Source: Eublepharis macularius
Taxonomy: Eukaryota; Chordata; Lepidosauria; Squamata; Eublepharidae
NCBI RefSeq assembly: GCF_028583425.1
Contig: NC_072797.1
Location: 25,330,001 to 25,394,000 of the forward strand
DNA: 64,000 bases
Direction: 5' to 3'
In this document: positions 1 through 64,000 of the stretch, piece by piece
Position numbering within the stretch: position 1 is the stretch's first letter
Layout: the number at the start of each line of letters is the position of its first letter
Made by a program: the position numbers and the translations under genes
Notes under the pieces: model-generated
Seen by the model: only the letters and a program-made list of their open reading frames with translations
Databases searched by the model: none
What the model was told of the DNA's origin: nothing

Positions 1-701
1 CATTCCGTACGGAATTTTGTTCCATAGTTCGTTTTGTGCCCATCTATGCTCATGCGATCTTGATTGGCTCTTTGTTTTAGTTGTGATATGTACACAGGTG
101 CACATGTTGCCACTCCAGTTTGAGGCTGTTTTTAGAAACTTCAAAAAAAAGTTTGGGAACTTTTCTGCAAACATCTCCCCTTTCTGTTGCTGGTCCCATT
201 GTTCAGGTTTTTCCCCCACACAGTGGGGCCAAGTTTAGGAATTAGATCTATATTGCTGATTTATTGCCAAATAAATGATGAAAATGTGCATTTTGTAGGA
301 AAGATTGATTGAAAGGAACAGAAAATGCTGTGAAAATAAAAACATGCAGGTTCAATTCACACAATGAAGAAGGAGCATAACAGAAGCAGAAGTTTTTAGG
401 CTGAAACAATAGGAATGAGAAATTCAAAATCATCCCTTTCTATGAGCCATGCAAGAAACAGCAAGCAATTCAGTCTTCATAACATTCTATTGCACTCCTT
501 TTAATGTTAGGTTAGGAGTGATTCCACACACGTTGAATAATGCACTTCCAATCCTCTTTATAGATCATTTGGAACGGATTTTTTCGTGTGCAGAACAAAA
601 AATCCACCTCAAACGATTAATAAAGTGCATTGAAAGTGCATTATCCAACATGTGCAGAATCACTCTAGATGAATGAAGCTGAATTCAAAGGGGACAAAGA
701 A
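1..701. other. No recognisable feature
   Basis: AT-rich sequence with only short open frames and no splice-flanked conserved peptide that I recognise on either strand. I see no repeat family that recurs elsewhere in the window. Confidence 0.5.
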
Positions 702-843
702 AGCTGCCTTATACTGAGTCAAGACACAGGACTATTGAGGTCTGTATTGTCTACGCTGACTGGCAGCAGCTCTCCGGGGTCTATTTTGTTATCTAACTAC
801 CTGGTTCTTTTAAACAGAGATGATAGTAAGGAGTGAACCTGGG
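702..843 (-). mobile_element. SINE, tRNA-headed family B, minus strand, degraded
   Basis: Read on the minus strand, this ends with the block that closes the family copies at 43215, 51755 and 62290 (a phrase like ctgactcagtataaggcagct). The head near 835-843 retains gaacctggg, the complement of a tRNA B-box region. The middle is eroded. The family has a tRNA-like promoter head and a unique body, and copies are non-coding. Confidence 0.6.
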
Positions 844-847
844 CCAG

Positions 848-1070
848 GATAGTATAATAGTTAGAATGCTGGCCTAGGATCTGGGACACCCAAGTTTGAA
901 TTCTGAGCCTGCCATGGAAGTTGGGTGATCTTGGGCAAATCGCACACACTCAGCTTCACAGAGCAGTTATGATGAGGAGAAAATGGAGGAGAGGAGAAAA
1001 AAGTAAGTCATTTGGGGTCCCTGTTGGAGAAAACAGTGGAGTGAAGTATGAAGTATAAATGAAGTTAATA
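848..1070 (+). mobile_element. SINE, tRNA-headed family A (MIR/L2-like body)
   Basis: The order is a tRNA-like head with a degenerate B box (aagtttgaattc near 892-903), then gagcctgccatggaag, then a body with ggaggagaggagaa. The 3' part resembles the L2-like tail 'ggagaaa...gtataaatgaa' that ends about 1065. Six or more related copies occur in this window in both orientations. Non-coding. Confidence 0.75.
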
Positions 1071-1075
1071 GAGAA

Positions 1076-1842
1076 ACAATGGCCCCACCCAAGCAGCTTC
1101 GAAGATTGCAGTTCAAGTAACTGGTTTATAAGCAAATCAAAGTATGAGCTTTGAGAATTGTGTTTCTGAATCATCACTTTCCCTGACCATTTTTGGCAAG
1201 TGAACTCAGAAGAAAGGATGTGGTAATTCTGGAGCATTTCAGATAATAGCACTTTTAAAATATTAAATCCATTAGCCAAGCGTTCCATTTTGAAATGTGT
1301 GAAATGCTATGTAAATTAATTTATGACATAGCTTTAAGCACAAATAATGATACCACTTCAGGGGCGGTGTGCATTATACAACTGATTTATGATTGATTCA
1401 CCTGTTGGCCTCGAGCACAGCTGTTTCATAAAAGTGCACAGTTGTTTTATATGTGAAAGACCGTTGAACCAATAACGCAGATGTCAACAGGCTTCTTTGA
1501 CAGAACAGAACCATGCCTCGTTTTTATTTTCTTCTCTCCCAGAATAGACTGCAGCCTCCTCAAGTGCGATCCACTGGGATTATCTTGTCCAAAAGTGTTG
1601 TTGAAATGCGTGGGGCTTGTGCATGACTCAAAAGCTCCTGCATTGTAATAAAATATGAAAAGTGGTTTACAGTTCTCCAGAAATCCTTCTTCTGAATTAG
1701 GACCATTAATGTTTAATTAGACTAAATAAACACTGATAAAGTACTTGACACACTAAATTAGGATTGACTCAAATGTCAACATCCCTCATGAAGATGACCA
1801 AATATTGTCTGTACACTTTAGCTGCAAAGCAATAATAATAAT
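1076..1842. other. No recognisable feature
   Basis: AT-rich unique-looking sequence. No conserved peptide, repeat or structured element was recognised. Confidence 0.5.
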
Positions 1843-1966
1843 AACTGTGCTTATATACCACTCTTCTAAACAGATTTGTGCCCACTCAGAGCAGTAAACA
1901 AAGTCACTTTATTGTTATCCATACAATACAGCTGAAGAGCTGGGGCTGAGAAGAGCAGCTTATCCA
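1843..1966 (-). mobile_element. SINE family C (CORE/MIR-like), truncated
   Basis: Matches the tail and body of the fuller copies at 2928, 10565 and 28155 (tgcttatataccactctt, then cccactcagagc). It stops where the head should follow. The promoter head in these copies lies at the right-hand end, so the element is on the minus strand. Confidence 0.7.
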
Positions 1967-2083
1967 AGGCCACAAAGTATAACAACAACAACAGTGTGAT
2001 GTATTGTTGAAGGCTTTCACGGCCGGAGAAAGATGGTTGTTGTGGGTTTTCCGGGCTGTATTGCCGTGGTCTTGGCATTGTAG

Positions 2084-2126
2084 TTCCTGACGTTTCGCCA
2101 GCAGCTGTGGCTGGCATCTTCAGAGG
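2084..2126 (-). ncRNA. Hammerhead-ribozyme-like motif, P1 terminal repeat (inverted arm)
   Basis: This is the reverse complement of the motif described at 2824-2864, with the same core (CTGAAGA, GCCAGC/GCTGGC stem, GAAA, GTC). It sits in the left, inverted arm of the same Penelope-like copy. Confidence 0.6.
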
Positions 2127-2823
2127 TGCATATGGATTGGTGCTTGATGTGCTAATCTTCTCTGCAGGGCTATTGTCGAGTATAGAGTGTTTTGTTAGCC
2201 TGGTGTTTTTCAGAACTGGAAACCATGCTGTCTAAGACAGTAGAGACCCCCTCACCTCTGCAGGAGTATACCGTATACCCTGCAGCTGTGGACAAGTTTA
2301 CATTGGGACCACAAAGCGTAGCATCCAGACAAGAATAAAAGAACATGAAAGACACTGCAGACTTGGACAACCTGAAAAATCAGCAGTGGCTGAACATAGC
2401 CTAACTCAAACAGGGCACAGTATCTTATTCCAGGACACCAAAATACTGGACAACACTTCCAACTACTTTGTCAGACTGCACAGGGAAGCCATTGAAATTC
2501 ACAAGCATAAGCAAAACTTCAACAGGAAAGAAGAAACCTTAAGAATGAACAGAGCATGGTTTCCAGTTCTGAAAAACACCAGGCTAACAAAACACTCTAT
2601 ACTCGACAATAGCCCTGCAGAGATTAGCACATCAAGCACCAATCCATATGCAAAAGAACCTCCTCAGGATACAGTGAAGCCTCCCGCCATTAGCATTCCA
2701 CACCCTGGGAAACTCTTACAGGATGACTCAGCTCAACCCCACCCCTCCGGAGTAGATACAAATGACCTGCCAACATCTTTTCCACACTGTGACACTGAGA
2801 GATCTCTGTCTTTTGGTGCTAGA

Positions 2824-2864
2824 CCTCTGAAGATGCCAGCCACAGCTGCTGGCGAAACGTCAGG
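2824..2864 (+). ncRNA. Hammerhead-ribozyme-like motif, P1 terminal repeat
   Basis: Seen in order: CCT (2824-2826, stem I 5' side), CTGAAGA (2827-2833, matching CUGANGA), one spacer T, stem II GCCAGC/GCTGGC (2835-2840 with 2848-2853), GAAA (2854-2857), GTC cleavage triplet (2859-2861), AGG (2862-2864, pairing with CCT). Stem III would be only AC/GU with no loop, but ACGT is self-complementary, so two molecules could form it together. Hammerhead motifs are known in the terminal repeats of Penelope-like elements. The single spacer base before stem II departs from the textbook core, so activity is inferred, not shown. Confidence 0.65.
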
Positions 2865-3137
2865 AACTACAATGCCAAGACCACGGCAATACAGCCCGGA
2901 AAACCCACAACAACCAACAACAGTGTGCTTATATACTGCCCTTCTGAACAGATTAGTGTCCACTTAGAGCAATGCACAAAGTCAGTGTATTTATTATCCC
3001 CTTAATACAGCTGGGGCTGAGAGGAGCAGCTTACCCAAGGCCCCCTCCTAAGCTCATCATGGCACTAGAAGGATTCGAACTAACAGAGCGCTGATTGACA
3101 ACCCAACCACTTAACCAGTATGCTACAGCAGCTCGTT

Positions 3138-3908
3138 TGACTGAGCTGCAGGAAGACTGATTCTGTATGCAGCAACTGAATCAAAAGAAGTGGAAATAAA
3201 TGTGGTCCCGCTCTTAGTGGAAAGCCTGGAGGGTAGGAGCTCCCCTGATGTTCTTCCGGGAAGCTGTTCCACAGGGACAGTCACGGACAAAGTCAAGACC
3301 TGGATTGCTGCTGCATGTGCCTTAGACAAAGGGATTGTGCCAATTGATCTTGCTGGGACAAATGAAGCTGCTACACAGGGCGTGGAGGTATCACCTCTTT
3401 TTTGTTGTTTCGGTTCTATGGGGCTAATTGAGGGATCAAACTTGCAATACAAACCTAAGTTAAGAAAATTTCTTTGAACCAAGTTTTTCAACAATCAGAA
3501 CAATACAACTATTTTTTTTAACCAAACTCATAGGTGCAGCAAAGAACAGATCCTTGCAGCCAATAATATCTTTACGTTCAGCCAAATAACTTGTGATCTA
3601 TTGAAACCACTCCAGGGTAAGCAAGGTCCAACTTTTCGGGTCTCACCAAATGCCAAGAGTCCTCTCGATTATGGAACAAACTGGAACCCAGGCTTCTGTC
3701 TTCAGTTTGAAAATTATAGCCCTACAATAATAATATGATTCAAATAATACCAAACTAAATATAACACACATATACCACTTTTACTCACTATTGTTCACAT
3801 ACAACTTGTTTCCAGTTACCTTAATTGAGGTGATAAGAACACATACAATTTTTTCAAATTCCCCTGTACATCAGCCTTCACCTCAGCTGCTCAGCTCCAG
3901 ACACTGAA
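3138..3908. other. No recognisable feature
   Basis: Includes open frames on both strands over 3123-3494, but neither has a recognisable domain or splice context. Otherwise AT-rich sequence. Confidence 0.45.
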
Positions 3909-4036
3909 GGCCAAACTACAAGTGACGAATGACACTTGAACGGCAAGTGTATTCCTCCCTGTTCACTTGCCCTCCACTTGCTCTCCACTCAATCCACTTG
4001 CCGGTTCAAGTGTCATTCGTCACTTGTAGCTTGGCC
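3909..4036. mobile_element. Foldback MITE, family F
   Basis: Nearly the whole 128 bp folds back on itself. The ends read ggccaaactacaagtgac and gtcacttgtagcttggcc, and the arms continue for about 45 bp each. A perfect 5-bp duplication, ctgaa, flanks it (3904-3908 and 4037-4041). No coding capacity. Confidence 0.8.
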
Positions 4037-4207
4037 CTGAATCTGCCCTACTGGGTTAAATCAACCAGCTCATGGAGGTTACCCAGGGAAAGGTAATCCT
4101 CTGGGAGTGGGGGGGGGGGAGAGTTCTCATAGAATTACATCTGATCTCTAGATTACAAAGATCAGTTCCTCTAGAGAAAAGGGCTGTTTTGGAGGATGGA
4201 CTCTATG

Positions 4208-4323
4208 GGTGAAGCTACAAGTGACGAATGACACTTGAACGGCAAGTGTATTTCTCCCTGTTCACTTGCGCTCCACTCAATCCACTTGCTGTTCAAGTGT
4301 CATTCGTCACTTATAGCTTGGCC
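4208..4323. mobile_element. Foldback MITE, family F
   Basis: Second copy of the family at 3909, 170 bp away and shorter. The left terminus is slightly eroded (ggtgaagctac). Flanks are ctatg (4203-4207) and ctctg (4324-4328), 4 of 5 identical. Arms share the same cattcgtcactt motif. Confidence 0.75.
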
Positions 4324-4728
4324 CTCTGGCGCATCCTAGTAAACTCCCTCCCCAAACGCTACTCTCCTCAGGCACTGCCCCCAATCTCCAGGAATTTCCC
4401 AACACAGAACCACATCAGGCTGAGGAGGAGACTGGACTGGTCATGTGGGCCCAATAGGGAGAGGCTCCTGGGAACTTAGCCAGTTCCACAGGAAGTGGGT
4501 CCATCCCCTGGAAGGAACTGAGGTAGCTTGCCAAGCCTATACAGATTAGGGATAGGCCTTTATAAGAGGGAGGAGAGGCTATGAGGATACCTCAGACCTT
4601 AGTTCCTGACACAGCAAGGGGATTGGCTGAGGCGTAGAAGGAGGACCACAATGCTGTGCTGAATCCCCTCCCTCTTCAATCGTGAGGCCCATGAGGGCTC
4701 AATGGAGTGGGGCAAGAAGCCCTTGGAG

Positions 4729-4945
4729 TAGGGTTGCCAGCTCCAGGTTGGGAAATTCCTGGAGATTTTGGGGTGGGGCCTGGAGAGGGTGGGGTTTGGT
4801 AAGGGCGGAGCCACCACTGTGGAAAATGCCACAGAGTCCACCTTCCCAGGCAGCCATTTTCTCCAGGGGAACTGATCTCTGTTGACGGGAGGTCAGTTGT
4901 AATTCCGGGAGATCTCCAGCCACCACCTGGAGGCTGGCAACCCCT
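4729..4945. mobile_element. hAT-type miniature element, family H1
   Basis: Terminal inverted repeats tagggttgccag and ctggcaacccct. The flanking 8-bp duplication ccttggag is perfect (4721-4728 and 4946-4953). An 8-bp duplication with short repeats of this type is diagnostic of hAT transposons. Too short to encode a transposase. At least five relatives occur in the window. Confidence 0.88.
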
Positions 4946-4953
4946 CCTTGGAG

Positions 4954-6850
4954 AGTCTTTAGTGGCTCTGCCTCTTGACACGTTCATGTGCTGGGTTCTT
5001 ACATGGGTCATAGCATCCTTTATCAAGCATGGGATTCTATTGAGTCTCCTCCAAAAATGTTGTTTTTGTAAAAGGGACAAAGAGATTGCATCCCTAGCCT
5101 TGATATTCAATTTTGCTATCTAGGGCACTGCACCCATTAACTCTAAATTATAAGAATATATGGACCATATTTTCTAGATAGCTAATCTATAAAACAATAT
5201 GCCATGGTTTTCATCATTTAATAGCAACTTGTAATAAATAAACTTGTAGAAAAGAAATGCAACCATCTTGCTCCATGTGGCCCTGGAAAAACATCCAGCA
5301 GCCTAAGGCATGATGGCTTTTTCTGCAGGCCCCAACCTGCCTTCCTTTTGTCAAACTTAGGAAAGCCTTTGTAGACAAGCTAGACAATCACACAGATTAT
5401 GAAAAGCTTATTGCTTCAGCTTTAGAAGTGCCTATTTATTCCACTTGAAATGCCCTTTTAACTGAGTGCATTAGGGCAAATCCAATGGACTCCCAAGAAT
5501 TTTCAGAATCGACTATACCTGGGGGTGGTATTGGAATAAGAAAGTAACGCAATCTCATGTCGCTTTTGTAATATTTCCTCTATGTATAAATATACAAATA
5601 GAGCACAGGTAAAAGGCATAGATTAACTTTTGGTCAAGCTCTGGCTCTCACCAGGTGTGTCACTTTAAGCCAAATGAATGGGATATAACCATTCTTAGGT
5701 TTTAGACAGCAAAAACCAGGGGACCTGAGAACACTCACAGAGAAGGAAATATTTTGTTCTTCCCTTTTTGGGGCCCCTAGCTCTGTACTGCATGGGGCTG
5801 GCGAGCCATTTGATCTGCGGTAGTTTGGGGCTGGAAACATCTCTTGTGCACTTTCAGCAGCAAGCCACCACACCAGAGATCAGTGATTGGTACTGACTTG
5901 GGGACAAAAGCTTTGGAAGCACTGTTACAGTTTGTGAAAAACCACCTATCAGGTGATCAGTGGTAGTGCATCCCAGCCACCACCGGAGAACCTTCCAATC
6001 AGGCAACGCCTAGAGCCATCCAGCCATATCCCCTCTTACTATTAGAAATACGACATGCACTAGTGCACGTTAGCGGGAACACTGAATTATGGACTATATT
6101 TTCTAGATCTCTTACTATCTCTTACTATTAGAAATACGATGGCAGGGAAAAATGTTTTCCACACTTGGGCTTGTATGGTTTCCCCATTGCTGCTGCAGCT
6201 GCTGATACAATTCAACGGCAACAGTTCTTCCAACTTTCCCTACATTTTCCCCACCCCAGAGGCCATTTCACCTTCTGCATCAATGGGTTTGGGAGGGGGT
6301 ATTTTAAAAATTAGCAGCTGACATATCGTTATAGAATTATATCAATTTAACAACCTATTAAGTTCCTAAAATTTTGTTGCAAAGATATAAGGGGAACAGC
6401 ATATCTCCACAACAAAAAAAGGGTAGAGACTTACTCTTTTTAAAAAATGAAAGGTGGGGAGTCAGAGAACCTGACAGGTTGCTACAATGTTACATCATTA
6501 AATCATTGCGTCGATTTCTGATTTTTTTTTAAAAAAAGCCTTCATAGCAGAAAAGCTTTTTTTTTTGTAACATTCCTAAATTAGTGAAAATGAGTATGCC
6601 ATAAGAGCATAGAAAGCAAAGCAGGTGGCTGAGTAAGCTTCTCAAGCAGGCTCTTCAGAAGTGGAATAGAATTTTTCTAAATAAAATAAATAAATGAAAT
6701 TAAGCTTTTAAAAAAGTTTTTAAAGCAATAGCCCCAGGCAAGGTGGAATTTGTCTTAGGAATCTAAAGTAAACACAAAGATCATGTTGACCAGACTAACT
6801 GGGTGATTTTTTAATGATCCTTGTCATTACGGAATCAGAAATGCTGTATC
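4954..6850. other. No recognisable gene
   Basis: Mostly AT-rich unique sequence with short homopolymer runs (6410-6560). The phrase tattagaaatacgat(g) occurs twice, near 6040 and 6125, with tactggactatattttctaga-like echoes near 5164 and 6093, suggesting a small local duplication. No exon recognised. Confidence 0.45.
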
Positions 6851-7252
6851 CAGGGGTTATTTCGTAGAAAAAGAGCTGGAGAGACTCATTAGCATATGCC
6901 ACGCCCCTTGACATCACCAGAAATGTGTCATTAGCATAATTGATTTGCATATGCCACACCCCCTGACATCACCTATCCTGGCTGTTTTGGGCCCAATCTT
7001 GGCCATTCAGGACCGAAATTGGGCCCAAAATGGCCAAAAAGGGGTCCAAAATGGTCAGGACTGGGCCACTGCTGAACAGAAGAGTGATCCACCAGCCATC
7101 AGAAGCCTAATCCAGGCTGTTTCGGCCCCAATCCAGGACGAAACGGGCCCAAAATGGCCAAGAGTCAGGTGGGTGGGGCCACCTGACATGTGACTTCTTT
7201 GGGGAATTGCTAGAACTGCGTTCCTGCACGTTCCCCCTCGAAATGAGCCCTG
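6851..7252. mobile_element. hAT-type nonautonomous element, family H2
   Basis: Ends are caggggttatttcgtag and cgaaatgagccctg. Flanks gctgtatc (6843-6850) and actgtatc (7253-7260) agree at 7 of 8 bases. The interior has repeated blocks of ggcccaaaatggcc-like sequence. A second copy in the opposite orientation lies at 9920. Confidence 0.85.
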
Positions 7253-8334
7253 ACTGTATCCTAGACTGCACTTTTTTAAAAAAAATCCAAACATATTGTG
7301 ATGTTGACTATATTACAGGTCATCTACACAACCAGCAACCAAGAAAAATTAAAAGCAGGCACACGTGAAAGGCATGAAAGTTCCTCTATGGTCCCAGCAG
7401 AAATGTCTTGCTTAAGCAGCTAACATACTCTAGCCCCTTTTCCTCTAGATGTGGAGGGGCAGAGGAGTTGCTGAAAAGTTGAGCAATAGATGTCGAGATG
7501 TCACTTCTGGCTTCATGCCTTAACATATGTCTCATGAGTATTTAGGACTCATTTTTTTGTTACTTGAGTAAACTGGAAAGAGGAATGTGACTGTGGGCTA
7601 AGGTCATGTGACACACACACAATCCAAGGATGGCTCAGAGAATGACCCCAATAACCTATCAGAAGGGAGAACAACAAATGCTTGTGGAATGGGTGGGGCA
7701 AATTGGCAGAGATGCCGAAGAAACAGCAATAGTGGCAAGTTTGTTTGGTTGTAATGACGGCTGAAGAAATAGCAGCTTGACCCACCTCGCCTGGTTGAGT
7801 CAGATGCTAAGAATACAAAAGTCCAACAATAAAAATTGACCTATGAGCTGGAGGAATGCAAGAATTTGATTGCTATTGGTCCACAAATCTTAACGGCTGC
7901 CTGAATGATCCAGTCACCATGGCCACCCAGTGCAGACAGAAAAAAAGAAAAGAGGGAGGAAGGTGTTCCAGTCCTATGATTAATAAACTGGACAGAGGTG
8001 TGTGGAAAGAGAACTTCTGTATTGCAGGGACATATACACAGCCACACATTTTACCTCCTAAAGGGATACCTGTTGGTAAAGGACCAAGCCACCCAATATC
8101 AAGTGATGAGCAGGTTTTATGCCCACAAAAATGTGGTCTTCACCATTTTCTTATTTCCTAGAATTCCTAAAAAGGTCAGAGGCCATATAAGCAAATTCTT
8201 GAGTTGCATGCCTTTTCTACATTAAAGAGAGTGCCTTGCTGAAGAAACCCAACATCCTTCCTCCAATTCAATTGGCTCTTCAAAGAGTGGTAGCATATAG
8301 TGGTAGGATGTAGCAGTAAGATGGGTAGAATATA
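7253..8334. other. No recognisable feature
   Basis: No repeat of a family seen elsewhere in the window and no conserved peptide. Overlapping open frames at 7856-8225 lack domains and are taken as chance. Confidence 0.45.
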
Positions 8335-8810
8335 TTACACTAGTAACAAAGCATGTTGTGGGGAAACAATACAACAGGCTCTAGAAAGGGCAGGCCAGGC
8401 ATTGCTGCCTCTGCTGTTCCCTGATCGGGGCGGGGGAGGGCAGGGCAGCTGTGCCTGCCAGCGCCCCCTCCCCAGCACCCCAATGGGGGGCAGGCACCCT
8501 GGAGTGCTCCAGCAGGTGGCTAGAGCTGCAGGAGTGCTGCTGGGGGGGGGAGCAGCCTGGCACACTTGTGCAGCTGGCAGCCACCTGGTTCGGCCTGTTC
8601 AGGTCGAACCGGGCAGCTGGAGCCACAGGAATGCTGCCCAGGGGAGGGGAGTTGCACAGCCTGGGGGCAGAGGTGGGCGAGAGGAGAATGCAAGGAAGAA
8701 GACAGGCAAGAGAAGGTTGGCAGGCACGGGGGTCAGGGCAGGGGGAGAATGCAGGGAAGGAGAAGACAGGCAGGAGAAGGCTGGCAGCTAACAAAGAGAA
8801 AACAACAGTT
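8335..8810. repeat. GC-rich repeat sharing its leader with the 27-kb minisatellite
   Basis: The opening (acaaagcatgttgtgggg, then ggctctagaaaggg) matches the opening at 27046-27080 before the minisatellite there. The body is purine- and GC-rich with several overlapping open frames, which reflect composition rather than coding. It suggests one repeat family with a variable GC-rich interior. Confidence 0.5.
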
Positions 8811-9919
8811 AAAACTTTTTTTAAAAAAAAGCAGCCATTGAAACAAACAGATAAAATTATCTTTGAAAGGGCAACAAATGACTTAACAGATGTGTTAGTT
8901 TAACAGCATCAGTAGCTACATAAACAAAGCCTTTACAATTATTTTAGATTGCATCCACATGATGATGATTCTTTGCACTGCTCCCATTAGCACTGCAAAG
9001 GCAGAGGCATTCTAGGGCATCCACACAACTGACTGTGCAATGAATTCCTGCGCCACTCTAGCTGTCTAGCAGCTTCCCTTCCCCATTCCTTTCCAGACAT
9101 TCTGAACTTTTCACCATTTATCTCTGCAATGAAAAGGGCTAGAGATTTTTTTTAAAGAAAACTGAGAATTCAGAGGAACTAGTCAACTGTGGCAATAGAT
9201 CATTATAACATTATTGTGCTATAGCACAATAGCAACTGTGGGGGATGGGCCCCCCCCCTCCAGTCATATATGAGATGCTCAGCAATAGCCTATCTAATTC
9301 TGTATATGAGCAAGACTTGGAACACACAAACAATTGCCAGGAAAGTGAGAGTGGCCCCCGCTGAAGAGTCCAGTCACATATCTTGCACACTTCATCAGCT
9401 AAACTATTAGCCTGAGTCTCTTTCAGATTTTTAGTTTGAACTATGCCCCCAGGGACACTGCTGAGCAAAACATTTCACCCTATGATATGAGAACATATTT
9501 TATTAAAGAAGCTCATAAAAAAGAGTCCTGTATTCTTTTACTGCTGGGATTTTTTTTTTATTTATCAAACCAGGTATTCATTTACAAAGAAAAAAGTCCG
9601 TGGAAGTGTGAAATGGTGGGAGCAAGCATTGAAACAGTACAGGCCTCGTTAACCTTTACAATTTGCAAGAAAAATGCTCCTTGCAAACAGGTGTTAATAC
9701 CTCCAGACTCTTCTAAGAAAATGAAATCACATTGGAATACACAGTATGTTAAGAACTAATGAAAGAATCAGTCTAGAATCAGTCTAGAAACTCACTTCTT
9801 TAATCGTGAAAAGCCACTTTTGCAATTACCATTAACCAAGAGCCACATGACTACTGTGTGTCATTTACTACACACCTGACATGACAGAATATAAAGTATA
9901 GCAATTGAGTATGTAACTG
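8811..9919. other. No recognisable feature
   Basis: AT-rich sequence. A 12-bp phrase, aatcagtctaga, is tandemly doubled near 9767-9788. No exon recognised. Confidence 0.45.
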
Positions 9920-10342
9920 CAGGGCTCATTTCAAGGGGGAACGCACAGGAAAGCAGTTCCGGCAGTTCCCCAAAGAGGTCACATATTAGGTGGCCCTGCC
10001 CACCTGACAGCCATTTTGGGCCTGTTTTGGCCTGGATTGGGGCTGAAACGGCCCAGATCGGGCCTCTGACGGGTGGTGGATCACTCTCCCGCTCATCAGC
10101 AGCCTGATCCTGATCATTTTGGGCCCCTTTTCAGCCCCTTTTTGCCATTTTGGACCCAATTTCGGCCCTGGATGGCCAGGATTGGGTCCAAAACAGCCAG
10201 AATAGGTGATGTCAGGGAGTGTGGCATATGCAAATCAGTTATACTCTCATGACACACTTCTGGTGATGGCAAGAGGTGTGGCATATGCTAATGAGCTATG
10301 CTAATGAGTTCCTGCAGCTCTTTTTCTACGAAATGACCCCTG
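9920..10342. mobile_element. hAT-type nonautonomous element, family H2, inverted copy
   Basis: Begins cagggctcatttcaaggg and ends ctacgaaatgacccctg, the reverse order of the copy at 6851. The 8-bp duplication tgtaactg is perfect (9912-9919 and 10343-10350). Interior blocks agree with the other copy. Confidence 0.9.
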
Positions 10343-10564
10343 TGTAACTGTAACTTTTAAAATTACCGGAGTATCTCTGTACCTGTATAATTGTCTGTCC
10401 CCAACACTGTAAACCTTATCTCGGCCTTGAGTATGTGGATGAGGGGAAGGTCTTTCTTTTTTGCTTTCCTGGTCTCCCCTCAGTATGAGGAACAGAAGAT
10501 CAGGTGCGAGAGTGATATTGTCAAGGTGCCTGTAGGAGGGCCTGCTGGCTGTGGAAAAAAAGGT

Positions 10565-10787
10565 ACAACAACAACAACAACAGTGTGCTTATATACCACC
10601 TTTCTGAACAAATTAGTGCCTACTCAAAGCAGTGAACAAAGTCAGTGTATTATTATCTCCATAGTACAGCTAGGGAGCTGGATCTGAGAGGAGTGGCTTA
10701 CTCCTGAGCTCATGGCAGTAGTGGGATTCGAACCAGCAGAGTTTTGATTGACAATCCAACCACTTAACTGCTGTGCTACAGCAGTAT
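10565..10787 (-). mobile_element. SINE family C (CORE/MIR-like)
   Basis: Full-length-looking copy. The simple tail (acaacaacaacaacagtgtg) is at the left, with the body in the middle. The tRNA-like head is at the right, with B-box complement gggattcgaacc at about 10723-10734 and A-box region near 10760-10785. Transcription would run on the minus strand from RNA polymerase III boxes; family-based inference. Confidence 0.8.
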
Positions 10788-11976
10788 AAAACCACTAATA
10801 TATCACTATAGCCTTCTTGTTCTTTCCCTGTGTTACTGACATGGTCGCAGTGGTTTTACTCTGTGTGGTCAGCTTGCTTCCCTGAACTTGGGGATAAGAG
10901 CACACAAGCTGTTGTTGGAAAGGGCAGGCCCAATCCATCTGGTGGAGGCTGTTTCAAGGTGTAAACCACCTGCCAACCACAACCCCTATTGGGTAATGCC
11001 CTTGCTCACTTTCCTGGCACGTGAGGCAGGTGTCACAGTGGGGAACAGTGTTCAGAAGAGCCGTAGGTGACATCCGAAAGAGCTGCATATGGCTTCTGAG
11101 TGCCTATCACAGGCCTAGAGGGCATGACCACAGTTGTGTAAGATTGACTCCATAAATATAGTGCCTGTTAAGGCTGCACATGGGCAATAGCTTTTTAAAG
11201 ATGGTAATGCAGAGGCTGCATGCACACAAAGACTCTGTGTGGCTCTCGCTGCTGCTGTGAATGTAGAGGTATTTGCAGCGGAAATGGGGAATCCACTCAG
11301 CACTTTCTCCTTCCGTTTCTTGCCTTGGGCTCCCCATCACGGCCCTCCACTGGCAGCTTTTTTCAGGCTTTTTAAATAGCCAATTGCTATTTCACTATAG
11401 CACAATAACATTATAGCCATCTATGGAATGATCTACTAGCTCCTCTGAATTCTCAGCTTTCAGTTTTAAAAAGTAAGCCTCTACCTCTTCATTTCATAGA
11501 CAGATTTGATCATTCAGAAGAGCTAGCAATAGATTGTAATAATATTATGGCATTGTTGCAATCTAGCAGTTATCTGTCAGGTGGGGTGAATGGTAGACTT
11601 GGAGACGGGGAGGCAAGGAAAAGTGCACCAATGTGGTGGGGAACTCATGCATATGGCGTGCAAAGTCCTATCTTTCCAAAAAGATTGCATCAAACCAACT
11701 CAGGGAAAGATCGCAGGGGAAAACCTGGAAATTGGATGACTAGCAGATGACGATGTATGTGTGGATGTTCCAAAAAAACCAGTTTGGCTGGAAACCTCCA
11801 TGTGAAAGCAACTGGAGTTATCATTAGCCACAATCCAAATACTTATTTCTTCTCCCTTAATATAGGCCCTGCCCACCCAGTTTTTTGAAGCATAACAAAA
11901 CCCCTGCAAAGCTGTTTTGAGTAAAGACATTCTTACCAATTAGGTAACAGTTTGTAAGGGACCAATCAGCGGCTCC
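10788..11976. other. No recognisable feature
   Basis: No repeat family or exon recognised. Around 11390-11450, a phrase with caataacattatagccat resembles the phrase near 9205-9235 in inverted orientation, so an uncatalogued repeat may be present. Confidence 0.4.
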
Positions 11977-11984
11977 CATGGAGC

Positions 11985-12186
11985 TAGAGTTGTCAACCTC
12001 CAGGTGGAGTTCTTGTGGAATTCCAACTGATCTCCAGGCTACAACAATCAATTCCCAGGGGGAAATGGCAGCTTCAGGGGGTGGACTCTTTGGCATCACA
12101 TCCCTTCTCCCCTCAAAATCCTCTCTACCTAGGCACCATCACCTCCAAATCTCCAGGAATTTTCCAAACTGGAGTTGGCAAGCCTA
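11985..12186. mobile_element. hAT-type miniature element, family H1
   Basis: Starts tagagttgtcaacctccagg and ends gttggcaagccta. Flanks catggagc (11977-11984) and tgtggagc (12187-12194) agree at 6 of 8, both differences being transitions. The neighbouring element at 12196 was inserted at the right flank. Confidence 0.78.
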
Positions 12187-12195
12187 TGTGGAGCA

Positions 12196-12627
12196 TAGGG
12201 TTGGCAGGTCCCCCTGTCCTCCCGGTGGGAGGTGGGGGGCCCAACACCTACTTGCTTCATAGTCAGTTGCATGCGTGGAAAGCACGCATGCGATCCTGGG
12301 ACCACATGATGACGTCACTTCCGGGAATTGACATTATCGCACAAGCCATGGGCCACCCTGGCAGTGCTCCCATGCTCTGCGGGGGTGGGGTGTGATTCGG
12401 GCCAAATTCAGCCCAGAGCGGGCCCAAATCAGCCTGGAATGGGCCACTGTGGAGCGTAGGAGCGCTTCTGCGCTCCTCAGCAGCCCAATCTGGCCCGATC
12501 CAGGCTGATTTGGGCCTGGATCGGGCCCACAGGAGCGTGCCTCTGCTGCTGGCCAGGTAAGCGGAGGCAGGGGGTGGAGGGTGGGAGAGGGGAATCCCTC
12601 ACCCCCAGTAGGGGACCGGCAACCCTA
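12196..12627. mobile_element. hAT-type nonautonomous element, family H3
   Basis: Starts tagggttggcaggtccc and ends ggggaccggcaaccct then a. Flanks gtggagca (12188-12195) and gtggagta (12628-12635) agree at 7 of 8. The interior contains a palindrome of gatccaggctgatt type (about 12495-12530). The terminal bases resemble those of family H1, so both may have used one transposase. Confidence 0.82.
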
Positions 12628-12635
12628 GTGGAGTA

Positions 12636-13640
12636 TGATCCAGCATCTTTGGCTCAAGGAGGAACTCAAGGTCTGTTTTCAGATAGCTTGCAGTAGAGAA
12701 AGAGACTTGTGATTTAGGTGTGGTTCCAATGGTTGCTTAACAGGAAACAGGTTTCAGTGTCTGAAATCTACAAATAATATGAAAATAGAAATGTCTTCTG
12801 TGGTTATTTTTATTTTTCAGGAAGAGAGACTAATAAAAAAACTATCAGCAGTTTTATTGCTGATGGTATATGAATATATAATTTGCAGAAGGATGTAATG
12901 GGGAAAACTGACATTTTTTCAGAGGAAATTAAGAAATCAAGTTAAACAGGTAAAGCTGTCTGGGGACTGGTTCTCATAGAAGACGTAAATCCTATGACTA
13001 GGCTTGCTGTCACAAGGACCATTTGCTCTACTCTGGGTCTCAAATTGGAACACATTTTTTGGCGCATTTATACTGTGTCATCCTCCGGTTGGTCTCCTGT
13101 CTGCTTCATGGTTAATGTCTCTCCAACCTGCTTGGTTCCAATCCTGCTGGAAAGACAGGAATCAGAAAGGCGTTTTTCACATAGTGGATAGGAAGGTACA
13201 GATTGCCAGACTTCCTCGCCCACATCTGGCGCCATTTTCCCTCTGTATCCCCTTGTGCCTGCCATTCCTGCACCACCACCACCAGCAGGCTTTTTGCTGG
13301 CTTAAAAAAAAAAGCTCAGGTATAACACTTTAGTTATATACTAAATAACTAATTTAAAAAGAACAAAACAGGCAAGAAACACTCCAGCAGCAAGGGCTGA
13401 GGGAATGAAGAGACAAAGGAATACAATAGGAAATACTTGTGTGGGTGTTCTCTTGACACTTTAACTGCCTCTCCATTTTCATTGGCGTTAGGGTATGATG
13501 GAGACTTGTCCCCATGGAGAAGCAGCCTGGTTGATAACATTTCAAACTGTGGGGAGCACTCATGTACTCAACAGAATGCTCTGCCATGAAAAAAAGATGA
13601 TTCTTACATATAGATATCTAACATGCCAGGGACTTTTCTC
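12636..13640. other. No recognisable feature
   Basis: Unique-looking sequence with overlapping short open frames at 12994-13333. No conserved domain recognised. Confidence 0.45.
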
Positions 13641-13649
13641 CTGACAGAC

Positions 13650-13980
13650 TAGTTTTCTATGTGAGCCTAGTCATAGACTTATCACACCTCAGTAGAAACC
13701 AGGCCTACATTTCTCTGCTAATTCTGCTTGCCTGGATATGTACTCCTATGTACTACCTGTGCTTTATGTTGTCTAATGTCAATCCTAGAAGTAATTATGT
13801 TCTGTTTCAGTATTTTCTTCTACTTTGTGTTGGATTCTTGCTAACGCTATGTCTTTTAAAACTTGTATCTATTTACCCTATGGCATTATTTATGGAAATG
13901 TACTTGATATGGGTTGTACTAATCTCATACTGTGTAACCTGCCTTGAGTCTCAGTGAGAAAGGCGGACTATAAATAAATA
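13650..13980 (+). mobile_element. LINE 3' end, L2-like
   Basis: Ends in a tail shared by several places in this window: gccttgagtctcagtgagaa, then aggcggactataaataaata. Homologous tails occur at 35400-35475, 58890-58935 and 60470-60515 on the plus strand, and at 28690 and 57245 on the minus strand. At 60 kb the tail lies downstream of a reverse-transcriptase remnant, which supports a LINE. This copy has only the untranslated end. Confidence 0.7.
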
Positions 13981-14151
13981 TCATAGAAAACATGTCAACA
14001 ATATCATAGAAAACAGGTCACATTATAGCACAATAGGGACACCATGAGATTTCCAGCTCTTTACTGTGAAAAGAACAGAATACCTCATTAAGATATCTGC
14101 CCTTGTGTTGTCTTTTTCTTTTCTTTTTCACACACACTGACAAAATCCAAG

Positions 14152-14381
14152 ACGGTTAGAGCATCTGACTGGGATCTAGGAGACTCAGGTTCGATTCCCT
14201 GCTCTGCCATGGAAGCTTGCTGGGTGACCTGGAGACAATCACATAATATCTCTCTCATTTTAGCCTACTTCACAAGGCTGTCGAGAGAATAAAGGGTAGG
14301 AGGGGAGAATGAAGCTGTAAGCAGTTTTGGGTCTCTGCTGGGAGGAAAAGTGAGATATAAATATAAATAAATAAATAAAAT
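14152..14381 (+). mobile_element. SINE family A
   Basis: tRNA-like head with B box ggttcgattccc near 14189-14200, followed by ctctgccatggaagcttgct and the shared body. The tail is gagatataaatataaataaa with simple repeats. Confidence 0.8.
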
Positions 14382-14780
14382 GTGCACTTGAGGAACAAAA
14401 CACTAGGTGTTGAGGTGAGTCTTGCCCAAGTGTACAGTAAACCACATGTCCATGGTACAGCTTCTTATTCAAGATTACTGGTCTGTTTGCAATAATATAT
14501 TATGAAGTGGGTATGGAAAACGTCCATTACACAGTCGGGCACCAGATTCTTTTCAGTCAAAATGCATATACTCCTGTCTTTCCAGCAAGGGAATACTACA
14601 AAACCCAACACTTGGATGGCTATCATGAACAGATGAGGTGCATAGGAAAAAAAAATACATTTATGAGAGAAGGGAGTTAGTTGCACTGCGTTATAACAAC
14701 AACAACAATAACAACAGCATTCAATTTATATACAGTCCTTCAGGGCAACTTAACACCCACTCAGAGTGGTTTACAAAGTA

Positions 14781-14993
14781 CAGATCCAGAGGAGTTAGCC
14801 ATGTTAGTCTGTAGTTGCAAAATTGTACAGTCCCGTAGCACTTTTCAAACTAACCAACTTTATTGAGGCATAAGCTTTTGAGAACCACAGCTTTCTTTGT
14901 CAGATGCATCTGATGAAGAGAGCTGTGGTTCTCGAAAGCTTATGCTTCAAGAAAGTTGGTTAGTCTGCAAGGTGCTACTGGACTTTTTACTAT
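14781..14993. mobile_element. Penelope-like terminal-repeat pair (family P2), tail-to-tail
   Basis: The left half (14781-14905) is the approximate reverse complement of the right half (14903-14993). They meet at the hammerhead-like region and share phrases such as aaccaactttatt and its complement. A perfect 11-bp target duplication flanks it. No coding part remains. Further P2 pieces occur at 24167, 32116 and 39118. Confidence 0.82.
14910..14965 (+). ncRNA. Hammerhead-ribozyme-like motif, P2 terminal repeat
   Basis: Seen: CTGATGA (14910-14916), one spacer A, stem II GAGAGC with GTTCTC (14918-14923 and 14928-14933, one G-U pair) closing a TGTG loop, GAAA (14934-14937), then GTC 25 bases later (14963-14965). 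The stem-III segment does not fold convincingly. The P2 fragment at 32 kb keeps CTGACGA, which changes only the variable position. A degenerate relative of the hammerhead is the best reading. Confidence 0.5.
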
Positions 14994-15180
14994 TTTACAA
15001 AGTATGTTATAATTATCCCCATAACAAACACTCTGTGAGGTGGGTGGGGCTGAGAGAGCTCCAGGAAGCTGTGACTGACCCAAGGTCACTCAGCTGGCTT
15101 CAAGTGGAAGAGTGGGGAATGAAACTCGGTTCTCCAGATTAGAGTCCTACCGCTCTTAACCACTCCACCAAGCTGGCTCA

Positions 15181-16298
15181 TGACTTATGAAAAGTTATGT
15201 ACTACTCTGACGTATGGGCGCACAAAATAAAGAAGTTTCAATGGAGAAGATCCACTTGTGGAGGGTACCTAATGGCTAGTGTATGTGTGACACAAACCTA
15301 CATCACCTATTCTAAGTTAAATGGATGAATGTGCATGTACTGCTTTAAAAATGAGGGGGAATGTCATCCTGTCTGAAGCACAGAGACTGACAAGAGATAG
15401 GCAAGACTGACAGCCCAAACTGGTGTTTGAGTACTTGCTTTGCATATCTGATGTGCAGCTTGCAAAACTGGACGAGTATCAGGCTCACACTGTAGGTAAA
15501 GGGCACAGCCAGATCTTGCTATGAGAAAGATCACTTTACTTTTCCTCTTTATGGCCAAACAAGGAAATAAATGTGTGAACAATCTGAGTCTTATCAGGGT
15601 AACCATATCTTCCTTCATTTCCTTAACGTGGCTACACTAAGGGTATCATATACTACAGATATGCCTCATCCCCGAGTACACCATCCCCGTTTGCATTTAT
15701 TTATATTCAGTTATATTTTTTTCTGTTTTACTTCTCTGTATTTTGATGTTTGTTTGTACTTTTTATGCACATTGTATGGTTTTAATATTTAATTTATACA
15801 ATATTTATAGGCACATACATTTGGTGTGAGGAAACAGAAAATGGTATAAAAATAAAAAAAGGGTTGAACTGCATAAACGAATGGGAAAACTGATTTGGGG
15901 GCAGGAATAAGAAATTTGAACTCTCCCCCAATACACTAGAGAGCAAATTATAAAGGGACTGAAGACAAAGTTCCTTAGGAAGTAACTGACACCTTGAACA
16001 ACAAGCCGGTTGAACTGGAAAACCATAGATTTAAAGACAACAGGATTGAGTGAAATCCAAGTGCTAGAGCAGTTTGCAGCAGAAGTGACAAAATCCAACT
16101 CTGACAATCAACCCGTTGATTTAAAGAATTATGCAAGACTGCCCTAAACCTTTGTCTTTACTGAAAGCCATTTGAGCCTTCAATATAATCTCCAATTATT
16201 AACAGCTACACCTTGTAGCTGGGTCTCTTTAAGCACCTTGCCAGGAAGAACTGGATTGGAGGTGTCAGAGATGTGTAAAATTCAGGCACCGTTTAAGA
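15181..16298. other. No recognisable feature
   Basis: AT-rich sequence. 15690-15810 is T-rich with a weak resemblance to LINE tails. No exon recognised. Confidence 0.45.
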
Positions 16299-16350
16299 CA
16301 TGCAAGATTTTAGTCCAGTGCCACCTTAAAGACCAACAAGATTTTATTGA
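16299..16350 (-). mobile_element. Short Penelope-like terminal fragment
   Basis: On the minus strand it reads like the distal part of the P2/P3 terminal repeats (ttggtctttaaggtggcact then ggact). Too short to place in a family. Confidence 0.5.
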
Positions 16351-17555
16351 TAGTCAATAAAAAGGCAGAGTCTGCAGAAATACATGCTGCAAGTGCTCTT
16401 TATTAAAAAAAATTCTATTGAATTTGTCGATGTTTATGCTCCCCACACACACACACAAGTTAAGGGTGTGTTTAAACTAGAAGTCTGAACATAATTGTAC
16501 AAACATTACCCTCCCAAATGTCAAACAAGCTTTTTTTCAGGAATAGATGTTACTGCAGCGAAAGAGAATAGCATTAGAAATAATTTTATTTGCAGTCCTT
16601 ATCAAAAATTTTAAAAAGAACATTACTTTTAATGTCTTGAAACATGGACTTGCCTGATTGTCAGGAACTTGGTTGTAAATACATTTGCCAGTGCTGCAAA
16701 CACAAGTGGAATGTAGTTCCAAGCAAATGGGTTTAAGAGGTCACTGTTAGCTAGACCACTTGAATGGTAGGAAATAGATATGTAAAGAAAACAAACGCTT
16801 TCTACAGGCATTCCCAGGTGTTCGTGTCCAACACACACAGTAGAATGGCACTGGATCTATCTAATGGAGTTTTTACATGCATTCATCATAACCCTTTTTG
16901 GTTTTTACAGCTTTCGGCATTCCTACTTCGTGTACTGGGCTAATGTATTGTGTATAGTCCTCTCAATATGTGTGGTTGCTATTATGTGTAAACAGGCCAA
17001 TGTGAGTACACTTTGGGGTGTATCGTACCCGCCCCGTGGAGTTCCCTCCCTCTCTTTCTCCTTTCTGTCATTTGCAACAAGCCAGTGAGTACTGGAAAAA
17101 GCCAAGTTTATCCAGCAGGCTGATGTGATGTGAAGGAACCCCAGCCTTCCCCATGAGATTCTACCTTTGCCCCTCAAATTCTCTAGAGAGTTTGGGCCTT
17201 GGGGGGGAACCTGTCACCATCCCCTAATTTCTGTCCCTTTTGGAGTGCTACTGATAGTGTACCTCTATTTGCTCTGTGACTTGGATTAATTATGCTGCCT
17301 GCCTGCTTGGGAAGACCCTCTTCTTGTTTTGTTTCTGGACTGGTTTGCACTTGCTGGCTGTGTTGGTCTTGTCACTTTGGCCCATGGTTCTGCTGGGATT
17401 CTCTGGTTTGGCATTGGTTCTCTTGGGTTTGATCATTCTGTTTGCATTGGCAGGCTTGTGGCCAGTAGTTGTTTGCTCTTGTGTGTTTGACTGTTGGCTT
17501 TGCCCTGGAGAAAACATGGACCCCTCCACCCCTAGAAAACAATGGAGGCAACTAA
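16351..17555. other. No recognisable feature
   Basis: Includes a 16-bp ca-repeat near 16443-16458. Open frames at 16864-17090 and 17276-17584 are Trp-, Leu- and Cys-rich hydrophobic strings without domain signatures; rejected as genes. Confidence 0.45.
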
Positions 17556-17556
17556 G

Positions 17557-18582
17557 AGCCGAACTACACGAGACGAATTACTAGAGTTCTACACATGTCT
17601 GCTTACCTCAAGCTTTGATGGGAAGTGTAGGCATCCTTGCAGCTTTAAGTTTAACATTTACAGAGTGGCAGGGAGGGGAGGACAGGCCAGGCACCCCCCT
17701 TCCCCTCCGTTGGGTGTGGGGGGGTTGGGGGGACCTCTCCTGCCCCCCTTCCCCACACAGCAGATAGGGTGCCTGGCCGCTTTGGGTGGGGGCCGGGCAA
17801 AGAGGTAAGCAGGCCCCCGCAGAGCACCACTGGGCTATGCAGCTCTGGGCCACGTGGTGTGACTTTGAGTGGGGGCCAGATGAGCGGGGGGAAAGGCAAT
17901 GATACTATGGCTTGACACTGTACTGGCCCGGGTGCACATGCCATGTTGCTGCATCACCGCCCCATTTGCCTGGCCCCCACAGAGTGCCGCCAGGCTATGC
18001 ATGGCCGTTCCCACATGGCTTACCTGCACCCGGAACGCAGCACAGCATGCCGAAAAAAACGTGGAAGATCGCGTTTTCTCTCGCGAGTTTTGCACAATGT
18101 TGTGCAACATTGCTCAAAACTCGCAAGAGAAAACACGATCTTCCACTTTTTTTCGGCATGCTGCGCTGCATTCTGGGTGCAGGTAAGCCGTGTGGGAACG
18201 GCCCAGTTCTGAGCCATGCGGCATGGCTTTGGGTGGGTGCTGGGCAAGCTGGGGGGGAGATGCAGCAATGCTCCAGGCGCCCTGTCTGCTGATCTCTTTG
18301 CCCGGCCACCACCCAAAGCCGCGCTAGCAGCTAGCAGCAGCCAGGTGCCCTATCTGCTGTGCAGGGAAGAGGGGCAGGAGAGTGACCCCAGAACCCCACA
18401 CACACAGCAGAGGGGAAGGGGGGCACCCAGCAAAAGCCCGATGCCTGCACTCCCCTCCGTGCCACTCTGTAAATGTTAAACTTAAAGCTGAAAGGACACC
18501 TACATTTCCTACACTTCCCATCAAACCTTGAGGTAAGCAGACATGTGTAGAACTCTAGTAACTTGTCTCGTATAGTTCTGCT
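17557..18582. mobile_element. One-kilobase foldback element, related to family F
   Basis: The left arm (17557-17665) and right arm (18470-18582) are inverted and about 90% alike by eye, sharing acatgtctgcttacctcaag and ggtt/gctttgatgggaagtg. The termini (agccgaactacacgagac) resemble family F ends (ggccaagctacaagtgac). The next 250-300 bp inward are also inverted but less conserved. A separate, tighter palindrome occupies the centre (17999-18206). Flanks ctaag and cccag agree at only 3 of 5. Open frames on both strands follow from the symmetry. Confidence 0.75.
17999..18206. repeat. Near-perfect 207-bp palindrome nested in the foldback
   Basis: The left arm runs from gcatggccgttcccacatgg and the right arm ends gtgtgggaacggcc. 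The axis is near 18102, at caatgttgtgcaacattg. Mismatches are few and mostly CG against TG or CA, as expected from methylated-CpG decay. Its sharp edges suggest an independent miniature foldback inserted into the larger one. Confidence 0.75.
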
Positions 18583-18583
18583 C

Positions 18584-19332
18584 CCAGATGGATGGGAACA
18601 CCTTGTTCAGAGACACATAGAATTGGACCCCCTGGTCCAATTTACTTGAAACTTGGATGATCTTTAATGGACAGGCAGTACTAGATCCTCCACAATTTTG
18701 GTGCCATTTGCTTGTAAAACAGCCACTTAGCTCCTCTCCCAACTTCCCTACAGGGAATGATGGAACCTGAATATTCTAGAATCTTCAGCAGTGAAGAGGG
18801 ACAGATTCCAAAATGGTATTGTACACCCTTCCCGAAATCCAAAAATGAAAAATACTGTGTTCTTTTTTTCCAGGTGCACATCCCCATTTCTAACCTCATT
18901 GAAGTCACTGGGCTTCAAGGATGTAATGCAGTTTTAATCAAAACCACTCCATTACAGAGCCTAGTTACCTCATCTCCCCTTTCTACTTCTGCTGTAGGAA
19001 TAATAAGCCTAGCATTGGCCCTATTATCTTGGTGAAAGGTAACTGCATGAGTTGTAATCGCAAGAAACAGACACAATTCTCAAATAAGTACAAGCCCCAC
19101 CCCCCCGGTCCTTTTTCAAAAGACTTATGTTGCGATCCTGATTTAATGGCAGATTCAGAATTAGAGGGGTGGTTAGCCAGTAATTTGAAGGGATTATTTA
19201 AAAATTACACAGAAGTTTGAGTAAAAATGGACATTTAAAAACTAACTCCGAATTGCAATTGATAAAGGATAAAATAAAATCATCCATGCATGAGGTAGAA
19301 TGTATAAGTCCCAGTGGTGTCTGAACCACTGT
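18584..19332. other. No recognisable feature
   Basis: Contains the phrase ccaatttacttgaaacttgg near 18640, similar to decayed hAT-type interiors, but no termini were found. No exon recognised. Confidence 0.4.
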
Positions 19333-19339
19333 ATTGAGT

Positions 19340-19515
19340 CCCCATCCATTGTAACAGTCAAATGTGAAGATTCTCCCCCATTCAGTTTAACAGTCAAAAG
19401 TGAAGATTCTCCCCCATCCATTTTAACAGTCAAAAGTGAAGATTCTCCCCCATCCATTTTAACAGTCAAATGTGAAGATTCTCCACCATCTGCTGTAACA
19501 GTCAAATGTGAGGTA
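19340..19515. repeat. 36-bp minisatellite, about five units
   Basis: Unit like aacagtcaaaagtgaagatt followed by ctcccccatccattt. Because 36 is a multiple of three, both strands stay open and spell a 12-residue repeat (such as LTVKSEDSPPSI). There is no start context, splice site or flanking coding sequence to make it a gene. Confidence 0.85.
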
Positions 19516-20890
19516 AAGATTCGCCTCAGTTCCCATGTGCATAATGTCCAATTAAGGCTGGGACTTCAGCAGATGTACTGAAGGTGCTTCAGACTACCAC
19601 TCATGCCATTTCCCTGGCCTGAAACAGTCTGGAGAGGTATTGTTGGGGAAACTCATGTGTTCTTTGACTACATGTGGGGGAATCACTTTTAGAATGTTTC
19701 CATACATTCAAGAATCCCTACAAACAGTAAATCAGCTCAAAATAGCTTAGAATTTTTCTTCCTAAAGTACTACATTTCTTTATGAAGTTGTTTTTTTTTC
19801 TGTCAAGGAGTGTAATTTAACTCTGAAGTGGTTAAAGTCCACTTTGACTCCTCGGCATTCTACCAGTTCTGCTTCTGCATGTGCATTTCTCAAGCATTAC
19901 TCAAGACATCTCAGAGACTTTGCCATCCCTCTCATACTGCTTTCTTCTCTCAAAGACTCCTTCCTTGCTCACTCCCACCCTTAAACAGTATCTTATGAAG
20001 TAGTGTCTGAAAAACAGCAAATTCCTCTGAGAATGGACCACAAAATATTGTAATTATGAAGTAATTATAGAAGCTGATGGCCACTAGCTTAGATTGCTTT
20101 GGAAAAGGATTAGTCAAATTCTTTGAGGAAAGGCCTGTCAACAGCCCTGAAAGCCAAGGGACACCCTCTCACCTGGGTGGATCAAAATGTCCACACGATG
20201 GGACATGTGATGACCACCATTTAAGAGTTCTACAAACCCAGGAAATGCCACCCTCCCCACAAACACATATGACTTGTAGGGGGGGGCAGTGATTTGTTCA
20301 AAAGAGGAGGGGGAAATCCCAAAATCATTTGGAGTGGCCAAAATGACACCGGACATTGAGGCAGCGGTGCAGACAACCAGCATCATAAAGAGGAAGATGG
20401 GTGGGGAGGCAGCGGGGAGGGGATTCCCCTCCACATTGGGTCCAATTGGGGAGGGTAGTTTACCTCAGGTCAGACGTGGGAGTTTCCCACTACTGGGGAG
20501 AGTGTTGGACTGACGGGTCTGATCAATTAAGGCTGTTCTTATGTTCTTCCATTTAGAATGGAAACTTTTGTGTTAGAAACTGGAAGGAAGGTGAAACCTC
20601 TGTGGCTACCAGCATGGCATAGCCCACAGCTTCTTCTTGAACCAATATGCATCGATCGACCTTGTTTACAGAAAATGCACACAATGGTTCTGTTATCAAC
20701 AATCAGATTAGATTCTTTTTACTCTTCTTGGGAACTCTTAATCACCTTCCCCCAAGCCCGAGACAGGGTTTTGGAAATGAAACTTTACACCTACATTGGA
20801 GACATTTGATTTTGAGTGGTTAACAACAGCTAGAACATGAGAGCAAGGGCTTTTTCTCCTGCTAGGTTTCAAATCCATCTTGCTTTGTTT
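19516..20890. other. No recognisable gene
   Basis: Near 20495-20550 the sequence ends with a phrase (gtctgatcaattaaggctgt, then tcttatgttctt) that resembles the tail of a tRNA-headed SINE. A similar phrase occurs near 30635-30670. The remainder is unassigned. Confidence 0.4.
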
Positions 20891-20892
20891 TC

Positions 20893-21017
20893 AGGTGGAT
20901 AGTTGTGTTGGTCTGCAGTAGAACAGCAGGTTTTGAGCCCAATGGCAACTCAGAGACCATCAAAATTTCCAGGGTATAAATTTTCGAGAGTCAAAGCTCC
21001 CTTCTTCAGATACCTTC
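20893..21017 (-). mobile_element. Penelope-like terminal repeat, family P3
   Basis: Minus-strand fragment with the same organisation as P1 and P2: a hammerhead-like core followed by a stretch containing tggtctctgag and ending ccaacacaactatccacctg. The primary sequence differs enough from P1 and P2 to be another family. Confidence 0.65.
20955..21009 (-). ncRNA. Hammerhead-ribozyme-like motif, P3 terminal repeat
   Basis: On the minus strand: CTGAAGA (21009-21003), one spacer A, stem II GGGAG with CTCTC (21001-20997 and 20990-20986, one G-U pair), GAAA (20985-20982), and GTC at 20957-20955. The layout is the same as in P1 and P2. Confidence 0.5.
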
Positions 21018-21380
21018 AGATCTTGGTTTCTGTCTGTAATGTGCATTTAAAGTCCAAACTGGTCAGAACGCTCATTCACATTGCAAAGGTGTTCTGCTTT
21101 AACTTCTACTGTTGCAACAGTAAACATTTAACACAAAGAGCACAAAAGCGGCTCAGAGCTCATTTAAGACCCACATGTGAAAACTCTCCAGACCAGCTAC
21201 CCTGATAAGTTGCTCTGAGGCATGAACAAGATTTTGTTTATGCACAAGAACGCAAAGTGAAAACAGGAGTTCCAGAGAACATGTGCAGAGTGAGTTTCTT
21301 GCAATATTGAGTGATCTTGTCAGGGTTTAGAGAAGGTGTTTCCAGCTAAAGTGCAACTCCAAATACTACTTAAATATGGT

Positions 21381-22290
21381 GTCAGGCTCTGCCCTAGGAG
21401 GAGTCAGCAGCACCTGGGGTGGGCTTGCCCTCCAGGGTTTCTCCTTCCTCGCAGTATCTTCCCAGTAGCTTCAGAAATGGGAAGGAGGCAGGTTTACAGC
21501 ACCCTCAGCCCTCTCTCCCTGGTGATGAACCCAGCTCCCTACAGTGTGGAATCTAGGGCAGATTCTCTCTTCTTCCCCAGCTGCCTGTGGATGTCTTCCT
21601 TTTAAGAGATTTTCCCTTGGGGTAGCTCCACCCTCCCCTCAGGCAGTGACATATCCACATGAGGTTCTCCTCTCCCAGGTGACCGACCCCCCTCTTGCCC
21701 CAATCCCCTCAACCTTGTACCCCTCCTTGGCTTCTTCCCATTCTGACCTATCAAAGCCCATCCATAAGATGGGGCTGGCTGGCTGCCTCCTGGCCCTGTG
21801 GCCCAGCATGACCCTTGGCCATGGAGAGACACCCTGCTCCATCCTCCTGGGTCATGGCGTGGTTGTCTTCTCTGGCCACCCACTGGGTCAGCCCACATCT
21901 GCCTCTCCATGCTGGGAACCAGCGCTCCAAAGGGTCAGTCGAGCCGCAGTTGCTCCTGCCAGGCCTAGCAGAGCTGCACCAGCTGCCACTGCCACATGCT
22001 CATCTTCCACTTGACTGTCCATGCCAGCAGGCTCCCCCCGCCCCGAGGTCAGGGCCATCCAGGTAAGTGAGGCTGCAGAGCCGCCCACTGCTGTCCTTGA
22101 CTGCCCATTCCTTGCAGGGTCCTTGTTGTCAGGCGTTTCTTCTCCTGGTGTCGCTGCTGCCCATCCTGCAACTGGGGAAGCCCCTTGGGTCTCAGAGGAG
22201 GCTGCTCCCACCATCCGTCCTCCTGCATGAGCCAACATAGGGGCTGAGGCAGGGGGGAGGTAAGACCAGGGCCAGAGAGTCCTCCAACCC
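21381..22290. other. GC-rich unassigned block
   Basis: Sharply more GC- and proline/alanine-codon-rich than its surroundings, with long open frames on both strands (for example 21544-22014 plus and 21888-22238 minus). The left edge reads tgtcaggctctgcc. It could be an old long-terminal-repeat-like element or an unrecognised repeat. No partner copy, domain or splice-flanked exon was identified. Confidence 0.3.
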
Positions 22291-22635
22291 TGGACACACG
22301 AGTATCTCTCTTTTTAGATATTAAACATTTAAACAGGAGCCGCTATTCACATATCATGAAAGGTTTCATTCTTTATTAAGAGTCCGATTGCTTCCATCAG
22401 AAAAAAACGGCTGATCCCTACCCCCCAGCCCTGCAATACACTGAATGCTAGCGTAGCATAGTCCCTACACAGAAACACAAACTTTATTCCTGTAAATTCT
22501 CCTGGCAAAGAGAGCACCATAAAATAGCAGCAGATTCTCTGTGCAAGTGACAGCATGGGAGTGCAGAGGGGGAACACATGAAATGAGGTACACGTGTGCA
22601 TCCTCGCATAACTTGTAATGTGTATTTCTGCTCCC

Positions 22636-22737
22636 AGTGAGGTACACTGATTAGAGTTTCAGAGAGGGTTCGGAGAGACCTAGGTTCGAATCTCCACTCT
22701 GCTATGGTATAAATGAAATAAAATAAATACTCATTCA
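22636..22737 (+). mobile_element. SINE family A, internally shortened
   Basis: tRNA-like head with B box ggttcgaatctcc near 22682-22694, directly followed by the tail tataaatgaaataaaataaa. The body is missing. Confidence 0.65.
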
Positions 22738-24166
22738 CACTGAAATACCCATTCACGCACCTACAGCCCAGATCTACTTTTGTTAATGCACAACATGGGT
22801 CAGGCACTATGTCCCTGCTGCTACATTAGATGATCCCTTTCTTCCTCTCTCAAAGAGTGATCAGCAATGCCAGATTTTGCAGTACTAAAAGCAAACAGCT
22901 GCAAAGAAAAACTTGCCCCATTTGTGTAGCAAAGAAAAACTTGGCTATTGTTCCTCTTTTGCAAAAGAGGAGATTTCGGCAGGGTCAGTTTAGTTCACTC
23001 CTGCAGGACAAAGCTGTCGAAGCCATAAAAAAACTCTGTCCTCCTTTACATCTGGTCTTCTGCTGTGGGGAAGAGCATCTGTATCCAATCCAGCGGTTGC
23101 TGTCTCCTCCCCACAACAATCGGCCTTGTTGTTCAGTTAGTCAGAGGTGTGTGAACCTCAGGGTGCTGGATATATCCACTCCCTCCCAAAGCTCATAGTT
23201 TTGTTCCTGCTAGGATGAAGATCCCAGAGCAGAACCTTGTTTTTGTTTCCAGATTATCCTCCCAGGATCACATCACCCAACTCTTACCTGAATTTGTCCA
23301 GAAGAGACTTTTCCATTGTATGCAAGAAATCAAAGGGAATGTTTGAGAAGGAATTTATCTGAAGATGACACAGAGGCTGTGGTCACCAAAGGGGTCAAGC
23401 CCATCTGTAGCTTGTATGGGCATTTCTGGTACTAAATTAAGCGTTGTCACGCACATTGCCAATGCAAGGTGAATTAGAATTCTCAGCACAGAGGTGCAAA
23501 GACAGAGCGTCACCCTTCTGTTTTCCTGTATGTTGCCTGTTCGAGGAAAATTATATTGTTCATCAAAATAGAAAATGGGTTTTTAAGGAAGTCCAGTGAA
23601 GTTAGTATATAGAAAATTCCGTTAAGAGATAAGAGCGGCCATCTACTTTGTTAGAATTGCTCCCCACTCCGAAGAAGAGGTGGTGAAGGTGTCAATATGA
23701 CAACTACATCAGAAACCAAGGTTCCAGTTGGTCAAGGAGCCAGTATAGACTTGACAACATCAACAAATGCCAAGACTTGGAGGCTTTTTAGACTGTTATC
23801 GGCCAGCGGCTGTATTTGTACCTGGTAAGAGAGGGAAGGGTCTTGATTGGGACGTCTCACTGTGCTTTGGAGGTGCTCCAAGCACCTCCGAGATCCTGTG
23901 TGAGGACAGGGACAGCCCCTATCCTCCTCTTCCCCAACTGGGAGCTAGGTAGGGGCTGGAGATTTGTCCCTGCAGTCTCACTGGGCCTTGGGGAGACACT
24001 ATGCAGTTGCAGGTCAGCATGATTGGACACCTGCTGGAAGCCTTGGCCTGGCAAAGACCACCCACTAACATTTGGCCCATCAGTGGCAAGAATTCTGGGC
24101 AGGAGAAGAAAAAAACCAGCACAATACAGCTATGTTTTACTGTGCCCTCTCATGGTCATAGATCCA
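22738..24166. other. No recognisable feature
   Basis: No exon or repeat recognised. Open frames at 22830-23198 and 23767-24054 lack domains. Confidence 0.45.
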
Positions 24167-24292
24167 GAGGAGTTAGCCGTGTTAGTCTGTAGTAGCAAAA
24201 TCGAAAAGAGTCCAGTAGCACCTTTAAGACTAACCAACTTTACTGTAGCATAAGCTTTCGAGAATCACAGTTCTCTTCGCCAGATGCATCAG
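24167..24292 (-). mobile_element. Penelope-like terminal repeat, family P2
   Basis: Minus-strand copy containing ggttagtcttaaaggtgcta and the stem-GAAA region with gagaactgtgattctcgaaa. The hammerhead-like core has drifted in this copy. It abuts the 3' half of a SINE on the right. Confidence 0.75.
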
Positions 24293-24425
24293 CCAGATGC
24301 GTCAGCCTACCTCACAGGGTTGTTGTGAGGATAAAATGGAGGAGAGGAGAATGATGTGAGCCATTTGCATCCCCATTGGGGAGAAAGGTGAGGTACAAAT
24401 AAAGTAAATAAACAAACAAACAAAT
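24293..24425 (+). mobile_element. SINE family A, 3' half
   Basis: Shared body (cctacctcacagggttgttg, then ggaggagaggagaatgatgt) and tail ggggagaaaggtgaggtaca, then an a/c-rich simple repeat. The head is absent, replaced by the P2 fragment. Confidence 0.8.
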
Positions 24426-24868
24426 ACTGGCAGCTGCAGCCACAACCACAATGGAGAGACCACACAAGCCCATCTAATGTGGAAACCCTCTCATTTCAGA
24501 AAGGACTGGAAAGCAAGTGAGGCCTTCTGATTTTTTTCTAAGGGTCAGTGAAAGTTTTGGGAGTGCCGTTCTCTTTACCAGACTCAGGATCATTCAATAT
24601 TTTATATTAATTTTTGTTTAGTTTTCATGTTTTTAAACCTCAGAAAACTCAGTTAACCATTCTGTTTGTTTTGCATGACTCACAGCAAGCCAGGGGACTT
24701 GCCTGCCATCAATGGGGATATAGGCACAGCTTACAACATGGAAAACTATTAGAGACCTAAAACACCCACGCAACAAATGACAGCTTTTGGTTAAATACCA
24801 GAAGTTCCGGCTGTGTTCAGGCTATGGGGGCCGTAAACATTGGGGAATGGAAGTCTCATCGCTGCTGA
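24426..24868. other. No recognisable feature
   Basis: Nothing recognised on either strand. Confidence 0.45.
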
Positions 24869-24873
24869 CTGAG

Positions 24874-25079
24874 AGCCAAGCTACAAGTGACGCCTGACAC
24901 AGGTTGGACACTTGTCAGCTTCCCTCAAGTTTTGATGGGAAATGTAGGCGTCCTGGACTGGTTTTACAGCTTGGCTCTCCATTACAGTTGCAAGACCAGG
25001 ATGCCTACATTTCCCCATCAAAACTTGAGGGAAGCTGACAAGTGTCCAACCTGTGCCAGGCGTCACTTGTAGCTTGGCC
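24874..25079. mobile_element. Foldback MITE, family F, longer form
   Basis: Ends agccaagctacaagtgacg and cgtcacttgtagcttggcc. The arms are about 85 bp each and share acacttgtcagcttccctca and ttttgatgggaaatgtaggc, around a short centre. A perfect 5-bp duplication ctgag flanks it (24869-24873 and 25080-25084). Confidence 0.85.
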
Positions 25080-25140
25080 CTGAGTGTTCCGGAAACATTC
25101 GACATTCTTATACAAATTCAAAGTGCATCAGGCAATGCAT

Positions 25141-25350
25141 AAAGGCATAGCGCAGAGGTAAGAGTATTGGGGTTAGGGTCTGGGAGACCCATGTTCAAAT
25201 CCCCACTTTGCCATGAAGCTTAGTGGCTGACCTTGGGTCAGTCACTCTCTCTCAGCCTTGCCTACCTCACAGGGTTGTTGTGGTAATGATAAAAAAGGAA
25301 GTCAGGAGATTTAAGTACATTACCCTGAGCCTAAATGGAGTAAGAGTGGG
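25141..25350 (+). mobile_element. SINE family A
   Basis: tRNA-like head (gcgcagaggtaagagtattg) with B box gttcaaatcccc near 25193-25204, followed by the body with cagtcactctctctcagcct and a decayed tail. Confidence 0.78.
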
Positions 25351-26160
25351 ACAAAAACTTATAATCATTGCCAAACTGTGTTTCTTTAACATATCCAAGC
25401 AAAGTTACCAGCAGAAAATGCCATCTACAATATGATCCTAAGAACATTTTCTGGGGAGTCAGCCCCAAGTATAGATCTCAGTAGAGGCTATTAGAATGAC
25501 ACTGCAAAGCACTTAATACCAAATTATAACAGCCAATTTAAACATGCCTGATGTTTAAAAAAAATTAGCACAACAAAATCCAGCAACTGAGTTTTCATCT
25601 ATCTGACCTGTGGCGAGTTCTTTAGATACTTTTCTTGTGAAACCAAGTCTGGTTGTGCAAGAAAGCGGTCTGCGTATCTCCCCTGCCCCCATTATTACCC
25701 ACCCTGATTAAACACAGAAGAACTGGAACTAGCGAAGTACATTCAATCGCTAGCTCAGAAGCACAAACAAGCAGGCAGGCCTAACTGTGCAGAGATCTGA
25801 TGCAGGCGATACAGGCTGGGGATTCCAAGAGAAGGTCCATTTTTACTCCCATTGGCTCCCCTCTTTCTGCCATGCCAGAAGAAGAAAAATAATGGGAGAG
25901 TGTTATGATCTTCACTTTCTTTAGGGTGGATTTTGCTTTAAATCTCCCCCTTACACCCTCTGGGTAGTTTGCTGCCACCAGGAATATTAAATTCCAATAT
26001 TTTTATTTAAGTTTTCCCTTTTGTAACGTGTTTGAGCGTCAGGCTCCTTCGTGGTTCTATGTGGCCCTGAGGATAGGAATGGGAGATAACTCTGGGATAT
26101 AACAAAACAAAGTTAATTTTTTTAAGAAGCGTATTGGTTACATAAAAGTCGTTCTTAGTT
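25351..26160. other. No recognisable feature
   Basis: 25430-25500 resembles the common squamate phrase 'gatcctaag...gtctcagtagag', but weakly. No exon recognised. Confidence 0.4.
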
Positions 26161-26164
26161 CTTC

Positions 26165-26640
26165 TAGTTGCCTCATCCAAACTCATTCACACAGATCTCT
26201 TGTAAGGCTTCACACACAGTTAGCCTCTTTCTCTAGGCTCGATATTTCTCTCACAGAGAACTCCTCAGGCAGCACACAGCTAGCCTGCTTTCTTCTCTCT
26301 CTCAATTCTTTCTCTCTCAGGTGCACACACAGTTTGCCTGCTTCAAACAGAGTGAATATATAGTCTCACAGACACACTCAGTTCAGGCTTCCACTCAGGT
26401 TGCCTTTCCCTCACAAATACATGAACACACTCAGGCTGCCCACAGCTCGCCTCTCTTGCCCTAACTGAATCTTTTTTCTCTCCCTCAATAACTGAAAACT
26501 GCCTTCACTCCGCCCACTCTCTGTCATCTACCAATCATATCACTCACTCATCTCTCTCTTTCACCCCCCCCACTCTTCTCCTATCTCACCAAACATTTAA
26601 AGACACATGCACCCATTTCTTGAAATCATTACAGAAAGAG
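26165..26640. repeat. Pyrimidine-rich degenerate tandem block
   Basis: Recurring phrases such as cacacagttagcctc, cacacagctagcctgctt and cacacacagtttgcctgctt, spaced about 50-60 bp, with ctctctct filler. Probably a decayed tandem array or the interior of an old retroelement; the unit is too drifted to define. Confidence 0.5.
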
Positions 26641-27032
26641 ATTCACTTTAACTTTTCTACAGCCAGTCCTGGGGGGTAGGGTGGGGGGGGGAGACAGAAA
26701 AACAACAGTCATACAAAATATTTAAGTCTTACCTTTCCACAAAAACATACCAGAAATAGCTGTCTCTAGAGGTCACAGTGGAGAAGAACTATTCTATGCA
26801 TGTTGACTCAAAAGATTTACATAGCAACCATTGGGGGGTGGGGGGTGGGGAAAGGTGTTTGATTGGGCCCCTTAAACCCCCTTCCTCATCTAACTTCCAA
26901 ACAGCACAAATAAAATTATTCCAACGTTGTTTCCATATTTAACAGCAAACTTAATTTTTCCTCCCTACTTCTACTCCAATAAAACTTAGTTACATTTCAA
27001 AGTTGTGTCTGCATTTAACTTTATGTATGTAC

Positions 27033-27700
27033 TAGCAACAAAGCCTGTTGTAGGAAAAAATACAATGGGCTCTAGAAAGGGGAGGATGGGAAGGCGGGTA
27101 TTGCCTCCTCCTCCATGACTGATCCCAGCTGGGTGAAGGCAGGGGGGGGGGAGGCATTGCTAACTGATCTGTGCCTGATCCCAGCCAGGTGAAGCGGGGG
27201 GTGGGCATTGCCACCTGCTGCTCGCCTGATCCTAGCTGGGTGAAGGTGGGGATGGGCATTGCCACCTGCTCTGCTCCTGATCCCAGCTAGGTGAAGGGGG
27301 GGAGTGAAGGCAGGGGGGCATTGCCACCTGATCTGCTCCTGACCCCAGCTGGGTGATGGCAGGAGGTGGGCATTGCCACCTGCTCCACTCCTGATCCCAG
27401 CTGGGTGAAGGCGGAGGCAAGCATTGCCACCTTCTCCACATCTGATCCCATCTGGGTGAAGGCAGGGGGGAGGCATTGCCACCTGTTCTGCTCCTTATCT
27501 CAGCTGGGTGAAGGCAGGGACAGGCATTGCCACCTGCTCCGCTCCTTATCCCAGCTGCGTGAAGGCAGGGGGCAGGTATTGCTGCATGCTCCGTGCCTGA
27601 TCCTGGCCTGGGCTTCCTGCCGCAGCACAGTCTCGGAGGGACAGGCTGCCTCTTCTAGGCTTCCCTCTACAGCAGCACCCTCTGGAAGGTTTTATATAGT
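27033..27700. repeat. GC-rich minisatellite, about 50-bp unit
   Basis: About nine to ten imperfect units with phrases gcattgccacctgctc, cctgatcccagctgggtgaa and ggcagggggg, between about 27095 and 27600. The leader (acaaagcctgttgtagg, ggctctagaaagggg) matches that at 8346, and the right end reads ttttatatagtaggatatg. Open frames in several registers come from the repeat. Confidence 0.8.
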
Positions 27701-28154
27701 AGGATATGAGTTTGCAACGGGCCTGGAGGTGGGAAAGAGGGGTGAGAGAGGAAACTGAGTGAATTTGGAAAGGCAACAGTGTTAACACACCCTTAAGGAA
27801 CTACAGTGGTAAAAACAGGGCATCTGATAAAAACTAATCTCAGCTGGAGTCACAAGCTACTTGATGACAATGAGAGAACATAATCTCCCTTTGCTGGAGG
27901 CATTCAAATAAATGCTAGGCACCTGGTCAGGGAGTGGTTAGGGACTTTTCTGTAGTAGGTTTTTGCTCCATTTTGGCTTCTTAGCTGCATCTCTTTTTCC
28001 TCTCCATTACACACAGTATCATTGCTCTCTTGGTTTTTGAGGTGGTCTGAAAAAAACACAGAAAAAAACTTGTGCAAACAGAAAAGGAGAGCAGCAAATG
28101 GTACTGTGTGTAAGAGGAGGAGGAAAACAGTGCCACTAAGCAGACAGCCTGGAG
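27701..28154. other. No recognisable feature
   Basis: Nothing recognised on either strand. Confidence 0.45.
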
Positions 28155-28410
28155 CAATAACAATAATAAAAACAACAACAGTGTTTACATATCCCTCTTC
28201 TAGACAGATTAGTGCCTACTCAGAGCGGTGAACAAGGGCAGGTTTATTATTATCCCTACAATACAGCTGGGCCGCAGCTCTGCTGGGGAGCTGGGGCTGA
28301 GAGGAACGGCTTAAGGCCACTTGCTGAGCTTATGGCAGTAGTGAGATTCGAACCCACAGATTGCTGATTTGCAGTCCAACCACTTAATCATTCTACTACA
28401 GGAGCTCTCA
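28155..28410 (-). mobile_element. SINE family C (CORE/MIR-like)
   Basis: Tail at left (aacaacaacagtgtttacat). The body contains cagctggggctgagag-type phrases. At the right is a tRNA-like head with B-box complement gagattcgaaccc near 28341-28353. Confidence 0.8.
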
Positions 28411-28659
28411 ACTCAGTGCAGAAAAGCCTGAGGTCTCTTGCCATAAAGGGTGGATTAGCATCAGAGTCCTCTGGATTGCTTGTGCCTTCTAGTTACAATT
28501 CATATCTTTGGGATGTTTCTTTGCTCCTGAAGTGAACAGCTTAAATCGTTTCTGGAACATTTGATACTTGGAGCAATTTTTAGAAAATTATTAAACTGAT
28601 GGCACACCTAAACCAAAAAAATGTATGCATATTTTCCCAATAACAGTGGACTGGCATAG

Positions 28660-28875
28660 GATAGCCCATATTTGTTTGTTTGCTTTCTTATTCGGTTGCA
28701 GTCCACCTTTCTTGCTGAGACTCAAGGGTAATTACAAACATTAAAAATAATGCAATAGAGATAAACAGTATAGGACGTATTGTAAACAATGCAACAACCA
28801 GAATACAAAAATTAGAAAACACTGAAGTACAAAAAAGATAACACATGCTTTAAACAGTGCGACTACAAACCCATT
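28660..28875 (-). mobile_element. LINE 3' end, L2-like
   Basis: The complement of the tail seen at 13936: gtccacctttcttgctgaga, then ctcaagggtaatta. AT-rich untranslated sequence of the same type follows to the right. Confidence 0.6.
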
Positions 28876-30000
28876 TTCTTTAGGACAGCACTCTTATCTC
28901 ATGGCCAGTTCCATTTTCAACAAACCTATTCCCTTTATTAAAATACCCTCCTGACAATACCCCAGTGTTTCACTTTGCCCAGACAGTTGGGACTCCTGGG
29001 TGGGACCAGGCTTTCTAGCCATTGGAGAGGATTCTAGAATTGCTCAGCCCCCATCAGTGATAGTACAGACAGCAATAGAGAATCCCAGCGCATCCTACTA
29101 CTTGTCTAGACCGGAAATTAGCACGGGAGGCTAATGCTATACAGGTCCTTCCTGCTTCAAGGGGCACAGAGTGGTGGATGCATTCTACACGGCATCTTAA
29201 TTTTTCATGGCACACTTCAGTCCTTCTTCTGGCAAACTAGTGTGCTTAAGCATATAGAATGGGGAAATCACTAGTTTCAACATCGCGCATAGTTCTCTGT
29301 GGGCTGCTGGTGTTTTGCTTAGACTGAGGGCAGCGAGCCGATTTATCAAGACTTCATTCTGAGAAATGAGAGCTTGCAAGCATTTTTCCCTTAGGAAAAT
29401 ATATAGCCATACATTTGAATAGCGTGATTTGTGAACTGCTACAGAAGTACAATGCCTAATTTAAATGATGAGATATTAGTCACCTCGGTCAGACAGAGAG
29501 ATGTGGAGATAATGCAGTTTTAGTAGACGTGTGCTATTTACTAGAGAACATGTTTTTATAATGCTCTTTTTAAATGTGGCAAGTTGCCTTGATATGTACG
29601 GAAAGCCATCAATGGCCTTCAAGTAGGGTACAAAAATTTGCATGGGATTGCAGTGCTTATGGAAAGAGGAGTTAATCACAATTCCACATGCACCAATTAA
29701 TGGAAAATAAAGTCACTTACCTAAGGAGGACAGGCTTGATACCATTATAGCCATGTGGGGCAATTAATGCTCTGCTCATTTAGGTCAAATTCACACAGGC
29801 CATTCTTCACACCCACACAGTTTCACTAACTGAAACCATCCCCAACATGCTATTATTAACCATTTAAGGGGGAAGGATGCGTGCCTCTGCTTTTTGCAGT
29901 TCTTTTTTTTTTTAAAGAACTATACCAGCCTACGAAATGGCAGGGATTAAAGGGTTAACTCCTCCTCCATCCTCTCCAGCACAGACCCGATCTCATTTAG
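28876..30000. other. No recognisable feature
   Basis: Unique-looking sequence. Open frames at 29197-29679 lack domains. It includes a poly-T/A run near 29905. Confidence 0.45.
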
Positions 30001-30004
30001 CTCC

Positions 30005-30195
30005 AGAATTGCCAGACATCTGGCCGCAAACTCTCAGGAGCCTTTGGAGGGGAGGGGACCTGAGGAGGGGGAAGTTCTGGGTGCTGTGATGTCACTTCCG
30101 GGTGATCAGCCATCAAACATACCTGCAAGGTTCGAGGAATTGGGTGAAGGCCGTAGAGATCAGGAAAATTCCTAGAGTAATGGGGGAGGCGCATT
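30005..30195. repeat. Possible decayed hAT-type element
   Basis: Starts with agaattgccagacatctgg and contains gatgtcacttccgggtgat, phrases similar to hAT-type families in this window (compare gacgtcacttccggg near 12312). Termini and duplication were not identified. Confidence 0.3.
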
Positions 30196-30696
30196 ACATC
30201 ACTTCTTGATGATCACCTGGAAATGATATTACAGCATCTGTGACATCATCATCATAATCACATCACCGTTCTCTCTCTCCTGCTGCTCACTTGAGCAAGC
30301 TCAGGAAAATGAGGGCAGAGGCTAGATCTTGCCAGCTGCAAACAGGCCCCCAGCAGCCATCACTGCTCTTTAGAAGACGCTGGGATAGTGCTCATGGATC
30401 TATTGCCCAGCTCTGTTTCGGCTCAAATGTTTCTATAGTTATGAGGTTACAGTAAAAGCTCTTAAAATACTGCCATGAATTCTCCAAAAGAGAACCTCCA
30501 CGTTCAGAGGCAGACGACTTCTGAACATCAGTATGAGGAGACACCATCAGAGGAAGGTTTTGGCCTTTCTGCTAGTCCTTTTAGGACAGCTGCTCAGCCA
30601 CAGTACGAGATGGGATGCTGGAATAGATGGACCTTGGGTCCAATCCAGCGCTGCTCTTCTTGTACTCTTAACATCTCTTGCATTTTCATCCCTCTG

Positions 30697-30928
30697 GGCC
30701 AAACTACAAGTGACAAATGACACAGGTTGGACACTTGTCAGCTTCCCTCAAGTTTTGATGGGAAATGTAGGCAGCTTGGCGGAATGTTGGACAAGTGACA
30801 GTTGAAAAGTCCATTGGACGGCAGTCGGAGAGCCAAGCTGCAAGACCAGGATGCCTACATTTCCCATCAAAACTTGAGGGAAGCTGACAAGTGTCCAACC
30901 TGAGTCATTTGTCACTTGTAGCTTGGCC
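30697..30928. mobile_element. Foldback MITE, family F, longer form
   Basis: Ends ggccaaactacaagtgac and gtcacttgtagcttggcc, with inverted arms carrying acacttgtcagcttccctca and ttttgatgggaaatgtaggc. A perfect 5-bp duplication ctctg flanks it (30692-30696 and 30929-30933). Close relative of the copy at 24874. Confidence 0.87.
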
Positions 30929-30964
30929 CTCTGTTTCTCCAAGGAACTCCTGGTTTTTGCTTCC

Positions 30965-31105
30965 CTATGTCATCCTCACAGCGACCCGCTAAGGTATGAT
31001 GGGCTGAAAATGACTGGCCCAAGATCAGCCAGGGAGCTTTATGGCAGCAAAACTGGATCTCCTGCTTAGCCTGGTGCTCTAACCATTACACATCCACTCC
31101 CAGGT
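30965..31105 (-). mobile_element. SINE family A-like body, minus strand
   Basis: Contains catcctcacagcgacccg, gactggcccaagatcagcca and, at the right, ctctaaccattacacatcca, corresponding to the reversed body and head of family A. Degraded. Confidence 0.65.
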
Positions 31106-31780
31106 GATGATGTCATGCAGTTCTCTTGCTCATGACAGGTCATGTTCCTCATTCAAAGAGATGTCTCAAGCCCTTTGCCAGGCGAACACACCTTTCTTAA
31201 GTTCTGCCGCACATTTACATAATAAAGTATTCTTATGTTTCCCCACCAAATAAAGGCAATTATTGAGCGTGGTGGGATCACTGAGTGAATATGCCCTGTG
31301 GAGGGAAAACTATCCTGGTACTGCAACAGACACCACCAAAACTGCCTCGGAGTCTTCAGCGGGTTCCGTCGTCTGTTGGAATGCTGCCATTTCCTTTATA
31401 TTCATGATCGTTTTGATTCTTGGAAAACTGAGATCACTTTTTGGGGGTTGCTGGGCTCTTAGTAAACAATTGGCAACATCTGTTTCTACATGCCAATCTC
31501 TTCCTTTTATGGTACACAGATGTGGCACCCTGCAACTCCTCATCCGCTAATTGCCGTGAACGGCATCAGCTCTTGTACACAACTTCCCATGCGGGAAGAT
31601 GGCAGCCTTATGAGTAAGATGGGGCCTCTGCCAAAAGTTCAGTCCCAGTCAGTTGTTTTCACACAACCGACTGTCTCTGCTCTAGTTCAAAGAGTGCAGT
31701 GGCTGACCTATAAATCACCTGGAAGTCTCCACTTTGAATCTTGCCTCTTTTACAAACGCTCTCAGGTCTACTCAGAAACC
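31106..31780. other. No recognisable feature
   Basis: Open frames on both strands (31263-31550, 31490-31843) have no recognised domain and no supported splice context. Confidence 0.4.
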
Positions 31781-31784
31781 TACT

Positions 31785-31905
31785 CAAATCTATTAAATGG
31801 GGCTTACTCCAACAGAGACCAGGGTTGCAGAGGCAGGCAATGACAAATCCCACCGGGGTCGCCATAAACCACCTATGACTTGAAGGCACTTTCTACCACC
31901 ACTCC
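31785..31905 (+). mobile_element. 3' end of 5S-derived SINE, family D
   Basis: The order agaccagggttgcagaggca, ggcaatgacaaatcc, ggggtcgccata, cttgaaggcactttctacca is that of the tail of the minus-strand copy at 34397. The preceding tctattaaatggggcttact belongs to another common repeat into which it inserted. Confidence 0.65.
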
Positions 31906-32115
31906 CAGGAAACTGTTGTTAGGACTGCACTACAAGCCCCTCCCGTGCAATATTATAATTTAACCTATCTTTCAGGGTTGTTGTAAATATTGTAAAAATA
32001 ATAGCTCCTAGATGTGATAAGCTCCTAGATGTGATAAGCATGTCCAGTTGCAGCAGCAAACTCTGCCCCCTATGCAGTAGCATACACACTTTTATGTACA
32101 TAGAGGAACCCTGAA

Positions 32116-32785
32116 AAAGCAGAGGAGTTAGCCGTGTTAGTCTGTAGTAGCAAAATCAAAAAGAGACCAATAGCACCTTTAAGACTAACCAACTTTATTG
32201 TAGCATAAGCTTTCAAGAATCACAGTTCTCTTCGTCAGATGCACGGAGGGCAAGAAGAAACTGGTCAGATATATAGGTGGAGAGGGGAGGGCGGAGTAGA
32301 TGCAAACAGTAGCTTCTGATATGGAGATCAGTTTGCTTCTGTTAAGGAAGTCGGTTACTTCTGATAATGAGATAGCCATTCATAGTCTCTATTCAATCCC
32401 AGCTTGACTGAGTCAAATTTACATATGAATTCCAATTCAGCAGCTTCCCGTTGGATTCTGTTTTTGAAAGGTTTCTGTTGAACTACAGTGACCTTTAAGT
32501 CCTTGATGGAATGTCCTGGTAGATTGAAGTGTTCTCCCACTGGTTTCTGGATGTTGCCATTTTTAATGTCAGATTTGTGTCCATTTATTCTTTTGCGCAG
32601 AGGTTGGCTGGTTTGTCCAATGTACAGAGCAGATGGACATTGTTGTCACATGAGGGCATATATCACATTGGAGGATGAGCAGTTGTAAGAGCCAGAGACA
32701 GTGTAGTTGATGCCATTGGGTCCTGTAATTGTATTTCCTGGGTTTCCAATCACATGGAGAGAACTCCACATGCATATATCTGTAC
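32116..32785 (-). mobile_element. Penelope-like retroelement fragment, family P2, with GIY-YIG region
   Basis: Read on the minus strand, about 32,780 to 32,350 encodes remnants of a GIY-YIG nuclease domain. The signature YIGQT lies near 32620, and GEHFNLPGHSI near 32510-32540. The 3' terminal repeat runs down to 32116 with gagttagccgtgttagtctg at its end. A hammerhead-like core CTGACGA with GAAA lies near 32210-32240. The copy is truncated and broken. Penelope-like elements are reverse transcriptases with this C-terminal nuclease; no reverse-transcriptase part is seen here. Confidence 0.82.
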
Positions 32786-33194
32786 CTACTTAGAATGCAA
32801 GAGTAGCTGAGCGGTCAGTCCGTTTTGTCTTGCATTATACTACAAACAGGTTCCTTGTACTGGAGGAAAGTTCCACTCTTAGTTGAGTAAAATAACAAGA
32901 GCCCCTGTCCAAGCAGAGTCCTTTAGGCCTCATAATCGGCCAATGGGAATTTTTGATAATCATTTTCAACTAGCTACAGAGTCCATTAAAAAAAAATCGG
33001 GCCCTAGATAACCCAGGAATGCGGCAGCAGTGTCTTCCTCTGGAGGGGCAGGTGGGCTCACCTGGACGTCCTGCAGCAGCAGCTCCCTCCGGAGGGGCAC
33101 ATTGGCCTGGATGTATTTTTTATCCTGGTGCCCCCACACAGGTGCACCAGGATAAAAGTGCATCATTGAGAACAGTTTCCATAAATCAAGCCTG
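32786..33194. other. No recognisable gene
   Basis: Contains a short hairpin, atcctggtgc with gcaccaggat, at about 33122-33154. No exon recognised. Confidence 0.45.
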
Positions 33195-33204
33195 AATTCT
33201 CCCT

Positions 33205-33425
33205 AGAAGCTCAAATGACAAAACTAAGGCTATCATACTTTGGTCACATCATGAGAAGAGAAGATTCTCTGGAAGACCTAAAATGAGATGACTTGACTCA
33301 ATAAAAGAAGCCACATCCTCCAATTTGCAGGATCTGAACAAGTCTGTTAATGATAGGACGTTTTGGAGGTCTTTTATTCATAGGGTCGCCATAGGTCGGA
33401 GGCAACTTGACAGCACATACACACA
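33205..33425 (+). mobile_element. LINE 3' end, BovB/RTE-type
   Basis: Contains a decayed C-terminal reading with YFGHIMRRE and IHRVAIGRRQLDST, ending gggtcgccataggtcggagg then caacttgacagcac and a (ca) tail. This is the usual end of RTE/BovB elements, abundant in squamates. Only the last 220 bp remain. Confidence 0.75.
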
Positions 33426-34320
33426 TAAGTTGATTAATATTTTTGGATGGATGTGTTGTTATAAAAGCATTTTAACAGATAAGGTAAAATATTTTATATA
33501 TGATCTAATAATGAGAGTTAAGGATGAAAAGAAGAAATATTTTAAAGTGTAGTTGTGCTATATATGTGAAACTATATTTTCAAGGTTAGATGAATGTTAC
33601 ATTTTCGATAGTCCTTGTAATGTATATTTTAAATTTTCTTTTCACTGCAATCTTTGTATTTTTTGCTTCCCTCCCCTTTTTCCCCTCTGTATCCCTTTAT
33701 CTGGTCTAATTTTTTTTTTTAAAAAAAATAAGGCTGTAACCCTAGCTGGGCCAGATATATCAGGAAATTCTGGGATTGTTCTTTCATTCTTATGTTTGTC
33801 TTCTAGTTTGTTTAATAACCCATTTTTCTCCCCTGGGGTGACCCAGAGCATCTTACACCTCTGTTCTCCTCTCCTCCATTTTATTCCCACAATAGCAGCC
33901 TTATTTGGGTAGTTAGGCTAACCAAATAGCCTAAACAACCATAACACACAGAAAAACTACCAGTGCCGCCTTTAGCGTCAAACATTTGGGCACACTCCAG
34001 CCAAAGTTAAGCACTTTTACATCCCAACATATCCAACAGGAGAGGTCTCAGCAAGCGCTTCACCCTCCCACTGAAATAATTAAGATATATGATTAAGATA
34101 TTAAGAAATGATTAAGATAAATGATTAAGATATTAAGTATATGCCTTCGTTGTGTCACACCCATAGGGTGGTTGTAAGAACCGAAGAATGATATGCAAGC
34201 GTGATTTCTTTAAAAGAAGAGGAAGTTGTTTTGTAGAACTACAATGCCTTCTTTTGTCACCTGCAATCTGAAATTGTAGTGTAAATTAAGGAACAATCTT
34301 CATTGTTAGGCATTTGTGAC
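33426..34320. other. No recognisable gene
   Basis: AT-rich. 34076-34138 holds an imperfect tandem repeat of atgattaagatatta. A T/A-rich run lies at 33710-33735. No exon recognised. Confidence 0.45.
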
Positions 34321-34396
34321 CTGTTTTCCAGCACTGCCAATGTGATCCTAAGTAGGTCTACTTGAATCATACTCAGATCTATCCAATGGGGCTTGG

Positions 34397-34578
34397 TGGT
34401 GGAAAGTGCTGTCAAGTCATAGCTGATGTATGGCAACCCCTGTGGGTGTTTTTAAGCAAGAGACTAATGGAGCTGGTCTTCTTTGGAGGTCTCCCACCCA
34501 ATCAGTAACCAAGACTGACCCTGATTAGCTTTTGACATCTGATGAGATCAGGCTTGCCTGGATTACTCAGGTCAGGGC
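34397..34578 (-). mobile_element. 5S-rRNA-derived SINE, family D
   Basis: On the minus strand the 5' part follows 5S rRNA: gcctgatctcatcagatgtc, aaaagctaatcagggtc, tgggtgggagacct (compare the 5S internal promoter). The tail has gttgccatacatcagctatg and ttgacagcactttccacca, related to BovB-type ends. Flanks ccaatggggctt (34383-34394) and ccaatgaggctt (34579-34590) agree at 11 of 12. A pseudogene-like retrotransposon, not a 5S gene. Confidence 0.85.
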
Positions 34579-34594
34579 CCAATGAGGCTTACTC

Positions 34595-34800
34595 CCATGA
34601 AAATTTATTTCACTTCATTTAACGCCCCCCCCCAAATGGCTTACAGCATTCTTTTTTCTATTTTATTCTCACAACAACCCTGTGAGGTAGGTTAGACTGA
34701 GTGTGTGTGACTGGCCCAAAGTCACCCAGTGAGCTTCCATAGCAGAGCAGGGATTTGAACCCAGGTTTCCAGATACTAGTCCAACCATTATGCAACACTA
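34595..34800 (-). mobile_element. SINE family A, minus strand
   Basis: Phrases caacaaccctgtgaggtagg and cccaaagtcacccagtgagc, and the B-box complement ggatttgaaccc near 34751-34762. Head at right, tail at left. Confidence 0.8.
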
Positions 34801-35210
34801 GTTCTCAAAGTTTTCTTAGGATTGCACTGTGTATTTAACTATTTAAAAAGTAAGGATATTGCTAGATCTCCATCATTATATTTGGTCCCAATAACAATGC
34901 AACCCTTGGAAGTCAGTCAGTCCTCCTGAAGAAGGTCTTGGATCCTGTACGTGTAGCAAAGTGATAAACCTTTCCCTGTCTGAGCGCTCTATAACTCCCC
35001 CTCCATTAAACCCCCAACCACATAAATCTAGAAAGCAAGCATTTCTGTATTCAAGTTTAGCCGTCTTCCCTGCATGCTGTTTCCCCAACAGAATGGAGAC
35101 TTTTAACCCAGCAGCAACGACATCTACAACCTCCTATAGACTCAGATAGAATAGCTGTGCCATAAGGAAGTGGTCTCAAAAAGATGCATCGATACAGGGA
35201 CAGGGACTAT
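34801..35210. other. No recognisable feature
   Basis: Nothing recognised on either strand. Confidence 0.45.
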
Positions 35211-35214
35211 AGAG

Positions 35215-35475
35215 TTTACTACTACTATGTATTATGTACCGTGTATATTATCCTACTAGGTAGTTTCTATGTTTTTTACTATGTCAGTCTTAGAATTGTT
35301 TATACTCTTTCAGCATTTCTTCAGCTCTGTATTGGATTTCTGCAGATTTAAATCTTCGCAAATTTGCATTTATGTACCCTGTTACATTGTTTACTGAAAT
35401 GTCTTTGAAATTGACTGTACTGACTCACCTAAATCTCAGTGAGAAAGGTGGATTATAAATAACATTATTATTATT
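35215..35475 (+). mobile_element. LINE 3' end, L2-like
   Basis: Parallels 13700-13980 over most of its length (tgtattatgtac, catttatgtaccctgttac) and ends aatctcagtgagaaaggtgg, attataaataa, then tta repeats. Confidence 0.7.
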
Positions 35476-35570
35476 ATAATGCAGCCTAAAGTGGTGCAGC
35501 TCAAGAAAAAAATATTCCACTTGATCCTGTTGCCTTTAAGAATTGGTCTGAGTAAACATGTGGCAGGTGG

Positions 35571-35718
35571 GGCCAGGTCCGGGTTGGGAAATTCCTGGAG
35601 ATCTGGGGAGCGGGGCCTGGGGATGGACGGCCCAAGCAGGGAAACTGATTTGGTGGCCTGGAGAGCACTTATAATTTCAGGAGATCTCCAGCTACCCCTT
35701 GGAGGTTGGTAATCCTAT
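35571..35718. mobile_element. hAT-type miniature element, family H1, partial
   Basis: Contains gttgggaaattcctggagat and ggagatctccagctacccct with the terminal ggaggttggtaatccta. The left terminus is eroded, and no clear 8-bp duplication is visible. Confidence 0.65.
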
Positions 35719-35907
35719 TTTGCCAGATCCTGGTTGGGAAATTCTGAAAGAGATTTTGCAGTTGGAACTTGGGGAGGGACGCTAAAAGGATATAAGAGTA
35801 AACATTTCAAAGTAGTCCTTTTCTCCGGGGGAACTGAGCTCTGCTGCCTGAAGATCAGTTGCAATTCCGGGAGATCTCCACCCACCACCTGGGGGTTGGC
35901 AGCCCTT
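35719..35907. mobile_element. hAT-type miniature element, family H1, next to the PTGER4 promoter
   Basis: Starts about ttttgccagatcctggttgg and ends gggggttggcagccctta. It lies head-to-tail with the copy at 35571 and ends about 30 bp before the CpG-rich PTGER4 leader. Duplications are not clear. Confidence 0.7.
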
Positions 35908-35924
35908 AATGCTGCATGATGCTG

Positions 35925-36981
35925 CGTGGAACGGCAGAAACAAGGACAAAAGACGCCCCAAGGGACCCGCGAGTCCTGCTCCTCCGCCTCCCCGAGCGCA
36001 GCGCTTTCCTCGCCGGGCAGCGCTTCTGGCTCCCGCCGGCTCTGGCAAGGCGGCGCGAAGCAGCAGCGCCCGGCTCGTCCTCCTGCGGCCGGACCAATGA
36101 GAGGCGGCCGAGGGCGGAGCCGAGCCCTGCTGCCTCCCCGGCCGGAGAAACTTGAAGGAGGCGAATTTGCCAGCCGCCCGCGAGTGAGTGCGGCTCAGGC
36201 GGGCAGGCGCACATGGTCGCTGCGAGGGGGTGCGCCGGAGCCGGGCAGCTCGACTCTCCTCCCACGTCCGAGCTGGACCGCAAAGGGCCACCGGCTCGCC
36301 TCGGAGAGCTCTCTAGACACCGCGATCCAGGCGCCGGGGGGCATCGGAAAGCCCCAGACCGTTTGCCGCTGATTTGCCGCGCAGAGCTGATCGCAGCCCC
36401 TCCAGAAAGAAAGATCGACGGCCCTTGAGCTTCTCAACTGGGGGCCGTTTTGCAGCGCGCCCAAAGTCTGGGGAGGCAATTTTAATACATATCTATTTTA
36501 AAAAGTTGCTTGCCTCACTGCAACCCGGAAAGCAGCAGCTTTTACCCAAAGGGGGAGGCTGGAAAATCCCGTCGTGACCAAAGGCGGGATCGATTTCCAC
36601 GCTTTACTTCGAAAGCGCAAGCCCGAGTTGGGGAGAAAAAAGGATTCGCCAAGAGGAAGTCGGGCAAGCCACCCTGTGCCGGGGAAGGACGCGCGCCGTT
36701 TTCGGAGCCGCAGCTTTGCAAGGGGGTGGGGAGCTGCCCGTTCGCGTTTGGATCGAGTTTCTCCTACACCTGCACTGAAGATTTTTTTCCAAAAGAAAAG
36801 CTCCCCCCCAATCCCCTCCTAGGTCTCCCTTTGAAATGCAAGACTTCCTCCATTCAGGTGCCTTTCCCTTCCTTTGGAGCCTCTGTCCTTTTGCCGCTGG
36901 TTTGCAACCTTGACTTTGCCGCTTTTGACTTTTCTCTCTCAAAATACCCCTCTCTCTTCCCCCTTGCGATAACCCTCCGTC
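35925..36981 (+). promoter_or_regulatory. PTGER4: CpG-rich promoter and 5' leader of PTGER4
   Basis: CG dinucleotides are frequent over about 35925-36480, in strong contrast with the CpG-poor surroundings, as expected of an unmethylated vertebrate promoter. I see no convincing TATA box, and the start site cannot be fixed. Mammalian PTGER4 has a small intron in its 5' untranslated region; a similar intron is possible here, but its borders are not evident. A TAA in frame with the PTGER4 start lies 12 bases upstream (36970-36972), so coding cannot extend further 5' in this exon. Several short upstream open frames overlap the leader; they are treated as untranslated or regulatory at most. Confidence 0.7.
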
Positions 36982-37812
36982 ATGTCTTTCAACCACACCA
37001 TGATTCCTTCTGCCAGCGGCACCTCCAATGGGACTGGCGGGGCCGCCGAAAGTGGCAGGGCTCCTACCATCCCCACGGTCATGTTCATCTTCGGGGTGGT
37101 GGGCAACTTGATTGCCATCGTGGTGCTTTGCAAATCCAGGAAGGAGCAGAAGGAGACGACCTTCTACACGCTGGTGTGTGGTTTGGCGGTCACGGACCTC
37201 CTTGGCACCTGTTTGGTCAGCCCGGTCACCATTGTCACATACTTGCAGAATAAGTGGCCCGGGGGTGATGCGCTGTGTGAATACAGCTCCTTCATCCTCC
37301 TCTTCTTTGGGCTGTCCGGCCTCAGCATCATCTGCGCCATGTCTATTGAGAGGTACTTGGCCATCAACCATGCTTACTTCTATAACCATTATGTGGATAA
37401 GAAGCTGGCCGGGCTCACTCTCTTTGCCATCTACGTTTCCAACGTCCTCTTCTGTGCTCTGCCCAGCATGGGTCTGGGGAAAACGACCCTGCAGTACCCC
37501 AAGACGTGGTGCTTCATAGACTGGCGGACCAATGTGTCCACCTATGCCGCTTACTCATACATGTATGCTGGCTTCAGCTCCTTCTTGATCATGGTCACCG
37601 TGGTCTCCAACATCTTGGTCTGCATGGCGCTGATCCGCATGCACCGCCAGTTCATGCGGCGCACCTCTCTGGGGACGGATGCCACCTCCAACCGCGTGTC
37701 AGACTTTCGCCGGCGCCGCAGCTTCCGGCGCATGGCTGGAGCAGAGATCCAAATGGTTATTTTGCTCATTGCCACCTCCTTGGTCGTGCTGATCTGCTCC
37801 ATTCCTCTAGTG
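36982..37812 (+). CDS. PTGER4: Prostaglandin E2 receptor EP4, coding exon 1 (residues 1-277)
   Basis: Class A G-protein-coupled receptor for prostaglandin E2 at the plasma membrane. EP4 is known to couple to Gs and raise cAMP. The exon encodes the N terminus through transmembrane segment 6. Visible features: N-glycosylation sequons at Asn4 and Asn16; TM1 with FIFGVVGNL (36-44, residue N of the GN motif); the TM2 loop SRKEQKETTFYTLVCGLAVTD (52-72); Cys99 and Cys177 for the conserved disulfide; ERY at 123-125 in place of DRY; the second-loop prostanoid motif around TWCFIDW (175-181); and RRRRSFRR before TM6. Nearly every membrane segment matches mammalian EP4. The third intracellular loop is about 19 residues shorter, lacking the Ala/Pro-rich insert seen in human. 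The start is set by homology (MS-) and by the in-frame TAA upstream. The exon ends at a gtgagt donor (37813), phase 0. Confidence 0.97.
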
Positions 37813-39117
37813 GTGAGTAATGCTCTTGAGACCTTTCTCCCCAATATCATTAGCGCCAGTTCTACTTTCCTTCTGTAGGAAAAACAGCACTGCCACGACT
37901 TTGGTGTTTGGAAAGTGAAGTTCCTGCTTGCTTTATATTCATGCACATGATCTTAAAAATTTCATTTTCAAGAAGGGTCCGGGTCTATCGTGGTCTTCTT
38001 CTTTGACATTGATTCTTACCGGGTAGGCAAGACTACGGCAGTTTGCACACAAGAAACTCAAAATCAGTACCTTTGAACTACACTGTTAGTTATTACTTGC
38101 TGCACATGCTGATGTATCGACATCGAATACTGAACGCAAACCTAATATACATTTTTGCCAGTATAGGGTTTGCATTCACTCTACTGATAAATATTAAAGG
38201 AAACCCCATTTAAGCTTCATGTATGTTTTCTCTGCTGTGTCAGATGTTCTCAAGTTGCACAAATAATCTTCTCCAAGAAGTAGCTTAGCAAAGTTAGTTG
38301 AAATGAAACGGGGGTATTTTTGCTAGGGTATTTTCTCTCACCTTCTTAAAGAGGGCAGAATGAGAACTCAAACCAAACTGTGGAACAGGCCAAGCCATCT
38401 TAAAACTATCCCCTGGTTTGCTTCCATCAGAAGTGATAGAAAAACACATGCCCGATCAAGAAAGTGTATGAAGTTTGGGCCAGGCCAGGATGTTGAATGC
38501 ATTTTTAAAAAGTATTTGTAAGGCCACTGTGAAGTTTGCAGAAATGCTTAAGCGCCAGAAACGGGCGGAGGTGGGGGAGATTACTAAAGCACTTAGAAAT
38601 CACTCAGTATTAGTGCAATATGTGTGTTGCATAAATATTACTGGATGGAGACATGGGACGGAAAGATTTACCGCCTGGCTGCTACTGTCTGTTGCTAGAA
38701 CTGCTCTTCTCTAGATATGCCAGAGCTGCTGCCGCCTTTAGTGTCACTTTGGCTTCGAGAAAGTCTAAGATCTTGCTTTGGAAAATCTAGAGGTGGCGTT
38801 AGAGTGTCACCACAGCCAACCCCTTAAATAAATTGGTGGCTCCGCTCTTCTTTGACTGTTACGCACTTGATTGTAGGAGGTGAAGGGTCCATCCATTAAA
38901 AGGCAACCTTTAATTAAAAGACCTAGATCTATCTCCTGTTGGACTCCAGGGAGGGTTACAGAGATAGCTAGGAGTTGCCCCCTGCTGTAAACTTACCAAT
39001 AAAACATGACAAACTACTATATTCTTAGTGCACAATCTTCTAACAGCACATGCATTCTGTCGGCCCATCCTTTCAATCTGGCAGCTTTTGTTAGAGAGAA
39101 GTGTTTAGAACTCAGGT

Positions 39118-39211
39118 GATAGAGGAGAACTGTGATTCTCGAAAACTTATGCTACAATAAAATTGGTTAGTCTTAAAGGTGCTACTGGACTCTTTGATTT
39201 TGCTGTAGGCA
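39118..39211 (+). mobile_element. Penelope-like terminal repeat, family P2, intronic
   Basis: Contains gagaactgtgattctcgaaa then ttggttagtcttaaaggtgc and tactggactctttgattttg, as in the copies at 14.9, 24.2 and 32.2 kb. The CTGANGA box is lost at the truncated left end, so no hammerhead core is complete. Confidence 0.75.
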
Positions 39212-40829
39212 AGAGTCATTCTGAAATATCTATTAAGGGTGTATCAAAAGTAGCTTCACAATGAAGGTAAAAACAGGCCGGGGTTGAGCACAATCCTGAG
39301 GAATTCAGGTAAATGGTTATAATTTACAAGTCTGGCCAGTTTTGCGACATAACTATCATAATACGGAAACATGTGCTTGGTCTCGGGTAATAGCACGCCT
39401 TAAAGTTGTCAGGCGGTGTGTTTAGCAGTGTGTAACTATACACCATTGCGGAGAGGGACTGCTTCACATGTGATATTTTTCTTACACAAATATCATCTGC
39501 ACATCCATGCTGAAAGAGTACATTGCCGCATGCGGAGAACGCACAGTGGTTTTCCTACATAAGTGCTTGTAGCAAAATCTTGTGTGTATTCCTTACTACT
39601 GTTTTTACCTAAGTGGAGGTGATCTCCAATGCTGGAAATTTCACCAAGCCGTTGACTATGGAATGCATTAAGGAAAAAAATAGCATCTAGGATAACAAGA
39701 GATATATACAATCTGTGCTGAAAGCACTTTGTGTTCCTGGACAAAACACATTGCTAAAAAGGACTTTGTCACCTGTTTAGACTCAGGTTATCCACACATC
39801 ATGTTTTGGCAGCTGAATCAGTTTGTCATAGGATCAACTCTTTCACCTAAGCACTTAGATATCACTGGAATGTATATATTAATTGAAATACCTGTTTCCC
39901 CCAGCAGAATATATTTTAAATGCAAGTGGATGATCCTAGCAATTAAATTATACAGTACTGAAAAGTAGTGGCAGAACACACATCATTCAAAATATTTTGG
40001 CGGGGGCGGGGTGGGGGGGAGAGATAATGGACTATACCACCTCAAAGAGTAGGGGGAAGCATCTTTTTGAATGATTGCCCCTCATAAATTCTCCTTACCT
40101 ATTGTAAAACCATCACATCAACAAACTATGGTAAATATTTGTTCCTGATATTGGATGGAGAGTCCCCTCTCCCACCAAAAAAGTGGGGAAACACTGAAAA
40201 AATGTTTGTCCTTCCTGCTGTCTGAATGGATGTGTTCCAGAATTCTGAAAGTTCATTCCATTCCTTGATGAACAAAGTAGACTCTTGGTCATTCTGGAAC
40301 TCCAGAATTAGGATCTGCAGACCATTTTACAGAACAAGTTTCCTTAGAAGGCATCTCCAGAAAGGAGATTATGCTACAACAGTTACATTGACAGAGTTGG
40401 AGATACCTGGTCAAATGGGATGGGGAAATACTGGCATCTCAGAGGTCACCCATGAAGGGATGGAAGAAGGGAGGGTTTACTTTAGGGAACATTAAATCCA
40501 TCTGAGATTTCAAAATGAAATAGAACATGAAAAATGGCTCTCCAGAGAGATGGGAACAGCCAATGAGCAACAAGATGGAGAAATAGCGTAATAGTTCAGT
40601 TATAAACATGCTTGCTTGAAGCAACTCCTGCTTTGTTCATTTTCCACTATGTGTTTCACATCTTTACCCGCAAATACTTTTTTTTAAAAAAGGGGGAAAA
40701 GATTGATCTTTGATTGAAGCTACAATCCTATGCATGGTAGCTTGGTGATAATTCCTTTAGAACTCAGTGGGATTTGGGTAAACATATAAGATTGCACTAT
40801 AAATTATGTAATCATTGCAGCATTTCTGT

Positions 40830-40965
40830 CTCCCATGTTTGGGGCTATCCATTTTGTTCTCACAGCTGTCCTGTGTGGTAGGTTAGGCTAAGAATGGGGG
40901 ATGTTCCTAAAACTACCTAGTTTGTTTCAGTAGTGACTGGGGATTTGAACAGAGGTGTTCCGTTT
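40830..40965 (-). mobile_element. SINE family A-like, minus strand, intronic
   Basis: Contains cacagctgtcctgtgtggta then ggttaggctaag, and a B-box complement ggggatttgaacag near 40940-40953. Degraded. Confidence 0.6.
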
Positions 40966-41639
40966 CCATTGCACAAAATGAATTTAGAGTTATTTGAATA
41001 TTCTGAAAGGTTGTTGCTTTCCTGAAGTTTGTATGTATTTATGAGATTTTATAAAAATTCTTCTGAACCCAGGGAAAACCCAAATAAGAGGAGAACTTTT
41101 ACAAACCTGACAAAAAGGTAGAGCAAATCTAGAGAACTTTAGTTAAGTTTGTTTTAAAACTTGTAACTCCCATGTTTATTAGGCCTTGTTATGAAAACTC
41201 ATTAATGAATATGAAAATAATCTGATCAGTAAGTATATTTAATTAGTGTGATCACCTTAGAATTTCTTTTAGAAGCCAGTATTCTTGATGCAACAATTAT
41301 CTGAGCAATGAAGGAGTCAAGTTAATTAAGAAAAATCTGACAGAAAAAATGGAAATACCAGCAGCCATAAAGAGCATGTTGACAAAGAAAAGTGACTGTT
41401 TGTACACGTATATTTTAAACTGTCATAGATTTACTGTCAAATATTGAATGAAAGCTTTTGTACACCCTTAGGCCGAAGAGACAGATAAGAAAGCTGAGGA
41501 GGCATCTATTTAGCAAACAGAGGACATATATGGACATGTTGGTGTTTTTTTTTTCCTTTACTGTTGCAGGAGTCATGCCCAACTATAATGCTTTTAAAGA
41601 TGTGATGTTACTGACTTTTTGATATTTTTATCCTACACA

Positions 41640-41862
41640 AGGGTGGCATAGTGGATAGAATGTTGGACTAGGATCTGGGGAGACCTGGGTTTGAATCCTG
41701 ACTTCAACCATGGAAGCTTGCTGGGTGACCTTCGGCCTGTCACAACCTCTCAGCCCAGCCTACTTCACAGGGTGAGAAAATGAAGGTGGGGGAAATGATG
41801 TTCTAAGCCTCTTTGAGTTCCCAACTGAGTAGAAAAGTGGGATAAAAATAAACAAATACAAA
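41640..41862 (+). mobile_element. SINE family A, intronic
   Basis: Head ggtggcatagtggatagaat with B box gggtttgaatcctg near 41687-41700, body ctgggtgaccttcggcctgt, and tail agtgggataaaaataaacaa. Confidence 0.8.
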
Positions 41863-41865
41863 GGG

Positions 41866-42020
41866 CTCAGAGCCACATACGTGGGGCTTTCTTGTATACC
41901 TGTGAGGTAAATCAGGCTGAGACTGAGAGTTCCATGGTGATTCAATAAGCTGAGCCAGAATTTGAACCTGGGTCTTGCTGGGCCAAGTCAGACACTCCCT
42001 CCACTACACCAAATAATTGT
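41866..42020 (-). mobile_element. SINE family A-like, minus strand, intronic
   Basis: Phrases cctgtgaggtaaatcaggct, the B-box complement gaatttgaacctgg near 41961-41974, and ccctccactacaccaaat at the right. It directly abuts the plus-strand SINE on its left, tail to tail. Confidence 0.65.
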
Positions 42021-42494
42021 CCAGTCCAAGACAGTATAATGGGACCTTTCAGTTGGAGATAGAGATTTGCTCCTCTGCCAAGCTATTGTTAATTTCACCA
42101 AATATGGCTTGGAAATTTACATTGCTAATGTTTCTTTTCAAGGGATAGTGACGATTCATTGGTAGCAATTCTTAATTTCTGAAGTGAGAGAGCAGGGGGC
42201 AAGACACCCTCAGATATAGAAGCCATTAGTCTGAAATTACTTAGTGGTGAGGGGACAGAACTTTGCATGGCTCAGTAGCTGCCCAAGTAATTCACTATAT
42301 TTTGACATGAATCTTGTGTCTGTAACAGTTGCATAACAGGCAGAAATTTAACTTGTGCAACTTCTCCCAAGCATAGCGAAAGCTTACAAGTCTATTGTTT
42401 TCCTTTCCCTACTCTTTCTTTCTCTTAAATACAACTAAAAGAAAATGAGCCACCGTAGGTAGATGTATGGGTTACAGCACACCAGTTCGTGACC

Positions 42495-42910
42495 TGTGGC
42501 CCTATTCCAACCTGCCTTTCTTCAAGGAGCCCAGGGTGATAGACATGGTTTTATAATCACAACAACCCTGTGAGGTAGGTTAAGCTGAGACAGGTTCACA
42601 GTCATTCTAGGGTTGCCAGCTCCAAGCTGGGAAATTCCTGGAGATCGGGGGGGGGGTGAAACCTGGAGAAAGTGGGGTTTGGGGAGGGAAAGGACCTTGG
42701 CATGACATAATTCCATAGAACCCCCCCAAAGTAGCCATTTTCTCTAGGTGAACTGGTCTCTGTGGCCTAGAGACCAGTTGTAATTCCGGGAGATCTCCAT
42801 CCACTACCGGGAGGCTGGCAACCCTAAGTCGTTCAGTAAGCTTCATAACTGAATGGGGACTTTACTGGGACTTTCCCAACCTGACAGTAACCATTATAGC
42901 ACTCTAGTTT
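42495..42910 (-). mobile_element. SINE family A-like split by a hAT-type element, intronic
   Basis: The left part (42495-42607) has cacaacaaccctgtgaggta and ggttaagctgaga. The right part (42827-42910) continues with gtaagcttcataactgaatg and ccattatagcactctagt. The interruption is the element at 42608-42826. Confidence 0.72.
42608..42826. mobile_element. hAT-type miniature element, family H1, intronic
   Basis: The clearest termini of the family: tagggttgccag and ctggcaaccct then a. Flanks agtcattc (42600-42607) and agtcgttc (42827-42834) agree at 7 of 8. Inserted in a SINE. Confidence 0.9.
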
Positions 42911-43214
42911 GTGGCTGTACAGGCAGAGGCCCCAGTTATGTTATATGAAATAAATGGGGAATGGGTGGTCCACTTTCCTGTGAGAAATATTTATTTTTTC
43001 ACCCTACTTTTTGCACTGGGCTCCTTTAAAAATTCCTAAAAGCTCAGAATATGATGGAGATTCTGCTGATGGAGATTCTGCTGATTTTCACTCAATAGAA
43101 AATCACATTCCTGGCTCACAGAAAATTAAAAATACAGGTGGTTTGTTTCAGACAGAACCCATACAGAGAAACCCGATCACCACAGGGGGAGTACTGTGTC
43201 AGGGTGAGGAAGAA

Positions 43215-43445
43215 GGGTAGAGAGAGGCTTGCAATGAAGGCTGTGGCTCAGAGGCAGAGGATATGCTTTGCAGGCAGTAAGTCCTGGGTTCAAACCCTAT
43301 TCTAAGTGATCTCAGGTAGTTAGTAGGTTTCAGGAGAAACTTGTCTGTGTCTGAGATCCTGGGGAGTTTCTTCCAATCAGAACAGACAATAGTGAGCTAA
43401 TGGACCCACTAGTCTGTCTCAGTATGAGGCAGCTTCATGTGTTCA
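43215..43445 (+). mobile_element. SINE family B, intronic
   Basis: tRNA-like head (ggctgtggctcagaggcaga) with B box gggttcaaaccc near 43287-43298. The body includes ctgagatcctggggagtttc, and the end reads tatgaggcagcttcatgtgt. Confidence 0.8.
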
Positions 43446-43980
43446 GCTCAGTTATTTGAATAATCTTGCCAGTTCCTAAAGAGGATTTTTCTATAGGTCA
43501 GGTGCAAACTGTGCAGTGGATTAATGATCTATATCTACAGAGAAAAAGTCTAGTACAGTGAGATTCCTTCTATTTGTGAATGTATTTATGCATGATGGCT
43601 GAAAGTAAGCAAAAGCCATTGGGATATTCAAAACCAGCCACGAGTTCCCATCATATATGTGATTCTAACATGGTCCTATCCATGCTGATCACCTCCAAAC
43701 GTAGAAACAACTTCATGAACAGAAAAAGCTGACTGAGATCTCAAGAGATTATGACATGAGTTCTCAGAAGCCATTTTGGCATTGCTAGAAGATCCTGAAG
43801 ATCGTTGTCTCAGACAGACTGCACTGTTTAAGTTGCTGAAGGGCTTCTCTCCCCCTCCCCCCAACGCTTCAACATTGGCTTGATCAATTCAAAAGGGCCT
43901 TCAGTCCTTCAGCAAATTAAACATTGTACTCCATCTGAGGCAAAGTACCTCAGAAATGTTGGTTGGGGTTGCCTAGCAAC

Positions 43981-44200
43981 TGAGGTTGCCAGCCTCCAGG
44001 TAGGGTCTTGTGATCTCCCAGAATTACAACTGGTCTCCAGACTACAGAGGTTAGTTTCTCTGGAGGGAATGGCTGCTTTGAAGTGTGGACTATATAGCAT
44101 TATACCCCACTAAGGTCCTGCTCCTTCCCAAACCCTGCCCACCCCAGGCTGCAGCCCCCCAAATCCCCATGAATTTCCCAATTTGAAGTTAGCAACCTTA
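43981..44200. mobile_element. hAT-type miniature element, family H1, intronic
   Basis: Starts tgaggttgccagcctccagg and ends gttagcaacctta. Flanks ctagcaac (43973-43980) and ctagcaaa (44201-44208) agree at 7 of 8. Confidence 0.87.
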
Positions 44201-44741
44201 CTAGCAAACCCCCGGCGGTCACCAGTGATCTCATGGTGTAAATCTTTGTAGTTGTTGGGCTGCCTAGCAAATCGAGTGCGGGAAGCAGAGCCAGGAAAGG
44301 AAAATGTGGACTTCAAGAGAGGGAGGAAGAAGAGGCAAGAAGAAAAAGGTGGGATTGGCAAGGGGGACAGGGGCAAGGGGAGAATATGAGGAAGAGGGTT
44401 GGGCCTGTGATGGGGAAAATGAGGTTTCCTCTCACCTATGAGCCCTCGCAGGCCAGTTTTTGGAGCCATAAAGATAGATGTTAACTTCTTCTGGGTAAAA
44501 GTTACTCAACAGATTCGGTTTCCTTACTCTTAACTAGCTGACAGCATATAGCAGTATGCAACACAGAAAGGTTTATGAGAACAGATGAAGATTTGGTAGA
44601 AGGTTACTCCTTTGTTTGCTTATGGGAGGTGGCTGTCATAAAAGGTCACTTTTTTAAAGCATACTTTGTGTTTACTTTCAGCTAGAAGGGGAGCCCTGGC
44701 TTCCTTTAAAGTCTGAGGTAACTGCCAATTACAGTGACATC

Positions 44742-44850
44742 CGGTGTGGTAAGGTGTATCAGACTAGGCCTGGGAAGACCTGAGTTCAAATTCCCACTCA
44801 GCTATGGCGCTCATAGGATAACCTTGGGCCAGCTTCTTTGTCTGTGTCTA
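44742..44850 (+). mobile_element. SINE family A, 5' part, intronic
   Basis: Head gtgtggtaaggtgtatcaga with B box agttcaaattccc near 44781-44793, then cagctatggcgctcatagga. It stops before the tail. Confidence 0.65.
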
Positions 44851-44925
44851 ACATAGCAGCACAGAAATGTTTAAAATATATAAACAATACAGTGCACACT
44901 CTGAATTGGTACAAATTCATGGAAG

Positions 44926-45141
44926 TGGGGTTGCCAACCTCCAGGTAGGGCCTGAAAATCTTCTGGAATTACAACTGACCTCCAGACTACAGGGACCAGT
45001 TCTGGAGAAAATGGCTGTTTTGGAGGATGGACTGTATGGTATTATATTCTACTGAGGTTCTTCCTGTCCCCAGATTCCACCATTCCCATTGCTCTATTCC
45101 CAAATCTCCAGGAATTTCCCAACTCAGAGTTGGCAGCCCTA
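44926..45141. mobile_element. hAT-type miniature element, family H1, intronic
   Basis: Starts tggggttgccaacctccagg and ends gttggcagccct then a. The 8-bp duplication catggaag is perfect (44918-44925 and 45142-45149). Confidence 0.9.
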
Positions 45142-48100
45142 CATGGAAGACTACTGTGTGTGTTGAGTGGACTTGAAGGGCCCATTCAAGTGGTGTTCAT
45201 ATCTTTTTCAATTGCAGGAAGGACAGCCCTTGGAGAAGGCAATTTTGACTGAAAAAACCCTACAAGGAAAGGATAAGCAATTTCTTTTCCTCCCCCCCCC
45301 CCGTATTGCCTTGATCTGATACAACAGCCTTCCTCCATTGCAGCTGCATTTTAAGAAAGGAAAGGTCTCCCATGTCATATTTAATTTGGCCCTAAGCAAA
45401 AAGTTGTTTTCTGATTAAGAGGTGCTGAGAAAAGCTCAGCCAGAAATTGTGTACCCTATGATTCTGAAGCCTGCAGCTTAATCCCAAAAATATCTGGTGG
45501 GGAGAGTAGCGCTGGTTTTCAAGTTCTGTGGGAATTGATTTTGCACATGCTCAGAGAAGCCACTCTTCACTTCAGAGTTTTACCTTCTCTGTTGCAGTGC
45601 ATATTTCTTGAATGCATTTTGGAAGCAGTAAGTATTGCAACGTGTAATTTATTACAAGCACAGCAGCTGAAATCTGTTACTGTATTATTTTTGGGGCATA
45701 GCTTTCATAATGCTTTATAGCTACAAAGCCTGAAGAAAAGAGACTGCTTTGAAACAATTACCTGTTGCCATCAAGCACCAAAATTGGGTTTAGATTTAGT
45801 TCTGAACTACATTCTCAGACCCTCATCTTCTAATGCAAACTTCAAAGGTGATTAATGGCTTCAATGATTCTGGTTTTCTGCTAATCGGGAACCCAGCTGC
45901 AGCTATTAACTTGCAATTAGCATCAAGTTTGATACATTTAAGGTAACTTCTTGCTTCAAAATGGATTAGCAAGCACCAGCCCTCAGATTAAATACTGGAC
46001 ATTCATGCAACCGAGAAGTTCATGGGTTTTGTTGAAATAGCCTCCAAAATACATAGGGCTTTTCTTTGTTTGCAAAGGGCTATTATCACTGGCAAACACA
46101 TAAACACAGACCTTGCAAAAGATACAGTAAATAAATATTAATTCAGTTCTGAGATAAAAGCTATTGCACTAGGCATCCTAGCCATTTTGTGACTGTTGTT
46201 TAAAAAATGTAATCAGACATACTGTGTCCGCCTGGTTGGAGTTTTAACAACAGCTGGATACACACTAATGCTTTCCCAAACTGGTCCCTGCATAATACAA
46301 AATGTACAAGCTATGCATCTGTGGGTGGAATTCATACTATGACTGTATTTCCCTGGAGTAACCCTGTTAAAATCAAGGGGATCATAGGACAACTTCATTT
46401 ATGCAATTATCAGACTGGTGAAGGAGAAAACATCCCACGTCTGTGTCATCAGGAATTCAGATCCGCTTTTCAGGCTGTGTATAAAATGCAAGAGTGGTCT
46501 CAGCTGAGAAGGAAAGGATCAGAACAAACTTTTTTTGCATCTACTAGCAAGATGAGAGTTGCTAGAGAGCCATTGTTTTTAAGAGCCGGACTGGGCCGTA
46601 GAAGGAGATGCTACAACATCCCACGCGTGTTCCAGCGGTGGCAGGATTCAGCCCTAAGCGTTAAACTCCGTATCAGCTGCTACTTCAGTGCATTCTGTTG
46701 GGTGGGATGTAAGTTGCAGCTTTGTATTTTAGTTGGTAGTTCAGTCTATTGCAGTTATTGCTGTTTTGCCTGCTGCATGAAACCAGCCTTGGGTTTTGGC
46801 CACAGCTGTCCAAAGCCAAACCCCAGAACCAGCAACCTCGTTCTTTCCCTGACACATTTTCCCGAACTTCTTGTACACAAGGGAAAGGAGCAGTCTTTGG
46901 TGTAAAGTGTGTGCCATCTAGTGGTTAGAAAACTAGTTGGCATTCAAGTCATTCATTTTCAAGCCCGCCCACGTCCACCCACCACCTCTGCTCTTTTCTC
47001 TAGTAGAACTGAGCCTTCAAGATCAGAGCAAATACCTTTATTGGGATCAATCCCTGTTTAAAATGCAGGATGGTAATACTTCCAGATATCTCAGAACTCT
47101 TCTTCAGGTTAATGTTCAAAGGAAGAGTTTGGGGATCAGTTTCTGTGCAAAGTGAAGGGTTTTGCATAGTGCCAAAATTTCGGTATTTTGACATATTGAA
47201 GGGAATCAGAGATGACCTAAAATGTAATAAACAAACACTTTTAAATGGTCATGCTCCCAAATCGGAGGACACAGGATTGCAGGCAAAGGCTTTGATCCTG
47301 AATTTTCTGTCTACTTTTGGAGGCGGTCCTTGGTGATGGAGCATGCGCCTCTGTCACTAGCTGCTCTGTGCTCCTGCAAGACGCTGGCCTTCCACAGGGA
47401 GACAGAACCGAGCACCCAACCCCTGTCTTACCTGTCTCAGCAGTAGGCCGCTATGGCTATGGAGCTGGAGTGATGTGAAGCTCTGTGATTGCCTTTTAAG
47501 TTATTGGCTAGCTTCCTGAACATTAGTCAAACATCTGCAATTAACTGTTCACAGGACTGCAGCCAGCATATGCATAATCCATTATATATAGGACAGGCCA
47601 GATTCATATGGAAAGAATTCAACAGCATCATTTTGTGCCGTCCATCTTCCTAAGTGATGTATTATTATCATTACTGTGTTTTTTATAATGGTTTATACCA
47701 GGAAAGCTGTCTTAAAATGAAATTAAGAATTAGCAAGCTACTACAGGCAAATTTGGAGGGTATTAAAAATGTTTCCTTGGATATTCAAGTCTTGGAAGAT
47801 GCCTACAAAAATTACTTCTAACCTCAAAAGAGTGTGCAGTTCCAGGCTTGTTCCTAAAAGAGAGTTTGCCTGTGAGGTGGAAACTTGGGTCCAATTTTGT
47901 TTTGAGACGTGTGTTTATGAGAGGCTGGCTGGATGAAAGTATTCAGCGATTGGCTCAATCTTCCAAAATGACTCAAGGCCACATTCTGTACCTGTTACAC
48001 ACCCAGAACAGTTAATAGCAGATTTGGTGTATGAGGAGCAGAGAGGCTGGCGGTAGAAAACAAAAAAATCTGCTCAACTGCTGAGCACTCTGAATTGATA

Positions 48101-48367
48101 AACAAGGCCCAGACACCTGGTACGGGAGAGTAAAACTATCTGAAATAATTCGTAAAAGGTTTATTGAACCATGATTTAGATAAAAGAGGGGAAAGGTCTT
48201 TTTATCTCTACCCAACATCAACATGCTGCAAATTTTTCCCATTCCAAAAATATCTCCCCAATGACATGATGCGAAGCCATTCTCTGCCTTTCCTGTTGTA
48301 ACATGCGTGCAGCCAGCCAATTGATTGGTTTATACGTGGATCCTTATGTGTCTCCTCTTCCCTTCAG

Positions 48368-48961
48368 GTGCGTGTCTTCGTGAACCAGCTCTACCAGCCA
48401 CCTATAGTGACGGCTATTCAGCAAAACCCGGACCTGCAGGCCATCCGCATTGCTTCAGTCAACCCCATCCTTGACCCCTGGGTGTACATCTTGCTTCGCA
48501 AGACTGTGCTGAGCAAAGCCATCGAGAAGGTCAAGTGCCTCTTCTGCCGTATCGGAGGAGTCCACCGGCAACACTCGGGAAGCAATTGCAACTGCACTGA
48601 TGGCCGCAGGCCCTCTGCAACCACGACCAATCATTCCCCTTCCTTCATCTCTCGAGAATTAAGGGAGGTCAGCAGCACATCCCAGACTCTTCTTTATCCC
48701 CTAGAGCCAAGCGAAAACAGTGCGGGAGGGCGTATGCTCTTGCCAGGAGCCAGCAGCAGCCTGGCCCAGTCAGACACTACGTCCATAAGGACATTGAGGA
48801 GCTCGGAAACCTCAGACTCTTCCCATGGACAGGACTCTGAGAATGTATTTTTGGTGAACGAACTCCGGCCAAATGGCGAGATCAGCGCCGCCTCTAAAGG
48901 CAGCTCTCTGCAAGTCACCTTTTCCTGCGAAACACTGAATTTGTCAGAGAAGTGTATCTGA
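48368..48961 (+). CDS. PTGER4: Prostaglandin E2 receptor EP4, coding exon 2 (residues 278-474, stop)
   Basis: Continues the EP4 receptor in phase 0: exon 1 ends ...IPLV and this exon opens VRVFVNQLYQ. It encodes the outer end of TM6, the third outer loop, TM7 and the cytoplasmic tail. TM7 carries the prostanoid-receptor arginine (Arg304, in LQAIRIASVNP) expected to bind the ligand carboxylate, and DPWVY (313-317) as the NPxxY-region variant. Helix 8 and the palmitoylation-type cysteines are in KCLFCRIGG. The tail is Ser/Thr-rich, as in mammalian EP4, where it controls desensitisation and internalisation, and it ends LNLSEKCI, identical to mammals. Total length is 474, against 488 in human; the deficit is mainly in the third inner loop. 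A 5' methionine is not needed, as the exon starts after the splice acceptor. Confidence 0.97.
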   Translation: MRVFVNQLYQPPIVTAIQQNPDLQAIRIASVNPILDPWVYILLRKTVLSKAIEKVKCLFCRIGGVHRQHSGSNCNCTDGRRPSATTTNHSPSFISRELREVSSTSQTLLYPLEPSENSAGGRMLLPGASSSLAQSDTTSIRTLRSSETSDSSHGQDSENVFLVNELRPNGEISAASKGSSLQVTFSCETLNLSEKCI

Positions 48962-49905
48962 ACAATGGAAGGAAGGAGGAACTGGTACGGTGGACATAGC
49001 AGATGTCAACCCATCTGTGAGCCTGCTGTTCCCGAGGCGCAGCCAATGCGCTTTCACTTTCTCAGTCCGATTGGAATCGAGTAGCCATTCAGAGTAAGGT
49101 GAACAGGGAAAGGGCACCCATAAGAGACAAAGTGATAGCCGTCCAGGGGAGAGTATCCTAACTGCCAGGGCTGCTGCATTTCGACACTCCGTATGTGTCG
49201 TTTGCACCCTGAAGAGAAGAAAGATGCAGCTGTGCATAAAGAAGTGCTTTTCTTATTGTGTGGTTGGTACGGCTCTTGCAGGCAATGAAAGATTGCCAAA
49301 CACTTGTCAGGCCTTGCTAATGTAAAGCAGATGAATGTAGTGGGGTCGGAAGCACTGGCTTCTACTTATTGCCTTGTCTTGCCCCGGGACACAGTTTGTT
49401 TTCCGGAAGTCCAGAGTTGGAAAGTTGCTGTTTTCTTTTCCATCCAAATATAATTGAAGCATACTTATCCACCATTCCTCTCCCTCCCCTGGTCACATGA
49501 TAAGGTTCAGAGAGTACTAAAGACTAACACAGTTGCTGGTAGTTATGTAGAATAACCTCTACGGCTGCCCTAGCTAATACAAAATTGGGAGGGGAAAACC
49601 AGCCCTCTCCTCTAGTGTGAAAAATGTGAATTTCTCTGGCTGTATGTTATCTTGTGACTGAATGTATTTTAAGAAATCTGTTCTTCTCTGTGAGAAGGTT
49701 AATTACTAATACAAAGTATAGAGAATAATATTATCAGCTCCTCTTAACACCTGCTGAAAGATGATTTTTTTTTCATTCAGTTTATTTTCTAGACACAAAC
49801 TCGACAGATCAAAGCAGAGCTAATTCTTAAAATAGGAATTTGGAATTTAATGGGAATATTTTATGATACTGCTGAGTAAATAAAGGAATGTTTTTTTTAA
49901 TGTTC
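48962..49905 (+). other. PTGER4: PTGER4 3' untranslated region (proposed)
   Basis: From the stop codon to just past a canonical AATAAA at 49879-49884, followed by a T- and TG-rich stretch (gtgtgtatgcatagctg) suitable as a downstream element. The end is inferred. A longer transcript using AATAAA signals near 50847 or 51067 cannot be excluded. Confidence 0.55.
49879..49884 (+). terminator. PTGER4: Candidate polyadenylation signal of PTGER4
   Basis: AATAAA, 0.92 kb after the stop codon, with a T-rich and TG-rich stretch beginning about 10 bases downstream. Confidence 0.55.
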
Positions 49906-50253
49906 CTTATAGTGTGTATGCATAGCTGTTTATGTTTTGTGAATGTGTTCAGAATACAGTGTCTCCTCCTACCCATGGGACCAATCCAGTTCTCTTAACT
50001 ATGAACAGTTTATTTACCTTTGGTCAGTGTTTTTTGTGTGGTCTTCTATGCAGGCATATGATCGGAAAGTTTCCAACTGAGTTTTTTTGCACACTTAAGC
50101 TCCTATTCGTGTGATGCAGAGACTGCATAGAATTAATACATATTTACAACTTAAGCCTGTGTGTGTTTATTTGAAGGCAAGCAGCTCTATGTTCACTAAA
50201 TTCTTGAGCATATGTAATCCTCTAAACCTGCATTCAAACTGGTATGTTTAAAC

Positions 50254-50615
50254 CAGGGGTGCCCAACCTTGTTGAAGTTGTGGATATTTGGGGAATTTTG
50301 AAAAAAGATAGTGCTACCACGAAATGGCTGCCATATGAGTAGGGAAAACCATCATAAAGTGGCTGCTACGAATTCTGGGTCCAACCACAGATCATTGAGC
50401 AGTTCAAGAAAATGTTACATGGTTCCAAGCCAAGCAGCCTTTCATGATGGAGAAAGCAGTTTCCAAATGGATGCTTCCCAGACGATAAAAAGGTGATTCT
50501 TCTTGGCCTCTTTTGAAGCATCTTCAATTCCTGTGTAGCAGAGGAAAGCCAAGATTGGCTCTTTGCTTTCGGGAAGAAGGGTATGTGCATCATGGCACCA
50601 TATTGGGGATCACTG
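50254..50615. mobile_element. hAT-type nonautonomous element, family H4
   Basis: Starts caggggtgcccaacctt and ends attggggatcactg, related when read in reverse (cagtgatccccaat). Flanks gtttaaac (50246-50253) and gtttaaat (50616-50623) agree at 7 of 8. It lies about 350 bp beyond the proposed PTGER4 poly(A) site. Confidence 0.8.
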
Positions 50616-50623
50616 GTTTAAAT

Positions 50624-51754
50624 CATGGTTTGTGCAAGAAACTGGTTAGTCTACTAGACATAGGTAACAAATCTTTTACTACCATATGAGTAATATGTGG
50701 TTTGTGAATTGAGGTATCACAGTGAACCACAATTAATACAAAACTGTGGATAACAAACCCTGGTTTGAAAATCTGGTTTGGTATCAAGCATTAAACCCCA
50801 AGCTTGTTGGACCATCTGCATTCAGGTGTCACAAGTCAATTTCTGTTTCAAATAAATATGCTTATAGTTGAATGCCTCTGGCCAGTTCGTAGGGCAGTGT
50901 TTCCCAGTCAAGCACTTACAGGGTCCCAAGTGGGATCATGTCTCTGCCAGGATTGCAGGGGGCACCTATTGTATGAACTGGCATGCCCACAACTGGCAGA
51001 TGATAGGAAAGAGAATGTATAAATGCAGCCATTACAATTTGGGTGCTTATAGCAGCTCAAGATTAAAATAAATGAGCACTATTATCGTACTCCACCCTCA
51101 CACTGATACAGAAATGCTGGCTAATACGACATAGCTATGAATCCACCACTTCTAATTTTGGAGGTAACTATGTGGGAACCACCAGATGTATAAAATCTTA
51201 AGTCTAAAGAATTCTGAATGGAATCGTTTGACTTTTTAAACATCTACCATTTAAAAAGCATTCTACTTAGGCAAGCTTACACGGAGCAGCATATTGCCAT
51301 TTCCCTACAAAATAATTAAGGTTGCTATTTATATCATTGATGGGGCTACTGTGTGAATTGCATGGAAACCAGCAGTCCGCAGCCTGGAGCAGCACTGCTT
51401 CAGTGCACGCTTATGTGAGATTAGGAGAAGGAATATAGGAGATGGTCCTTGTTCAAGTTAAATTGGTCCAAAGTTAGAAAAATCTGATCTTGTCTGTATG
51501 TGATTCTGACAAGTTTTGTTAATATTCCAAAGCCCTACCATTGTGGTGCTATGTCATTCATTTTAGAAATTAACTTCCCAGTTCAATTTTATGCTGTCCC
51601 TCTTGCTATACCAGACAAATGCAATTGCACTAATGCATCTGGGATAAGAGCAGTGTGCTGCTCTTTTTTAAAAAATGATAAAAAGTTTGGCCTCTGCACA
51701 GCAGAACTTTTGTGCTATGGCATTCAGTGATAAATCTACAGCCTACTCAGGTCA
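50624..51754. other. Intergenic, no recognisable feature
   Basis: AT-rich, with no exon or repeat recognised. It lies between convergent PTGER4 and TTC33. Confidence 0.5.
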
Positions 51755-51945
51755 GGGAGGTGGTGTGGCTCAGTGGAAGAATACAGTGCTTTCTGTGCAG
51801 GTCTGAGTTTCAATTCCCGGCATCTTCAGTAACAGGATCTCAGGTAGCAGGGCTGGAAAAGTTTTGGAGAGCCACTCTTAATCCCAACAGATAATATGGA
51901 GCTAGTATGAGATATGGTCTGAGGCAGCTTCATATGCTCAGAGAT
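51755..51945 (+). mobile_element. SINE family B
   Basis: Head ggtggtgtggctcagtggaa with B box gtttcaattccc near 51807-51818, body ggatctcaggtagcagggct, and end gtctgaggcagcttcatatg. Confidence 0.8.
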
Positions 51946-54300
51946 TAACTGAGGTATCTTCATTAGCAAAAAAGGGAGAGAACCCTTTTGACCACCCCAA
52001 ATACTTACGTTGGGATAATGGGGCCTGCTTGGACAAAAGTCATGTTGGTCAAGTGTTGTAAAGAGGAAAAATGAGAGAAGATGGAGTGGGGAAGCTGCCT
52101 TAACTTTTCACCTCAGTAATGGAAGGCCAAAGGGACCTTGTGCTTGTGTGCCATGTTTAAAGGCTTAGAGTTTTGTCTTGGTATTGTTATCCTGTACAGA
52201 TGTTTGGAAAAATCTGGCTTTTGTCAAGGAAAATATTAAGCATGCTATGCTGCTTCCTGCGTCTTCAAGTGAATTGCTTTCTGCTGGAATTAGAATTCTG
52301 AGCCTCAAAGAAACTTGTTTGTACTGGCACAAACCACTTTTTTTGGAAATCGCAATTAAATGCAGACATGCTGCTGGAGTTCAAATGTTAATGTGTGTAC
52401 GCATCTGTGTATTCATTCTCAGACATAACTGAACTAATGCCTCAGCCAAATAACACTAATGCCACATTTTAAAAAAAAAACATAAACACATGCATTTAAA
52501 CATTCCTTTGTGAAAATATTTTTCAGGAGAGATTTTGCTTCATCTATTCAGTGCCGGGTCGCAGATAGCTGAGCAGTCATTTACCTGATGGCCCTCACTG
52601 CAGTTTCACAAAAACCAACGTGCCCAGCCTAATTAGCAGGATAAATAAAGGACCATTTCATGAGTTTTTAATTGTACACTTCATTCTAGTAGACTCTTCG
52701 CAGAGTATGTCCGCTTAGACCTGCTCCATGACAGGGAATTTTAAGCCCTGGGTAGCTGCCTCTGTAGTACAAGGTGGTCTGAGGATAAAAAAGTGTGCTT
52801 AGATCCAATCCAGAAGATACACATTTTTCTCTTGAGAAAGCATGAGAATAATACATGTTACTATGGAAGGTGCTAAACTTATCCATTAAGATGGTACGTG
52901 TGTGAGCTCTCCAAATCATTCTGTGTATTTAGAAATCCCAATTACTACAAAAGTTTCAAAATGAGACGTTTGTGTATCACTTTCAAAATGGATGAAGTGT
53001 TGTGTAGCATGAGGAATCCCAAATGGTCACACTTTTCTTAGAAAGTTAAATGCTGGTACAAGTGCCTCAGATTAACAGAAAAATCTGGGAAGTGGAACAT
53101 ATTTATAATTTCACAGTCAATACCAAGGACCTGAGATTTGCTTTATAGAAGGCTAGAAGTCAAGCAAAGCTAGCCACAAACCCATCATGCTGGGAGAGTT
53201 CTGATGCTCTTCACCTGCTTGAACCAGGCCTGGGAATATTTCCAAGTAGTAGCCAAAAATATGCATCTATGCTTATAGAATATAAACTGGTGTGTGAATG
53301 TTTATATGTCATGCATGTAATCTAATACTACTAAAATCACTCCTTCCCCTGTCATGCAAGTAATTCTAACTAGGATTGGCACTTGAAGAAACCTTAAGTG
53401 AGTGAAATCTGCATGGATTTGCCTATGAGGGAAAGCAAACTTCTTTTGCTTTTAAGTGATACACACAGTGGGTTTTGCCTGATAAGGTACACTACAGAAA
53501 AGGGAATGCTTCTTTGTAGGATGACACATACTCCCCCAGTTTCTGTAAGTAACTATGAAAAATACAAATTTCACCTTTCTAGATGATTAAAAGGGCTTTA
53601 ATTGATTTACCGACTGAGCACTGCAGCCTTATTTATTTTATTATTTATTAAAATATTTATACTCAACTTTTCTTCTTGACTCAGGGCAACCTTAGTCCCA
53701 AATCTATGATGCACATTGCTGCACGCACACACATGAAAACTATAAATTAGATGACACCACAATTCCAGTAATCAGAGCGCCTGTGAAAATAAGTACTGTA
53801 TTTCTACAATCTTGAGAAATTGCTGTAAAGTGTATCCACAAACAGCCTCAAAGCACACACATATTTCTCCAAGCACGTGTGTGACTCATGCAGCTGAAGA
53901 CATACGCAAACAAAAATGAACATTCAGTTGCCAACCTAGTGGCATCTACGGAAAAGGAGGCGCTTACCAGTTGGCCACTGTGAGGAACAGCATCAGAGCT
54001 TGGCGCCTCCATCCATGATCAAAGCAGCCTTCTAAATGAATGAATGAATAAATCGAGAGGGACAGTTGTTGCAGTAATAACAAAAGTAGTTGTGGACCAG
54101 AGGTCTTCTCAGAGGTGCACGTGAAAAATAAATGCACTGCAAATCTGTAAAACAAGTTGCAAATAAACCTTTCTTGTGGTAGTATCTGGACTACTTATAT
54201 GTACAAATTTTGTCAGTCTTGTTTTCAGATTATCAGTCCTAGCATTCAGACTTAACAGTTTATCCTTTTAAACCTCATGCATTGCAAACAAATACATTTA
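51946..54300. other. Intergenic, mostly unassigned
   Basis: AT-rich. 53628-53705 looks like a reversed L2/SINE-type tail (tatttattaaaatatttata, then cttgactcagggcaa). No exon recognised. Confidence 0.45.
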
Positions 54301-54318
54301 GTCACATGGGAAGCAAAC

Positions 54319-54324
54319 TTTATT
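54319..54324 (-). terminator. TTC33: Candidate distal polyadenylation signal of TTC33
   Basis: AATAAA on the minus strand, 1.3 kb past the TTC33 stop, followed by a T/G-rich stretch (tgtatttgtttgc). A nearer pair of AATAAA motifs lies at 54862-54871, about 0.76 kb past the stop. Either could serve. Confidence 0.4.
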
Positions 54325-55625
54325 CACAACATGAAAATACTCAAAAAACAGGATCTAAGCATAACCGGTGTAAAACAGAGTAAGAGAAATGCCACTCGTT
54401 ATTTGAGGAGAATAGCAATTGGCTGCTACTTCTCAGGAAACTCTCCCGTAAAACTGAATACTGTAGGGAAAGAAAGTGTCAGCAGTACCTTATCCTGCCA
54501 TGAATGCATTTACCATGATGATGCAGCACACACAAACGAGGCAGAAAGAACAGTTAAGCCTTAGTATGCCGAGTCAAATTTAAAGTGGTTTCATTACGGA
54601 TGCCACCTTGCATTCTCTTTGAACACACTCAGAAAAAAATCTGCCCACCATCCCCGATGTTCCTTATCGACTGGGGTCCTACACGGGATAAACTTGGGCA
54701 CAGACAGATCCCTCTGAAATCAGTGGCCTTACTTCTAAGTAAGCGTGCATAAGATCAGGCAAGGTAAAATTGTCGGCTAGATAAATTAGAAATCTGGTCG
54801 TTTCTTGGAAGAAAAAGTTCTCAGGTTTAGGTTTTGTTTGCCCATCGTTTTTTCAAAGACATTTATTTATTTTAAAGTATTGCTTCTTTGGAAATTGGGG
54901 AGGAGGGGGGGGTGATACCTCCTGCTCCTTCTGTGTATTCCGTTGACTGGAAAAGTACGTTTTAATAACAATTTCAAAATCACTCTCATGCAAGGGTTGG
55001 AGGATGTTGCTGAAGCAAGCTGTGGTTATGAACTGGAAAGCCAAGGGATTGGAACAGTGGAGGCGGTGCCACAGCCAGGCGCAGGGATGGGCTGGAGAGG
55101 CAGGGAAGGGAAGGAAGCGGGGCCATTGGGACGCACAACAGACTGGAAGCACGCCTCCAGGTTTGTATATCGTATGCATAAAGAGTGGAGACAGAACTGA
55201 CAGCGTAAGGCAATCTAGGAAAACGTTTAGATATCTGTCATTTAAATGGTGGCAGTCTTCCCACAAAAATGACAACAGTGACACACTTCTGCAACCTAGC
55301 TTTCAGTTCCCAAATGAACGATGTCATTTCCAGACCAGGAGCACAACATGGCTAGGGGGAGCCACCCCACTTCCACGGTGATTCTTCTAGTTTGCCCAGC
55401 ATTGCCTATTACCCCATACATGGCCGGTTCTTCCTCCCTTCCTGATGGCACAGGGGTTCAGAGAATAAAGGGTCAAAACTACACCCACCAAGGCTTAACT
55501 TGGAAGGCAAGCCCTCAAAGGTTCTGTCCTGATTCTTGATGATCCAGGAAGATGAAGCACGCAGGAGAAGGCGGACAAGGAAGCCCTCAAAAAGCAGGGT
55601 TATTTTCAGAAGAACGAGTGCTGCT
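54325..55625 (-). other. TTC33: TTC33 3' untranslated region (proposed extent)
   Basis: Sequence downstream of the TTC33 stop codon on the minus strand. No repeats were recognised in it, unlike the flanking intergenic DNA, which fits an untranslated exon. The extent depends on which polyadenylation signal is used. Confidence 0.45.
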
Positions 55626-55982
55626 CTATCGGGCTTTGATAAAAACAGTACTGTCAGGAGTTGACGCACATTCCTCCTTTTCAGTTACAGTCTCAATGGT
55701 CCCTGAAGCAGACACTATCACTACAGTTTTGGAGGGAGAGGTGTTCTTTTCCTTCTCAGCTATGGCTGCACAGACAGCTAGAATCTCGTCGCTTTCAAAA
55801 TCGTAATCCGGGATTAGTTCTTTTGAAGTCTCTCCCCGAGCCACCTTTCCTTGGGTGATTGTCTCAGTGTCGGTTGCTTTCTTTTGCTGTTTGTGCAGCT
55901 GTCTTGCCCAAGAAAGATCTTCATTCCACAGTTCAGGGCTCAGTGGGCAGATGTGCAAGGCAATCTGGAAACTTCGGATTGC
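55626..55982 (-). CDS. TTC33: Tetratricopeptide repeat protein 33, last coding exon (118 residues, stop)
   Basis: On the minus strand the exon opens after a ttcgtag acceptor at 55983-55985 and reads AIRSFQIALHI, the end of the last TPR helix pair. It continues with WNEDLSWARQL, a variable Gln/Lys/Glu linker, then the highly conserved DYDFESDEILAVCAAIAEKE, VVIVSASGTIETVTEKE and the terminal VFIKAR. This matches the C-terminal half of mammalian TTC33 (about 262 residues), a small TPR protein of poorly known function, sometimes linked to osteosarcoma amplification. The first half, including the other TPRs, must lie on exons to the right of the window; none was found up to 64000. The gene is convergent with PTGER4, as in human. 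The final AGA-TGA region is intact. Confidence 0.95.
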   Translation of the reverse strand, partial: AIRSFQIALHICPLSPELWNEDLSWARQLHKQQKKATDTETITQGKVARGETSKELIPDYDFESDEILAVCAAIAEKEKNTSPSKTVVIVSASGTIETVTEKEECASTPDSTVFIKAR

Positions 55983-57159
55983 CTACGAAAGAGAAGCATG
56001 GAAAGAGCATGCTTAGAATTCATCAATGCAAGGGGAAAACAGGGGAAGCTATATTACATAAAGCATCTATCGGAACAATGTCGCGAGAGCTAAATAAAAT
56101 CAAAACTGCAATGCACATTACTGCAAAAAAAAAATCATTTGGATTTCGCACACACATTTATTCAGCCCAATGGAGTTGCAGCTGTTATGGATGTACCCAT
56201 ATAACAAAAAATATGTTTACAGCTTACTTATAACTGTGCTAATACATAAATATACCAACTTCAAATTTACACAGAGCTCTGACGTCTGGTGAAGAGTTCT
56301 GTGCAGTTTTAAAAGCTTTCAGCCCTTTACACTGACGGAAGATAAACCCAACAAAGAGAGTTCGTCCTCTTGGTATCTCTTTTAAAACATCAGAGCTGCC
56401 TCTTGAACAGCAAAGAGAACAGCCAGCACATTCCTGTCCTAGTGTCCAGAGACATAATGCATTGTGGCCTCGGCAGAAAAGTTATGAACTCTGTGATCTC
56501 TGTGAAACTAAGCTGAATTGCAGATCACGTTCAGTTCCCCCTCCCCACCCCAACCACTGTCTTGATCAGCTGCCATTAGTTTCCAAAGGGAAAGAAGTAT
56601 GTGTGTGTGTGTGTTGCGGGGGAGGGGGAGGGAATCTCTTTGCACTTAAATTTCTGAACATGCTAAACAGACCAGATACTGGAAACAGCTCAGCTTCAGT
56701 CTTTCGACACAACATCAGTTTACTGCTGTTTGCATCAAGAGGTTGTTTAGACTGTGGGTAAACATAAAGCTATCTTAACAGATGCAAAGCAACACACAAA
56801 ACATTCATTTTGATTGCTCCCCTCTCCAAAGAAAAAACTTCTTGGAGCACAGATTTGTCCCTATGTAACTTGGTCAATAAAAGTCTGCTTGCTTTAATGA
56901 GGCTGTGAAATTGCATTACTAAGCACCTTTGTCTACAACAGTATCTCTAGATTAATGTCTTGCCATTGGATAAAAAGACATAGTCAGAGGAGAGTCATTG
57001 AGGGATGCAGCAGCAAGTTAGGAGAGAATCAAACATGGGTCATTTAGCTCTCAGAGAAGCCAATATAGGCTTTTTTTATATTTGGGGCAACATCCAAAGG
57101 TTACAATCTATTTGGAAAAAACGTTGGATGATATACAGCATATAATTTAAAAGACAGGC

Positions 57160-57450
57160 TACCTATTACAAGCCTATTCCTCCAATGAGCTCAGGACAAC
57201 ATTCATGGCTCTCTCTTCCCCACTTTATTTTCACACTATTTATTTCCATGATTTATAGTTGGCCTTTCTCACTGAGAGTCAAGCGGATTATACTTTGTAA
57301 ATCAGTGCAATCAATAAAACGATACATCTAATAAGCACAATAACTCTGTGAGGCAAGTTATGCTGAGAGGCACTGGCCCACGATCACAGAGATTCACTGT
57401 GTATTTGAATTTCAGCCTCCTGGTCCTTCTCTAACCACTAAATTATCTTA
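57160..57450 (-). mobile_element. SINE family A-like split by an L2-type tail
   Basis: The left part has gctcaggacaacattcatgg-type sequence. The right part has aactctgtgaggcaagttat and, near the end, ctctaaccactaaattatct. Between them (about 57235-57340) lies a reversed LINE tail, gatttatagttggcctttct then cactgagagtcaag. Confidence 0.6.
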
Positions 57451-57554
57451 GGAGACATCTTTATAGAGTGATTAGAATCAGAGAAAGATGCCTTGTTATG
57501 TTTCTCAGCAGTGGCAAATATAATCTTCGCCAAATATTGAAAATTTGCCAGTGT

Positions 57555-57778
57555 GGTAAAGTGTTTAGAGTCCTGAATTGGGATCTGGGAGAGACAGGTT
57601 TGAATCTACGCTCTGTGTGCGGGGTGACCTTGGACCAGTTGCACACTTCTTAGCCTAATCCACCCCACAAAGCTGCTAAAAAGATAAAACAGAGGAGAGC
57701 AGAATTATGTGAGCTGCTTTGGGTCCCCACTAGGGAAAGAGGCAGGCAGGGTATAAGTGAAATAAGTGAAATGCAAGA
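57555..57778 (+). mobile_element. SINE family A
   Basis: Head ggtaaagtgtttagagtcct with B box ggtttgaatctac near 57598-57610, body ggtgaccttggaccagttgc, and tail ggcaggcagggtataagtga. Confidence 0.75.
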
Positions 57779-57917
57779 GCTGCTCTCTAAGGGATGGCTT
57801 AAAAACATGTTTGCTAGCAGAAATGGAATTAAAAACTTATCTCAGAAATAATTTAATAGGATAATAAAACATTTCAGCCAAAACAAGTTTTTCTTACAGT
57901 CATATACACTTTACCCC

Positions 57918-58790
57918 CAGGAAACTGGATACTCATTTTACCGGCCTCAGAAGGATGGAAGGCTGAGTTAACCTTGAGTGGGCTATCTGAACCTGGGTTC
58001 CGCCAGGATCAAACTCAGATCATGAGTAGAGATGGGCACGAACAGCAATACGAACAAAAAAAGCCACAAACAGCCCAATCTGCTGTTTGCGAGCAAGCTG
58101 TTCCCGAGGCCCCGTTCCTGGCGAACCTGTGTTCGTTCCAAACCCTCTTCGTAGCGTTTGTCAGTCGTTCATAGAGCCAGACAGTCTGACATCTTTCAAT
58201 CAATTCCCCTGGCAACATAGGCATTGACTATCTGAACTCTGTCTGAACTCCTTCTGATTTTCCTTCTGACTTGTAACCCCTCAAAGTAGCTTCCAGCAGA
58301 CAGTCCAGTTTTTTCCACTGTGAAAAGAAAATGACATGAAAGGGGGAGACCCATGGACCATGCCCTTTCCGGGGTGCAATCTCTCTGAAACTTGGGGGGT
58401 CTTCGGAGGACAGTGAGGACTATTTCCCCCGTAAATTTGGTGGGTATTGGACATTGGGAACTCCTCAATTAGCTTCCAGCAGACAGTCCAGTTTTTGTCA
58501 CTGTGAAGAGAAAATGACATGAAAAGGGGAGACCCATGGACTCTCCTTTCTCCGGCTCAAGTTCAGCTAAGTCCCAAGGGGGCCATTCTGGCTCCCATGA
58601 ACCTCCAACTACGGACATGTTTGTGAACATGTCATGTCCGTCGATGTTCATGAATCCCTGTTCGTGGATGGCAACAAACAACGAACATCATGTTTGGTTT
58701 TTTTCCTGTTCGTGCCCATCTCTAGTTGTGAGCAGAGCTTGGGCTGCAGTACTGCAGCTTACCACTCTGCGCCACGAGGCTCATGTTTCA
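57918..58790 (-). mobile_element. tRNA-headed SINE split by a hAT-type element
   Basis: The left part (to 58026) has cattttaccggcctcagaag and ccgccaggatcaaactcaga. The right part (58733-58790) has cagagcttgggctgcagtac and cactctgcgccacgaggctc, which is a tRNA-like head in reverse. The break is exactly at the hAT-type insertion. Confidence 0.72.
58027..58724. mobile_element. hAT-type nonautonomous element, family H5
   Basis: Ends tagagatgggcacgaac and gttcgtgcccatctcta form perfect 17-bp inverted repeats. Flanks atcatgag (58019-58026) and gttgtgag (58725-58732) agree at 5 of 8, with all three differences being transitions. About 70-bp blocks near 58286 and 58470 are direct duplicates (agcagacagtccagttttt, aaaatgacatgaaa). 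No transposase is left. Confidence 0.85.
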
Positions 58791-58849
58791 TATTGGTAAT
58801 TGGTTCTACATGTTTTCACATTTGTGCAATCCATACCATTGTATTGTTT

Positions 58850-58940
58850 GTTGAATGTACCAGCCATTGACTGCATTGACTTACACCGAGTAATCCAGCT
58901 TGAGTCTCAGTGAGAAAGACAGACTATAAATGATAGGCCA
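58850..58940 (+). mobile_element. LINE 3' tail, L2-like, short
   Basis: Ends ccagcttgagtctcagtgag then aaagacagactataaatgat, as in the other L2-like tails. Confidence 0.55.
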
Positions 58941-59419
58941 AGTGGTGCACAGCATACTCTTCAAACTTAAGTTTGAAGCGTATGCAATTTAAGTCGCTAG
59001 TTTCCAAATCTAAAGACAGCGTGTCACCGCACCAACTTCGTAAGATAAACTGGGGGAAATAACGTAAGCTGTCCTGAGTTCTTTGAGGAAGGAGGATATG
59101 AAAATGTTGTAGTTAGACAGAGAGGCCCAATAGGAATGGATGACGCTGTATGTAAGCTGAATGTGTGCTCTGCCCCACAATTCTTTGCAGCATGCAAAGA
59201 TTCCTTGATCTATCAGAACACCATTTTATTAGATAGTAAAGGAATAAATCTATATGGACATCGGAAGGTAAACTTTGGGGTTACATCCATATTCATGTGA
59301 AAATAGAATAGAACCTGGCCTTTCTTAGAATACAATTCAGCTGTCAATTGGAGTGATCTCTGAATCCAGGGTCCAAACTATGTGGGAAGTTGGGGTATAA
59401 ATGTTTTAATAAATAAACA

Positions 59420-60515
59420 AATAAATAAATAAATACAACTTGATCAAGTTGAAATTGAATCCTGACAAGATGTAGGCAATGCTGATCAGTGAAGCTTAGA
59501 TCTTGGAGAATATTTTGCTCCCCAGATTCAATGGGGATCCAGTCTAGGAATTACACTCAATCCAGCATTATTGCTAGACACTCAAGTTAATCCAGCAACA
59601 ATAAATGGTTACTTCTATCTTCATTTCGCCCAGAGGATGTATCCGTACTGGCAATGAAGATCCATGCCATGGTAACCTCAAGGCTAGACTATTGTAATGC
59701 GTTCTGTATGAGTCTACCCTTGAAGACAACTTAAGAAACTCTAGCTGGTGCAGAATGCCACAGCTCAATTATTATCAGGAGCTAGGCAGAGTATGCATAT
59801 TATGTCCATTCTGCAGTTGCTTCACTGGTTAATGATTAGTTCCCCAGTTCCATTCAAAGCACTGGTACTAAATATACCTATAATATATCTGATACCTATG
59901 AAGTGTCTCATGGCCTAGGACTCGTATATCCGCAGGAGCTCCTGTCCTGCTGCTTTGCTGCTGCAGCTTCATTCATTTGAGCAAAGCCTTCCAAAGGTGC
60001 TACCTTGCAAAAGAAGGGCAAGATCAACAGCCGCCTGCACCTGAGCATTCTCTGTTGTGGCTCCTACCTGGCAGAATGGCCTGCCTGATGAGACCAGGAA
60101 TGATCCCACTTTTACATCATTCTGCAGAATGCGTAAAATGAAATTGCTCAGGAGGGCAAGTTTATAAAGGGAACGAAGTTGGTTTTAGAGTCTGTGGAAA
60201 TTTTAGGCAATTATCATTGCATTGTTTATGACAGGTATTATACTTTTTTATTGCACTGTTTTCTAATTTTGTAATCTGGCTTTATTTTACTGTTTATTGC
60301 ATGCATTGCACTGTTTTTATTGCATTGCTCTACGATTTTGTAATCCTGTTTTATTGCATTATTTGTTGTATGTAGTATGTGGTTCTTTTTGTGTTCTCTG
60401 ATTTTGTAATCCAGTTTTCATGCACTGTTCATAGATATTATACTGTTATTATTGCATTCCCTTTTAACTGAGTAATCCACATTGAATCTCAGCGAAAAGG
60501 CAGACTATAAATGAA
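59420..60515 (+). mobile_element. LINE, L2/CR1-clade, 3' portion
   Basis: A decayed reverse-transcriptase C-terminal reading: MKIHAMVTSRLDYCNAF at 59654-59704, followed by SLPLKTT and, further on, weak matches to the downstream region. This phrase is typical of L2/CR1-clade elements of amniotes. A long T-rich 3' untranslated region follows, ending in gaatctcagcgaaaaggcag then actataaatgaa. Truncated at the 5' side and interrupted by stops. Confidence 0.78.
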
Positions 60516-61229
60516 ATAAGTATGTAAATAAGTACATGAATAAGCTACTGTGGTGGCAGACCCTCTCAGACAATCAACTTGAGCAGAAAGGGTTACCCAC
60601 AATGACTAGCTTATACTAGACAAGCCATATTAAAAGATTATCACTCCAAGTAAGTTCCGTACCAAAACTGTTTCAAGAAGTGTCAGTACTGTGCCTTTTA
60701 CAGCTAATTCATCTTCTCTCCTTAATCCAGCTCCTCAGGATTTTTTTTAAAAATGCTCATTTCTTTATTTCCTAGTGATGATTCTATTTTCTTGCTATCA
60801 CAAAAGTTCCTGTTCAGCCTCACTATTACCAGCACTTTCAAGTTACTTTCAGAATAACTATGTCTAAAACTTGAACAGGACAAGAATGTGCTGTGGAACA
60901 GCTATGTAGGTTCACTACTGAAAATTGTTAGGATTTTTAAATAATAAAACACTGCATTTTGCCCTCTTAATCAACACGAAATAATCTACTATCGACACTA
61001 CTGTTTTTCTGTGCACACTTCAACAAGGCATAACATTCTGAATTTACTTTATGTTAACTTACAAACAGTACAATGACACCTTTAAAGATTACCCTATTCT
61101 TATGCCTCCAATTCCTCCTTTATCCATTCCATACCAATAATTTTGTTATTACAATTTTGTTATTCACCTTCAGCTCCCCCAAGTTGTCCCGCTCTCTCAA
61201 AAGGACTGTGTCCACTCCTCCTTATTTTT

Positions 61230-61970
61230 TTTTGTACTTTCATTTATACCCCTGCTTTACTCCCCAATGGGGATCAAAAGTGGCTTACATCAATCTGCTC
61301 TTCTCCATTTTTTCCACACTACAAACTCTGTGAGGTAAGTTAGTGTAATGGACAGGACCAGTTCCAGCTCTGCCTCTGCCAGAGAACAGCCAATGAGAGC
61401 TAATGGAATGCTGGGGCTTGGGACACTTGAAAATCTGTTAGGATAGTTAGTTAAGGGAGAAAATGATCTGGAAGCTGCAGAGGGAAGCAGCAGAAAAATA
61501 GCACTATTTATGAAAAAGTAGGGTTATACATTCACATCTGAAGAACAATGTATCTTATGTGTTTGAATCATTCCTGCCTGTGTTGTTATACATCTTGTAA
61601 ATAAGGCTTTTTTGCAGCTTAATCCTGGCTGACTGGAAATTGTTAGCTGAGGGGAAATAACCCACACAAGCATTCCGGTCATGACCAATGTGCCTAATGA
61701 ACCAAATGGTGGCAGTATATATGGGTAGTAAACACCAAGTTCAGTTACTCCAAATAACTCCTGAAAGCATATGGGAGAGTAGTACTGAATATGGGGAACT
61801 GGCTGCCCTGTCTGGTGAGGTCTCTAGAAACATCAGAGAGGAAACCCTGTGCTGGGTCAGGGCTCTCTGCCTGATAAATAGGGACCAGAGGTGGCAAGGA
61901 ATCTGGGGAGCTGGGGAACCAGATCCTAGTCCATCGCTCTAGCCACTACACTACAGTGGCTCCTGCCTAG
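61230..61970 (-). mobile_element. SINE family A-like split by an unidentified insertion
   Basis: The left part (61230-61343) has tactccccaatggggatcaa and ctgtgaggtaagttag. A head-like piece near 61915-61970 contains ctctagccactacactacag. Between them lies the insertion at 61344-61641 and further unassigned sequence. Confidence 0.5.
61344..61641. mobile_element. Insertion with 5-bp duplication, possibly a solo long terminal repeat
   Basis: Starts tgtaatggacagg, and gttag is present on both sides (61339-61343 and 61642-61646), exactly where a SINE body is interrupted. It contains ttgtaaataaggcttttttg, similar to the polyadenylation part of a long terminal repeat. It does not end in CA, so the family is uncertain. 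A fossil. Confidence 0.4.
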
Positions 61971-62289
61971 AAAACCATCTCTTTCTTTCTTTTTCTCCCT
62001 CCACTTCAAATCCTTCCTCAAATTCTTCTTTTCCACAAAAATGTCGTCTTCTTGTAATTATTTCAAATATTTATTCTTTTAGTCTCTCTTTAATCTTGCA
62101 CCCACCCACCAAAATAGAACAGGGATTTTCTCATTTTTCCACAGAATTCCAAAATTGATGGTACCCATAAACAAACAACAGCAAGTGGTGATTTATATAG
62201 AAAACACTGATAATGAATGCTTGCAAGCAGGTGGTTTAAGTTTCACTGATACTAATGCTGAATGTTGGCCTTATAACCTAAGAAAAGGG

Positions 62290-62480
62290 GTCTTGGCTCA
62301 GGGGCACAGCATCTGCAATGCGTACAGTAAGCCCCAGGTTCAGTCTCCAGATGAAAGGATCAAATCGTAGGTGACAGGAAATACCTCTGCCGGAGATCCT
62401 GGAATGCTGCTGGCAATCAGAATAAATACTGACTTTGATGGACTAATGGTCTGACTCAATAGAAGGCAGCTTGATATGTT
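62290..62480 (+). mobile_element. SINE family B
   Basis: Head gtcttggctcaggggcacag with a decayed B box gttcagtctcc, body gaaatacctctgccggagat, and end ggtctgactcaatagaaggc then agcttgatatg. Confidence 0.8.
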
Positions 62481-62754
62481 TATCAGAGAACTTATACTGA
62501 GGGGCTGATACTGCTTTTCTCAAGCAGCTGAGTCCCTCAATTCGCATTCAGGGCCTGCTCAACCCACAACAATACACAGCTCATTGGGCGTGGCTAGGTA
62601 CTGCAAAATCTCCACTAGGTAACACGCTGCCCACACCAGTCACTTAAAAAACTGTCCTTTAATGGACCCGCAGAAAGTATTCAACTTCCTGGGTTTTGTA
62701 GAATAGGTATTCTGGGAATCAAAATAAAAAAATTATGGAGAACTGCTACACTGC

Positions 62755-62836
62755 TACTCTGGGCAAACTCTGACTTGGTTGTTAGCTAAACAATGTGTGA
62801 TGGTGAGAAACAATAGAGAAGCTATTCTGATCAGAG
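62755..62836. repeat. 80-bp direct repeat, copy 1
   Basis: Identical to 63549-63628 except for two substitutions over about 80 bases (starts tactctgggcaaactct, ends agctattctgatcaga). Not recognised as a known family. Confidence 0.85.
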
Positions 62837-63548
62837 AACTGCATTTCCTCACTTCTTCCTTCAGATCATCAATTCCCATGCACAGCAGAGTCCAAGCAAA
62901 TAGATGCCTAACAATACATCTGTTTCTGTCTAACTAGCTCACTCATAAACAAAAACACCCCAAGGGCGGGTCAATCATGGTCAAAAGATGGAATGAAAAT
63001 CCCAAAGTGCTGTGCTGATCTCTATCTAATGTCAAGCAAAATCAGAAGAGATCTGATGTATTTTGAGCAAGCGTTGCCGCTTAGGGTTATTCCCATGCTG
63101 CTAAATAGGAATGCTAAATAGGATCTTTCTTGTTCTGCCTGTCTGATGTCTGAAGCAGATATATGGCAGAACAACAACAGCAAAAACTTCATAGTCATCT
63201 GTCAGCAATATATAAGCTCCCTTGAAGTAAAATGCTTCCCTGAAGCACAGTGGACCATTTCTGAGCTTTCTGAAAGTAAGTAGCAGAAGAGCAACAGGGA
63301 ACTTTCCTCTGTTTTTGTTGCTCCTCCCATAAAACTAACCAGAGCCCAAAAGCTTCAGGTGCTTTAAAATAAAAGGGGGAAAATACTACAGTCATTTAAT
63401 CTGGCTTATTTTTTATACTGCATGGTTCTCATGTGAGCATGCTGTTGCATGTGCATATTTGATATATTGATCCAAGGAAGTTGAAAGCAATATCATGCAC
63501 TCAGGTCACAAGGAGAAGGTACACGAGGACAAACTGGACAGATTAAAT

Positions 63549-63628
63549 ACTCTGGGCAAACTCTAACTTGGTTGTTAGCTAAACAATGTGTGATGCTGAG
63601 AAACAATAGAGAAGCTATTCTGATCAGA
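63549..63628. repeat. 80-bp direct repeat, copy 2
   Basis: Partner of 62755-62836 in the same orientation, 0.79 kb further on. The 0.7 kb between them does not look like a recognised element. Confidence 0.85.
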
Positions 63629-63750
63629 ATCCTTATCTCTATTGCACTCATTTTTAAAAAAATTAAATTGCTGTTGACTGCTTGCTAATCTATATATAGC
63701 AATGGTTGTTGTGGGTTTTCCGGGCTGTATTGCCGTGGTCTTGGCATTGT

Positions 63751-63797
63751 AGTTCCTGATGTTTCGCCAGCAGCTGTGGCTGGCATCTTCAGAGGTG
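63751..63797 (-). ncRNA. Hammerhead-ribozyme-like motif, P1 (left arm)
   Basis: Same core as at 2824-2864, but the cleavage triplet reads ATC instead of GTC. Both fit the NUH rule for hammerheads. Confidence 0.55.
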
Positions 63798-63879
63798 TAG
63801 CACCAAAAGACAGAGATCTCTCAGTGTCACGAATACACTGACACTGTGACACTGAGAGATCTCTGTCTTTTGGTGCTAC

Positions 63880-63922
63880 ACCTCTGAAGATGCCAGCCAC
63901 AGCTGCTGGCGAAACGTCAGGA
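63880..63922 (+). ncRNA. Hammerhead-ribozyme-like motif, P1 (right arm)
   Basis: CCT, CTGAAGA, spacer T, GCCAGC/GCTGGC stem, GAAA, C, GTC, AGG: identical in the core to the copy at 2824. Confidence 0.62.
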
Positions 63923-64000
63923 ACTACAATGTCAAGACCACGGCAATACAACCCGGAAAACCCACAACAACCAGCGTTCTCCGGCCGTGAAAGCCTTCGA

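Follow-up and report, generated by a model that had tools for sequence, protein, structure and literature searches.

Breakpoints of the Penelope-like element (PLE) family P1 occur in excess at the phosphodiester at which a hammerhead ribozyme carried by the element is predicted to cut, and at a set of loci the first nucleotide after this site, +1, directly follows the poly(A) of a different RNA, the whole being enclosed by PLE ends and target-site duplications. Judged by its sequence, the P1 motif is a type I minimal hammerhead core with a vestigial stem III, present in many copies, and it sits in the pseudo-LTR of an element with a reverse transcriptase (RT) and a GIY-YIG endonuclease. We consider it probable that P1 is a Penelope/Poseidon-type retrotransposon whose hammerhead-capable pseudo-LTR/ORF junction is cut in the germ line at GUC|A, giving the +1 scars. 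With somewhat less assurance, we favor the wider proposal that PLE hammerheads are cut in the germ line and that RT launches from the new 5' end onto poly(A) RNAs, a ribozyme-driven transcript capture that would insert other RNAs, L1 RNA of almost full length among them, with a PLE end on either side.

The hammerhead motif of P1 and its relatives

In the window, the 64,000-nucleotide stretch of Eublepharis macularius DNA analyzed here, the minimal hammerhead of P1 occupies positions 2824..2864 of the forward strand with the layout CCT-CTGAAGA-T-GCCAGC-CACAGCT-GCTGGC-GAAA-CG-TC^AGG. The predicted cut lies between 2861 (C) and 2862 (A), and 2862 is +1. Motif scans place three further copies at 2086..2126 (reverse strand), within the same insertion but on its inverted left arm, at 63881..63921 (forward strand), in the right arm of a second insertion, and at 63755..63795 (reverse strand), in the left arm of that insertion, where the triplet is AUC. 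The cores span 2123-2089 (-), 2827-2861 (+) and 63884-63918 (+), all with GTC, and 63792-63758 (-), with ATC. Three of the four copies have CUGAAGA, stem II GCCAGC/GCUGGC, GAAA, GUC and stem I CCU/AGG unaltered; all four satisfy the core consensus C3U4G5A6N7G8A9...G12A13A14...A15.1/U16.1 plus an NUH triplet, and all run uninterrupted across the predicted cut. The initial annotation had described the catalytic boxes in order, with a 6-bp stem II, a 3-bp stem I and an ACGT palindrome, in four copies, and both the sequence and our scans bear this out, with three GTC copies and one ATC copy. It was also right that the ATC copy still obeys NUH, but it overlooked that the stem III string there becomes ACAU and loses its self-complementarity. 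Elsewhere in P1 stem III consists of ACGU only and requires a partner; the analysis supports the view that a helix of this length would not hold a monomer together stably, in line with descriptions of the PLE hammerhead class.

A structural scan of the window (stem II of at least 5 bp with 0-1 extra nucleotides, stem I of at least 3 bp, NUH within 40 nt) returned seven sites, the four P1 copies and three from other families; 200 dinucleotide shuffles of the window gave 0.065 sites on average and never more than 1, a comparison in which the copies of one repeat are not independent. The covariance-model search that the annotation had proposed as a check gave no Rfam match in the whole window at the gathering score, nor in region 1900-3100 up to E=10. 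RNAfold prefers a competing helix in P1 over the active fold (-15.0 vs -11.9 kcal/mol), in which CUGA is hidden by pairing with UCAG across the cut, and it disfavors the active fold as monomer and as dimer. This preference is in keeping with the ribozyme of PAc, a Poseidon element of Anolis carolinensis, which showed no activity without protein and cleaves in vitro once PAc protein is added (PMC11167929).

The copy at 2824 belongs to an insertion delimited by self-comparison and alignment at 1999..2916, in which an inverted left arm with a 30-40 nt tail is followed by a truncated, tail-less sense copy. A target-site duplication, CAACAACAGTGTG, was read by eye from the alignment at 1986..1998; its right copy, also read by eye, lies at 2915-2927 and has bases in common with the element end. 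The second insertion (63703..64000, by the same methods) is likewise head-to-head, with a tail-less left arm and a tailed right arm, and is cut off by the window end. The 30-40 nt tail is thus found on one arm only in each of the two insertions, and this combination of one tailed and one tail-less arm fits the two reverse-transcription start sites given for PAc (PMC11167929). More widely, P1 consists of dispersed insertions, often head-to-head and several with target-site duplications, and not of a tandem satellite. On comparing the left arm of the first insertion (2127-2229) with its right arm (2553-2825), we observed that about 170 nt are missing from the left and that the deletion stops just short of the hammerhead.

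At 2236..2600 (+) the same insertion keeps what remains of the C-terminal, GIY-YIG-type endonuclease part of the PLE ORF; this remnant matches Pfam T5orf172 at E 0.021, below the cut-off, and contains the motif VYIGTT. With the RT domain RVT_1 found in the longer sister copy L161 (Pfam, E 6e-13), this upholds the earlier assignment of P1 to the Penelope-like elements; a PDB search with the P1 ORF gave a single weak, unrelated match. A PLE ORF start (MPATAAGETSGTTMPRPRQY..., from translation, 2833..2916, +) overlaps the hammerhead. Its AUG is A9-U-G10.1, and the U of this codon supplies the additional base next to stem II; C3-G8 precede the AUG, and the predicted cut falls 29 nt past the start codon. 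Each arm of the window insertion has an uninterrupted reading frame running from the endonuclease across the hammerhead; since L161 has a TGA stop there, we do not take a continuous ORF through the ribozyme to be a feature of the family. Apart from P1, two repeat copies at 3918-4029 and 4213-4318 have long terminal inverted ends (CTACAAGTGACGAATGACACTTGAAC...) and look MITE-like by eye.

The three other sites of the structural scan represent families P2 and P3. P2 motifs lie at 14910..14941 (+), with stem III AGCU and an extra A, and at 32207..32238 (-), downstream of a GIY-YIG ORF (32358-32639, -; Pfam GIY-YIG E 7.5e-5, above the cut-off). The P3 motif at 20978..21009 (-) has stem III AAUU, stem I GGUAU/AUACC and an extra A, and is of PLE type by eye only. 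Stem II varies from 5 to 7 bp and stem I from 3 to 5 bp among the families, and the core is intact in two of the five P2 copies observed in the window, the other three having lost parts of it. The annotation had called the extra base before stem II unusual; the base is there, but one extra base stands at the same place in all three families (U in P1, A in P2 and A in P3). The start codon alone does not explain it, since the P2 and P3 motifs have A and no AUG there. P2 differs from P1 both in its stems and in its self-complementary stem III (AGCU vs ACGU), and AAUU in the single window copy of P3 is self-complementary as well. That string may be a decayed AGCU (P3 copies elsewhere with AGCU were found by a pattern that itself required AGCU), which weakens the idea of three independent palindromes as covariation and leaves ACGU versus AGCU as the firm difference. 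We made no pair counts on a nine-row MAFFT alignment because its 3' half is out of register. In the region 14815-15000, P2 forms a head-to-head palindrome with arms joined at CAGATGCATCTG, on the 5' side of hammerhead stem I.

As a ribozyme, the P1 motif is of an already known kind. Reviews describe PLE pseudo-LTRs with minimal type I hammerheads that may act as dimers, and those described in 2017 by Lunse, Weinberg and Breaker reportedly have almost no stem III and probably work as dimers; P1 resembles them in its type, its nearly absent stem III and its place in a pseudo-LTR. The Chrysanthemum chlorotic mottle viroid hammerhead, for which De la Pena and Flores are said to have found in 2001 that an extra core U between A9 and stem II speeds cleavage, likewise has one extra nucleotide at this point; it lies in a viroid RNA, whereas P1 is a retrotransposon. 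The annotation had drawn its parallel with newt satellite hammerheads. The newt satellite 2 hammerhead is indeed type I with a weak stem III and works better as a dimer, but it resides in satellite DNA, unlike P1 in its dispersed PLE (PMC6155905), and the PLE hammerheads are the closer relatives.

The closest likeness is to PAc. In that element, as in P1, the hammerhead lies at the pseudo-LTR/ORF junction and the cut falls shortly inside the ORF, 26 nt after the start codon in PAc against 29 in P1; C3 and G8 of PAc precede the start codon and its ORF begins at the start of stem II (PMC11167929). The two elements also agree in an RT start that lies in AC-rich sequence, at 111-118 nt of the ORF, and in an optional tail of 30-40 nt (PMC11167929). 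In prokaryote and virus collections, a loose hammerhead pattern matched 32 viral and at least 119 genome stretches, which we take to be chance because, among the matches listed, ten had a stem II of at least 4 bp and none of these had a stem I longer than 1 bp. A 25-nt piece of the core matched no stretch of the viral collection, and a protein pattern search of the prokaryote and virus collections matched ten stretches, among which tblastn found no relatives.

Breakpoints in excess at the predicted cleavage site

With up to three mismatches allowed, the assembly (2.24 Gb, 72 contigs) contains the P1 core no fewer than 49,281 times, and the reversed core pattern, used as a control over the whole assembly, has no match. 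A 35-mer starting at +11 has at least 52,704 matches, so that large-scale loss of copies at the cut site is not seen; both figures are lower bounds and decay differs between the two sequences, and the comparison therefore does no more than suggest that few P1 copies end at +1. Breakpoints were counted at five positions wherever the four bases before the break were all unlike the element and the next 26 were exact, which gave 31 at -4, 55 at -1, 150 at +1, 42 at +2 and 18 at +5. Part of the -1 and +2 counts is probably made up of partner arms of +1 junctions, such as GTTC|CAGGAAC and CAAT|GGAAC.

Sixty regions taken from the 150 matches at +1 contain 61 junctions. Of these we classed 30 as head-to-head, 15 as poly(A) and 6 as PLE-sense; the remaining 10 form a mixed group, although on inspection by eye two or three of its members belong with the head-to-head or poly(A) junctions, and L247, which contains a filler RNA, was placed under PLE-sense. 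The filler piece is presumably U6 RNA. Two loci, L294 and L296, hold solo insertions that extend from about +1 as far as the RT start and are flanked by duplications (7 and 12 nt); L296 has one extra T ahead of +1. A search for the 3' end of the upstream fragment at -1 returned 71 matches, mostly small duplications and one-base insertions.

Short head-to-head P1 palindromes number 323 loci in the assembly, and junctions were analyzed in 50 of them. Among the 30 junctions without overlap, 14 of the 60 arms end at +1 and 9 at +2, the next highest count being 7, and the ends spread from -11 to +9. The remaining 20 junctions overlap by 1-4 nt (microhomology). The commonest junction of all (7/50) is an overlap on ACGT, the palindrome that would form stem III, and is not a +1 end.

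Most P1 copies pass the site: in a set of 100 exact-anchor copies, 94 continue upstream through the core, and cut RNA thus seems to be a minor template. This agrees with PAc, for which ribozyme mutants left insertion in vitro unaffected (PMC11167929). The set comes from contig C1, 1.3-11.4 Mb, and contains many identical copies; 13 copies with mismatched anchors were left out, six of the 100 were dropped for want of an alignable core, and 31 of the other 94 were dropped for the flank comparison, leaving 63. In these, differences affect 1.4% of sites in the 35-nt core (0.8% when CpG is left out), 2.2% in the upstream flank and 0.6% in the 10 nt after the cut, figures that apply to copies selected for a match at 40 or more of the 45 bases of core plus 10, and to sequence that from the AUG onwards is also coding. 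Within C1:1.98-2.45 Mb, P1 copies with identical junctions (L166, L167, L171-L174) suggest a segmental duplication near the contig start.

Foreign poly(A) joined at +1

Scanning the 30 nt upstream of the +11 anchor for poly(A) gave 83 rows, which by hand count represent 26 loci. Poly(A) abuts P1 in 21 of these, in 20 as A(n)|GGAAC, which places the junction at +1 or, because one A is common to both sides, at +2, and in one at +3. The A-runs at -7..-5 (AAA), +4/+5 (AA) and +10/+11 (AA) have no abutting poly(A) junction, versus the 20 at +1/+2. For P2 and P3 the same test gave 73 rows, or 41 loci by hand count, with no poly(A) abutting the predicted site; one of these loci, C3:37599693, begins at ATGC after a 5-nt filler.

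Seventeen of the 20 loci were read with about 7 kb of upstream sequence. In nine, a duplication of 12-14 nt flanks the whole composite, which is thus a single insertion, and for these nine we reject insertion of an L1 into an existing PLE copy, as the duplication surrounds PLE and foreign sequence together. The other eight comprise six without a duplication word in the stretch read and two, L310 and L316, with only a 9-nt word that we do not trust. At least 1.3 kb of 3' sequence in common with the L1-like locus L308 is present in seven of the nine composites; the composite at L301 has only about 190 nt in common with it, and L307 contains another poly(A) family. An inverted PLE arm or its remnant lies beside the left duplication in eight of the nine, and by eye L311 has an internal sense PLE piece in this position. 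L308 itself opens with the duplication, an inverted PLE arm and a piece of PLE in sense orientation; next come an L1-type element about 6.1 kb long and a poly(A), and PLE sequence starting at +1 then leads to the second copy of the duplication. A domain search found endonuclease and RT domains in ORF2 of L308. The left junctions differ among loci, and the composites therefore look like separate events.

Origin of the +1 ends

Ends exactly at +1 make the hammerhead their simplest source. We propose that P1 RNA would be cut in germ-line cells at the bond joining GUC to A, and that a partner RNA or the PLE protein probably assists, given that stem III is only ACGU. RT would begin either some 55 nt downstream, within the AC-rich stretch, or some 87 nt downstream, where the tail ends, and, on the minority of templates already cut, would run off the new 5' end at +1; it could then jump to the 3' end of another RNA, often a poly(A), or be joined to the opposite arm. 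Most insertions would derive from uncut RNA. Against the cleavage reading we count the failure of P2 and P3 in the poly(A) test, the spread of head-to-head ends together with the commonest junction being an ACGT overlap, the outcome of the search at -1, the uninterrupted site in all four window copies, the loss of core parts in three of five P2 copies, the dispensability of the PAc ribozyme for insertion in vitro and the RNAfold preference for inactive folds. R2 offers a parallel, in that its ribozyme sets the RNA 5' end and its RT jumps templates, as proposed here for P1; its ribozyme, however, has an HDV-like fold and R2 is a site-specific element.

The main rival, which we regard as unlikely, is that +1 is a transcription start, with capped PLE RNAs beginning AGGAAC and RT running off the capped end, the hammerhead being a relic or serving another step; the same scars would be expected. 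Pyrimidine-A dinucleotides are typical of initiators and GTC|A is one, and the lack of poly(A) junctions at the predicted sites of P2 and P3, despite their similar motifs, fits such a start, which would nevertheless have to coincide with the predicted phosphodiester. Capped templates often leave an extra G, and its presence at none of the 20 poly(A)|+1 junctions speaks mildly against this origin. By eye no TATA-like sequence lies in the 35 nt upstream, and 94 of 100 copies extend through the core, both of which also count against it. RNA-seq from Anolis has no reads starting or stopping at the PAc cleavage site (PMC11167929), which counts against both a start and a cut and differs from the breakpoint excess seen in P1 genomic copies.

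RT pausing or microhomology, with no cleavage at all, appears improbable as the source of the scars. The 20 overlapping head-to-head junctions and the A that poly(A) has in common with +1 are as it would predict, but the longer A-runs draw no poly(A) junctions, and a pause at stem II would be expected near -8 and one at stem I near +4. That the motif is kept merely as code for the ORF N-terminus we think very improbable. The sequence is coding from the AUG at 2833, and conservation within one family cannot tell coding from catalysis; however, C3-G8 precede the AUG, the P2 motif at 32238 lies beyond the stop codon of its upstream ORF, the core is constant while the stems differ among families, and coding does not predict breakpoints at +1.

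Returning to germ-line cleavage as the preferred reading, the new part is the genomic breakpoint evidence. A search of the open literature, whose coverage does not extend to the two main PLE hammerhead papers, found neither PLE breakpoints placed at the cleavage site nor PLE-L1 composites with their junction at it. Should the +1 scars be products of cleavage, ribozyme activity in germ cells has left genomes with a record that can be counted, and such a count is feasible in any PLE-bearing genome; the composites would reveal a route by which Penelope elements mobilize other RNAs.

One further regularity was noticed at the loci with foreign RNA. In L301, L304, L307, L308, L313, L282 and L247, the PLE piece in sense orientation frequently stops around +15 to +18 (...ACAATGCC, ...CCAAG), right before the foreign RNA, as if this point were a recurrent jump acceptor or a second initiation site.
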